A stretch of 39,838 nt of DNA from Deltaproteobacteria bacterium (lineage in GTDB: Bacteria > Myxococcota_A > JAADFL01): positions 1 to 39,838 of the forward strand of contig JAADFL010000113.1 of NCBI GenBank assembly GCA_013152945.1, written 5' to 3'. Every line of letters begins with the position of its first letter. Positions within the stretch are counted from its first letter, which is position 1. Below, piece by piece: positions 1 through 39,838 of the stretch. Position numbers and translations under genes: made by a program. The notes below the pieces were generated by a model. The model was not told the DNA's origin, ran no database searches, and saw only the letters and a list, made by a program, of their open reading frames with translations.

Positions 1-110
1 GCGTGCCGAGCCGTAGCTTCGAAAGGTTGCCTTGTGTTTATGTGTCCGACTTCGTCTTACAGACTACGTCGCGACAGCCTTCTCTTCTCAACAAGTTTCG
101 AAGCGAAGGC

Positions 111-187
<77 letters not shown>

Positions 188-242
188 CTTTGTTTCATGG
201 TCGGTCAACAACAAACTTCACCAACCAACGGCTTACATCCAA

Positions 243-271
243 TATCTAATATTCCGGCCTGCCATGGTCAA
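243..271 (-). promoter_or_regulatory. Candidate promoter of the tRNA-Ala gene
   Basis: Read on the minus strand, TTGACC (271-266) is followed after 17 nt by TAGATA (248-243). That gives a near-consensus -35 and a weak -10. A start near 236 would leave a leader of about 50 nt before the tRNA 5' end at 186. This is motif matching only. Confidence 0.35.
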
Positions 272-415
272 GGATAAAACCAAAACATCCGGACTGGTTC
301 CGGCATTAAGCCGGCGTACAATCCAACCTGTTTCATGGCCGGCGATTGACATCCGCTTTGCCTCCGTGTTACGGCCTTTCCTTTGATTAGAGAGCACGAT
401 TACGAGGGATTGACA

Positions 416-2311
416 ATGTGCAAGGGCTATACAAACCGCGTACTCGAGGTAGACCTGAAAGAAAAAACCGTCCGGACCCGGGCACCGGGCCCTGAACTTT
501 TACGCATGTACTTGGGAGGTGGGGGACTCGGTTCTTACTTCCTATTGAGCAAGGGAGCTGCCAAAGAAGATCCCCTTGGACCGGGCAATGTCCTTACAAT
601 TGCTCCGGGAGTCACTACCGGTGCGAAAGTCAGCGGTGTAAGCAGGTTCTCTGTGACAGCGATCTCTCCGCTTACAGGATGCATCGGAGATGGGCAGGCA
701 GGCGGGGATTTCGGCCCATGGCTGAAGAGAGCGGGGTACGATGCAATCATCATTACCGGAAAGGCCGACTCGGCGGTTTACCTCTACGTGGATCAAAACA
801 GGGCACAGATTCGGGATGCCTCGCATCTATCGGGCCATCGTGTATCCGTTGTCCTGGACAAACTCGAGCATGACCTCGGAAAGCAGGATCTTGCAATTCT
901 GCAATGCGGGCCGGCCGGAGAAAAACTGGTCAGATTCGCCTGCCTGGTTTCGGGCAGAAATGACGTGATAGGCAGGACCGGCATGGGTGCGGTGTTCGGC
1001 TCGAAAAACTTGAGAGCCGTTGTCGTAAAGGCCGGTTCCGGCGTCTCCTTTGCAGACGGCCAAGGCCTATCGGCACTGAACCGGAAGGCTGCAAAGCGCC
1101 TTGCCGATACGGGCTTTCCCTCGGTCCTGAGAAAATACGGCACCCCCGGGGTAGTGGCGGCACAGGCAAAGGCCGGCAATTTGTGCACGAGAAACTTTAC
1201 AAGGGGTTCTATTGAGGGATTTGAAAAACTGGATGGTTCCAACTTCGAGGCTGAGATAGGTGCAGGGTCGCGCACGTGCTATGGTTGCGTGGTTGCCTGC
1301 AGGAAACGGGTCAAGTCAAGCGGCAAGTACAACATTTCCGATGCGCTCGGAGGTCCTGAATTCGAGACACTGGGCATGTTGGGATCCAACTTGGAAATAA
1401 CCGATCCAATGGCAGTGGCAAAGGCCAACGAACTGTGCAACGAGTACGGCATGGATACAATAACAATGGGTGGAATTGCCTCGTACCTTTGTGAAGCCAT
1501 GGACAGGGAGATTATCACGGCAAAGGATCTGGATGGCATCGGCCTCGCATTCGGAAATCCAGACGCACTCTTCGAATTGATACACAAAGTAGGTAAACGG
1601 CAGGGCGTGGGCGACATCCTTGCCGAGGGTTTCGAAGCAGCCATAACAAGGATGGGAGAAGACACCAGGGCATTCGCCGTACAGACCAGGAATCAGGCGT
1701 TTGCAGTACACATGCCGCAAGTCAAACCAAGCCTGTCAATAATATATGCAACCAACCCATTCGGACCGGATCACCAATCTTCCGAGCACGACTGGCTCCT
1801 GGCCGCAGGAGGCGACATTTGCCGGGGGCTCGGCATCACCGGAAGCGGAGATGCAAGCTCCGTGGGACCGGCCAAGGTAAGGATGACTGCTTTTTCCCAA
1901 ATCTATTACAGTCTTCTCGATACCCTAGGCCTCTGCCAATTCTGCTGGGGACCGGGCAGCCTTTTCAGTTACAGGGAACTGGAAGACCTGGTGAATTACT
2001 CGACCGGGTGGGACATAACCTTCCACGAACTATTGGCAGCCGGAGAACGCAGAATAAACCTGATGAGGTGGATCAATCATCTGCGAGGCTTTGGCGCCGG
2101 GCAAGACAAGTTGCCTGAAAGGGTGTTCGAAGCGCTGGGCGAAGGTCCCAGCAAAGGCAGGAAAGTCAACCGCAAGGAATTCGAAACAATGCTGCACCAA
2201 TATTACGCGATAATGGGATGGGAACAGTCCAGCGGCGTACCCGGCGAAGGCAAGATGCTCTCCCTGGGACTCGAGTGGACGCTTCCTGGAGGCACTGATG
2301 ACGGAAAATAA
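416..2311 (+). CDS. AOR-family tungsten aldehyde:ferredoxin oxidoreductase
   Basis: 631 residues, close to the usual AOR length of about 600-620. The family oxidises aldehydes to acids (or reduces acids) with a tungsten bis-pterin and one [4Fe-4S] cluster, passing electrons to ferredoxin. Visible landmarks are the N-terminal GYTNRVLEVDL, the glycine-rich pterin region (LGGGGLG and the APGVTTGAKVSG stretch), cluster cysteines C288-x2-C291-x3-C295, and LDTLGLC with the fourth cysteine near residue 507. The usual ELPAYDPRG-type segment is replaced by HMPQVKPS followed by NPFGPDHQSSEHD, so this is a divergent subgroup whose aldehyde cannot be predicted. The open frame extends upstream to a TTG at 383, but the ATG at 416 has GAGGG (404-408) at good spacing. 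It is the first gene of a five-gene operon and overlaps the next gene by 14 bp. No electron-carrier subunit is adjacent. Confidence 0.92.
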   Translation: MCKGYTNRVLEVDLKEKTVRTRAPGPELLRMYLGGGGLGSYFLLSKGAAKEDPLGPGNVLTIAPGVTTGAKVSGVSRFSVTAISPLTGCIGDGQAGGDFGPWLKRAGYDAIIITGKADSAVYLYVDQNRAQIRDASHLSGHRVSVVLDKLEHDLGKQDLAILQCGPAGEKLVRFACLVSGRNDVIGRTGMGAVFGSKNLRAVVVKAGSGVSFADGQGLSALNRKAAKRLADTGFPSVLRKYGTPGVVAAQAKAGNLCTRNFTRGSIEGFEKLDGSNFEAEIGAGSRTCYGCVVACRKRVKSSGKYNISDALGGPEFETLGMLGSNLEITDPMAVAKANELCNEYGMDTITMGGIASYLCEAMDREIITAKDLDGIGLAFGNPDALFELIHKVGKRQGVGDILAEGFEAAITRMGEDTRAFAVQTRNQAFAVHMPQVKPSLSIIYATNPFGPDHQSSEHDWLLAAGGDICRGLGITGSGDASSVGPAKVRMTAFSQIYYSLLDTLGLCQFCWGPGSLFSYRELEDLVNYSTGWDITFHELLAAGERRINLMRWINHLRGFGAGQDKLPERVFEALGEGPSKGRKVNRKEFETMLHQYYAIMGWEQSSGVPGEGKMLSLGLEWTLPGGTDDGK

Positions 2312-3647
2312 AATAGAAACGCTCATCGGTTCGGGCGAACTGGAGACCATCATACTCGCATTTCCAGACCAATATACAAGACTCATGGGTAAAAGGCTGA
2401 CCGCTTCCCATTACCTGGACCTGGGAAGCAAGGCTTCCATTCACGCCTGTGATTACCTGCTGGCGGCCGACCTCGATTTGAATCCCTTGCCCGGCTTCAA
2501 ACTTGCCAGTTGGGAAGAAGGATATGGCGACCATATCTTGAAACCCGACATGTCCACCTTCAGGATTCTTCCTTGGTACGAAAAAACTGCAATCCTGATT
2601 TGCGACCTGTTTCACGAGAATGAAGAGGCTGTTGCCGAAAGCCCGAGAAATATTTTGAAAAACCAACTGCAGGCGCTCACCGGCCTGGGACTAACTCCGA
2701 TAATGGCTTCCGAGCTGGAATTCTACCTCTTCAAGGGAGGATATGATCAGGCGGAGGAAAATGGTTTTTCCGAGCTCGAGCCGAGCACGCCGTTTCGTAT
2801 AGACTATTTTGTCGCAGGCACGAACCGTGACGAAGACGTACTTCGGGAAGTTCGATCCAAAATGTCTGAAGCAGGCATAGAAATCGAAGGCAGCAAGGGT
2901 GAATGGGAAAGGGGCCAGCACGAGGTCAATCTAAAAGCCTGCCCTGCCCTTGAAATGGCGGACAGGCACGTAATATTCAAGGACGGCGTAAAGTCCATAG
3001 CAGCAAAGCACGGTAAGGCAGCCACTTTCATGGCAAAAGTCGATGAAAACCTTGCGGGCTCGTCGTGCCATATTCACCTGAGCCTGGTCGATGAAAACAA
3101 CAACAACGCCTTTTGGGATCATAACTTGAACAAGCCCTCTGAAATTTTCGAACATTTCTTGGCCGGCTGCCTTGCAAACACCGGCAGTTTAAGTCTATTC
3201 CTGGCTCCAAATATCAATTCGTACAAGCGGTACAGGGCGGCAAGTTTTGCCCCGACATCCCTTGCATGGGGAACGGACAATAGGACCTGCGGCTTCAGGG
3301 TTGTGGGCCGCGAACATAACTTCAGGATCGAATGTCGTATCCCGGGAGCTGATGCAAACCCTTACCTTGCGTTTTCAGCCTTGCTCGCATCCGGCATGGA
3401 TGGCCTGGCCCAAAAACTCGCTCTTCCAGGCGAACAGATAGGTAACGCATACGAAAATAAAAATATCCGGAGCGTCAGCACGAGTCTTTCAAGAGCAATC
3501 GCTTGTTTCAAGGAGCAAGACTTTGCAATGAAAGCCTTTGGCGCCGGGGTTGCGGAACACTATCTCAAGCTTGCAACCCTGGAACTCGAAGAAAGCGAAA
3601 GGGTGGTTTCCAACTGGGAAAAAAGAAGATATTTCGAACGGGCCTAG
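2298..3647 (+). CDS. Glutamine synthetase-like gamma-glutamyl ligase
   Basis: 449 residues with the full glutamine synthetase catalytic core. It has ELEFYLF at 139-145 (metal-binding glutamates), GQHEVNL at 206-212, SSCHIHLSL with H258 and H260, APTSLAWG, and a C-terminal RIPGADANPY loop. It therefore should activate glutamate with ATP to gamma-glutamyl phosphate and transfer it to ammonia or an amine. The length and the absence of an evident adenylylation-loop tyrosine fit the GS-like ligases of amine metabolism (PuuA, IpuC, AtdA1/TdnQ types) better than housekeeping GlnA; that assignment is inference. It begins inside the last codons of the AOR gene, with GGAGG at 2288-2292, so the two are probably translationally coupled. 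The GATase-like gene at the operon end is the natural partner for removing the glutamyl group. Confidence 0.88.
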   Translation: MTENKIETLIGSGELETIILAFPDQYTRLMGKRLTASHYLDLGSKASIHACDYLLAADLDLNPLPGFKLASWEEGYGDHILKPDMSTFRILPWYEKTAILICDLFHENEEAVAESPRNILKNQLQALTGLGLTPIMASELEFYLFKGGYDQAEENGFSELEPSTPFRIDYFVAGTNRDEDVLREVRSKMSEAGIEIEGSKGEWERGQHEVNLKACPALEMADRHVIFKDGVKSIAAKHGKAATFMAKVDENLAGSSCHIHLSLVDENNNNAFWDHNLNKPSEIFEHFLAGCLANTGSLSLFLAPNINSYKRYRAASFAPTSLAWGTDNRTCGFRVVGREHNFRIECRIPGADANPYLAFSALLASGMDGLAQKLALPGEQIGNAYENKNIRSVSTSLSRAIACFKEQDFAMKAFGAGVAEHYLKLATLELEESERVVSNWEKRRYFERA

Positions 3648-3689
3648 AGTGCAAATTTTCGACAAAGAGGAAAAAGAGGAGGCAAAATT

Positions 3690-4829
3690 ATGATCACCAG
3701 GTTTCACTTTCCGACAGAGATCGTATTCGGTGAAGGCGCCATACAGGAATCGGCAAAAGAATGTTCGGTGATCGGTGTTTCAAGGCCCCTGCTGGTAACC
3801 GATCAAGGAATAGTCGGCGCAGGACTCGCAGACAAGGTAATCAAGGTGTTCAAGTCCGCCGGCCTTTTAACAAAGATCTTTGACCAAGTATCCCCGAATC
3901 CAACCGGCGCACAGGTCGACGAGGGCGCCCGGGTCTACAAGGAAGAAGGGGCGGACTGCATAGTGGCCCTGGGCGGAGGAAGTCCAATGGACGCGGCAAA
4001 GGGCATCAGACTTAGAATAGAGCACCTCGATCCCCTGGAGACTTATGACGATCTTAAAGGCGGGGATGCCAAGATAACCGGTTCCCTGCCTCCCATGATT
4101 GCCATACCGACAACCGCGGGCACCGGTTCCGAGGTCTCCAGGTCAGCGGTCATCACTGTCGAGGCGGTCGCGAGAAAGGTGGTGATCTTTTCACCAAGGT
4201 TAATGCCGGACGTCGCAATATGTGATCCCGAGTTGACATACGGCCTTCCGCCGCGATTGACCGCAGAGACCGGAATGGATGCCATGTCTCACTCGATCGA
4301 GGCCTTTATGGCAAAGGGATATAATCCTATGGCGGACTCCATAGCATTGAAAGGCATCTTCATGATTTCTCAAAATCTGGTAACGGCGGTACAAGACGGA
4401 GGAAACGTGGAAGCAAGGCGTGAACTGATGATGGCATCCACGATGGGAGCGACGGCATTCCAAAAGGGCCTTGGCGCGGTTCATTCGTTGGCGCATCCCT
4501 TGTCCACTGTATGTAATGTAAGCCACGGCCTCGCCAATTCAATTCTTCTACCGCACATATTGCGTTTCAATGCCGAGGCTGTGCCCAAAAAGGCGGAAGA
4601 ACTGGCGAATGCCCTTGGTCTCGAAAACTCCGGCGGCAATGACGCTGCAGAGTTTATCGAGGCGCTCGCTGGAAAATGCGGACTTCCGGGCAAGCTGTCA
4701 CAGGCCGGGGTGGATGAAAAATCCATCCTGGAACTTGCTGCAAAAGCCATGGAGGACGGCTGTCACTTGTCAAACCCAAGACCTTGTAGCGAAGATACGA
4801 TGAAATCCTTGCTGGAAGCAGCCATGTAG
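3690..4829 (+). CDS. Iron-containing (group III) alcohol dehydrogenase
   Basis: 379 residues, typical for the Fe-ADH family that interconverts alcohols and aldehydes with NAD(P)H. The nucleotide-binding GGGSPMD lies at 95-101 and PTTAGTGSE at about 140-148. The metal ligands are D197, H201, H265 and H279, the same arrangement as in lactaldehyde reductase FucO. All catalytic ligands are present. A strong GAGGAGG ribosome site (3676-3682) sits 7 nt before the ATG. In the operon it follows the GS-like ligase by 42 nt and precedes the HAD gene by 19 nt. It could feed an aldehyde to the AOR enzyme or reduce the aldehyde the AOR makes; the direction cannot be read from sequence. Substrate specificity is unknown. 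Confidence 0.93.
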   Translation: MITRFHFPTEIVFGEGAIQESAKECSVIGVSRPLLVTDQGIVGAGLADKVIKVFKSAGLLTKIFDQVSPNPTGAQVDEGARVYKEEGADCIVALGGGSPMDAAKGIRLRIEHLDPLETYDDLKGGDAKITGSLPPMIAIPTTAGTGSEVSRSAVITVEAVARKVVIFSPRLMPDVAICDPELTYGLPPRLTAETGMDAMSHSIEAFMAKGYNPMADSIALKGIFMISQNLVTAVQDGGNVEARRELMMASTMGATAFQKGLGAVHSLAHPLSTVCNVSHGLANSILLPHILRFNAEAVPKKAEELANALGLENSGGNDAAEFIEALAGKCGLPGKLSQAGVDEKSILELAAKAMEDGCHLSNPRPCSEDTMKSLLEAAM

Positions 4830-4848
4830 AACAATACGGGAGTAAAAA

Positions 4849-5619
4849 ATGATACAACCTGGAATAAGAGCAATCAGTTTCGATCTCTGGGACACCTTGA
4901 TCATAGACGATTCAGATGAGGTCAAACGCAAGGAAATGCAATTACCCACGAAAAAAGAGGCTCGCCGCATTCTTGTCCATGAAGCCTTGAACAAAAACCA
5001 GGTTCCTGTTTCCATTGAAACAGTAAACGCCGCTTACGATGCAATCGATACTGCATTCGACAAGGTGTGGAAGCAACTCCATGTAACCTGGAGCGTACGT
5101 GAGAGACTCAACCTGCTGCTCACTGCCCTGCACTCAGGCCTGCCGGACAATGAAATGCTCGCCTTGATAAGAAGACATGAAGAAATGGAACTGGATGTGC
5201 AACCGGATTTCGTCGAGGAAGCCGGGGAGGTTTTGTCTGTATTGGCCGGCTCGTACAAGCTGGCCGTAATATCGGACACCGTCTTCAGTCCGGGCAGGGT
5301 CCTGCGGAAATTACTCCAGCAAGCAGGCATCTTTAAATATTTTCATACATTGGTTTTTTCAGATGAGGTCTTGCGTTCGAAGCCTTCATCCGCTGTATTT
5401 CTGAAGGCTTGTGACTCCTTGTCGGTGGCGCCCCAGGAATTGGTTCACATAGGCGACAGGGAAGACAAGGATGTCGCCGGTCCGCATGCGGTGGGCGCAA
5501 GGGCGATATTGTGCACTGCCGTCAAGGACAGGACAAAAGGAGGGGCCAGCGCTGCTGAAAAGATTTGCAATAATCTTCGTGAGTTGCCCGGTTTAATAGA
5601 TGAGCTGAACGCCGGGTGA
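4849..5619 (+). CDS. HAD-superfamily hydrolase-like protein
   Basis: 256 residues with a HAD fold and helical cap. Motif I is FDLWDTL with nucleophile D12; motif II is the SDT of VISDT; motif III is the lysine of RSKPSSAVF; motif IV is GDREDKD. In typical phosphatases the residue two after the nucleophile is Asp (DxD), but here it is Trp with Asp one further on (D-L-W-D-T). That raises the question whether the phosphatase acid/base is present or displaced. The gene has GGGAG at 4838-4842 before ATG 4849 and lies 19 nt after the alcohol dehydrogenase, so it is co-transcribed. Possible roles are hydrolysis of a phosphorylated intermediate or dehalogenase-like chemistry; I cannot choose between them. 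Confidence 0.82.
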   Translation: MIQPGIRAISFDLWDTLIIDDSDEVKRKEMQLPTKKEARRILVHEALNKNQVPVSIETVNAAYDAIDTAFDKVWKQLHVTWSVRERLNLLLTALHSGLPDNEMLALIRRHEEMELDVQPDFVEEAGEVLSVLAGSYKLAVISDTVFSPGRVLRKLLQQAGIFKYFHTLVFSDEVLRSKPSSAVFLKACDSLSVAPQELVHIGDREDKDVAGPHAVGARAILCTAVKDRTKGGASAAEKICNNLRELPGLIDELNAG

Positions 5620-5710
5620 ACATCTAAAGTTCATGCTTGGATTTTTTACAAAGATAACGATGATGTAAATAACATATACCAACCATATGGAAATGTCAGA
5701 GGAGGAATGC

Positions 5711-6559
5711 ATGTCATCGGCTCAAAGATTCCTTATCGTTGACGGGTACCCGAAGCAAAGCAGGGATGAATTGCAGGAAGCGGGGATGAAACTGGCCTGG
5801 GAATTGTACAGGGATCTCCTCCTCGCCCATCTGCCGGATTCTGAATTCGATGTGCTCCTTCCCAGCGACCCGGGCACAGGGCTTCCCGAAGGCGTTGGCC
5901 TTGAACAATACAACGGCGTCATTTGGACAGGTTGCAACCTGACAATCTACCACCCGGACGATCAAAGGGTTTTAAGACAGATCGAGCTTGCAAGACAAAG
6001 TTATGAGAAAGGAGTGCCTGCCTTTGGTAGTTGCTGGGGTATACAGATCGCAGTAACGGCCGCAGGCGGAGAAGTAAGGGCCAACCCGAAGGGACGGGAA
6101 ATGGGCGTTGCCAGAAAGATCCACCTGACCGAACAGGGATCGGCTCATCCCATGTTCCTCGACAAGCCAAGAGTATTCGACGGATTCATCAGTCATGTTG
6201 ACGAGGTTACCAGCCTGCCCAGAGGTGCGCGTTGGTTGGCTACAAACGAGTTCACGCGTATTCAGGCGGTTGAAGTGGTCCACAAGAAAGGCGTTTTTTG
6301 GGCGACACAGTACCATCCTGAATACAACCTGCACGAAATGGCCCGCCTGTTGGTGGCAAGGACGCCCAAGCTCCTCAAAGAAGGATTCTTCGAATCCGGT
6401 CAAGATGCCCAAAACTACGTATCCGACATGGAAACCCTTGCACGGACACCGGGTCGCAAGGACCTTCGGTGGAGGCTCGGACTGGATAATCACATTCTTG
6501 ATGACCGGATAAGGAGAACTGAATTTCGCAACTGGATCGAACAAGTCGTAAAACCCTGA
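5711..6559 (+). CDS. Class-I glutamine amidotransferase-like gamma-glutamyl hydrolase
   Basis: 282 residues of a GMP-synthase-type GATase1 domain with no synthetase domain attached. The nucleophile elbow is GSCWG with C108, and the triad partners are in YHPEY (H202, E204). Stand-alone enzymes of this kind include AtdA2/TdnT-type proteins, encoded beside a GS-like ligase, that hydrolyse gamma-glutamyl amides. That role is proposed here because a GS-like ligase is in the same operon. An unspecific amidotransferase role is the alternative. An upstream in-frame ATG at 5687 exists, but AGAGGAGG (5698-5705) marks ATG 5711. The 91-nt AT-rich gap after the HAD gene is the longest in the operon and could hold an internal promoter, though I see no convincing one. 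The gene is convergent with mobA. The 172-nt gap to mobA holds only a weak 5-bp hairpin with a short T-run near 6694-6714. Confidence 0.85.
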   Translation: MSSAQRFLIVDGYPKQSRDELQEAGMKLAWELYRDLLLAHLPDSEFDVLLPSDPGTGLPEGVGLEQYNGVIWTGCNLTIYHPDDQRVLRQIELARQSYEKGVPAFGSCWGIQIAVTAAGGEVRANPKGREMGVARKIHLTEQGSAHPMFLDKPRVFDGFISHVDEVTSLPRGARWLATNEFTRIQAVEVVHKKGVFWATQYHPEYNLHEMARLLVARTPKLLKEGFFESGQDAQNYVSDMETLARTPGRKDLRWRLGLDNHILDDRIRRTEFRNWIEQVVKP

Positions 6560-6731
6560 AAACCCATCTAAAGGTCATGGGACTGAATGCATTGGCCGGG
6601 CCGGTATCATAAGCACGTATTCAACAGGCACTGTCTTCCAGCAAGGGGCCGCCGGCAGACCATGCAATACCGCCAACCACAAATCAAAGCCGTTGCAAAT
6701 ATTATTGCATTTTTGACTTTTCTCTCGTGGT

Positions 6732-7349
6732 TTACGGCTGGAAACGGCTTTTGTTCCCTCTGATTCTTTTCTCAGCCAACTCGAGATCTTCCCGGGTATT
6801 CACGTTGAAGAACGAGTCCATGAAGGGATCGACTGCTCTCACATCCTGTTCCACAAGCTCTACCACGGTTATCTCCCTGTAGAAATGCACTATCTTGAAA
6901 TCTTCACCCGAACCAAGCTGTTTCTCTATGGCAGGCAGACAGGCCTTGGAATAAGCTGCACAAAGGGGCTCAAACCTGCCTGCATGCCGAGGCACCACTG
7001 CGTCACCTCGTTGTAATCCCCTGATCAACAACTCAATCAACCCATGCCTTATCAATGGCATGTCCACAGCGGTTACGATGCATGCGGTTTCGTTACACGA
7101 TTTTACTGCAGCATGAATACCGGCCAAGGCTCCACCAGGCAATATATCGCGTACAAGTCTTGCCCTGTTTCCTCCAAATTTCTCATAAAGCCCGGGCTGC
7201 CTTGCTACTATCAATAAATCCGAGCAATATGGAGCAAGGACCTCCATGGCCCTTTCGATCAAAACCTTGCCGGCAAGATGTACCAGGGCCTTATCTTGGC
7301 CCATCCTTCGACTTTGCCCTCCGGTAAGAACGGCTCCGCTGACAGCCAT
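6732..7349 (-). CDS. mobA: Molybdenum cofactor guanylyltransferase MobA
   Basis: 205 residues. MobA transfers GMP from GTP to molybdopterin, giving the guanine-dinucleotide cofactor of DMSO-reductase-family enzymes. The N-terminal nucleotide-binding signature GAVLTGGQSRRMGQDKAL is intact. The metal-binding DMPL is present, as is PGGALAGIHAA (the GPLAG-like segment) and a C-terminal FFNVNTREDLELA resembling the family NINTPEDL motif. It lies 4 nt downstream of mobB and must be co-transcribed with it. AOR enzymes of archaea use a bis-pterin without the dinucleotide, so this gene need not serve the neighbouring AOR. It implies other molybdo- or tungsto-enzymes elsewhere in the genome. Confidence 0.93.
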   Translation of the reverse strand: MAVSGAVLTGGQSRRMGQDKALVHLAGKVLIERAMEVLAPYCSDLLIVARQPGLYEKFGGNRARLVRDILPGGALAGIHAAVKSCNETACIVTAVDMPLIRHGLIELLIRGLQRGDAVVPRHAGRFEPLCAAYSKACLPAIEKQLGSGEDFKIVHFYREITVVELVEQDVRAVDPFMDSFFNVNTREDLELAEKRIRGNKSRFQP

Positions 7350-7353
7350 ATCT

Positions 7354-7860
7354 TCAAACCTTTATATTAAAATATGAAACTATGAAATCAGCCAGCTTTT
7401 CCGAATCATTCAAGGCAAAGCAGGGAATACCCGGCACCGGGCGGTCCAGGTCCGAGGCAACGGCGACAAGGGCATCCGACACGCTGCAAATCGCTTCCGT
7501 GCTTCGCTCGGCTCTTATGACTTCTATCTTGGGCTTATCAGATGTCTTGAAGCCCTCGGCAAGCACCAAGTCTACGTTTTTCCCGATCAATTGGACAAGA
7601 TCATCAAGACCGGGCTCCTGTTGCTCCATGCGTATCATCGCCACCATGCCGGGTGAGGCAATGGCCACAGCAACGGCTCCGGCCTTGCGGTGCCGCCAGG
7701 TATCCTTGCCTTCCACGTCCATCTCGAAACCATGACGATCATGTTTCAATGTTCCTACCTTGAGGTTCCGCGCCGAGAGGACATTTATCAACTTTTCCAT
7801 CAAGGTGGTCTTCCCGGAATTCTTCTTTCCACAAATACAGATAACAGGCGTGCCGGACAT
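7354..7860 (-). CDS. mobB: Molybdopterin-guanine dinucleotide biosynthesis protein MobB
   Basis: 168 residues from the ATG at 7860, which has GGAGGT (complement of 7869-7874) 8 nt upstream; the longer open frame to 7998 lacks homologous character. MobB is a GTP-binding partner of MobA. It shows the P-loop GKKNSGKTT at 11-19 and the family motif around KHDRHGFEMDVEGKDTWRHR, which matches the usual KHxxHxFxxDxxGKDSxRH pattern. The length is normal for stand-alone MobB. It is the first gene of a mobB-mobA pair and is divergent from the giant lipoprotein gene, so the 234-nt gap must contain promoters in both directions. None is clear by eye. Confidence 0.92.
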   Translation of the reverse strand: MSGTPVICICGKKNSGKTTLMEKLINVLSARNLKVGTLKHDRHGFEMDVEGKDTWRHRKAGAVAVAIASPGMVAMIRMEQQEPGLDDLVQLIGKNVDLVLAEGFKTSDKPKIEVIRAERSTEAICSVSDALVAVASDLDRPVPGIPCFALNDSEKLADFIVSYFNIKV

Positions 7861-8026
7861 TCTTTGCCACCTCCGTTCCCGGTAAATTAACCGACCGCCT
7901 GGTGGAAGACAAGTACATGAATCTTTTCCTTTGCTGACGCGCCCGGACTTGCACACATATCCATGCAGGGATAAGCTAATACATGAAAGTGATGGCAACA
8001 GGAATGAAAAAGCCTTTAAATATATT

Positions 8027-8045
8027 CACGGGCTCAATGCCCGTG
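8027..8045. repeat. 7-bp perfect inverted repeat upstream of the giant lipoprotein
   Basis: CACGGGC and GCCCGTG are separated by TCAAT, forming a GC-rich hairpin in the divergent region between mobB and the lipoprotein gene. It is not followed by a T-run on either strand, so an ordinary intrinsic terminator is unlikely. It could be an operator or a 5'-leader structure. Confidence 0.5.
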
Positions 8046-8094
8046 TTCAAGGGAGCGATTGGCATTAATGCACCTTATGGCAGGGAGAATGATT

Positions 8095-11000
8095 ATGAGG
8101 ATATTTATTTTTTCAAGAATAAAACGCTCTATTTTTGATATTTTTTTTACTTCCCATGCATTACGGAATAAAAACATTCTTTCGAATCTGGTTGCTGTGT
8201 CACTTACAGCCGCTCTCCTATGGTCCACGGGATGTACGAGTATCGGATCGGCATCCCTGGAAATCAATTTTCCGGATGAGCAGGCCCGTCAAACTACAAA
8301 ACGACTTGACCTGTACGTATTGAAACCAACCTTCGCGGATTGCAGCGATCTTTTGGCCGGATCCGTATCCCCGGAGACCGGCGCCTCCGATGTCGTTTTC
8401 AAGGCATCGATTCAATACCCGGGCGGAGGCAGCTTGCCCAATATACCTACCGGAAAACAAACATTTTTCTTACAAGCATTCGGGGCGAACACATTGCCTC
8501 TACTCAGAGGCTGCAATGTTGCAAACGTGAGCCAGGAAGGAACGGTGAACATTGTAATCAATCTCAAGTGGGTCTGCATACCTAAACAGGAAGTATGCGG
8601 CAATAACAAGGATGATGATTGCGACGGCCGGGTGGACGAAGACTGTCCAAGCTGTACATCGGACCGACAATGCATCGATGACAACCCTTGCACCATAGAC
8701 TTGTGTCTTGACGGTGATTGCCATCACAACAACTTTCCAAAAGGAACCTTTTGTTCCGATCAGGATCCCTGCACGGTTGACGATAAATGCATTGACGGCA
8801 GGTGTGCCGGAACACCCAAGGATTGTTCCGCCTTTGACGGGACATGTAAGAAAGGTATATGTGAACCGTCTACAGGGGAATGTAAAGCCTTGCCAATCGA
8901 TGACAACAGCAAATGTGACGACGGACTTTGGTGTACAATAGATGATGTATGCATCAAGGGTGAATGCACCGGTACCCCGAGAGATTGCTCTGATGATGAC
9001 GATCTTTGCACAAAAGATACATGCGTCGAAGGCACGGGAGATCAGGGACATTGCGAGCACGCCCTGGTGCCGCGGCCTGGCAGGGAGGGCCCTCCTGGAA
9101 GTGATTCCTGCTCGAACGGTAAAGATGATGACTGTGACGGAAAGATAGACACAGAAGATGCAAGCTGCATCGGATGTACTGCGGACGGTGATTGCGATGA
9201 TCAAAATCCCTGCACCGAAGACAAGTGTGAAAACTTTGTGTGCAAGAATGATATCAAGCACGATGGAACAAAGTGCGAAGACGGTCTTTTCTGCACAATC
9301 GGAGACAAATGTGAATCAGGTGTGTGCAAAGGAGAGCCGAGAACATGCGAAGAGGTCGAGGACAACTGTCATGACGGTATATGCGTAGAAGATCAAGACA
9401 AGTGCATACCCAAAGAAAAACCCGATAATACGGATTGTGAAGACGGTCTATATTGCACTGTGGGCGACAAGTGCCAGGCGGGTGAATGCCGTGGCAGAAC
9501 ACGGGCCTGCAATGACAACGATCCTTGCACCGTGGATTCATGCGATGAAGATTCCAGATCGTGTGTAAATGACCTTGAGCCGCAACCGGGAAAGGAGGGG
9601 CCGCCGGGATCTACATCATGTATGAACAAGTTGGATGATGATTGTGACAGGCGAATCGACCTCGATGATCCCGACTGCATCGAATGTACTTCAGACCAGG
9701 ATTGCGATGATCGGAATCCATGCACAACCGATAAATGTACCTTGGGAAAATGTACGAGCACCAATGTAAAGAATAACACGGAATGCGACGACGGCTTGTA
9801 TTGCACGGTTGATGACAAATGTGAATCAGGTAAGTGCAAGGGCTCTGCCAAGGATTGTTCCGCCCTGGACGATCCTTGCCACGAGGGCATATGCAACGAG
9901 GACAAGAAAACTTGTGAAGCAATGTACAAGGGCGATGGAGTGGAATGCAATGACGGTCTGTATTGCACGGTAAATGAAAAATGCGATGGCGGCTCTTGCA
10001 AGGGATCCCCGAGGGACTGTGAGGATAATGATCCATGCACCGAGGGTTCGTGCAATGAAGACCTGAAAAAATGCGTGCAAACCGTGGTGCCCAATCCCGG
10101 AGCCGAAGGGCCGCCGGGGCACGGGAGCTGCAGCGACCAAAAAGACAACGACTGTGACGAACTGATAGACCTGGATGATCCGGACTGCGTGGAGTGTGTA
10201 CTTGCCGCAGACTGTAACGATTCAAATACATGCACTGACGATACATGTGACCACGGGGTTTGTAGGCACACTCCCGTTAATGACGACACGCCTTGTAACG
10301 ATTCACATTTTTGCAATGGGGATGATTATTGCCAGGCAGGCACATGCTCGAAGCACGACGGGAGTCCTTGTTCGGATGGCTTCGATTGCACACAGGACCT
10401 CTGTGACGAAGATAAGGACATGTGCTCCAATCTTGTTACGGCGGGAAAGTGCCTAATCAACGGCACATGCTTCAATGACGATGAACAAAACCCGGCGAAC
10501 CAATGTGAAAAATGCGATCACTCGACAAACCCCAAGGCATGGACATACAGGGGTGACGACACGCCTTGTGACGACTCGTTGTACTGTGATGGAAACGATT
10601 ACTGCCAGGCAGGCACATGCTCGAAGCACGACGGGAATCCTTGTACGGATGGCTTCGATTGCACGGACGACATCTGTGATGATGTCAATGATTCCTGCTC
10701 AAACCCGGTTACGGCGGGAAAGTGCCTAATCAGCGGCACATGCTTCAATGACGATGAACAAAACCCGGCGAACCAATGTGAAAAATGCGATCACTCGACA
10801 AATCCCAAGGCATGGACCTGGGCGCCGAAGCCCTGGAAAATGGATATCTGCGGAAACGGCATCGATGAAGACTGTGATGCCGTGCCGGACGGTTGTTGCA
10901 TGGGAGATGGAACTTTTCAGAATCGAACTACTACTCCTATAGGCGCGGATCCCTGGTTCATTATTGCCGGCGACTTCAATGAAGACGGAATAGACGACTT

Positions 11001-13179
11001 GGCCACTGCAAACAAGAATAGTTCGTCCGTTTCCGTGCTCATCACGGGCGGAACTGCCGGCAAGGGAGACGGGACCTTCACAAGGACTCCTGCAGGCGAC
11101 TACGGCACCGGTGGAACCACCTATGGCATTATTACTGCTGACATTGACGGTGACGGGCATCTCGATCTCGTTACAGCAAACAACTCAAGTGCCAGCTCGG
11201 TTTCGATCTTCTGGGGCAAGGGTGATGGAACATTTGTCAACAGGCTGGACATTCCGATCAACGGAAACGCCACTTTTCCCACCACAGGCGATTTCAATGA
11301 AGACGGCAACATGGACATCGCCGTCTCTGCATACACTGACAATGTAGCGGTCTTGCTTGGAAACGGCGCTTCCAGAAGCTTTTCCACTCCTGTGTACTAT
11401 TCCATCAGTGGTCAGGCCTCGAACGCCAGGTCAATTGCCGATGGGGATTTCAATGGCGACGACATATTGGACCTGGCAGTAGCAGCCTTCGGCTCCGGCA
11501 ATGTAACAATCCTGTTCGGCAATGGATCCGACGGCATAGGCAACGGCACATTTTCAAATCCTACCGCAGCCAGCACGTTTACTGCGTGTAGCGGACCGAC
11601 CAACATCATCACAGCGGACTTCAACCAGGATGCTATAAAGGATATAGCCGTCTCTTGTATGAACGCAAACAAGATAGGCATCCTCATTGGAAAAGGAACC
11701 GACGGGCGCGGTGATGGCACTTTTGAAGATGCCGTTCTCTATGATTTCGGTTCTTTTCCCGTCTCGGTTCATGCAGCGGATTTGAACTCGGACAATATAG
11801 ATGATTTGGTGGTTGCCGAATGGGGGACAGGGGCAATCGGAATCAGGCTTGGAAACAGCATAAACGGCCATGGCGATGGAACCTTTGGATCCGGGAACTC
11901 GTTTGCCGTAGGATCCAATCCTGCTGCGGCAACTGTACTGGATGCAACGGGCGACCAGATACCGGACATTGCATCCGCCGACAACGTACCGGACTCAATC
12001 TCACTTTTGGAGGGCCACGGAAGCGGTGCAACTCCTGGCTTCGGTTTCGTAGAATCATTTACATCCAATCTCGCCGGAAAACCGGTTTGTTTACAAGCCG
12101 GTGATCTTGACAGCGACAACATTCCGGACCTGGCCTTTTCACAGGAAGACGTGCATAAGGCGGCAACACACAAGGGAGGAGGTACTAACGGCAAGGGAGA
12201 CGGAACATTCCTGGCCCGGTGGAGTGGTGACACAGGTGACACCACGCTGCCGGCCTGGATTGAGATCACAGACCTCGACAAGGACAGTGTATCAGACCTG
12301 CTCATCGCACTGCCGGGGAGTGGATCGGTCGGCATATTCAAAGGTCAATCAAGTGCAGGTTACCCTGACGGTTTGTTCGATCCTGTTTCAAGCATTTCCT
12401 CGGGAACAGGCTCATTGCCCAAAATGGCGATTGCAGCGGATGTCAATGAAGACGGAATCCCGGATATACTCGCCGCAGACGAGACAGGCTACCTGGTAGT
12501 ACTCATAGGCGGGGGAACCGGTGGAGTCCCTGACTTCACATTCGGATCGCCAGCCGCCTATGCAGCCGGCAACGGCGTGGTGTCCCTCGCGGCGGGTGAC
12601 TTGAACGGCGACGCCGTACTGGACGTGGCCTTGGCTGCAAGGGACGATGATGCAGTCAGTATCATGCTCGGTAATGGTTCAGGAGGCCTGGGTGACGGCA
12701 CATTTTACCCTAATCCGACTGCAGCCGAGGTGCCGGTCGGAAAGGCCCCGGTTGCCGTCCAACTTGCCGATTTGAACAACGACGGAATCTTGGACCTCGT
12801 CACTGCAAACAGGGACGACGACACCCTGAGCATAAGGCTGGGCAACGGCTCATCCGGACGTGGAGACGGCACCTTTACCGGCCCTGCAACGCCGAACCCG
12901 GTTGCAGGCAAATCACCCACGGCAGTGGCTGTATTCGACCTCGATGTGGACGGCATCCCGGACCTAGCTTGCGCAGACAGGGATGACGGCACGGTTTCCG
13001 TGTTCAAAGGCTTGGGAGATGGCGCATTTGCAGCCAGGGAGGTAATAACGGTCGGAGGTTCTCCGAACGGCCTGGTAGCCGGCAACTTTGACTGGGATCA
13101 CAGGCCGGATATAGCTGTTATTGATTCATCCCAAGACCTGCTTTTAATTCTCAGGGGCACAGGGACATGCAATCCATAG
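8095..13179 (+). CDS. Giant lipoprotein: Cys/Asp-rich MopE-like region plus 14 FG-GAP repeats
   Basis: 1694 residues. ATG 8095 is chosen because AGGGAG (8082-8087) lies 7 nt upstream; TTG 8059 and ATG 8089 are worse placed. A long basic leader ends in a lipobox WSTGC (Cys47), so export and lipid anchoring are expected. From about residue 167 to 935 the protein is Cys/Asp-rich. It has modules like CDDGLYCTVDDKCESGxCKG and five MopE-like CxNxxDDDCDxxxD motifs, acidic motifs thought to bind metal (calcium or copper have been suggested for relatives). From about 935 to the end I count 14 DxNxDGxxDLxxAN repeats of the FG-GAP/VCBS type, enough for two seven-bladed beta-propellers. This suggests a surface adhesion or binding protein; the ligand is unknown. 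A 273-bp unit is duplicated almost identically inside the Cys-rich part. The gene is monocistronic, with pyrG 173 nt downstream. Confidence 0.9.
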   Translation: MRIFIFSRIKRSIFDIFFTSHALRNKNILSNLVAVSLTAALLWSTGCTSIGSASLEINFPDEQARQTTKRLDLYVLKPTFADCSDLLAGSVSPETGASDVVFKASIQYPGGGSLPNIPTGKQTFFLQAFGANTLPLLRGCNVANVSQEGTVNIVINLKWVCIPKQEVCGNNKDDDCDGRVDEDCPSCTSDRQCIDDNPCTIDLCLDGDCHHNNFPKGTFCSDQDPCTVDDKCIDGRCAGTPKDCSAFDGTCKKGICEPSTGECKALPIDDNSKCDDGLWCTIDDVCIKGECTGTPRDCSDDDDLCTKDTCVEGTGDQGHCEHALVPRPGREGPPGSDSCSNGKDDDCDGKIDTEDASCIGCTADGDCDDQNPCTEDKCENFVCKNDIKHDGTKCEDGLFCTIGDKCESGVCKGEPRTCEEVEDNCHDGICVEDQDKCIPKEKPDNTDCEDGLYCTVGDKCQAGECRGRTRACNDNDPCTVDSCDEDSRSCVNDLEPQPGKEGPPGSTSCMNKLDDDCDRRIDLDDPDCIECTSDQDCDDRNPCTTDKCTLGKCTSTNVKNNTECDDGLYCTVDDKCESGKCKGSAKDCSALDDPCHEGICNEDKKTCEAMYKGDGVECNDGLYCTVNEKCDGGSCKGSPRDCEDNDPCTEGSCNEDLKKCVQTVVPNPGAEGPPGHGSCSDQKDNDCDELIDLDDPDCVECVLAADCNDSNTCTDDTCDHGVCRHTPVNDDTPCNDSHFCNGDDYCQAGTCSKHDGSPCSDGFDCTQDLCDEDKDMCSNLVTAGKCLINGTCFNDDEQNPANQCEKCDHSTNPKAWTYRGDDTPCDDSLYCDGNDYCQAGTCSKHDGNPCTDGFDCTDDICDDVNDSCSNPVTAGKCLISGTCFNDDEQNPANQCEKCDHSTNPKAWTWAPKPWKMDICGNGIDEDCDAVPDGCCMGDGTFQNRTTTPIGADPWFIIAGDFNEDGIDDLATANKNSSSVSVLITGGTAGKGDGTFTRTPAGDYGTGGTTYGIITADIDGDGHLDLVTANNSSASSVSIFWGKGDGTFVNRLDIPINGNATFPTTGDFNEDGNMDIAVSAYTDNVAVLLGNGASRSFSTPVYYSISGQASNARSIADGDFNGDDILDLAVAAFGSGNVTILFGNGSDGIGNGTFSNPTAASTFTACSGPTNIITADFNQDAIKDIAVSCMNANKIGILIGKGTDGRGDGTFEDAVLYDFGSFPVSVHAADLNSDNIDDLVVAEWGTGAIGIRLGNSINGHGDGTFGSGNSFAVGSNPAAATVLDATGDQIPDIASADNVPDSISLLEGHGSGATPGFGFVESFTSNLAGKPVCLQAGDLDSDNIPDLAFSQEDVHKAATHKGGGTNGKGDGTFLARWSGDTGDTTLPAWIEITDLDKDSVSDLLIALPGSGSVGIFKGQSSAGYPDGLFDPVSSISSGTGSLPKMAIAADVNEDGIPDILAADETGYLVVLIGGGTGGVPDFTFGSPAAYAAGNGVVSLAAGDLNGDAVLDVALAARDDDAVSIMLGNGSGGLGDGTFYPNPTAAEVPVGKAPVAVQLADLNNDGILDLVTANRDDDTLSIRLGNGSSGRGDGTFTGPATPNPVAGKSPTAVAVFDLDVDGIPDLACADRDDGTVSVFKGLGDGAFAAREVITVGGSPNGLVAGNFDWDHRPDIAVIDSSQDLLLILRGTGTCNP
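10281..10826 (+). repeat. 273-bp tandem duplication inside the giant lipoprotein gene
   Basis: Copies run 10281-10553 and 10554-10826, an in-frame unit of 91 codons. The last 108 bp or so (from 10435 and 10708) differ at only about two positions, while the first part has diverged more. In-frame length and near identity suggest a recent duplication or gene conversion of one Cys-rich module. Confidence 0.85.
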
Positions 13180-13280
13180 TCGAGCAAGCCGGCAATCGCG
13201 CATTCAAGAAATCGGCGCCAATAACGAAATTACCGTTTCAGGGCGTCAACTAATCTTTAAAAAGTCTTCACAAAAGTCTA

Positions 13281-13309
13281 TTGAAACCGGCGCCCCAAAG
13301 TTCTAGACT
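13281..13309 (+). promoter_or_regulatory. Candidate pyrG promoter
   Basis: TTGAAA (13281-13286) and TAGACT (13304-13309) are spaced by exactly 17 nt. A start near 13316 would give a leader of about 37 nt before the pyrG ATG. No attenuator-like T-run or C-run is evident in the leader. Confidence 0.45.
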
Positions 13310-13334
13310 CTTTATCGTTTGAAAATCCTTGTAA

Positions 13335-14972
<1,638 letters not shown>

Positions 14973-15134
14973 TAGAATACTCTATCCGGTCATTCTGTTC
15001 GTTGTTTCAGGATATCCATTCAAAAAACAGCTCCTGATTGGCGGAAAATTCCAGGCTTTCGCCCCACTCTGCACAACATCCTATTTTTTCATCACCCGAA
15101 TAAAAGGATTAACAGGTCATACACATCCGCCATC

Positions 15135-18100
15135 CTACCTGCGTTCAGCTTCGAAGTTCCAAACGCTCATACAACCTGCAGGCCACGGGAATTCACCACC
15201 CGGGAACTGGCTCGGACAGGATGGTCCGGTAAACTCTCCCAGCTTGATCTCGAATGAACCGATCAGCCTTTCGTCGACCAGGTCCGCAGAAAACACCATG
15301 TCCAACGGGACAGCGCACTCACTCTCATCTCCCAAGACAAAATGATTGGTGCCGTCGAAATGGTTCCCGGTCACAGTGCCTCCATCCACAAGGAATGGAT
15401 CGTCGAATTCTTCTGTTGCAGTATTGATTGAAAAACTTGTTCCCTCTTGAACCAGGTTCTTCAGAGAAATCATAGGCGCCCCGTCAGGCGGATACACGCA
15501 TGATGTTTCACCTGGTTTATCCTTGAAGAGTCCGGAGAACAGCCATGTTCCGGAAATGCCCTCTCCTTCAATACATTCGCCATGCGCACAAACCTTGGAG
15601 TCATTGCTGCAATTCCGGTAATCGACCCAATAGCCGTCGGTACAGCCTGCTATGCTTTGATTATCGCAAGTTATTTGCTCACGGAAAAGGTTGGAATCAT
15701 CACTGTTACAGGGCACGCATGTGCAGGCACCTCCCTCTGCGCATCCGCAATTCATACCCATATCCCTGCACCTGGTGGAGATTTCCCACGTCCCGTCTGC
15801 ATTGCATTCGAGTAGACGTGAATCATCAAGACAACGGGTATCCCCGGGCGTGCAAGGGCCGCAGGCCGCTTTTTCATTCTGTACCATGCAGGTCCCGGAT
15901 GCGCAGTAATCGACCTCTTTCCATGCACTGTTGATGCACTCCTGCACCTTCGACGGATCGCCGGGATCACACCTTGTGGCGCCTTCGTCGTAACATTGGG
16001 ACAAACAATCCCCATCAACACAAACCTGGTATTTCCCACAATAGTTTACGGGAGTATTCCTGCCGCTCACACACTCCATCGGCTGTCCATGCACACATGA
16101 AACATCTCCTTCGCCGGTGCACGAGTAATCATCATTCGTACATTTCGTTCCATCCTTGTCACACTTGTCTCCCGGGTCACACGAATACAGAACATGAAAC
16201 CTTCCATCCCATCCACACATCAGGACTTGGCCGTTATTACAGGACATCTCGCCCATTTCACATCCCCACCAAGGCGGCCGCCTGCATGAGCCTTCATAGC
16301 AAGGAACAGCCGGATCCCGGCTGGAGCAATCCTCTTGCTCGCTCCAGGCTCCCTGGTCGCACACGTACACTATGTCCGAAAGGCAGGCTGTAAATCCCTG
16401 ATCCTCACATCCGCCATCCGGTTCCCGGCAATCCCCCATGTAACAAAGCAGGCCTTCGGCCCCGCAATCACGCGCGGGCAGCATCCTACCCTGATCGTTA
16501 CACTTGAAAACATTGTTCTCGAAGCATGTAGTTTCACCCATGTTACACGGATCCGTGCATTCGAGTTCGGCCGGGTTGCAAACCTGCGGCGCATTGCATT
16601 CCTGCTCTACGGCCCACCTGGAATACACATCGCATTTCATCAGGTTATCACCGTTGCACATTTCCTGGCCTGTACTGCACTGCGCAGGAGCCTCAACACA
16701 AACCGCGTTCCTGCAATCCATGCCTGTGTCATCGCAATTTTCGTCTTCCTGCCATGCACTGTCCACGCATTTCATTATACTGCGTTCCATGCACCCGGTT
16801 TGTCCATCCTGGCACGAAGCATCCAGCTTTTCACATTGTCCATCCGCACAGAATTTCCCCTGGTCGCCGCAATGCTCCTGGAATTCGTACACACCTGTAT
16901 TTGCGTCACACTTCCATAAATCACTCCCCCTGCATTCGAAATCACCTTGTTGACAGGGCTTGATGCAAGTCATGTCCTCATCAGAACAAATCAGGCCTTC
17001 CAATTTGCAGTCCCTGCTAACATACCATTTCTTGTCCTTGCTGCATTTCATAACCGCGTCATCATGGCAGGCAGTGGTTCCCCGGTCACATGGCGTGTCC
17101 AAACATTCACCTGATTTGCATACCTGGCTGAAATCACATTCATGTACCAAGGTCCACACACCTGCCTGGCACTCCATCACCTGTGTTCCCCTGCACGCCT
17201 TCATTCCATCCCGGGTACATGCCTCTTCGAATTCATGGCATGCATCTTGATCGCAAACCAATCCGGATTCGGCACAATTCATGACAGGCAGAAATTGGCC
17301 TGTACCCGAATCGCATTGATACAAGACATCTCCCCTGCAGACCTTTTGATCATCCGATGTACAGGAATCTACGCAATCTTTCATGACAGGATCACACACC
17401 TTGCCGTTAGTGGAGCAGTTTTCCTGGTTCGTCCAATAACCATTCTCGCACTTCTGCAACACGTCGGTATCACAAGTATGGTCACCTTCTTCGCACGGCG
17501 CCAGGCAATCGTCTTCATCCACCTCCCCGTCACAATCCTCGTCCACTCCGGTACCGCATAGCTCCACGCCCTTTGCCGTGCATTCATAACGCCTCGCCTT
17601 TATGTCCCAATATACCTTGCAAGGTCTGGGCGTTGGGAATCCATTTATCGAGTGCGTTATGTCACATGCCCCCTCCCCTTCACTGAAATCCATTGTCCAT
17701 GTGCCTGTCAGCCATCCATCATCACCCAAAATCAGGTCCAAAGTGCTGTGAACCTGGATAGTGCATTCCAGCGGGGCATTACCAATGACCCAATCCTGGA
17801 CACTATCGGCTTGGAGCCTATTCTGGTTGACTGTTCCATTGGTTATGGAAACCGGCGTGTCATCATCTCCTGTTTCAACCAAGTTGAAGGAATTCCCTGT
17901 TTGATCTATTTTCACTACCCACGTGCTGGGCTCGGTAGGCGCCGGCCGGCTGCACGAGTCCTGGTTTTGCTGCACCTCGCCCAACACCTCCCACAGTCCG
18001 TCGAATGCCTGACCGTCAACGCATTCATTGATGTTACAAAATTGGTTGCTGGCGGCACAATTGATGCCGTCCTTCCATTCCCCTGCCATACATGCCTGGA

Positions 18101-18392
18101 TGATATTACCCTTGCATCGAAAACTTCCTTCCTTGCAAGCCACGCAGCCTGCCACAGGATCGCAAATCTTTCCCTGTTCTTCACAGTTCTTGATTTCCAC
18201 CCACTTGTTTTCTTCACACTGGGCCAATATGCCGAGTCCACATGCCTGCTTTCCTTCTTCACAAAGCCTGCATACGCCATCCCTGCAACCAAGACCATTG
18301 CAATGCTCCAGGGGTTCGAAACTTCCATTCTTGCATTCCAAGACCCATGAGCCATCCCGATTGCATGCGGTTTCTCCATCATTGCATGGCAA
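15135..18392 (-). CDS. Cys-rich surface protein body (separated from its signal peptide by a frameshift)
   Basis: 1085 residues in this frame, but the apparent TTG start at 18392 is very unlikely to be the true one. Deleting one base at 18416/18417 joins it in frame to the lipoprotein signal and Asp-Thr stalk ending at 18379, giving one protein of 1228 residues (15135-18822). The body is a long array of six-to-eight-Cys modules of about 45-50 residues (pattern CxxGxxxCxxxxLxxCxxxxW...C...G..C). Two homologous non-repeat domains interrupt and end it, at about 131-270 and 945-1085. A MopE-like motif (CGTGVDEDCDGEVDED) follows the first. A role at the cell surface is likely, but I recognise no specific function. 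As it stands the body has no export signal and would not be correctly expressed. It could also be a decaying gene or an assembly error. Confidence 0.8.
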   Translation of the reverse strand: MPCNDGETACNRDGSWVLECKNGSFEPLEHCNGLGCRDGVCRLCEEGKQACGLGILAQCEENKWVEIKNCEEQGKICDPVAGCVACKEGSFRCKGNIIQACMAGEWKDGINCAASNQFCNINECVDGQAFDGLWEVLGEVQQNQDSCSRPAPTEPSTWVVKIDQTGNSFNLVETGDDDTPVSITNGTVNQNRLQADSVQDWVIGNAPLECTIQVHSTLDLILGDDGWLTGTWTMDFSEGEGACDITHSINGFPTPRPCKVYWDIKARRYECTAKGVELCGTGVDEDCDGEVDEDDCLAPCEEGDHTCDTDVLQKCENGYWTNQENCSTNGKVCDPVMKDCVDSCTSDDQKVCRGDVLYQCDSGTGQFLPVMNCAESGLVCDQDACHEFEEACTRDGMKACRGTQVMECQAGVWTLVHECDFSQVCKSGECLDTPCDRGTTACHDDAVMKCSKDKKWYVSRDCKLEGLICSDEDMTCIKPCQQGDFECRGSDLWKCDANTGVYEFQEHCGDQGKFCADGQCEKLDASCQDGQTGCMERSIMKCVDSAWQEDENCDDTGMDCRNAVCVEAPAQCSTGQEMCNGDNLMKCDVYSRWAVEQECNAPQVCNPAELECTDPCNMGETTCFENNVFKCNDQGRMLPARDCGAEGLLCYMGDCREPDGGCEDQGFTACLSDIVYVCDQGAWSEQEDCSSRDPAVPCYEGSCRRPPWWGCEMGEMSCNNGQVLMCGWDGRFHVLYSCDPGDKCDKDGTKCTNDDYSCTGEGDVSCVHGQPMECVSGRNTPVNYCGKYQVCVDGDCLSQCYDEGATRCDPGDPSKVQECINSAWKEVDYCASGTCMVQNEKAACGPCTPGDTRCLDDSRLLECNADGTWEISTRCRDMGMNCGCAEGGACTCVPCNSDDSNLFREQITCDNQSIAGCTDGYWVDYRNCSNDSKVCAHGECIEGEGISGTWLFSGLFKDKPGETSCVYPPDGAPMISLKNLVQEGTSFSINTATEEFDDPFLVDGGTVTGNHFDGTNHFVLGDESECAVPLDMVFSADLVDERLIGSFEIKLGEFTGPSCPSQFPGGEFPWPAGCMSVWNFEAERR

Positions 18393-18822
18393 GGTATCTG
18401 TCCCGGTGTCTGTATCCTGTATCCGTATCCGTGTCTGTATCTGTATCCATGTCTGTATCTGTATCCGTGTCCGTGTCTGTATCCGTATCCGTATCTGTAT
18501 CCGTGTCTGTATCCGTATCCGTGTCTGTATCCGTATCCGTGTCTATATCTGTATCCGTGTCTGTATCCGTGTCCGTGTCTGTATCCGTATCCGTGTCTGT
18601 ATCCGTATCCGTGTCTGTATCTGTATCCATGTCTGTATCCGTATCCGTGTCTGTATCTGTATCCGTGTCTATATCCGTATCACCATTTCCTCCACCAGAG
18701 GACGTGCATGCTGACATGAAAAAAGGCATTGCTGTGATGACCCACAGGTAGAACAATAATCCTCCCAACGAAACCGAGCCGAACATTGTTCCTATACGAG
18801 CTTGTTTCTTCAAACTCATCAT
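18379..18822 (-). CDS. Lipoprotein signal plus Asp-Thr stalk; 5' part of the frameshifted gene
   Basis: 147 residues from ATG 18822 (AGGGAG about 7 nt upstream; ATG 18819 is also possible). A hydrophobic signal ends in FMSAC, a slightly unusual lipobox with Met at -3, then SSGGGNG. About 44 Asp-Thr dipeptides (a few Asp-Ile or Asp-Met) follow. The frame then shifts at an extra base (C 18417 on the plus strand), runs through GYRHRDRYLAMQ and stops at 18379, overlapping the start of the Cys-rich body. Without the extra base the stalk continues as DTDTGTDTLPCNDGE into the body. Asp-Thr stalks occur in myxobacterial-type surface proteins as extended linkers. Confidence 0.75.
   Translation of the reverse strand: MMSLKKQARIGTMFGSVSLGGLLFYLWVITAMPFFMSACTSSGGGNGDTDIDTDTDTDTDTDTDMDTDTDTDTDTDTDTDTDTDTDTDTDTDIDTDTDTDTDTDTDTDTDTDTDTDTDTDTDTDMDTDTDTDTDTGYRHRDRYLAMQ
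18405..18682 (-). repeat. Hexanucleotide array encoding the Asp-Thr stalk
   Basis: Roughly 45 tandem imperfect hexamers (GATACG, GATACA, GACACG and similar on the minus strand). Every unit keeps the 6-nt register except at 18416-18417, where one extra base sits between two units. Arrays like this change length by replication slippage in multiples of six, which keeps the frame; the 1-nt change does not. Antisense open frames across this array are repeat artefacts. Confidence 0.95.
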
Positions 18823-19147
18823 TCTTCTCTCCCTTAATCCAGTGTGATTTTCTAAAAACATCGACCAATTAAGTAATAAACAAAATAACTTGTGTCAAAC
18901 TCTATAAAACGACTGCGCTTCTTTGACCGCTGGCGGCAGGGGCCGGGATTTGCATGGATGATGCGTATATTCTTAAAAATCCGATCCCGTCCCCCTGTGT
19001 GTCATCCGGTTTTAGTACGTATTCAACATATTGATATCACTAGCATATACAACTACAGGTAAATCAACCTGGGTGGGATTGGAAGAGAAGTGAGGGAGAT
19101 TAGAAAGAACTGGGGATGGATTGAACTAAAACTTGATCGGAATTGTT
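18823..19147. other. Intergenic region upstream of the frameshifted lipoprotein gene
   Basis: 325 bp between the stalk lipoprotein start and the end of the 5'-nucleotidase gene, both on the minus strand. A perfect -35 hexamer TTGACA reads on the minus strand at 18898-18893; at 17 nt spacing the -10 is poor (TACTTA), so promoter function is only possible. The part from about 19061 carries a motif also found at 39357. No gene or RNA was recognised. Confidence 0.6.
19061..19077 (-). repeat. Copy B of a dispersed intergenic motif
   Basis: Reads CCCACCCAGGTTGATTT on the minus strand, an exact 17-nt match to 39357-39373 on the plus strand. Similarity extends several bases further into CTTCCA with one gap. 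Both copies are intergenic, just beyond the 3' ends of genes. Confidence 0.7.
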
Positions 19148-20794
19148 TTAGGATGCGTTATGCGTCACTTCGTACCTTGGAGTTGTATCGGGTGATATCT
19201 TTTTTCCTCTCAGGTCTATCAGCTTGACAATCAGTTCCCTGATGTCAGCTCCTGTCTCGACAGCAGTGCTTCTCGGGATCATGTTATAGCCATCGCCGCC
19301 GGCAAGTAAAAAATCGTTTACAGCAACTTCAAGGTAATCTCCTTCCTTTACGGGTTTTCCCTTGGGTCCGATAATTTCTATCACCCTGCTGCCCACGGGT
19401 TGGGCAGGGTCTACCGTCACCTTGATCCCGGATATCTCGAGGTTTCCGAAATCGCCCGTAAGCGCATGCTCCAGCATTTGCCTGAGCTGGTCTCCGGACA
19501 ACCTGGCTATGCAAAGCGTATTGTCGAAAGGAAGTGCATCGAAAAGAGTTCCAAAGGTCAACTTGCCTGCAGGAAGATCGGCCCTTATGCCCCCGGAGTT
19601 GAATACTGCTACCTCGATGCTGTCATCGAACAATCTCATTGCATCTGTAACAAGGTTTCCAAGCGGTGAGTTGTACGTGCCTTCCTTCTTGATGGGAGCC
19701 GTGGCCTCACCGATTTCAACTGCCTTCAACTTATCCACTGCCTTGAAATAATGAGCCAGGGATTTGGTTACGTTTTCGTCAGGTTTGACCTTCAAGCCCA
19801 TGTAATTACCATCATGCCAAAACCTTGTAACAGGATGCACAACTGTCTTGGACCTAACGACCCGGCCGTTTTTCTTATTGACCGTAAGATCCACTCTTGC
19901 AAAGCTGTGACCGTACCCCTCCGGCTTTACAACCGGAATATCGTTGATTTCGCCGGAAATGGCCCCCTCGGTGTGCCCGCCTATGATAAGATCAACCTCT
20001 GACGGATCGAGGGACCTTGCAAGATCTGCAATTTCACCGACAAACTCACCTGCTTCATGGTCGAACCTGCCGCCGAGATGGGCCAACAGGATAACCACGG
20101 TCGCGCCTTTTTTTCGAACCTCTGGTAACAATTCGGCCAGCACTTCGGAGTTATGCTTGTACATCAACCCTTTCAAATTGTATGGCATGGTAATCTTGGG
20201 CAAATCTGAAGTAATGAGACCAATCAAGGCGATCTTGACGCCCTTTCGCTCTATTATCGTGTATGGAGCCATGCCCTCCGGTGCGAACCGCTTACCCGTG
20301 GTTGCATCAAATATATTGGCTGCAAGCAATGGAAACTTGGCCTGCTTGGCACGTTCCTTGAGCGCGCCCCTTGGATCTCCCTTGCCGTCCATAACCCGGT
20401 TGAGCGGACCCACAGGACCATAATCAAACTCATGATTGCCGATAGCCATTGCATCGAAACCAAGCATGTTGTAAAAATCTATTATCACAGCCCCTTCGGT
20501 ATGGCTGGATACCAAGGGTCCTGTAAATGCATCGCCCGTATCCACGGCTATCACTCCGCCCGGATTAACCTTGCGCAGGGTTTCCAGGTAACCTGCTATC
20601 CAGGCTGCGCCTCCTACTTTCCTGCCATCCAGCTCACCCGGGGTTAATTGACCATGAAAGTCATCGATGGCGAAGACGCTTAGTACATCTTCATCATCCC
20701 CTCCATTCCCGGCACCGGACAAGAATGCACAACCAGGCACAACGATCATTGTTACGGCAAACAACACCAATGCCCTTGAGAGAGCCTTGTTCAT
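19148..20794 (-). CDS. 5'-nucleotidase / UshA-family metallophosphatase lipoprotein
   Basis: 548 residues from ATG 20794, which has AAGGAGG about 6 nt upstream; ATG 20800 abuts that site. A lipobox VVPGC places Cys22 as the lipid anchor. The calcineurin-like domain has DDFHG (D45, H47), DTGD (85-88), GNHEFD (N120, H121), LLAHLGG and GGHTE. The C-terminal 5'-nucleotidase domain starts at YNSPLGNLVTDAMR and contains FNSGGIRADLPAG. Such enzymes hydrolyse nucleotides, nucleotide sugars or cyclic nucleotides outside the cytoplasm to salvage nucleosides and phosphate. All core metal ligands are visible. It is 11 nt downstream of the kinase gene, whose stop codon overlaps its ribosome site, so the two form an operon. 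The exact substrate is open. Confidence 0.93.
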   Translation of the reverse strand: MNKALSRALVLFAVTMIVVPGCAFLSGAGNGGDDEDVLSVFAIDDFHGQLTPGELDGRKVGGAAWIAGYLETLRKVNPGGVIAVDTGDAFTGPLVSSHTEGAVIIDFYNMLGFDAMAIGNHEFDYGPVGPLNRVMDGKGDPRGALKERAKQAKFPLLAANIFDATTGKRFAPEGMAPYTIIERKGVKIALIGLITSDLPKITMPYNLKGLMYKHNSEVLAELLPEVRKKGATVVILLAHLGGRFDHEAGEFVGEIADLARSLDPSEVDLIIGGHTEGAISGEINDIPVVKPEGYGHSFARVDLTVNKKNGRVVRSKTVVHPVTRFWHDGNYMGLKVKPDENVTKSLAHYFKAVDKLKAVEIGEATAPIKKEGTYNSPLGNLVTDAMRLFDDSIEVAVFNSGGIRADLPAGKLTFGTLFDALPFDNTLCIARLSGDQLRQMLEHALTGDFGNLEISGIKVTVDPAQPVGSRVIEIIGPKGKPVKEGDYLEVAVNDFLLAGGDGYNMIPRSTAVETGADIRELIVKLIDLRGKKISPDTTPRYEVTHNAS

Positions 20795-20805
20795 AGTCAT
20801 CCTCC

Positions 20806-22824
20806 TTATTCCAAGTCCTCATCTTTTTTTTGTTTTGGCTTCATATTCGATTTCCGCTCGTTCTTTTCTTGTGCATTTTCTTTTCGATTATCATCTTTTC
20901 CAAGATTTTCGCCATCCTTTGCAGCCTGAATCTTTGGGGCAGGTTTTTCTTTTTTCTTTTCCTCTTTGAGGGAATCCTTTTTCTTTTCCCGTGCCACTGC
21001 CTTCTCTTCGGCATTCCTTGCCGTAGTCATTCCGCCAGCATCGACTTTCCTGTCCTTGCCGGTCCATCCTTCCTTGGATATGGGGCTTGTTACCGTTTCG
21101 ATACTTATCACCGGCTTCCCGGCATTTTTTAATAGAGAACTCTCGATGTCCGGCTCTTCTTTTTCTCCCTTCCTCAAAATTCGGTTGCCACGTATTTCAG
21201 GTTCATGGTTGCTCGTTGATTTCCAGATGTCCATTTTCTTGCCAGGCTCCAATTTCGCCAAATTAGCATGAAGCAGAACCGGCTCGCCTTCAATGCATTC
21301 TCTCTTTGCATTCAACTTCACTGTGGCAGGTTCATGACCCGACAGCCAGAAATTGAAAGTCCTGCCCATGCCCCTTTGGAACTTTCTTGTCAACGTCAAC
21401 GGCGTCTTGCCCAACAATCTGCCTTTCTCGTATACCTCTGCATCGGACGGCGTAGATGTCATCACAATGGTACAGGCTTTTCCCTTTCTGGATATGACGG
21501 AAGGTTGCACAGAGTCCCCGGCCCCGGTCAAAACTCTGAAAGAGCCACTTGCCCGGCTGTTCTTCCCGGTTTGTTTTCCAACAGTTGCTGATAGATCTTT
21601 ACCGCTGCTTGCGATCCCGGCCTTGTTCGGATCCATTCCATGCTCACCCCGCATCATTTCGGCATGGGCCGCGGAATGAGGGTAAGCGTTTTCGAAACGG
21701 GTGTGAAAGGACATGATTTCACTTCCGTTCCCACCGAATATCAAGTATCCGGCAATGCCGAAAGACGCCACCAATAATATCAAGGCAAGAAACATGAGGG
21801 CCCCAAGCCACCTGCCGCCTCCGGCATCTATCATGGTCCTGGAGATCCTCCCCATGTGTCCGGCAACAAGGATTCTCTCCACTTCTTCAAGTGCATCCAG
21901 TAATTCGTCCATGTCCCGAAACCTGTCGAGGGGATGTTTCTCCAGGCATTTCGCCACCAATGCCGTCAATTCCTTCGGAACTTTCAGGTCCTTCCTGACA
22001 TCGGTAATCTTGGGAGCTTTTTTCTTCAGGTGGGAATCAATTATATCTATTGCCGGAGTATCTCTTTTCCTGCCGAAAGGCACGGTGCCGGTAAGAGCTA
22101 AAAAAGCTATTATACCCAGTGAATACACATCTGAGCCGGGGCCGATATCCTTGTTCCTGGCTTGCTCGGGACTCATGTACCTGGGCGAACCCATTACCAG
22201 GTTCGGGTTGGTGAGTTCCTCGTCATGACGGCCCGGCTCGGGCCTGAAGACCTTCACCAGGCCAAAATCAAGAACAGTAACCCAGTCAGGGTCATCCTCG
22301 AACTGTGTGACCATGATATTTTCAGGTTTCAAATCCCGGTGGACAACCCCCCTGTTATGAGCCTCTCTCAAGCTGCGCGCAATCTTGGACACGATACGTA
22401 CAGCCCTCAATGGATCAAGCCTTCCCCGTTCGCGCACCAGTGCGGCCAGAGTTTTACCTTCCACAAGTTCCATGACTATGTAGAACAAACCTCTTTTCGT
22501 TCTTCCGAAATCATGGATTGTAACGGTGTTGGGATGTTTCAATGCAGCGGCTTCACTGGCCTCGAGATAGAACCTTTTTTCAAAGTTGGGATCCAGCTTT
22601 CCAGCATAGGAGGGCGAAAGGATTTTCACAGCCACCACCCTGTGGAGGGGTTCCTGTGTTGCGCGGTATATTTTACCCATTGCGCCCACGGCTAACCTGG
22701 CGCCAATCCTGTATTTACCGCCCAGCAATACGCCTACAAGGGGATCTTTTCCCCCGTCGTCATTGGGAAGCGGTGGCGGCTTACCCAGAACAGGCGGTTT
22801 CTCTCTTTCTTTTTGTCTCTGCAT
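20806..22824 (-). CDS. Membrane Ser/Thr protein kinase with extracytoplasmic PEGA-like domain
   Basis: 672 residues from ATG 22824. The kinase domain (about 37-325) has a glycine loop, VAVK lysine K67, HRDLKPEN (D164, N169), DFG (D186) and an SPEQ in place of APE, so it looks active. One transmembrane helix spans about 339-363. A PEGA-like segment follows (about 451-515, with STPSDAEVYEKGRLLGKTPL), then a very Lys/Glu-rich tail from about 580. The likely role is sensing outside the cytoplasmic membrane and phosphorylating cytoplasmic targets; none is identified. The open frame extends to TTG 22875, but a strong promoter overlaps that stretch, which makes ATG 22824 the better start even though its GAGG is only 2 nt away. 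It is first in an operon with the nucleotidase. Confidence 0.93.
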   Translation of the reverse strand: MQRQKEREKPPVLGKPPPLPNDDGGKDPLVGVLLGGKYRIGARLAVGAMGKIYRATQEPLHRVVAVKILSPSYAGKLDPNFEKRFYLEASEAAALKHPNTVTIHDFGRTKRGLFYIVMELVEGKTLAALVRERGRLDPLRAVRIVSKIARSLREAHNRGVVHRDLKPENIMVTQFEDDPDWVTVLDFGLVKVFRPEPGRHDEELTNPNLVMGSPRYMSPEQARNKDIGPGSDVYSLGIIAFLALTGTVPFGRKRDTPAIDIIDSHLKKKAPKITDVRKDLKVPKELTALVAKCLEKHPLDRFRDMDELLDALEEVERILVAGHMGRISRTMIDAGGGRWLGALMFLALILLVASFGIAGYLIFGGNGSEIMSFHTRFENAYPHSAAHAEMMRGEHGMDPNKAGIASSGKDLSATVGKQTGKNSRASGSFRVLTGAGDSVQPSVISRKGKACTIVMTSTPSDAEVYEKGRLLGKTPLTLTRKFQRGMGRTFNFWLSGHEPATVKLNAKRECIEGEPVLLHANLAKLEPGKKMDIWKSTSNHEPEIRGNRILRKGEKEEPDIESSLLKNAGKPVISIETVTSPISKEGWTGKDRKVDAGGMTTARNAEEKAVAREKKKDSLKEEKKKEKPAPKIQAAKDGENLGKDDNRKENAQEKNERKSNMKPKQKKDEDLE

Positions 22825-22853
22825 TTCCTCGCCCACATTACGAATCAGAGCGC

Positions 22854-22883
22854 ATAGTATCCTTTGCAATTCCAAGCTGTCAA
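22854..22883 (-). promoter_or_regulatory. Candidate promoter of the kinase-nucleotidase operon
   Basis: On the minus strand a perfect TTGACA (22883-22878) is followed after 18 nt by TACTAT (22859-22854). Transcription would start near 22847, about 23 nt before ATG 22824. The promoter lies 75 nt beyond the end of the XdhC gene, so the kinase operon can be expressed independently of it. Confidence 0.5.
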
Positions 22884-22957
22884 ACCAATATCAAGATGTT
22901 CGACAACCAGGGCTACGGCCAGCGGCACAGGATAATCCCGGGGCTAACAATATTTTT

Positions 22958-23770
22958 TCAACCAGGGTGGGAAGAACCGGTTGTCCTGCTCATCGGCCTG
23001 ACATCATCCCTGCCGTTCTGAAATGCGACTATCTCCGCCATTATGGACAAAGCGATTTCTGCAGGAGTGCGCCCACCCAGGTCCAAGCCTATAGGAGACC
23101 TGATGCGTGCAATCAGTTCTTCATCTGTTCCCCGCTCCCTGAGCTTATCCAGGGCTGTCTTCACCTTTTTCCTGCTTCCCACCATTCCAAGGTACGCAGG
23201 GTTTTTCCCGATACAGGCCTCGAGTACTGTCTGGTCATAGTCATGACCCCTGGTGACTATCACGACCAGGTCTTTTTCACCCGGCTGCAATATTTCTATG
23301 GCTTCATCGAAAGGCTTGACCAGAAGCCGGACCGGCTCTTTGAACCTCTCCCGGGTGGCCCATTCCATGCGATCGTCCACGACCGTTATCCTGAAGCCCA
23401 GCCTTGAAGCAAAGGAAGCTATTTCAAGTCCAAGATGCCCAGCTCCAAATATCAGGAGCCTTGCCTGCACGTTCACGGGTTCCAGGAAAACCATTGCGGA
23501 ACCGCCGCAACCCATGTCAATGCCGGAAAGAACAAGGTTGACGAGCTTTGGGTTGCCTTGTTCCTCCATGAGCTTTCCGGCTTCCCGTATGGTGGATGCT
23601 TCCAAGGTACCCCCGCCGATGGTTCCTACAATGCCGCCATCCGCATTTACCAGCATCTTTGCTCCTGCTTCCCTTGGGGCGGATCCTTTTACCTCGACAA
23701 CCGTGGCCAAAACAGCCTGCTTCCCGTGCTCGAAACAATCCAGTACAGCCTTCAATACATCCAAACTCAT
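22958..23770 (-). CDS. XdhC/CoxI-family protein
   Basis: 270 residues with the two usual parts. The N-terminal XdhC/CoxI segment includes VVEVKGSAPREAGAKM and GTIGGGTLE. The C-terminal Rossmann domain has FGAGHLG and the family signature SPIGLDLGGRTPAEIA. XdhC proteins bind molybdenum cofactor and help sulfurate or insert it into xanthine-dehydrogenase-type hydroxylases. No hydroxylase or dehydrogenase subunit lies in this window, so it is an orphan copy here. GGAGGG is 7 nt before the ATG. mobAB sit 15 kb away. It could serve a selenium-dependent or xanthine dehydrogenase encoded elsewhere. Confidence 0.9.
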   Translation of the reverse strand: MSLDVLKAVLDCFEHGKQAVLATVVEVKGSAPREAGAKMLVNADGGIVGTIGGGTLEASTIREAGKLMEEQGNPKLVNLVLSGIDMGCGGSAMVFLEPVNVQARLLIFGAGHLGLEIASFASRLGFRITVVDDRMEWATRERFKEPVRLLVKPFDEAIEILQPGEKDLVVIVTRGHDYDQTVLEACIGKNPAYLGMVGSRKKVKTALDKLRERGTDEELIARIRSPIGLDLGGRTPAEIALSIMAEIVAFQNGRDDVRPMSRTTGSSHPG

Positions 23771-23934
23771 CAGGCGACCCTCCGTTTAAACCCTTCTTTA
23801 AGCAGCACCTGCTCAAGTCAATATCAGGCAAAAAAACAATAATACCGGAATTGTAAAAAGTCGAGAAAGACTTTATCGCACCGGCTTTATTGCACTTGAG
23901 TTTCCTGTTGATCGAAGATAACCTGTTCGAGACA

Positions 23935-23951
23935 TTTGAACATGTTTCAAA
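23935..23951. promoter_or_regulatory. Possible operator: inverted repeat TTTGAA-N5-TTCAAA
   Basis: A 6-bp perfect inverted repeat lies in the 253-bp divergent region between XdhC and the outer-membrane protein, 73 nt before the latter's ATG. Its size is like that of a small dimeric-regulator site, but no regulator gene is adjacent. No clear promoter was seen in the rest of this gap. Confidence 0.25.
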
Positions 23952-24023
23952 TTCCGGGCCGGCGGCATAGAAATGTAAGGGCTGTTCGAAACCGGGGATG
24001 ATCGAGATGCAAAGGTGCTCTCA

Positions 24024-25394
24024 ATGAAGTGTTCGTATTGCAGTAACTTCAGAACGAAACCAATCCTCATGGCAGCGATATTCTTTTTTCTCCTGCCGGT
24101 TTCCTTGTTCCGGTTTTCAGCTTTTGCATGGGCAAGAGCAAGAGTGGAGGTCAGATCCAACAACCGTATTCTGACCGTGAACCAGGACGGCACGAGTACC
24201 GAGTGCCTGCTTGCAGGCAAAAATAAGCCTGTCAGGTTGCGAATAAACGGCCCGGGGTACCTTGTGCTCTGGCCTTGGCCCGTTGTTCGAAAAGTCAGCA
24301 AGAAGATCAAGATCGATGTTTTCGAGGACAATGTACCCATAAGGACTATCGTCCTGGGCCGGTCCGGGCCAAGGGGAAGGTTCGAAGAAACAAGGAATAT
24401 CAGGCCCGGCAGTTCCAAGGAATTAGGGCTCAAGGTTAAAAAAGGCGTTCACAGCTTCATGTTCCGCGTGCTCGGCTCCGGCTCATCCACGTGCATTGGC
24501 TTCTCCTTCAGGTTGAGAAGCGGAAAGCCCGTGACTCGGGCCGGGTCCGGGCAAGGCGCGCTTGAACATCATCCCGGTGAACTTCCGGCAGTGCCGTTGG
24601 TCCCGGTCGCCCCCCTGGCTTCTATCAAACAGCCCACGGAAAATGAGAAGGAAGATGAGAAAAAGGCATTAGAGGAACAACAGGAACCGCCGGAAAGGCC
24701 TCCCACATCCAGGATAAAGGCAAAACTTGCATCCGGTATGCCCGAGTTGCCGGGTGAAGAAGACATGGAGCAGGGAAAAAGCAGGCAAAGAGAGAAAAAA
24801 GAGAGAAAATCGCCAAAAGAAAGAATGAGACCGGGATCCGCACTAGAGTCCAGGCCTGTCGAGCAACCGCCCATAACGAGAAACAGCATAGGAATTACAG
24901 GCTTTGCAGGTCTCGTTGTTCCGTCGGGAATGTCTAATCCGTTTGTCGACCTCGGACTCAAGTTCAGTGTGAACCTCCCTCTCCTCCGAAAGATGTTGGC
25001 CTTGTTTGCAGCCGCCAGGTACAGGTACTTTGGAAACAAGGGAGTAGCCCGTTCTTCCATTCCTACAGAGTACAAGCTTTCCATCCATACCCTTCCTCTT
25101 TACGCCGGGATCGAGGCAAACGTGCCTACAGGCACACCCATAATGGTGCATGTTTCGGCAGGCATGGGCTATTTCCTGGCCTGGGCCGAATCACGTGCCC
25201 GCGGCAGCAAGGTCTCGGGCTCGGGAGGGGGGCTCGGATATGTCCTGGCTCTGGGTGCGTCCCTTCCCCTTGGAACCGGCAGGGCCGGCCTGTTCGTTGA
25301 TTTCTCCGGCGCAAAGGCTGACGCTGAGCCGGTATGCAGGAACTGCGACGTGGGGGGACTTTCGATCTTGCTGAACTACAGGATCGGAATGTAG
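24024..25394 (+). CDS. Exported protein with C-terminal outer-membrane beta-barrel-like domain
   Basis: 456 residues from ATG 24024 (AAAGG 8 nt upstream). A signal peptide ends near AFAWARA. Residues of about 38-160 form a soluble beta-rich domain with two Cys. A long Pro/Lys/Glu-rich linker runs from about 165 to 280. The last 170 residues alternate short beta-strands (SIGITGFAGLVVPSG, LGLKFSVNLPLL) and end in NYRIGM, typical of small OmpA- or OmpW-like barrels. The architecture suggests a barrel anchored in the outer membrane with a periplasmic domain. I recognise no specific family. It is divergent from XdhC and convergent with the lipoprotein gene, whose end is only 29 nt away. Confidence 0.72.
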   Translation: MKCSYCSNFRTKPILMAAIFFFLLPVSLFRFSAFAWARARVEVRSNNRILTVNQDGTSTECLLAGKNKPVRLRINGPGYLVLWPWPVVRKVSKKIKIDVFEDNVPIRTIVLGRSGPRGRFEETRNIRPGSSKELGLKVKKGVHSFMFRVLGSGSSTCIGFSFRLRSGKPVTRAGSGQGALEHHPGELPAVPLVPVAPLASIKQPTENEKEDEKKALEEQQEPPERPPTSRIKAKLASGMPELPGEEDMEQGKSRQREKKERKSPKERMRPGSALESRPVEQPPITRNSIGITGFAGLVVPSGMSNPFVDLGLKFSVNLPLLRKMLALFAAARYRYFGNKGVARSSIPTEYKLSIHTLPLYAGIEANVPTGTPIMVHVSAGMGYFLAWAESRARGSKVSGSGGGLGYVLALGASLPLGTGRAGLFVDFSGAKADAEPVCRNCDVGGLSILLNYRIGM

Positions 25395-25423
25395 ATCAAA
25401 ATTGAGTAAAAGGGGACTTTGGG

Positions 25424-26758
25424 TCAGGGAAACACAAAGGCTCCGAGGCCGAACGATCCGATACGCCACCAGAGGTGGGGAGCCTGCATCTCGCCCCCGG
25501 CCTGCCCGGGCCTGGCCTTTGAATCGAGCCTGAAGCGAACCTGCTTCACCTGCTTGCCGTCCAGTGAGAGGACACATGAAATATCAGCCGGCAGCGATAT
25601 ACCGCCAGGCGCCTCCAAGACCTTGCCGACTTTTTTATGCGAAAGCACCAGCGGTAAAGGGATTGCATACTCCCTTATCCCGGTCCCGAACGAAAACGGC
25701 GCGGATGAACCGATAATGGGCTGCTTTAAAGATTCGCCGCCCAGTCTGCACCTTGCAGTCACCTGCCCGGCCTTTTTCCTGTCAAAGAAAATCAACCACG
25801 GTCTTTCTTTATCCGGAAATTTCATGTCAAGCGGCTCTGGTTGGTATGCAAGCCATACACGGCTCATCCTTTCCTTGCATGAAAGGCTGATCAGCCCCAT
25901 GTCCGTGGCAACCCCGGTCTGTCCGTCAAGGAGCATAAGCCTGGCCCTGGATAAAGGTTTGCGGGCCGGATCGAACCGGCAAACAGCCCGTGCGAGTCTG
26001 TTCAGCTTTGAGATGCCGACCGGGCAGCGTGTCATTTCTGCGCCGCTGTCTTCCGCCTTGACAATGATATAGTCATCTTCCTCCAGGTCGCCTTTGAGTT
26101 TCAAGAAAAGCCTGGTCACCTTTCCCCTTTCAATGTGTGAGCGGTAGTCCAGGAGCATGGGCCCGTCCTTTTCGAAGTCCCTTTTTGCACACGGAATATA
26201 TTTGCTTTCAGGCCAAAAACCAAAAGGATCACGCATCACCCTGGGCAAGGACTTGATTTTCGCGGCAGTCCTGCCGGGCTTCCCCTTGCCGTTGTTTTTT
26301 GCCCCTCCTCCCAGTATTTCAACCAGTTTCATTACCAGCACCGACTTGTCCCTGTCCGGCAAGCCGCCCTTGTCCAATTGATCGAGTATGGCGTACACCG
26401 CGGTAAAGGTCCTGTCCATTTCCTCTCTTCTCTGCGTGAACTCGTCCGATCTTACCCTGCACGAGTTGAAATCGTGGCACAATGCAAGGGTCTGCTGCAT
26501 GAGGAGCTGCAACAATTCACTCGGGTCCCTAAGCTTGTCCTTGCCCATCTCTCCTGAAAGGGACATGCCCTTGAAAGAGATGGAAAATTTTGCCTTGAGG
26601 CTCTCATACCTGACTCTGTACTGGTCGCAGTCCTGTCTCACGATCTCACCGATGGGATCAGGGCACCTGAACTTCTCGTATGCCGGGCAGCCCAAAAAGG
26701 CCGAAAAACACAAAGCAGCGGCAGCAAGAACCAAAGCAGCGGCGATCACCGGCCTCAT
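25424..26758 (-). CDS. Predicted lipoprotein, paralogue of its upstream neighbour
   Basis: 444 residues. The signal peptide ends in lipobox FLGC (Cys24). The N-terminal region (about 32-130) contains CPDPIGEIVRQDC, LRDPSELLQLL and LALCHDFNSCR. The same pattern occurs in the next gene upstream, so the pair arose by duplication. The four conserved Cys (32, 44, 94, 100) could form two disulfides. The C-terminal half is beta-rich and more divergent. The start ATG overlaps the stop of the upstream gene (ATGA), so translation is coupled. I recognise no family or function. It is last in the minus-strand cluster that starts with the dGTPase. Confidence 0.78.
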   Translation of the reverse strand: MRPVIAAALVLAAAALCFSAFLGCPAYEKFRCPDPIGEIVRQDCDQYRVRYESLKAKFSISFKGMSLSGEMGKDKLRDPSELLQLLMQQTLALCHDFNSCRVRSDEFTQRREEMDRTFTAVYAILDQLDKGGLPDRDKSVLVMKLVEILGGGAKNNGKGKPGRTAAKIKSLPRVMRDPFGFWPESKYIPCAKRDFEKDGPMLLDYRSHIERGKVTRLFLKLKGDLEEDDYIIVKAEDSGAEMTRCPVGISKLNRLARAVCRFDPARKPLSRARLMLLDGQTGVATDMGLISLSCKERMSRVWLAYQPEPLDMKFPDKERPWLIFFDRKKAGQVTARCRLGGESLKQPIIGSSAPFSFGTGIREYAIPLPLVLSHKKVGKVLEAPGGISLPADISCVLSLDGKQVKQVRFRLDSKARPGQAGGEMQAPHLWWRIGSFGLGAFVFP

Positions 26759-28410
26759 CTCGCATCTTCCCCTGCACGCGAAACAGCAGAGCCTGTTTCA
26801 GGGCTCAACGCCCATGGCCCAGCCCTCTTTGCCTCGACCGGGTTCGGTATCATGTCGGTGGTCACCATCCACCATGGATGAACCATGTCGCCGTTATCGC
26901 CGTCCTGCGCAGGAAGCGGCACAAGCGCCCCGTTTTCCTGAACCGTGAAGAACAGGTTCCTTACAGGATATCCATCCGCCTTTACCACGCACTTCCAATC
27001 CCCGGGTCTGCCGGGCCAGGGCTTTTGGCCTTTCGGCGGCGACACACCTTTTGCAAGGCCATGGAAAAAGGGCAATGTGAAATCATAGTGCTGCCATGAG
27101 AGGATCGAACCCGGGTTTACCCGGCTCGAGCCAGGGCCTGTGCGGATATACCTGGGTTCGTCCCTTACCGAGCCCGAGCTGCCCGAGTACCTGCCCGGTC
27201 TTAATGCACTTGTGACAGGGTCGCCGTTTACGTAACACCTGGCCGTCACCTTCGGCCTCTTGTTGCGAAGTTGCAGAGTGACCCTGATATGAGGCTGCTC
27301 GTAGTCAGGCGGCAGGAGGCCCTTGTAAGGGAAAAAATACAGCCATCCGGACCCGGTTTCACTGCCCATGTCGAGCTGGTACGTGTATACCGGTTCGCCC
27401 ACCACTTGCTTTTCCCGGGACCTGAAAACATTGAATTCCATCTCTCCTATCAACACCGGGACCTGGTCCATGGCCTTCTTGTATCGCACTTCCACGTTGA
27501 ACAACGGCTTGTCCAGGACAATTTTTCCCGGCTCGCGGCAGGAAACCCTTACGACTCCCTTCTTGTTTTTCCTCACAGGACATTCCACTTTGTCCTTGCC
27601 GTTGAAAGAGAGCACAACCAGGTCGTCCGCCTCGAACTCCCCCAGCAGGTACACGCCGATCCTGGGCCTGTACCCAACCACCTTGTTGTATCTGTGCCAC
27701 TTGCCTCCGCTCTTGTCAGTGTAGTCTTGGTCCACCTTTTGTAGCACATTTGCAAGGTATGGCTTTCCCCACGGCCAAACGAGTTGCGGGTACCCTGGTT
27801 CCAAAGGCTTTGGTAGAGGTGGAGAAAGAGTAGATCCGAACCAGGGTGTACCGGAACCGATATAGCCTGTATGTTTTTTCTTGGTCCCTGCTTGCTCCAA
27901 TGTCCCGGGTGAGGTCCGCGGCTCGCTGCCGCTGGTTTGTCCGAGTATTTCCACGAGGCGCTGCATGGCGATCCTGCGGTCCGCTTCGGGAAGATCCTTT
28001 CGACCGAGTTGCTCGGCCAGGGCAAAAATGGCCGTAATGGTGCGATCCAGGTTCTCCCTCTTCTTCAAGTACTCGGAAGGCTTAAGGCGGCAGGAATTGA
28101 AATCGTGACACAAGGCCAACATCCTTGCAGAGAGGAGCTGGAGCAACTCACTCGGATCCCTCAATGACTGCTTGCCCACATCCAGGCTGGCCCCAAGTCC
28201 CTTGTACCCTGCCGATATCTTTGTCCTCAGGGAGTCATACTGCACCTTGTACGCCTGGCAATCATCGCGGACTATGGTTCCGATTGGATCGGGGCAGACA
28301 TACTTGCCGTTGCCGCTGCATGACACTATGCCGCCCGGCATCACCGTGACTGCGATTACTAAAAAGAGAACAGGCGCCGACTTCTTGCCTATTGAATCGA
28401 TCCTGGTCAT
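26755..28410 (-). CDS. Predicted lipoprotein, paralogue of its downstream neighbour
   Basis: 551 residues from ATG 28410 (AAGGTG 8 nt upstream); ATG 28428 with GGAGGG at 10 nt is an equally fair start. The leader ends in lipobox IVSC. The N-terminal module repeats CPDPIGTIVRDDC, LRDPSELLQLL and LALCHDFNSCR of the downstream gene. The C-terminal region is longer and beta-rich with few recognisable motifs. It lies 74 nt after the SRAP gene. A perfect -35-like TTGACA reads on the minus strand at the 5' end of this gap (28488-28483), but the -10 is weak. Function unknown; a periplasmic or outer-membrane-attached protein is likely. Confidence 0.78.
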   Translation of the reverse strand: MTRIDSIGKKSAPVLFLVIAVTVMPGGIVSCSGNGKYVCPDPIGTIVRDDCQAYKVQYDSLRTKISAGYKGLGASLDVGKQSLRDPSELLQLLSARMLALCHDFNSCRLKPSEYLKKRENLDRTITAIFALAEQLGRKDLPEADRRIAMQRLVEILGQTSGSEPRTSPGTLEQAGTKKKHTGYIGSGTPWFGSTLSPPLPKPLEPGYPQLVWPWGKPYLANVLQKVDQDYTDKSGGKWHRYNKVVGYRPRIGVYLLGEFEADDLVVLSFNGKDKVECPVRKNKKGVVRVSCREPGKIVLDKPLFNVEVRYKKAMDQVPVLIGEMEFNVFRSREKQVVGEPVYTYQLDMGSETGSGWLYFFPYKGLLPPDYEQPHIRVTLQLRNKRPKVTARCYVNGDPVTSALRPGRYSGSSGSVRDEPRYIRTGPGSSRVNPGSILSWQHYDFTLPFFHGLAKGVSPPKGQKPWPGRPGDWKCVVKADGYPVRNLFFTVQENGALVPLPAQDGDNGDMVHPWWMVTTDMIPNPVEAKRAGPWALSPETGSAVSRAGEDAR

Positions 28411-28484
28411 AATGTTTACACCTTGCATCAAACCGGTTCCCTCCAAGACCGGGTATATGACAGATAACGAATTCAACGGTTTTG

Positions 28485-29192
28485 TCAAACTCCGCCGGGA
28501 AAGAGCCCGTCTTCAAGCACGCTCTCTTTCAGGGGCTCGATGCACCACGGCCCGTCCGCAGCGGTATCTCCAACCAGGTTGCTCACCCTGTATGATTCGA
28601 GAACAGGTCCGGGATGCCTTGCAACAGATTCCAGGGCCTCGTGAGCAGGGTAACTCTCACAGTCCAGCCAGGCTTCATAGAGACCGGGCGGCACGATCAA
28701 AGGCATTCTCGGGTGTATCCTGGAAACCGATTCATCCGCCTCGCGGGTCAGGAGAGCCATGGATTCCAAGCCCGGGACGCCCGGCTTGTTCCAGCTTTCC
28801 CAGATTGCGGCAATGGCAAACGTGGAATTATCCGACTTCCTGAAAAAAAAAGGCAGTTTTTGCCTTCCCTGCTTTCTCCACTCGTAGAACCCGTCTGCTG
28901 GTACAAGGCATCTCCTTGCCGACATTCCCTCCCTGAAATAGGGCTTGTGCAAAACGCTTTCAATCCTGGCATTGATTGGCCTGGGGCCTGAATTCGGATC
29001 TCTCGACCAGGACGGCACAAGGCCCCATACCAGGCCGGCAGCCTCCCTTGAACCAAACTTGCTTCTTCTGACAGTCAGAACGGCGCGTCCCGGAGAAATA
29101 TTGTAACACGGGCTCGTATCCAGTTCCCGGCCCAGGCCAAACAGATCGGCCAATTCATTTCCAGGTGTGTACAGAACGAACCTACCGCACAT
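28485..29192 (-). CDS. yedK: SRAP-family abasic-site protein (HMCES/YedK type)
   Basis: 235 residues. Proteins of this family crosslink to abasic sites in single-stranded DNA through the amino-terminal Cys2, shielding the lesion. The start at ATG 29192 gives MCGRF with Cys2 exposed after Met removal; the GTG one codon earlier would bury it. GAGG lies 5 nt upstream. N74 (PINARIE), E104 (GFYEW) and H160 (IHPRMP) match the catalytic residues N75, E105 and H160 of E. coli YedK almost exactly in spacing. It sits between the CBS protein and the lipoproteins in the dGTPase cluster, a context of nucleotide and DNA quality control. Confidence 0.93.
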   Translation of the reverse strand: MCGRFVLYTPGNELADLFGLGRELDTSPCYNISPGRAVLTVRRSKFGSREAAGLVWGLVPSWSRDPNSGPRPINARIESVLHKPYFREGMSARRCLVPADGFYEWRKQGRQKLPFFFRKSDNSTFAIAAIWESWNKPGVPGLESMALLTREADESVSRIHPRMPLIVPPGLYEAWLDCESYPAHEALESVARHPGPVLESYRVSNLVGDTAADGPWCIEPLKESVLEDGLFPGGV

Positions 29193-29243
29193 CACGGCCT
29201 CGACACGGTCAGGGACAATGGCAAAACCGGGGGCAAACGCCGC

Positions 29244-29666
29244 CTACTTGTCACCCAGATCTTCTAGGACTTTCAGAAAGGCCCTCAAGGCGTCGGTCTG
29301 GGATATTATGGCTACCAATTGCCCGTTCTCGACAACCGGAAGAGCCCCGAACTTGTGTTCCACGAATATCCGGACAGCCTCCAATATATCAGCATCAGGT
29401 GAAATAACTATGGGATCCTGTGTCATGATTTCATTGAGCGTGGTGTTGTCCATGAACGACTGGTACTCATCAGGAGTGGTACCTGCCACGACAGACGGCA
29501 ATGCTCTCTTTAAATCCCTGTCAGTAACGATTCCCACGATCTTTCCATCCCTGACAATGGGAACATGCCTTATTCTATTTCTAAGCACATGAACTACGGC
29601 GGTCTTGACCTTGTCTTGTTCGGTCAGGGTCAACGGGTTGGGTGTCATCCAGTCCTTTACTCGCAT
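29244..29666 (-). CDS. CBS-domain pair protein
   Basis: 140 residues from ATG 29666, preceded by GAGGAGG; the upstream frame to 29717 is not needed. There are two CBS motifs: MTPNPLTLTEQDKV...VPIVRDGKIVGIVTDRDL, and IMTQDPIVISPDADI...LPVVENGQLVAIISQTD. The spacer between them (about 65-85) is acidic. Such stand-alone pairs bind adenine nucleotides and regulate partner proteins. No partner domain is fused. It lies 47 nt downstream of the dGTPase gene and 51 nt upstream of the SRAP gene, so it is probably in the same transcript. Confidence 0.92.
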   Translation of the reverse strand: MRVKDWMTPNPLTLTEQDKVKTAVVHVLRNRIRHVPIVRDGKIVGIVTDRDLKRALPSVVAGTTPDEYQSFMDNTTLNEIMTQDPIVISPDADILEAVRIFVEHKFGALPVVENGQLVAIISQTDALRAFLKVLEDLGDK

Positions 29667-29713
29667 TGTTTCTCCTCCTCTTAACTTTATTTTCCGATCT
29701 TCCTCCTGGATTT

Positions 29714-30889
29714 TCAATCCGGGTTTTCCGTGAGAGGCAGGTTGCGCTCCTGCGGTATGGTTATGTTCTTCAATAGTTCAACCATGTAATGATCGGTCAT
29801 GCTCGCAACAAAATCCCGGACCTGGGCCGCAGCAAGGGTATGTTCCTTGTACCATCCCGACCTGTTTTTCAGGAAATGCCGGTACAGCAGAGATTTCCTG
29901 CCACCTTTCTCTTTTTCTTCGAGCAACTCGTTGAACACTGTAGTCATTGCCGCCCTTATCCGCCTCACTCCCTTTTTTATCTGCCTATTGTAATAGATGT
30001 GGTGATAGTTGAACGCCTTTAGATCCAAAAGGGCTTTCTCTTTGTCCTTGGAGAAACCGATTTCTTTTTTTCCCAAGCTTTGGCTCACCAGATCGATGAT
30101 CAGTGAATTTACGATATCTTTGCCCCTGTCACCAAGCCTGCGTACTATTCCCCCGGGTATTTGGGACCGCTTGACAACACCAAGCCTTATCGCATCTTCA
30201 AGATCCTGTCCGAGATAGGCAATGGAGTCGGCCGCCCTTACCACACATCCCTCCATTGTCGCAGGAGGCCTGTTGACATTCTTGAATACCCCGGACTCTT
30301 CGTACACGCGTTCCGGTGGAATCAACCTTGGAGCAGGAGCCAACCTGTAAAGGGATGACTCTCCATCATGGCACAATATGCCATCTCTTACCTGCACGGT
30401 CAGGTTGAGCCCTTTACTGCGGTTTGCAATCCGGTCGACTACATAGAGACTGTTGACATTGTGCTTGAAAGGACCAAGACCGTTGGCGATACACAGCTCG
30501 TTTAAAACCGATTCGCCGTCGTGTCCGAACGGTGGATGACCGAGGTCGTGTCCCACGGCAATGGCTTCGACAAGATCCACGTTCAGTTTGAGGGCCTTGG
30601 CAATGGAACGTGATACCTGGGAAACATATGTTGTATGCAGAAGCCGCGTGGAAATATGCTCATCGAACCGGGCTGCAAGAAATACCACCTGTGTCTTACC
30701 CGCATATCGCTTGTATGCATCCGAGTAGATTATCCTGTCCCTGTCTCTTGCAAACTCGGACCTCAAGACGGTTCTTTCACCCCTGGCCCGCCTGGCTGCC
30801 TTGTGAGGAGTTGCAAATGGAGAAAGGAGGTATCCGTCGCGTTCGATCAGGTCTCTCGTAACCTCTCGCAAGTTCGGCGCATCCGGCAT
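29714..30889 (-). CDS. dgt: Deoxyguanosinetriphosphate triphosphohydrolase-like HD protein
   Basis: 391 residues from ATG 30889, which has GGAG about 6 nt upstream; the open frame extends to 31024 but without a ribosome site. The protein begins with the family pattern LLSPFATPHKAARR and FARDRDRIIYSDAYKRYAGKTQV. The HD metal site is visible as H85, then HDLGHPPFGHDGE (H114, D115, H118). These enzymes cleave dNTPs to nucleosides and triphosphate, which controls dNTP pools and can limit phage replication. It heads the cluster dgt, CBS pair, SRAP, two lipoproteins. It is divergent from the FadL-like gene over 237 bp, in which I see no strong promoter. Confidence 0.93.
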   Translation of the reverse strand: MPDAPNLREVTRDLIERDGYLLSPFATPHKAARRARGERTVLRSEFARDRDRIIYSDAYKRYAGKTQVVFLAARFDEHISTRLLHTTYVSQVSRSIAKALKLNVDLVEAIAVGHDLGHPPFGHDGESVLNELCIANGLGPFKHNVNSLYVVDRIANRSKGLNLTVQVRDGILCHDGESSLYRLAPAPRLIPPERVYEESGVFKNVNRPPATMEGCVVRAADSIAYLGQDLEDAIRLGVVKRSQIPGGIVRRLGDRGKDIVNSLIIDLVSQSLGKKEIGFSKDKEKALLDLKAFNYHHIYYNRQIKKGVRRIRAAMTTVFNELLEEKEKGGRKSLLYRHFLKNRSGWYKEHTLAAAQVRDFVASMTDHYMVELLKNITIPQERNLPLTENPD

Positions 30890-31126
30890 CGATTGCTCCA
30901 CTCCCGTCCGATCATCGTGATCGATCGGCATGTTGAACAAATCAATATCAAATGGGAGGCCAAAAGGCCAGGAAAGTATATTTCCGCTATCACCCCTGGA
31001 GTTTCTTTTGTGGACGATTTTCATGGAATAGGTTAATAAAATTATTTAAGAGCGCAATGCAGCCGATAGCAGAAGCCAAAGGCTTTGGAAGAAAGGATAC
31101 GTTCAGTGAAGCAGAGGAGAAGTAGT

Positions 31127-32683
31127 ATGTTCTTGAAAAAGGCATGTTTCAGTCTGTTCTTGTTAATCTTGCCGGCAGGCATGTGGGCAGGAGGAATCCT
31201 GACCGCATCGAGCGCCCAGGCAGGTCCCTTAAGGATGATGGGATTCGACGCCGCCTCCACGGGGACACTCAACGGCCAGGTTTCTTTCGGCCGGGGAATA
31301 GGCGTGCTCTTTTCCAACCCGGCCTTGCTGACCGACCAGGACGAAGGTCTCACACTTGGTTACACCACTTACAAGGAATGGCTCGGAACCTCACTCATGG
31401 CCAAGCCCCTCAACTCGGACGTACCCATGTCGTACTACAAGGCGGACGTGACAGCCTTCCCGGGGCCTGACAGACCGTTGCCCACTCTTGAGCTGCCCAA
31501 AGCCAGGGCAGACACGAATCCCGGCACATTTGCGAATTTTATCGCGCTCGGTCTCATTAAAGACCTGGATTTCGGCGGAGCCGTGCAGGGACTCAAGCTT
31601 GGATTGTTGCTCCAGGTCCCTACAGACGGACCATTGGTTGCAAGCGTTTCGTACGCAGACGAGAGGGAACAATACTTTTCCAACTCCATACATTTCGCAA
31701 GGTTCGGAGAGTGGGACAGGGTAATATCCGTCCTGGTGGGACTCGGGTACACTCCCAAGCCCTGGGCACCTTGGATCTCCGTGGGAGCCACCGCCGAGGT
31801 TGTACTGACCACCGGCCTTAATCTCAACCTGTACACTCCGGACGTTATGAACCAGAACTATGCCACCACGGCCACTTCCCTGGATGCAGGAGCTCAGTTG
31901 AGGGCCATTGCCGGCATCAGGGCCAAGCCATTACCGTGGCTCTCCCTGGGGCTGGTGTTCAGGGACAGGAAATTCATGGACATAGATGCAACGGCATCCC
32001 TGAAACTATGGGACGACCACTATAACGACGACAATGCCACAAAGCCCAGGATCGTGGAGCAAATACATAACCTTGTGGTGGATTACGAACCGCTCGAGGT
32101 CGCGGCATCGGCGGGAGTCGAATTCGGTAAGTTCAAGGCCCAGGCAGTTGGCTCGTGGGTGCACTGGGAAAACTATTTCGACAAGCACAGGCAACACCCG
32201 CAGGATGCGGCGGTCTTCACCAGGGCTGACAAGGACAAGCCAAAAATCAATGGATCGGATTTTCGTTTCGATGACACATGGTCAGTAAATACATCGATGG
32301 GATACGAATACCTGGACAACATGGAAATCGTGACCGCGTTCACATGGGCTCCAAGCCCGGTTCCTCCGCAAACGGGCAGGACGAACTACGTGGACAACGA
32401 TGTCTTCGGCTTCAGCCTGGGCCACAGAGCCGACCTCGTCCTGGCCGGTCACAGCCTGGCGGCGGACGTAGGCTTCCAACTTTGGTACATGCCCGAGATA
32501 ACCGTTCACAAGGACCCGTCCCTTATAAAGGACGAGTTTCCGGACTATGCAGTTACAGCGCTCACTCATGAGCCCATGGTAGAGGCATCGGGATTGCAGA
32601 CCAACAATCCCGGCTTTCCGGGGTACAAGGCGGGCGGTTTCGTGTTCTCCGCCGCGGCAACATTGACATACAGGTTTAAATAG
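31127..32683 (+). CDS. FadL-like outer-membrane transport protein
   Basis: 518 residues from ATG 31127 (GAGGAG at 31114-31119). A signal peptide ends near ASSAQA. The mature protein begins with the MGFDAASTG / FSNPALLT pattern, the N-terminal hatch with the NPA motif of FadL/TodX channels for hydrophobic molecules. Repeated beta-strand pairs follow, such as LSLGLVFRDRKF and VNTSMGYEYLDNMEIVTAFTWAP. The C-terminus, AATLTYRFK, ends in a basic residue after an aromatic, near the usual barrel end. It is 12 nt upstream of a Cys-rich lipoprotein, so the two are probably made together. Substrate unknown. Confidence 0.8.
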   Translation: MFLKKACFSLFLLILPAGMWAGGILTASSAQAGPLRMMGFDAASTGTLNGQVSFGRGIGVLFSNPALLTDQDEGLTLGYTTYKEWLGTSLMAKPLNSDVPMSYYKADVTAFPGPDRPLPTLELPKARADTNPGTFANFIALGLIKDLDFGGAVQGLKLGLLLQVPTDGPLVASVSYADEREQYFSNSIHFARFGEWDRVISVLVGLGYTPKPWAPWISVGATAEVVLTTGLNLNLYTPDVMNQNYATTATSLDAGAQLRAIAGIRAKPLPWLSLGLVFRDRKFMDIDATASLKLWDDHYNDDNATKPRIVEQIHNLVVDYEPLEVAASAGVEFGKFKAQAVGSWVHWENYFDKHRQHPQDAAVFTRADKDKPKINGSDFRFDDTWSVNTSMGYEYLDNMEIVTAFTWAPSPVPPQTGRTNYVDNDVFGFSLGHRADLVLAGHSLAADVGFQLWYMPEITVHKDPSLIKDEFPDYAVTALTHEPMVEASGLQTNNPGFPGYKAGGFVFSAAATLTYRFK

Positions 32684-32695
32684 GAGGGTTTGATC

Positions 32696-34291
32696 ATGCC
32701 GGCTGTAAAGAAAGTGATTGGACACTTGGTTATTCTTGTTGCGCTCGGCGCGCTTTTTTCCACGACATGGGCATGCTCCTCGATTCAAGGAAATCCTCTT
32801 GACGAGTCAGCCCTCGGTTACCAGGAATGCACGTCGGACAGGTCGTGTGGAAAGGGCAGGTACTGCAACAAACCGGAAGGCAAGGACAAGGGTTATTGCT
32901 GGCAGGACTGCAGGCCATCCGAGGACGACAAGGATTGCGCCCTCATTGGAGACGGGCTGGAGTGCACTGTTTTCGGGCGATGCGTACCAAAGGGACAGGA
33001 CTTTTCCTGCATGAATAACTCGCAGTGTGAAGAAGGCTATTTTTGCAATATCGGCGTGAACACGTGCCAAGCCCGTGTTCCATGCAACGAATCCAAGGAC
33101 TGCGATAACGGTTCGGTTTGCATGGCCGGCATGTGTGTTCAACTGTGCGGAATCGACATAATCGAAAAGGATGGAATAAAGATCGAAAAGGGAAGGCACC
33201 AGGATTGCCCAAAAGGAACCTACTGCAACGCCGGTGTCAAGGCCCGTGGAAAGGGAACATGCTCGCCTCTTTGCAGGGACCAGGAAGATTGTGCCGGGTA
33301 CAGTGAAGATGTACAATGCACACCTATCGGCCTTTGCCTCGAGCCCGGCATAGACTGGTACGAGCCTGACGAATGCAGGTGGGTTGTTGACGGCGTGCAT
33401 GTAAATCACTACCTTGCCGATTCGCCTTGCCTCGAGCTTGGTTTCAATTATGGTTGCCGGCCCGGCGCGGATGTCAGCACCTGCGCAAAACTCTCGGACA
33501 AGGTGGATCTTGGAAAGATTGATCCTGCTTATGATGCGAGCAAGCTCGCCGGCATTTGGGGAATACACTTCCAGACTTCGACTATAAACGACATTCCGCT
33601 GGTGGGTTCGCAGGACACGGTGTCATCCAATACGGGTATTGCAAGACTGACTCACAATGGAAACAAGGTCACCATGGAGATCAAGATATGCAAGATCGAC
33701 TTGATAAATTTCTGGGACGACGACAAGCAGCATGAGAACCTGTCCTGGATGATAGTACCGAAAAGGTACGTAATGGCCGTGCCCGTGGTGGTGCAGGACT
33801 TCACCATTGACAAGGTGGAAAAGGGAGCAACTTTCACGACATCGTGGGTGCTCGATGTCCGGGGCGCAATCCTGGACGATCCGAAGAACGATCCCCTGCC
33901 TACCAAGAAAGACCTGACTCACGAGTGGGACCAGGACTTGGACGGGAATCCCGGAATGACCACTGTCATGGAAGGGTTGTTGCACGGCGACGTGTACAAT
34001 GTTCAAAAATGGGGTGACAGTAAACATGGGGTGATCCTGGATGACCAAGCGAATTACATCGGCGGCCTCATGGAATCCATGAGCATACAGGAGGTCCTGG
34101 GGGGTAATCCGCCCGACCTTGGTCAGAATGCCGATATTTCCATTCATCCAATGGCGGACCGGACTTTCTTCAGGATGGCGCGCATGCCGGACAATACAAC
34201 TTGCGCCGACGTAATCGAAAGAAGCGCCAAGAAAGGCGACTGGCTTTCCTACACACCGCATTACGGTGATGTACAGCCGCCTGCGGATTGA
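32696..34291 (+). CDS. Cys-rich lipoprotein with EB-like modules
   Basis: 531 residues from ATG 32696 (GGAGGG 7 nt upstream, overlapping the end of the FadL-like gene). The leader ends in TTWAC; this is a weak lipobox, so a plain signal peptide is possible. About residues 40-220 hold many Cys in EB-like units (CTSDRSCGKGRYCNK, CMNNSQCEEGYFCN, CNESKDCDNGSVCMAGMC). These resemble modules seen in myxobacterial surface proteins. The C-terminal 250 residues start at AGIWGIHF and look beta-rich, reminiscent of the non-repeat domains in the Cys-rich gene at 15135-18822. No enzymatic motif was seen. Translational linkage suggests it accompanies the FadL-like channel. Confidence 0.8.
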   Translation: MPAVKKVIGHLVILVALGALFSTTWACSSIQGNPLDESALGYQECTSDRSCGKGRYCNKPEGKDKGYCWQDCRPSEDDKDCALIGDGLECTVFGRCVPKGQDFSCMNNSQCEEGYFCNIGVNTCQARVPCNESKDCDNGSVCMAGMCVQLCGIDIIEKDGIKIEKGRHQDCPKGTYCNAGVKARGKGTCSPLCRDQEDCAGYSEDVQCTPIGLCLEPGIDWYEPDECRWVVDGVHVNHYLADSPCLELGFNYGCRPGADVSTCAKLSDKVDLGKIDPAYDASKLAGIWGIHFQTSTINDIPLVGSQDTVSSNTGIARLTHNGNKVTMEIKICKIDLINFWDDDKQHENLSWMIVPKRYVMAVPVVVQDFTIDKVEKGATFTTSWVLDVRGAILDDPKNDPLPTKKDLTHEWDQDLDGNPGMTTVMEGLLHGDVYNVQKWGDSKHGVILDDQANYIGGLMESMSIQEVLGGNPPDLGQNADISIHPMADRTFFRMARMPDNTTCADVIERSAKKGDWLSYTPHYGDVQPPAD

Positions 34292-34308
34292 GAGGTACGG
34301 TCTTGCCC

Positions 34309-35232
34309 ATGTCCTCCATTACCATGGAGAACCCGCCTTCCCAGGAAGTGGTGCGGAATATCCTTGAATCCGAGGGATTTCATTTCGAACCCGCCCAGTA
34401 CGCTTTTTGGATGGCCAGGGGAACAGGATGCACGGCAGTATACTACAAGTCCGGCAAACTGGTTCTCCAGGGCAAGGCATGCAAAGACACGGCCGGCCTT
34501 GTCGGATGGCACAGCGGACACGGGAACGGGTTCAGGTCTGCAATCGCCATGCATCCTGCAGGTGTTTCGTCCTGGATAGGCATGGACGAATCCGGCAAGG
34601 GTGATTATTTCGGCCCGCTCGTGGCTGCGGCGGTTCGGGTGGAGAGCAAGGACATAGCCTGGCTCGAGGAACTGGGTGTTAAAGACAGTAAGAAGCTGTC
34701 GGACGACAAGGCCCTGCGTTTGGGCCGGGTCTTGTCGCAGGTCCTGCCGTTCAACGTTGTCTACATAGGTCCGGGCAAGTACAACAGCATGTACGATTCC
34801 ATGGGCAACCTGAATGCAATCCTGGCATGGGCACATGCAAAGGCCCTGGCCGGTTTGCTTAAAAAGGTTGATGCCGACCTCGCATTATTGGACAAATTTT
34901 GCGCCAAAGACAGGATGGAAAAGGCTCTCAATGGAATCAAGCGAAAGATAAGGTTCGAGCAGAGGCCCAGGGCTGAAGATGACCCGGCAGTGGCCGCTGC
35001 AAGCGTGGTGGCAAGGATGAGGTTCAACACAGGGCTCATGTCCATGGGCAAGAAGCTCCGCATGGTCCTACCCAAGGGCGCCGGCACTCCTGTAGTCATT
35101 GCGGCAAGGAAACTGGTTGAAATTCACGGGCCGGGCGTATTGGCCAGTGTTGCAAAACTGCACTTTCGCAATACCGGCATGGTCCTTCAAAAAGAAAGAC
35201 ACACTGAAAGCAGGCATGTTGAAAACAGGTAA
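34309..35232 (+). CDS. rnhC: Ribonuclease HIII
   Basis: 307 residues. RNase HIII removes RNA from RNA-DNA hybrids. The N-terminal TBP-like domain typical of RNase HIII is visible as YYKSGKLVLQGK. The catalytic domain has GMDESGKGDYFGPLV with D93 and E94, then DSKKLSD, and AEDDPAVAAASVVAR late in the domain. ATG 34309 is used, but TTG 34303 is better spaced from GAGAGG (34289-34295) and ATG 34324 is also possible. The gene begins just after the lipoprotein stop and ends 17 nt before the protease gene, so it may be co-transcribed with both. Confidence 0.93.
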   Translation: MSSITMENPPSQEVVRNILESEGFHFEPAQYAFWMARGTGCTAVYYKSGKLVLQGKACKDTAGLVGWHSGHGNGFRSAIAMHPAGVSSWIGMDESGKGDYFGPLVAAAVRVESKDIAWLEELGVKDSKKLSDDKALRLGRVLSQVLPFNVVYIGPGKYNSMYDSMGNLNAILAWAHAKALAGLLKKVDADLALLDKFCAKDRMEKALNGIKRKIRFEQRPRAEDDPAVAAASVVARMRFNTGLMSMGKKLRMVLPKGAGTPVVIAARKLVEIHGPGVLASVAKLHFRNTGMVLQKERHTESRHVENR

Positions 35233-35249
35233 CACCAAGGAGGGCTGAA

Positions 35250-37232
35250 ATGGCTATGGATTTCTTCGCCCATGAGGAGCGTGCCAGGAAGAATACGAAA
35301 CTCATGGTGCTCCTCATGCTCTTGTCGGTTGCGGCGATAATTGCGGCAGTGTACTTCGTGGTGGTGGCACTTTTCTTCTATACAAAGGCGCCGGACCAGG
35401 TGTTCTTGTGGTGGAAACCCAAGACTGCCCTCTATGTTGCTTGTGGAGTCGTGTCACTGGTTACCATCGGGTCCCTTTACAAGACCATTCAACTCGGGTC
35501 GGACGGCGGTGTGGTATCCAGGATGATGGGAGGCATCCTGGTGGATCCGGACACCAGGGATGCAGGGGAGAGAAGACTTCTGAACGTTGTTCAGGAAATG
35601 TCGATTGCAAGCGGCGTGCCTGTCCCGGACGTGTACATATTGCCGGAGGAGCAAGGGATAAACGCCTTTGCAGCAGGCCTCGAAACATCCAAGGCCACTG
35701 TCACGGTTACAAGGGGATGTATCGACAACCTGACAAGGGACGAGTTGCAAGGTGTGGTGGCACACGAGTTCAGTCACATTCTACGCGGCGACATGAAGAT
35801 AAACCTGCGCATGATTGGAATCCTGCACGGCATACTGCTCTTGGGAATAGTCGGTTACTGGCTGCTGCGTTCATCAGTTTTCAGAGGTTCATCAAGGGGA
35901 CGAAACAAGGGAAACCAACTCGTGCTCCTTGGTATCGGTTTGCTCGTAATAGGATACGTGGGCGTGTTTTTCGGCAAGTTGATAAAGGCCGCCCTTTCGA
36001 GGCAGAGGGAGTTCCTGGCCGACGCCTCGGCCGTGCAGTTCACCAGGAACGATTGGGGCCTTGTGGGCGCACTCAAGAAGATTGGCGGACTTTCGGCTGG
36101 TTCCAGGTTGTCCACGCCCAATGCAGAGCAGGCGAGCCACATGTTCTTCTCAAATGCCCTGTCACAGGCATGGTTCAGTGCCATGGCCACTCATCCGCCA
36201 CTTGAAGAGAGGATAAAGAGGCTTGAGCCCGGTTACAAACCGGAAACGGAAACCGCGACCGGGCTTGGCGGCAAGACCGGGGCTGCAGGCGCTGAAGGCC
36301 GGGCCATGGGTTTTGCCGGTGCTCCAGGACCGGTCCGGCAGGTTGGTCAAGTTTCAACCGCTGCTGCACAGGCCGGGCCTGCAAAAAGTGCAGGAGCCGG
36401 TAATAACGTGGACGTGACCAACATGGTGGCTTCCATAGGCCGGCCTGAAAAGAAACACCTTGAATATGCTAAAAAAGTCATGAACACTATCTCACAACCC
36501 CTTGTCGAGGCGACCAGGACACCGTTCAGCGCCAGGGCCGTGGTCTATTGCCTTTTGCTGGACAGGAACGCTGAAATAAGGCAGGCCCAGGTGAAAATGC
36601 TCGCAAGCAAGGCTGACAAGCCGGTATTTTCCGAGGTGGTGAGACTCGAGAACTTTGCATTCGACCTGGCTGTTGAACACAAGCTGCCCCTGTTCGACCT
36701 TTGCCTGCCATCTTTGCGCGGCATGTCTGCAGCGCAGTACCAACACTTCATTGAAGTAGTCGAAACCCTGGCCCGTGCAGACAACAGGATCGATCTCTTC
36801 GAGTTCATGTTGTCACATAGTTTGAAACGCCATCTCGGTGCCGCCTTTGAGAAGGCACAGAAAAAAAAGACCAGGCAAAAACTGTCTGTAAAGAGCTTCA
36901 AGCAGGCGGTGAAAACCATTTTATCCGTACTGGCCGAGGCTGCCGGGCAAAACGAGATAAAGCAAATGCAGGCCTTCAAGGCGGGCGCACAAGCCCTGGG
37001 CATGAAACCCGAAGAAATGGACAGATCGAACGCCGGCCTGGAAAACCTCGAGCATGCATTGAAGAGACTTTCTTCCATATCACCGTCAACCAAGAGAAAA
37101 GTGATTCAGGCTGCTGTCGATTGCGTTGCTGCAGACGGCTTCGCCACCTTGGGCGAGGCCGAACTCTTGAGGGCCATAGCGGATGGGCTCGGCTGCCCTA
37201 CCCCTCCGGTCTGGCCCGGGCAGGAACTTTGA
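35250..37232 (+). CDS. M48 (HtpX-like) membrane metalloprotease fused to a TerB-like domain
   Basis: 660 residues. AAGGAGGG lies 5 nt before the ATG. There are four likely membrane helices (about 17-43, 58-77, 188-206, 222-242). The zinc site is AHEFSH (H172, E173, H176), with the third ligand E254 in REFLADAS. Up to about residue 330 it resembles HtpX-type proteases that degrade misfolded membrane proteins. It then has a Gly/Ala-rich linker (about 335-390). The roughly 270-residue C-terminal half ends in an all-helical TerB-like segment (VIQAAVDCVAADGFATLGEAELLRAIAD style). HtpX itself is about 290 residues, so more than half of this protein is extra. It may function in envelope stress. It is last of the FadL-lipoprotein-rnhC-M48 run. 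Confidence 0.9.
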   Translation: MAMDFFAHEERARKNTKLMVLLMLLSVAAIIAAVYFVVVALFFYTKAPDQVFLWWKPKTALYVACGVVSLVTIGSLYKTIQLGSDGGVVSRMMGGILVDPDTRDAGERRLLNVVQEMSIASGVPVPDVYILPEEQGINAFAAGLETSKATVTVTRGCIDNLTRDELQGVVAHEFSHILRGDMKINLRMIGILHGILLLGIVGYWLLRSSVFRGSSRGRNKGNQLVLLGIGLLVIGYVGVFFGKLIKAALSRQREFLADASAVQFTRNDWGLVGALKKIGGLSAGSRLSTPNAEQASHMFFSNALSQAWFSAMATHPPLEERIKRLEPGYKPETETATGLGGKTGAAGAEGRAMGFAGAPGPVRQVGQVSTAAAQAGPAKSAGAGNNVDVTNMVASIGRPEKKHLEYAKKVMNTISQPLVEATRTPFSARAVVYCLLLDRNAEIRQAQVKMLASKADKPVFSEVVRLENFAFDLAVEHKLPLFDLCLPSLRGMSAAQYQHFIEVVETLARADNRIDLFEFMLSHSLKRHLGAAFEKAQKKKTRQKLSVKSFKQAVKTILSVLAEAAGQNEIKQMQAFKAGAQALGMKPEEMDRSNAGLENLEHALKRLSSISPSTKRKVIQAAVDCVAADGFATLGEAELLRAIADGLGCPTPPVWPGQEL

Positions 37233-37316
37233 AAGGCAAACTGTGCAAAAATTTAATTACTGGCGCCAAGATGTCGCCTCGAATATGTGTGCTCAAACCT
37301 TGAACAGGAGTCTGTC

Positions 37317-38402
37317 ATGAAAATTTTAGCAGCTTTGGTTCTGCAGGTAATGCTCTTATCGCCTGCACTGGCTGCCGAAGTGGAGCTGATCGACGACTCA
37401 CTCGATCACTCCACGACAGGCATTCGAGAGGGAGGAGCATTCCTCGAATCCGGCGGGTGGCAGGCAAAAGCCGGAAAGAACGTCAGGATAACTTATGACC
37501 TGGGCAAAGCGTATTCTGCCGGAAGGTTCAGGGTAAATGTCAAGAATTTCCTGCCCTGCGACCAACCGAACAATGAAAAGTGTCACATCATGACCATGTG
37601 GCAAAGTACAAACCAGACCAGGGGCTCGGCAAAGGACGCTGGAGAATCCTATTGGATATTCAGAACAGGCAGCAATTATTTCGGCCCTCCTTGTCACTAC
37701 AAATTCCTGACGCGGCCTGTTGGAGCGGACACCGTACCAAGTGACGAGGCAAGAATCGACCATGGCTTCAACTGGAAAGCAAACGCCACATATTCATACA
37801 CAGTTACCTGGGATGAATCAGGATATATAAGCCTAAAACGAGGCTATCCAGGTGGAGAAAACGTAATATATGAACATCACCACAACAAGCCGATCAGGTT
37901 ACGTTATCTTTTGATAGGTAGAGACCATGAGACCAAGCCCAATTACGGAGAACAACCAGGTGTTATTTACTCCAATGTCAAGGTATGGGTAAAAGAGGAT
38001 TCAGGTGATACGGATATCGACATAGACACTGATACGGATATCGACACGGACGCTGATACAGATACTGATACGGATATCGACACGGACGCTGATACGGATA
38101 CTGATACGGATATCGACACGGACGCTGATACGGATACTGATACGGATATCGACACAGACGCTGATACGGATACAGGTGGAGATACAGATATTGATACTGA
38201 CAGTGACAGCGATACAAATATAGGCTGTAGGTACGACAGCGATTGCGAGAAAGGTCTGATTTGCGTGGACGGCACTTGCAAATCCGGAGTTGGTTCAAAA
38301 GACTCTGGCTGTGCTTCGACAGGAGCACATGGTTTTGGTCCGGCTGTCTTGTTATTACTTGCCTTACATCTTGCACACCGATGGCCGCCTCACCGAAGTT
38401 GA
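37317..38402 (+). CDS. Surface protein: lectin-like domain, Asp-Thr stalk, Cys module, C-terminal anchor
   Basis: 361 residues from ATG 37317 (AGGAG 7 nt upstream). A signal peptide ends at PALAA. Residues of about 22-230 are beta-rich and resemble concanavalin-like or carbohydrate-binding folds (VRITYDLG, YTVTWDESGYISLKRG, IYSNVKVWV); this is a weak recognition. An Asp-Thr/Ile/Ala stalk follows, built on a 36-bp DNA repeat, then the EB-like CRYDSDCEKGLICVDGTC. The end has GCAS, a hydrophobic stretch (GPAVLLLLALHLA) and a basic tail, resembling the MYXO-CTERM sorting layout. This suggests surface display. It shares the stalk idea with the gene at 18822 but is anchored at the opposite end. Confidence 0.82.
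   Translation: MKILAALVLQVMLLSPALAAEVELIDDSLDHSTTGIREGGAFLESGGWQAKAGKNVRITYDLGKAYSAGRFRVNVKNFLPCDQPNNEKCHIMTMWQSTNQTRGSAKDAGESYWIFRTGSNYFGPPCHYKFLTRPVGADTVPSDEARIDHGFNWKANATYSYTVTWDESGYISLKRGYPGGENVIYEHHHNKPIRLRYLLIGRDHETKPNYGEQPGVIYSNVKVWVKEDSGDTDIDIDTDTDIDTDADTDTDTDIDTDADTDTDTDIDTDADTDTDTDIDTDADTDTGGDTDIDTDSDSDTNIGCRYDSDCEKGLICVDGTCKSGVGSKDSGCASTGAHGFGPAVLLLLALHLAHRWPPHRS
38031..38174 (+). repeat. Four tandem 36-bp repeats encoding the Asp-Thr stalk
   Basis: Copies at 38031-38066, 38067-38102, 38103-38138 and 38139-38174 are nearly identical, each 12 codons (pattern DTDIDTDADTDT). Degenerate hexamers flank the block on both sides. The length is a multiple of three, so gain or loss of a copy would leave the frame intact. 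Confidence 0.93.
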
Positions 38403-38462
38403 TTTTCTTTCCTGATTTTCTTGCCGGCTGATTCCTGTACCAACTGGAAAAAGGGGGAAAGA

Positions 38463-39332
38463 ATGAATTTATGGTATATTCAAGAGAAAATAGGGTTGAA
38501 ATCTTTGGGAATTGATGCCAGGATTGTTCACATGATCAAACATGCACGTAGTGCCATGCAGCTCTCGGCCACTTTCTTCGTAATGCTAATGTTGGCATTT
38601 ATTATGCTCTCGGGTGCTGCAATGGCTTTTGATGAAGTTCCCGTGCTGAACGCCAGGCTCTCATCCCCGATGAGCGGGCCAGTCTCGCTGGAGTATGAAG
38701 CGAGCTATGGCACGCGGGATACCCGCTTCCTTGGATTACGGGGCTTTGAGCAGGCATTCAGGATCCAGGTTCGCCCGTATGAAAGGATCGGCCTGCAGGC
38801 ATGGGCAGGCACGGCCCTTCGAGATGGCGCTGTCAAGGGAACCAGCCTTGGAGCCATGGCATCATTTAGGCTGCTCTCACAGCATGACAGCTCGAAACTC
38901 CTCAATCTGGATGTCGCAGTAGGAGTGCTTAGAGATTACCGCGGTGAGACCTTGCCAAGACTTCAAGTGGTGATGGAACGTGATATCGGCAGGATCGCGC
39001 TAAGTGCGGCCGGCATGCTGGAGATACCTCATTCACCTGCAAGAGACGATGCCGATATAGTGTTGGGAGTGGCCGGCAGATACAATATCAACGAATGGTA
39101 CACCCAAGGCATAGAGGTGAGGGTAGAGGACCTGGAGGGAATCTGGGAAACCGATGAGGCCGAAGGAGGGGCTAAGTTGTTGCTGGGGCCATGGAGCAGC
39201 TTTGAGGTAGCCGGGGGGCTTTTCCTAACTGCTGGCGCAGGACTCCTGGTGAACCTCTCCCACGGGCAACCAGGCTTTAGCGGAAAGAAGTTTGGAATAA
39301 TGGCCAGGGCAGGGGTGGCCTACTCGTTTTGA
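38463..39332 (+). CDS. Small outer-membrane beta-barrel-like protein
   Basis: 289 residues from ATG 38463 (GGGGGA just upstream). ATG 38532 (266 residues, AGGA 8 nt upstream) gives a more typical signal peptide ending in GAAMA, so either is possible. The mature part consists of alternating strands (VSLEYEASYGT, IGLQAWAGTAL, IALSAAGMLEI, IMARAGVAYSF) and ends in a C-terminal Phe, the classic signal for outer-membrane barrel insertion. No Cys is present after the signal. I recognise no specific family. It follows the stalk protein by 60 nt and may be in the same transcript. Confidence 0.75.
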   Translation: MNLWYIQEKIGLKSLGIDARIVHMIKHARSAMQLSATFFVMLMLAFIMLSGAAMAFDEVPVLNARLSSPMSGPVSLEYEASYGTRDTRFLGLRGFEQAFRIQVRPYERIGLQAWAGTALRDGAVKGTSLGAMASFRLLSQHDSSKLLNLDVAVGVLRDYRGETLPRLQVVMERDIGRIALSAAGMLEIPHSPARDDADIVLGVAGRYNINEWYTQGIEVRVEDLEGIWETDEAEGGAKLLLGPWSSFEVAGGLFLTAGAGLLVNLSHGQPGFSGKKFGIMARAGVAYSF

Positions 39333-39356
39333 CCCGAGCTTCCACCAAGCTTCCAC

Positions 39357-39373
39357 CCCACCCAGGTTGATTT
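39357..39373 (+). repeat. Copy A of a dispersed intergenic motif
   Basis: CCCACCCAGGTTGATTT, identical to the minus-strand reading of 19061-19077. Here it is followed immediately by a looser second copy, so the element may be part of a short tandem set. It lies 25 nt beyond the end of the barrel gene. Confidence 0.7.
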
Positions 39374-39671
39374 TAACACCACCCAAATTGTTTTTAAATC
39401 ACGCGATGTTACTGAACAGGCAAGATCGTGCGAGTACCCACCATGCTCCTCGCAGACACTGATAAATGCATCAGCGGGTATCAATAATCAACTGCAATGG
39501 TCTGGACCTCCAATGATCGAAAACACTGAAAAAGATCTTCCTTCCCGGCACAGCTCGCTGAAATTGTGTGCCAAGCTAAAAGCCATGACCTTCTATGAAC
39601 CTAACCCGCGTCGGCATGACTCCAAAGCAAGCCCGCTATTCTGAAATTCCTTAATGATATCAACAAAAATA

Positions 39672-39727
39672 TCACCTCCGTCCCCTCAATCGTCCCCTCA
39701 ATCCCCCTCACCTCCGTCCCCTCAATC
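39672..39727. repeat. 20-bp direct repeats with a partial copy between
   Basis: TCACCTCCGTCCCCTCAATC occurs at 39672-39691 and at 39708-39727. A partial copy (GTCCCCTCAATC) lies directly after the first. On the minus strand the unit reads GATTGAGGGGACGGAGGTGA. Repeats of this style often flank small transposase-type elements, but no such gene is visible in the window. Confidence 0.85.
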
Positions 39728-39838
39728 ATCCAATTGATACAGGAGGACGCGAGCCAGGCGCGGCCTTGCCTTACCCGCCTTGGTCGGGCCAGCTCTGCCT
39801 CGGCCCTCCCCGTCGTGCTTCACTACGCCGCGCCGTTC

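Follow-up and report, generated by a model that had tools for sequence, protein, structure and literature searches.

A Myxococcota_A operon proposed to join gamma-glutamylation of a small amino alcohol to an aldehyde:ferredoxin oxidoreductase

Gamma-glutamylation routes and the gene set of the window

Ethanolamine is a building block of membrane lipids and a main product of membrane-lipid decay, and the known routes for its use are the Eut pathway and gamma-glutamylation with NAD enzymes. In Phaeobacter, the latter involves a gamma-glutamylase, a gamma-glutamylethanolamide dehydrogenase, a gamma-glutamyl-aldehyde dehydrogenase and a gamma-glutamylglycine amidohydrolase, and the corresponding genes are related to genes of C. 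salexigens (PMC10132767). An ethanolamine pathway with GlnA4 has been described in Streptomyces (PMC6529630). In the aniline system, a glutamine synthetase (GS)-like protein and a GATase-like protein form a pair that works with a Rieske dioxygenase (PMC11335346). We also found cassettes on plasmids of Paracoccus denitrificans (NFGAH-TRAP-GS-AldDH-FeADH), Salipiger (NFGAH-GS-AldDH-FeADH-glyA) and Thermomicrobium (GS-SDR-ethanolamine permease).

The stretch of DNA analysed here (hereafter the window, 39,838 nt) is contig JAADFL010000113.1 of a Deltaproteobacteria bacterium assembly (GCA_013152945.1, Myxococcota_A; 4.84 Mb, 94% complete). Near its left end, open reading frames and Pfam matches bear out the five genes of a preliminary description, in the same place and order and all on the plus strand. 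The first (416..2311) encodes an aldehyde:ferredoxin oxidoreductase (AOR) of the bis-pterin tungsten/molybdenum family (Pfam AFOR_N, 214 bits; AFOR_C, 344 bits). It is followed by genes for a GS-like protein, a putative gamma-glutamyl amine ligase of the ethanolamine gamma-glutamylase clade (2298..3647; Pfam Gln-synt_C, 319 bits), for an iron-containing alcohol dehydrogenase (3690..4829; Pfam Fe-ADH), proposed to be a gamma-glutamyl-amino-alcohol dehydrogenase, for a TIGR02253-like protein of the HAD superfamily (4849..5619), and for a class I GATase-fold hydrolase (Cys-His-Glu; 5711..6559; Pfam PF00117 and alignment), proposed to be a gamma-glutamyl-glycine hydrolase. The AOR and ligase frames overlap by exactly 14 bp (2298-2311), and gaps of 42, 19 and 67 bp follow the ligase, Fe-ADH and HAD genes, in agreement with the compact spacing first described. 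The longest frame of the GATase begins at 5687; the ATG at 5711, directly 3' of GAGGAGG, appears the more likely start because homologues begin at that position, and it widens the last gap to 91 bp. Catalytic residues had been said to be intact in four of the five proteins, and they are indeed kept in the AOR, ligase, ADH and GATase, with the HAD protein deviating.

A tRNA-Ala(cgc) gene outside the pathway (111..186, minus strand) forms the left border, and the convergent mobA/mobB genes (6732-7998, minus strand) form the right one, so that the operon appears to be complete with five genes and to contain no transporter. A tblastn search found no match to a TRAP or Eat ethanolamine transporter in the window, Pfam identified no P450 or Rieske oxygenase among the five operon genes, and the window holds no NAD aldehyde dehydrogenase, the slot of which is occupied by the AOR. 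Together with an xdhC-like gene (22958-23770), mobA and mobB place molybdenum/tungsten cofactor genes near the AOR operon. Positions 8059-13179 encode a predicted 1706-aa protein with Cys-rich repeats and FG-GAP repeats, probably a surface lipoprotein.

The Eto systems of Chromohalobacter, Paracoccus and Phaeobacter have in common with the window the ligase clade, an Fe-ADH, aldehyde oxidation, gamma-glutamyl hydrolysis and the absence of an oxygenase. They differ in using an NAD aldehyde dehydrogenase where the window has the AOR and a member of the N-formylglutamate-amidohydrolase family where it has the class I GATase; the window also has an extra HAD gene and neither a TRAP nor an Eat transporter. 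The Streptomyces GlnA4 route is likewise entered through gamma-glutamylethanolamide, with alcohol and aldehyde oxidation and then hydrolysis proposed, but has a short-chain dehydrogenase and an NAD aldehyde dehydrogenase and no AOR. Glutamate masking, aldehyde oxidation and a GATase-fold (C26) hydrolase recur in the Puu pathway of E. coli, in which, however, PuuA falls outside the ligase clade, PuuB is an oxidase, and there is no ADH or AOR. The isopropylamine (Ipu) and aniline (Atd) pathways resemble the window in their GS-like ligase and GATase-type hydrolase, whereas P450 or Rieske oxygenases attack the carbon part and the ligases lie outside the window clade. The preliminary description had taken Atd and Ipu as the closest precedent; with the ligase in a clade with those of ethanolamine cassettes, that place belongs instead to ethanolamine gamma-glutamylation (Eto/GlnA4). 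It had also seen the novelty in oxygen independence, which an Eto-type pathway already achieves because it uses no oxygenase. What is new is the AOR in the slot of the NAD aldehyde dehydrogenase, the different hydrolase and the added HAD protein, and a literature search of openly licensed papers found no report that combines an AOR with gamma-glutamylation.

The GS-like ligase

In an alignment, the GS-like ligase kept the metal, ATP and glutamate ligands. Acidic residues of the ammonia site are replaced, D50 by P and E327 by F, and both are essential for glutamine synthesis (PMC6529630). At the position of Y179, also part of the ammonium site, the window subclade has Ile, and 71/102 of the clade have Glu. 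The clade in question came from a tree of 113 rows (Streptomyces GlnA4 not among them), 102 of which group with a support of 100 and include, besides the window ligase, the Paracoccus and Salipiger Eto ligases, ligases beside ethanolamine permeases, and the nearest solved structures, 11zs and 5dm3, the latter of which we take to be a Chromohalobacter salexigens protein. Outside it fell IpuC, a P450-linked GS of Agrobacterium, PuuA and GlnA. Identity to the window ligase is 44% for Paracoccus, 42% for 5dm3, 35% for IpuC and 32% for PuuA. The window genome encodes a second GS, which retains E327 and clusters with the GlnA of E. coli.

The tree thus answers the comparison with GlnA, PuuA and IpuC suggested earlier, with no grouping of the ligase with housekeeping GlnA. 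Because D50 and E327 are lost and the protein shares a clade with the ligases of ethanolamine cassettes, we read its sequence as that of an amine ligase, not a glutamine synthetase. Tree and residues together ruled out plain glutamine synthetase, PuuA and IpuC as identities. For the wider ligase clade, ethanolamine is the best-supported substrate.

Recurrence of the genes and the AOR subfamily

We looked for the five genes in a phylum sample of 377 genomes that includes the window genome. The ligase was present at E<=1e-90 in 61 of these genomes, again counting the window genome, the GATase in 23 (22 besides the window's) and the HAD protein in 15. The window-type AOR was absent at E<=1e-120 from all 376 other genomes, and the five-gene set is not conserved in them; the nearest ligases in the sample stand mostly beside PuuD-like C26 hydrolases and SDR enzymes, not beside an AOR. 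Scanning genome_contigs with the ligase as the only protein gave no match, and none of the best 80 ligase loci taken from a pattern scan of genome_contigs contained an AOR. The AOR was located by searching the genomes behind the nearest ligase loci, and two genomes picked via their ligases, G377 (Myxococcota MAG CSMAG_234) and G378 (Spirochaetaceae MAG CSMAG_2990), carry it at E<1e-230.

G377 has orthologues of all five genes, with ADH, HAD and GATase on one contig in the order of the window (58, 49 and 55% identity) and the ligase (54%) and AOR on other contigs. G378 has a ligase 46% identical to that of the window. Its Fe-ADH and AOR genes are adjacent in this order (L255), and a different short contig (L178) carries the GATase gene immediately before that of the ligase. 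At a Bryobacterales locus (L177), one strand reads HAD-GATase-ADH-AldDH and the opposite strand encodes the ligase. Verrucomicrobial and other relatives show an ADH-AldDH-ligase arrangement. The idea of conserved co-occurrence therefore stands in part: the contiguous set of five is found in the window only (n = 1) and the AOR link recurs in two further genomes, but orthologous pairs and triplets recur in MAGs of other lineages, and for this reason the grouping exceeds chance.

The Spirochaetaceae MAG also contains a nearly identical 46-nt leader before both GATase-GS (L178:1588-1633) and ADH-AOR (L255:422-467), which forms a hairpin with compensatory changes (GCAAAC/GTTTGC vs GCCAAC/GTTGGC). 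No Rfam family matched it, leaving a known riboswitch unsupported; a regulatory RNA or operator common to both gene pairs is conceivable, as is an element used generally in that genome. At an Anaerolineae locus (L162:4063-8622), a carbon-nitrogen hydrolase gene and an amidohydrolase-like gene come after ADH-GS, so a further type of hydrolase may occupy the same slot there.

The window AOR contains the AFOR domains, the CxxCxxxC...C cluster ligands and the pterin motifs of its family. Aligned to the Pyrococcus AOR (1aor; 306 bits), it shows CYGCVVAC, GLC, E317 and H453, the last two equivalent to 1aor E313 and H448. It thus shares family and active-site motifs with the Pyrococcus enzyme but is distant from it, in a separate subfamily with a support of 100; tungsten content and ferredoxin as acceptor are presumed from the family. 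The window genome has six AOR-type matches. The AORs of the window, G377 (56% identity) and G378 (55%) group together with 100/100 support, separate from every other AOR in these genomes, and so far this subfamily has been seen only in genomes that carry a window-type ligase. We take the AOR to be a genuine part of the pathway. Six relatives with an AldDH beside the ligase lack the window-type AOR, and in the three AOR bearers the loci inspected contain no AldDH (Fisher p 0.012, from few and non-independent genomes with short MAG contigs), numbers that suggest, and do not prove, that the AOR displaced the NAD aldehyde dehydrogenase.

The Asp and His motifs are intact in the window ADH. It is nearest to the ADH of the G377 cluster (58%), and a tree placed it among ligase-linked Fe-ADHs, outside the alphaproteobacterial Eto ADHs (39% to Paracoccus). 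The GATase keeps C116/H210/E212 (full-ORF numbering). Its counterparts in G377, G378, a further genome (G178) and L177 join it in one clade (96/90), from which phylum relatives that have different partners are separate; it is 37% identical to a GATase encoded next to a GS and a P450 on a plasmid of Agrobacterium. We dropped the GATase as a stand-alone marker of the pathway because its partners in the 22 other phylum genomes are different genes, not GS. In L072 (2914-4592) and L076 (7610-9300), for instance, the GATase homologue lies directly behind a gene that was assigned by eye to a TauD-like (2-oxoglutarate-dependent) dioxygenase.

The HAD protein keeps D12 of motif I (DLWDT), whereas Trp replaces the second Asp, here as in its homologues, so that the canonical DxD of HAD phosphatases is not present. 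HAD and GATase genes are adjacent in four genomes (window, G377, G178, L177). In about 10 other phylum genomes (L146-L154, L156), the gene for a HAD homologue immediately precedes one of the GCS2 family (glutamate-cysteine-ligase-like; two of these confirmed by Pfam), and the HAD protein therefore seems to be tied to gamma-glutamyl chemistry in general.

A proposed pathway and its alternatives

We hypothesize that a small amino alcohol, in all likelihood ethanolamine, is broken down by gamma-glutamylation through the products of this operon, with the AOR in place of an NAD aldehyde dehydrogenase, and on balance we favor this reading. We are fairly confident of a gamma-glutamyl pathway with the AOR as its aldehyde step, and consider ethanolamine a probable substrate. 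The set of enzyme classes is supported by sequence and co-occurrence; the substrate, direction, electron carrier and each reaction are what we infer. In this pathway, the GS-like ligase would join ethanolamine and glutamate at the expense of ATP to give gamma-glutamyl-ethanolamide, and the Fe-ADH would oxidize the free hydroxyl with NAD to a gamma-glutamyl-aminoaldehyde, which could not self-condense because its amine is masked by glutamate. The AOR would then convert the aldehyde to gamma-glutamylglycine and reduce ferredoxin, the GATase would release glutamate and glycine, and glycine would pass to the glycine cleavage system, which this genome possesses. The HAD protein is linked to the pathway but is assigned none of these steps. 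The scheme proposed earlier, of glutamate masking followed by oxidation of the carbon end by Fe-ADH and AOR and GATase-type release, is supported, and an amino alcohol is upheld as the best guess for the substrate.

The window genome contains the glycine decarboxylase GcvP, and EutB was not found in it, a combination that suits an anaerobe unable to use the Eut route and able to use glycine. A search restricted to the heme-copper-oxidase family found one protein in this genome (781 aa), which reads by its sequence as a quinol NO reductase, with no NCBIfam model confirming it. The host is uncultivated and probably an anaerobe.

Counting against our reading, all five genes are contiguous in the window only and those of G377 and G378 are split over MAG contigs; moreover, the window ADH lies outside the alphaproteobacterial Eto ADH group, the operon has no ethanolamine transporter, and the scheme gives the HAD protein no step. 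The same pathway logic could serve another substrate, such as 1-amino-2-propanol, 3-aminopropanol, alaninol or a polyamine-derived alcohol. The amine pocket of the window subclade has Ile where most of the clade has Glu, which may mean a different amine, the SBP_bac_8-type solute-binding protein that adjoins GATase-GS in the Spirochaetaceae locus L178 makes other amines possible, and the placement of the ADH points the same way. We nevertheless think a different substrate rather unlikely: the larger ligase clade is repeatedly tied to ethanolamine permeases and TRAP systems, and the pairing of an Fe-ADH with an aldehyde-oxidizing step suits primary alcohols, ethanolamine among them. Doubtful, too, is a phosphorylated starting compound such as phosphoethanolamine, imported by an organophosphate antiporter and dephosphorylated by the HAD protein before glutamylation. 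HAD genes in the window operon, G377 and L177, and GlpT/PgtP-family MFS transporters that adjoin the ligase at L177 and L164, are consistent with such a start. However, motif I of this HAD family has no second Asp, the homologues in the phylum stand beside GCS2 ligases rather than phospholipid genes, the window operon has no transporter, and the neighbor in L164 (7254-8117) has no Pfam match, so that no HAD is demonstrated there.

AORs can reduce acids using low-potential ferredoxin, and the AOR and ADH could in principle turn a gamma-glutamyl amino acid into a gamma-glutamyl amino alcohol, for biosynthesis or as an electron sink. This reductive direction is improbable, as the homologous cassettes carry NAD aldehyde dehydrogenases in the AOR slot and adjoin uptake systems, and they are catabolic where studied (PMC10132767). 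That the genes are a chance assembly, with the ligase a spare glutamine synthetase, is hardly credible and already largely refuted. The single contiguous occurrence, unmatched in the 376 other genomes, would fit it, but the 14-bp overlap, the recurrence of pairs and triplets of these genes in other lineages, orthologue clades that track each other and the loss of the ammonia residues from the ligase all argue against it.

It is an evenly balanced possibility that several bacterial lineages share a distinct ferredoxin-reducing, tungsten-dependent branch of gamma-glutamyl ethanolamine catabolism, its dedicated AOR subfamily having replaced the NAD aldehyde dehydrogenase so that the low-potential electrons of the aldehyde step are conserved. 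With an AOR as its last oxidative enzyme, such a pathway would supply anaerobes with reduced ferredoxin in place of NADH, an AOR subfamily that has no assigned function would acquire one, and the range of tungsten enzymes would extend to the catabolism of amines, with a specific substrate that can be tested.

Follow-up and report, generated by a model that had tools for sequence, protein, structure and literature searches.

The minus strand of the window, as we call the whole 39,838-nt stretch of DNA analyzed here, carries a putative lipoprotein gene (18822..15135) whose reading frame is broken at 18417, inside a repetitive stretch that encodes an Asp-Thr stalk. Is this break a switch, a loss of function, or a product of the assembly, or are the two halves separate genes? 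The open reading frames, together with the order of parts in a paralogue (C67, see below), delimit a whole gene that comprises a signal, an Asp-Thr stalk, and a Cys-rich body. All features of the gene given below lie on the minus strand.

The start is ATG 18822, which by eye is immediately preceded by a GGGAG-type ribosome site. Inspection by eye also points to a signal-peptide-like segment (18822..18706), in which a hydrophobic stretch is followed by MSAC, a candidate lipobox of a relaxed kind with Met at −3. The putative lipidated Cys, to which the lipid anchor would be attached, is the codon at 18708–18706. From 18681 to 18418, the sequence is organized in an Asp-Thr array of 264 nt, which corresponds to 44 hexamers in one register without change. 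The units are GAYACN (Asp-Thr), with a few GATATA or GACATG, so that some Asp-Ile and Asp-Met are encoded. Counting the register leaves over a single G at 18417, which disrupts the hexamer register along with the reading frame (a net change of +1, +7, or −5). This G is followed by GATACA GACACC GGGACA GATACC and then by the body frame.

The upstream frame, a 160-aa ORF from 18861, runs past the break into an out-of-frame tail (18417..18379), GYRHRDRYLAMQ, and ends at the stop at 18379. The body frame reads DTDTGTDTLPCNDGE past the break and is open to 15135 with no earlier stop. The body ORF (15135–18392) is 1,085 aa long when counted from a TTG, and the span 18822..15135 amounts to 3,688 nt, or 3 × 1,229 + 1. 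These counts bear out a sequence-only reading of the locus, which had described a 5′ frame with about 44 Asp-Thr in strict 6-nt register, a loss of frame near 18416/18417 with a stop at 18379, a 1085-residue Cys-rich body in the other frame, and exactly 1229 codons upon removal of one base.

Judged from sequence, the two halves are one gene that has been split, because the C67 paralogue has all of the parts in one frame. This paralogue (L061:4520-5917) is the only other match to the body in the organism's own genome and forms an intact frame of 465 aa. Its order of parts is signal plus Cys, Cys-rich segment, Asp-Thr array, Cys repeats, and an A/B-type domain (BLASTP of domains A and B of the body to the C67 protein, 2e-7 and 9e-6). 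The signal plus Cys, the array, the repeats, and the A/B-type domain are common to both genes, whereas the C67 gene is shorter, carries the Cys-rich segment 5′ of the array, and is in frame. The same order in one frame also supports the earlier claim of a single gene split by a frame-breaking change in its stalk array. A 601-aa frame of genome G014 has, in our reading, Cys repeats that an acidic linker joins to a start like that of a lipoprotein. The body was matched in 16 of the 95 genomes searched (own genome included), and the best match outside the own genome in this search (E 8.0e-21) extends to the Cys repeats only. An ortholog of the body was found neither among these 95 genomes nor by a body scan of further genome contigs, in a compared set where both the genus and the class are represented by the own genome alone.

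The body features 116 Cys in 1,093 residues, and the Cys-rich protein would be surface exposed. Sequence comparison and a two-repeat model resolve the region 18386..15567 into Cys-rich repeats of ∼45 aa with six Cys each (18386–18015 and 17588–15567), between which domain A is located (18014..17589). Domain B (15566..15138) forms the C terminus and is a second copy of domain A by sequence comparison (26% identity, E 9e-12). The AlphaFold2 model of domain A is all-beta with a mean pLDDT of 79.2 from an input alignment of two rows only, and the model of two Cys repeats has a mean pLDDT of 89.4. Neither domain A nor the Cys repeats had a match in PDB fold searches at E ≤ 0.001, and therefore we claim no ligand. 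A Pfam search of the body found no domain, and an NCBIfam search found no family at E ≤ 0.1. Cys-rich tandem repeats are shared with TraA of myxobacteria, for which a rigid surface stalk has been proposed (PMC3325183). The split gene differs from TraA in that its body matches no NCBIfam model at that threshold and in that it is without a MYXO-CTERM tail.

At the break, the string GATACG GATACA G GATACA GACACC can be read as carrying one additional G, as repeating GGATACA in tandem (a 7-nt duplication), or as having lost 5 nt from one unit. The indel is defined only as a net change modulo 6, the length of the repeat unit, and +1, +7, and −5 are equivalent. The "one extra base" of the sequence-only reading is thus the smallest description of the change and is not established as the mutation. 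No second, frame-restoring indel was found, the upstream frame being continuous to the break and the body frame continuous to its stop. Within the array, a 45-nt stretch is repeated exactly, and stretches of 30–35 nt recur without mismatch in other sampled arrays. Among the 40 of 141 candidates that were scored, the best full-length match of the array in the rest of the genome has 84% identity, and a 97-nt piece of the array matches C163 at 92%.

The draft of the own genome (G000) comprises 218 contigs that total 4.84 Mb and is 94.3% complete. With 1,764 windows of four Asp-Thr hexamers, it ranks first among 188 genomes of the phylum; the next-highest genome has 534 (>3-fold fewer), and 128 of the 188 have none. 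In 71 stretches (871 kb, part picked for bearing arrays), we counted 47 merged arrays, two of which are broken inside according to a scripted frame count; the break in the window lies at an array edge and falls outside this count. Within the own genome, Asp-Thr arrays are found as stalks after a lipobox-like Cys, inside proteins, or before C-terminal tails. Literature searches on Asp-Thr arrays returned nothing on point.

In the staphylococcal Sdr/Clf adhesins, a Ser-Asp region acts as a stalk. Like these adhesins, the split gene encodes an acidic stalk of dipeptides, which presumably holds a domain away from the surface, but its anchor and body are different. Membership in the MSCRAMM Sdr/Clf proteins was rejected, as the SdrC model scores 46.2 bits, in the array region only, far below the curated cut-off of 1,700. 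The window encodes a second Asp-Thr protein (37287–38402), which is intact and terminates in a Cys-containing hydrophobic tail with a basic end; it is weakly similar to MYXO-CTERM proteins (18.8 bits versus a cut-off of 500). Further repeats in the window comprise the FG-GAP repeats of a 1,706-aa protein (8059–13179), a 273-nt tandem repeat within the gene of that protein (10324–10817, 1.8 copies, 90%), and a 12-nt tandem repeat of 4.4 copies close to the window end (39679–39731).

Interruptions of the register were sought as 1–5 leftover bases between two perfect units on either side, a pattern that misses breaks beside degenerate units because it requires the perfect units on both sides. Internal truncations of a unit were covered by an N{2,6} pattern, and unit-end deletions (−1 or −2 at the unit border) were not found. 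Across the own genome, the interruption pattern gave four matches against the 1,764 intact windows and none in a reversed control; the register interruption in the array is not due to chance. One of the four (C44, leftover of 3) is in frame, and three break the frame, with leftovers of 1 (the gene in the window), 4 (C163), and 2 (C185). Both C163 and C185 (L059 and L060), with the breaks near 16743–16769 and 44318–44342, respectively, exhibit a signal-bearing N terminus with a DT array, followed by a body that resumes in the DT frame, which for C185 contains an Lcl_C domain.

The other 187 genomes contain 67 interruptions, 63 of them with a leftover of 3. The G145 family (22 genomes, 11 of which are already among the 187) adds 44 more, all with a leftover of 3. 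In a hand count from the listings, the frame is kept in 107 of 111 interruptions outside the own genome, and therefore the frame of Asp-Thr arrays appears to be kept by selection, with breaks being rare. Of the four out-of-frame cases, one splits a lipoprotein-like gene inside its Asp-Thr array in G145 (L171, ∼3810), a genome from another family of the phylum, and the other three, all in G167, fall outside clear genes. Counted per interruption, the own genome is an outlier in frame breaks (3 of 4 versus 4 of 67, p 0.002). It is not special per intact window, since the rates there do not differ (3/1,764 versus 4/3,870, p 0.69). In six of the seven interruptions that break the frame (three in the own genome, three in G167, and one in G145), the sequence includes an exact duplication in tandem whose length is the one needed. 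However, chance duplications of length 1 and 2 modulo 6 occur at 19 and 13, respectively, of 194 intact array positions used as a control, so that the duplication is weak evidence for the break in the window.

As a baseline outside arrays, 451 proteins from relatives were aligned to a 1.12-Mb sample of the own genome. No frameshift was detected in the 94,085 bases covered by homology, a small baseline (94 kb) in which the detector, which needs two good alignments, misses breaks near gene ends. The sole candidate for a change of frame was rejected, as we read it as two neighboring genes separated by a stop, a kinase followed by an apparent response regulator. The contrast of 0 breaks in 94 kb of non-array sequence with 3 in ∼16.4 kb of array (an estimated length) corresponds to (16.4/110.5)^3, or ∼0.003, and to ∼0.02 without the break in the window; it is post hoc and small. 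It speaks for an array-linked process rather than a general base-call error. Contig ends are also enriched at arrays, with 7 of 132 sampled ends lying within 150 nt of an array versus 1.25% expected (p 0.0015, ∼4-fold). Asp-Thr arrays are indel-prone, either in the molecule or in the assembly.

The locus is very probably an ordinary surface-lipoprotein gene whose frame is broken by a short indel in the stalk array, either as a broken allele or through a false break, and not a switch. Lipid anchor, long Asp-Thr stalk, and Cys-rich body would together form one lipoprotein of an Asp-Thr-rich genome, in whose low-complexity arrays small indels collect via polymerase slippage or poor assembly. Translation of the allele as written from ATG 18822 would yield no more than an anchored stalk ending in 12 junk residues and would not include the body. 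Recent inactivation and assembly error, which the sequence-only reading had also proposed, are about equally probable.

There is a nearly even chance of an assembly or consensus error, in which the true molecule is in frame and the slip was made during assembly or polishing over the array. The draft state of the genome, the clustering of contig ends at arrays, the exact repeats of 30–45 nt around the break, and the retention of frame in nearly all interruptions of other genomes are in line with such an error, as is the finding of breaks in the own genome only inside arrays. However, the net changes of 4 nt at C163 and 2 nt at C185 are not single-base miscalls, and with a best full-length match of 84% for the array among the candidates scored, a chimeric join is not obvious.

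A genuine and recent loss-of-function indel, caused by slippage in the array, has a probability slightly under one half. We propose that such a loss would be tolerated because the genome has many Asp-Thr surface proteins. This explanation is favored by the exact tandem duplications at the frame-breaking interruptions, by a body whose 1,085 codons contain no other stop or shift, as expected of a young break, and by the comparable split gene in the unrelated genome G145. On the other hand, duplications of length 1 or 2 modulo 6 also arise by chance, the three breaks of G167 lie outside clear genes, and the one genome of the genus that was compared carries the broken allele.

It is unlikely that the arrays constitute a genome-wide hotspot that uncouples bodies from anchored stalks and maintains a population mix of bare-stalk and full proteins; such a hotspot could represent slow diversification by slippage of hexamer arrays, not a true switch. 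The reversible on/off switch (phase variation) that the sequence-only reading had considered is very unlikely to operate here. The site does combine a surface protein with repetitive DNA, as do contingency loci such as the tetranucleotide tracts of Haemophilus influenzae, where a length change also breaks the frame of a surface-protein gene, and the own genome has two more split array genes. In the split gene, however, the unit is 6 nt, so that gain or loss of a unit keeps the frame, and the break has no non-triplet tract. Within 18379–18861, 7-nt units reach at most two copies and units of 4, 5, or 8 nt at most one; no long homopolymer is located at the break, a T6 run being situated in the signal region. 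Moreover, no two of the three breaks share a net length, and a single allele is observed. According to a Haemophilus survey, hexanucleotide variation in coding DNA changes the sequence without giving phase-variable expression (PMC2651432). Two separate genes, or production of the body by programmed frameshifting or by re-initiation at TTG 18392, are extremely improbable despite the proximity of this TTG to the stop at 18379, as the body frame has the stalk residues DTDTGTDT upstream of the TTG, the Cys-rich product would have no signal, the C67 paralogue is one frame, and no slippery motif was seen by eye.

The broken allele or false break that we favor resembles frameshift indels in Mycobacterium tuberculosis, where single indels break genes in association with low-complexity DNA, at sites that the authors warn are prone to assembly error (PMC8339072). 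It differs from the frameshift scars of that species in being without a second, frame-restoring indel and in being known from one genome. What stands out in the own genome is how many Asp-Thr arrays it has; the gene itself is an ordinary one, broken or falsely so. Should the break be an error, one surface protein would be entered as two false genes in the catalogues of such genomes, and genes with arrays would merit checking. If it is real, the stalk array would be a weak point of a large set of lipoproteins. Either way, the locus advises caution against calling every broken repeat gene phase-variable.
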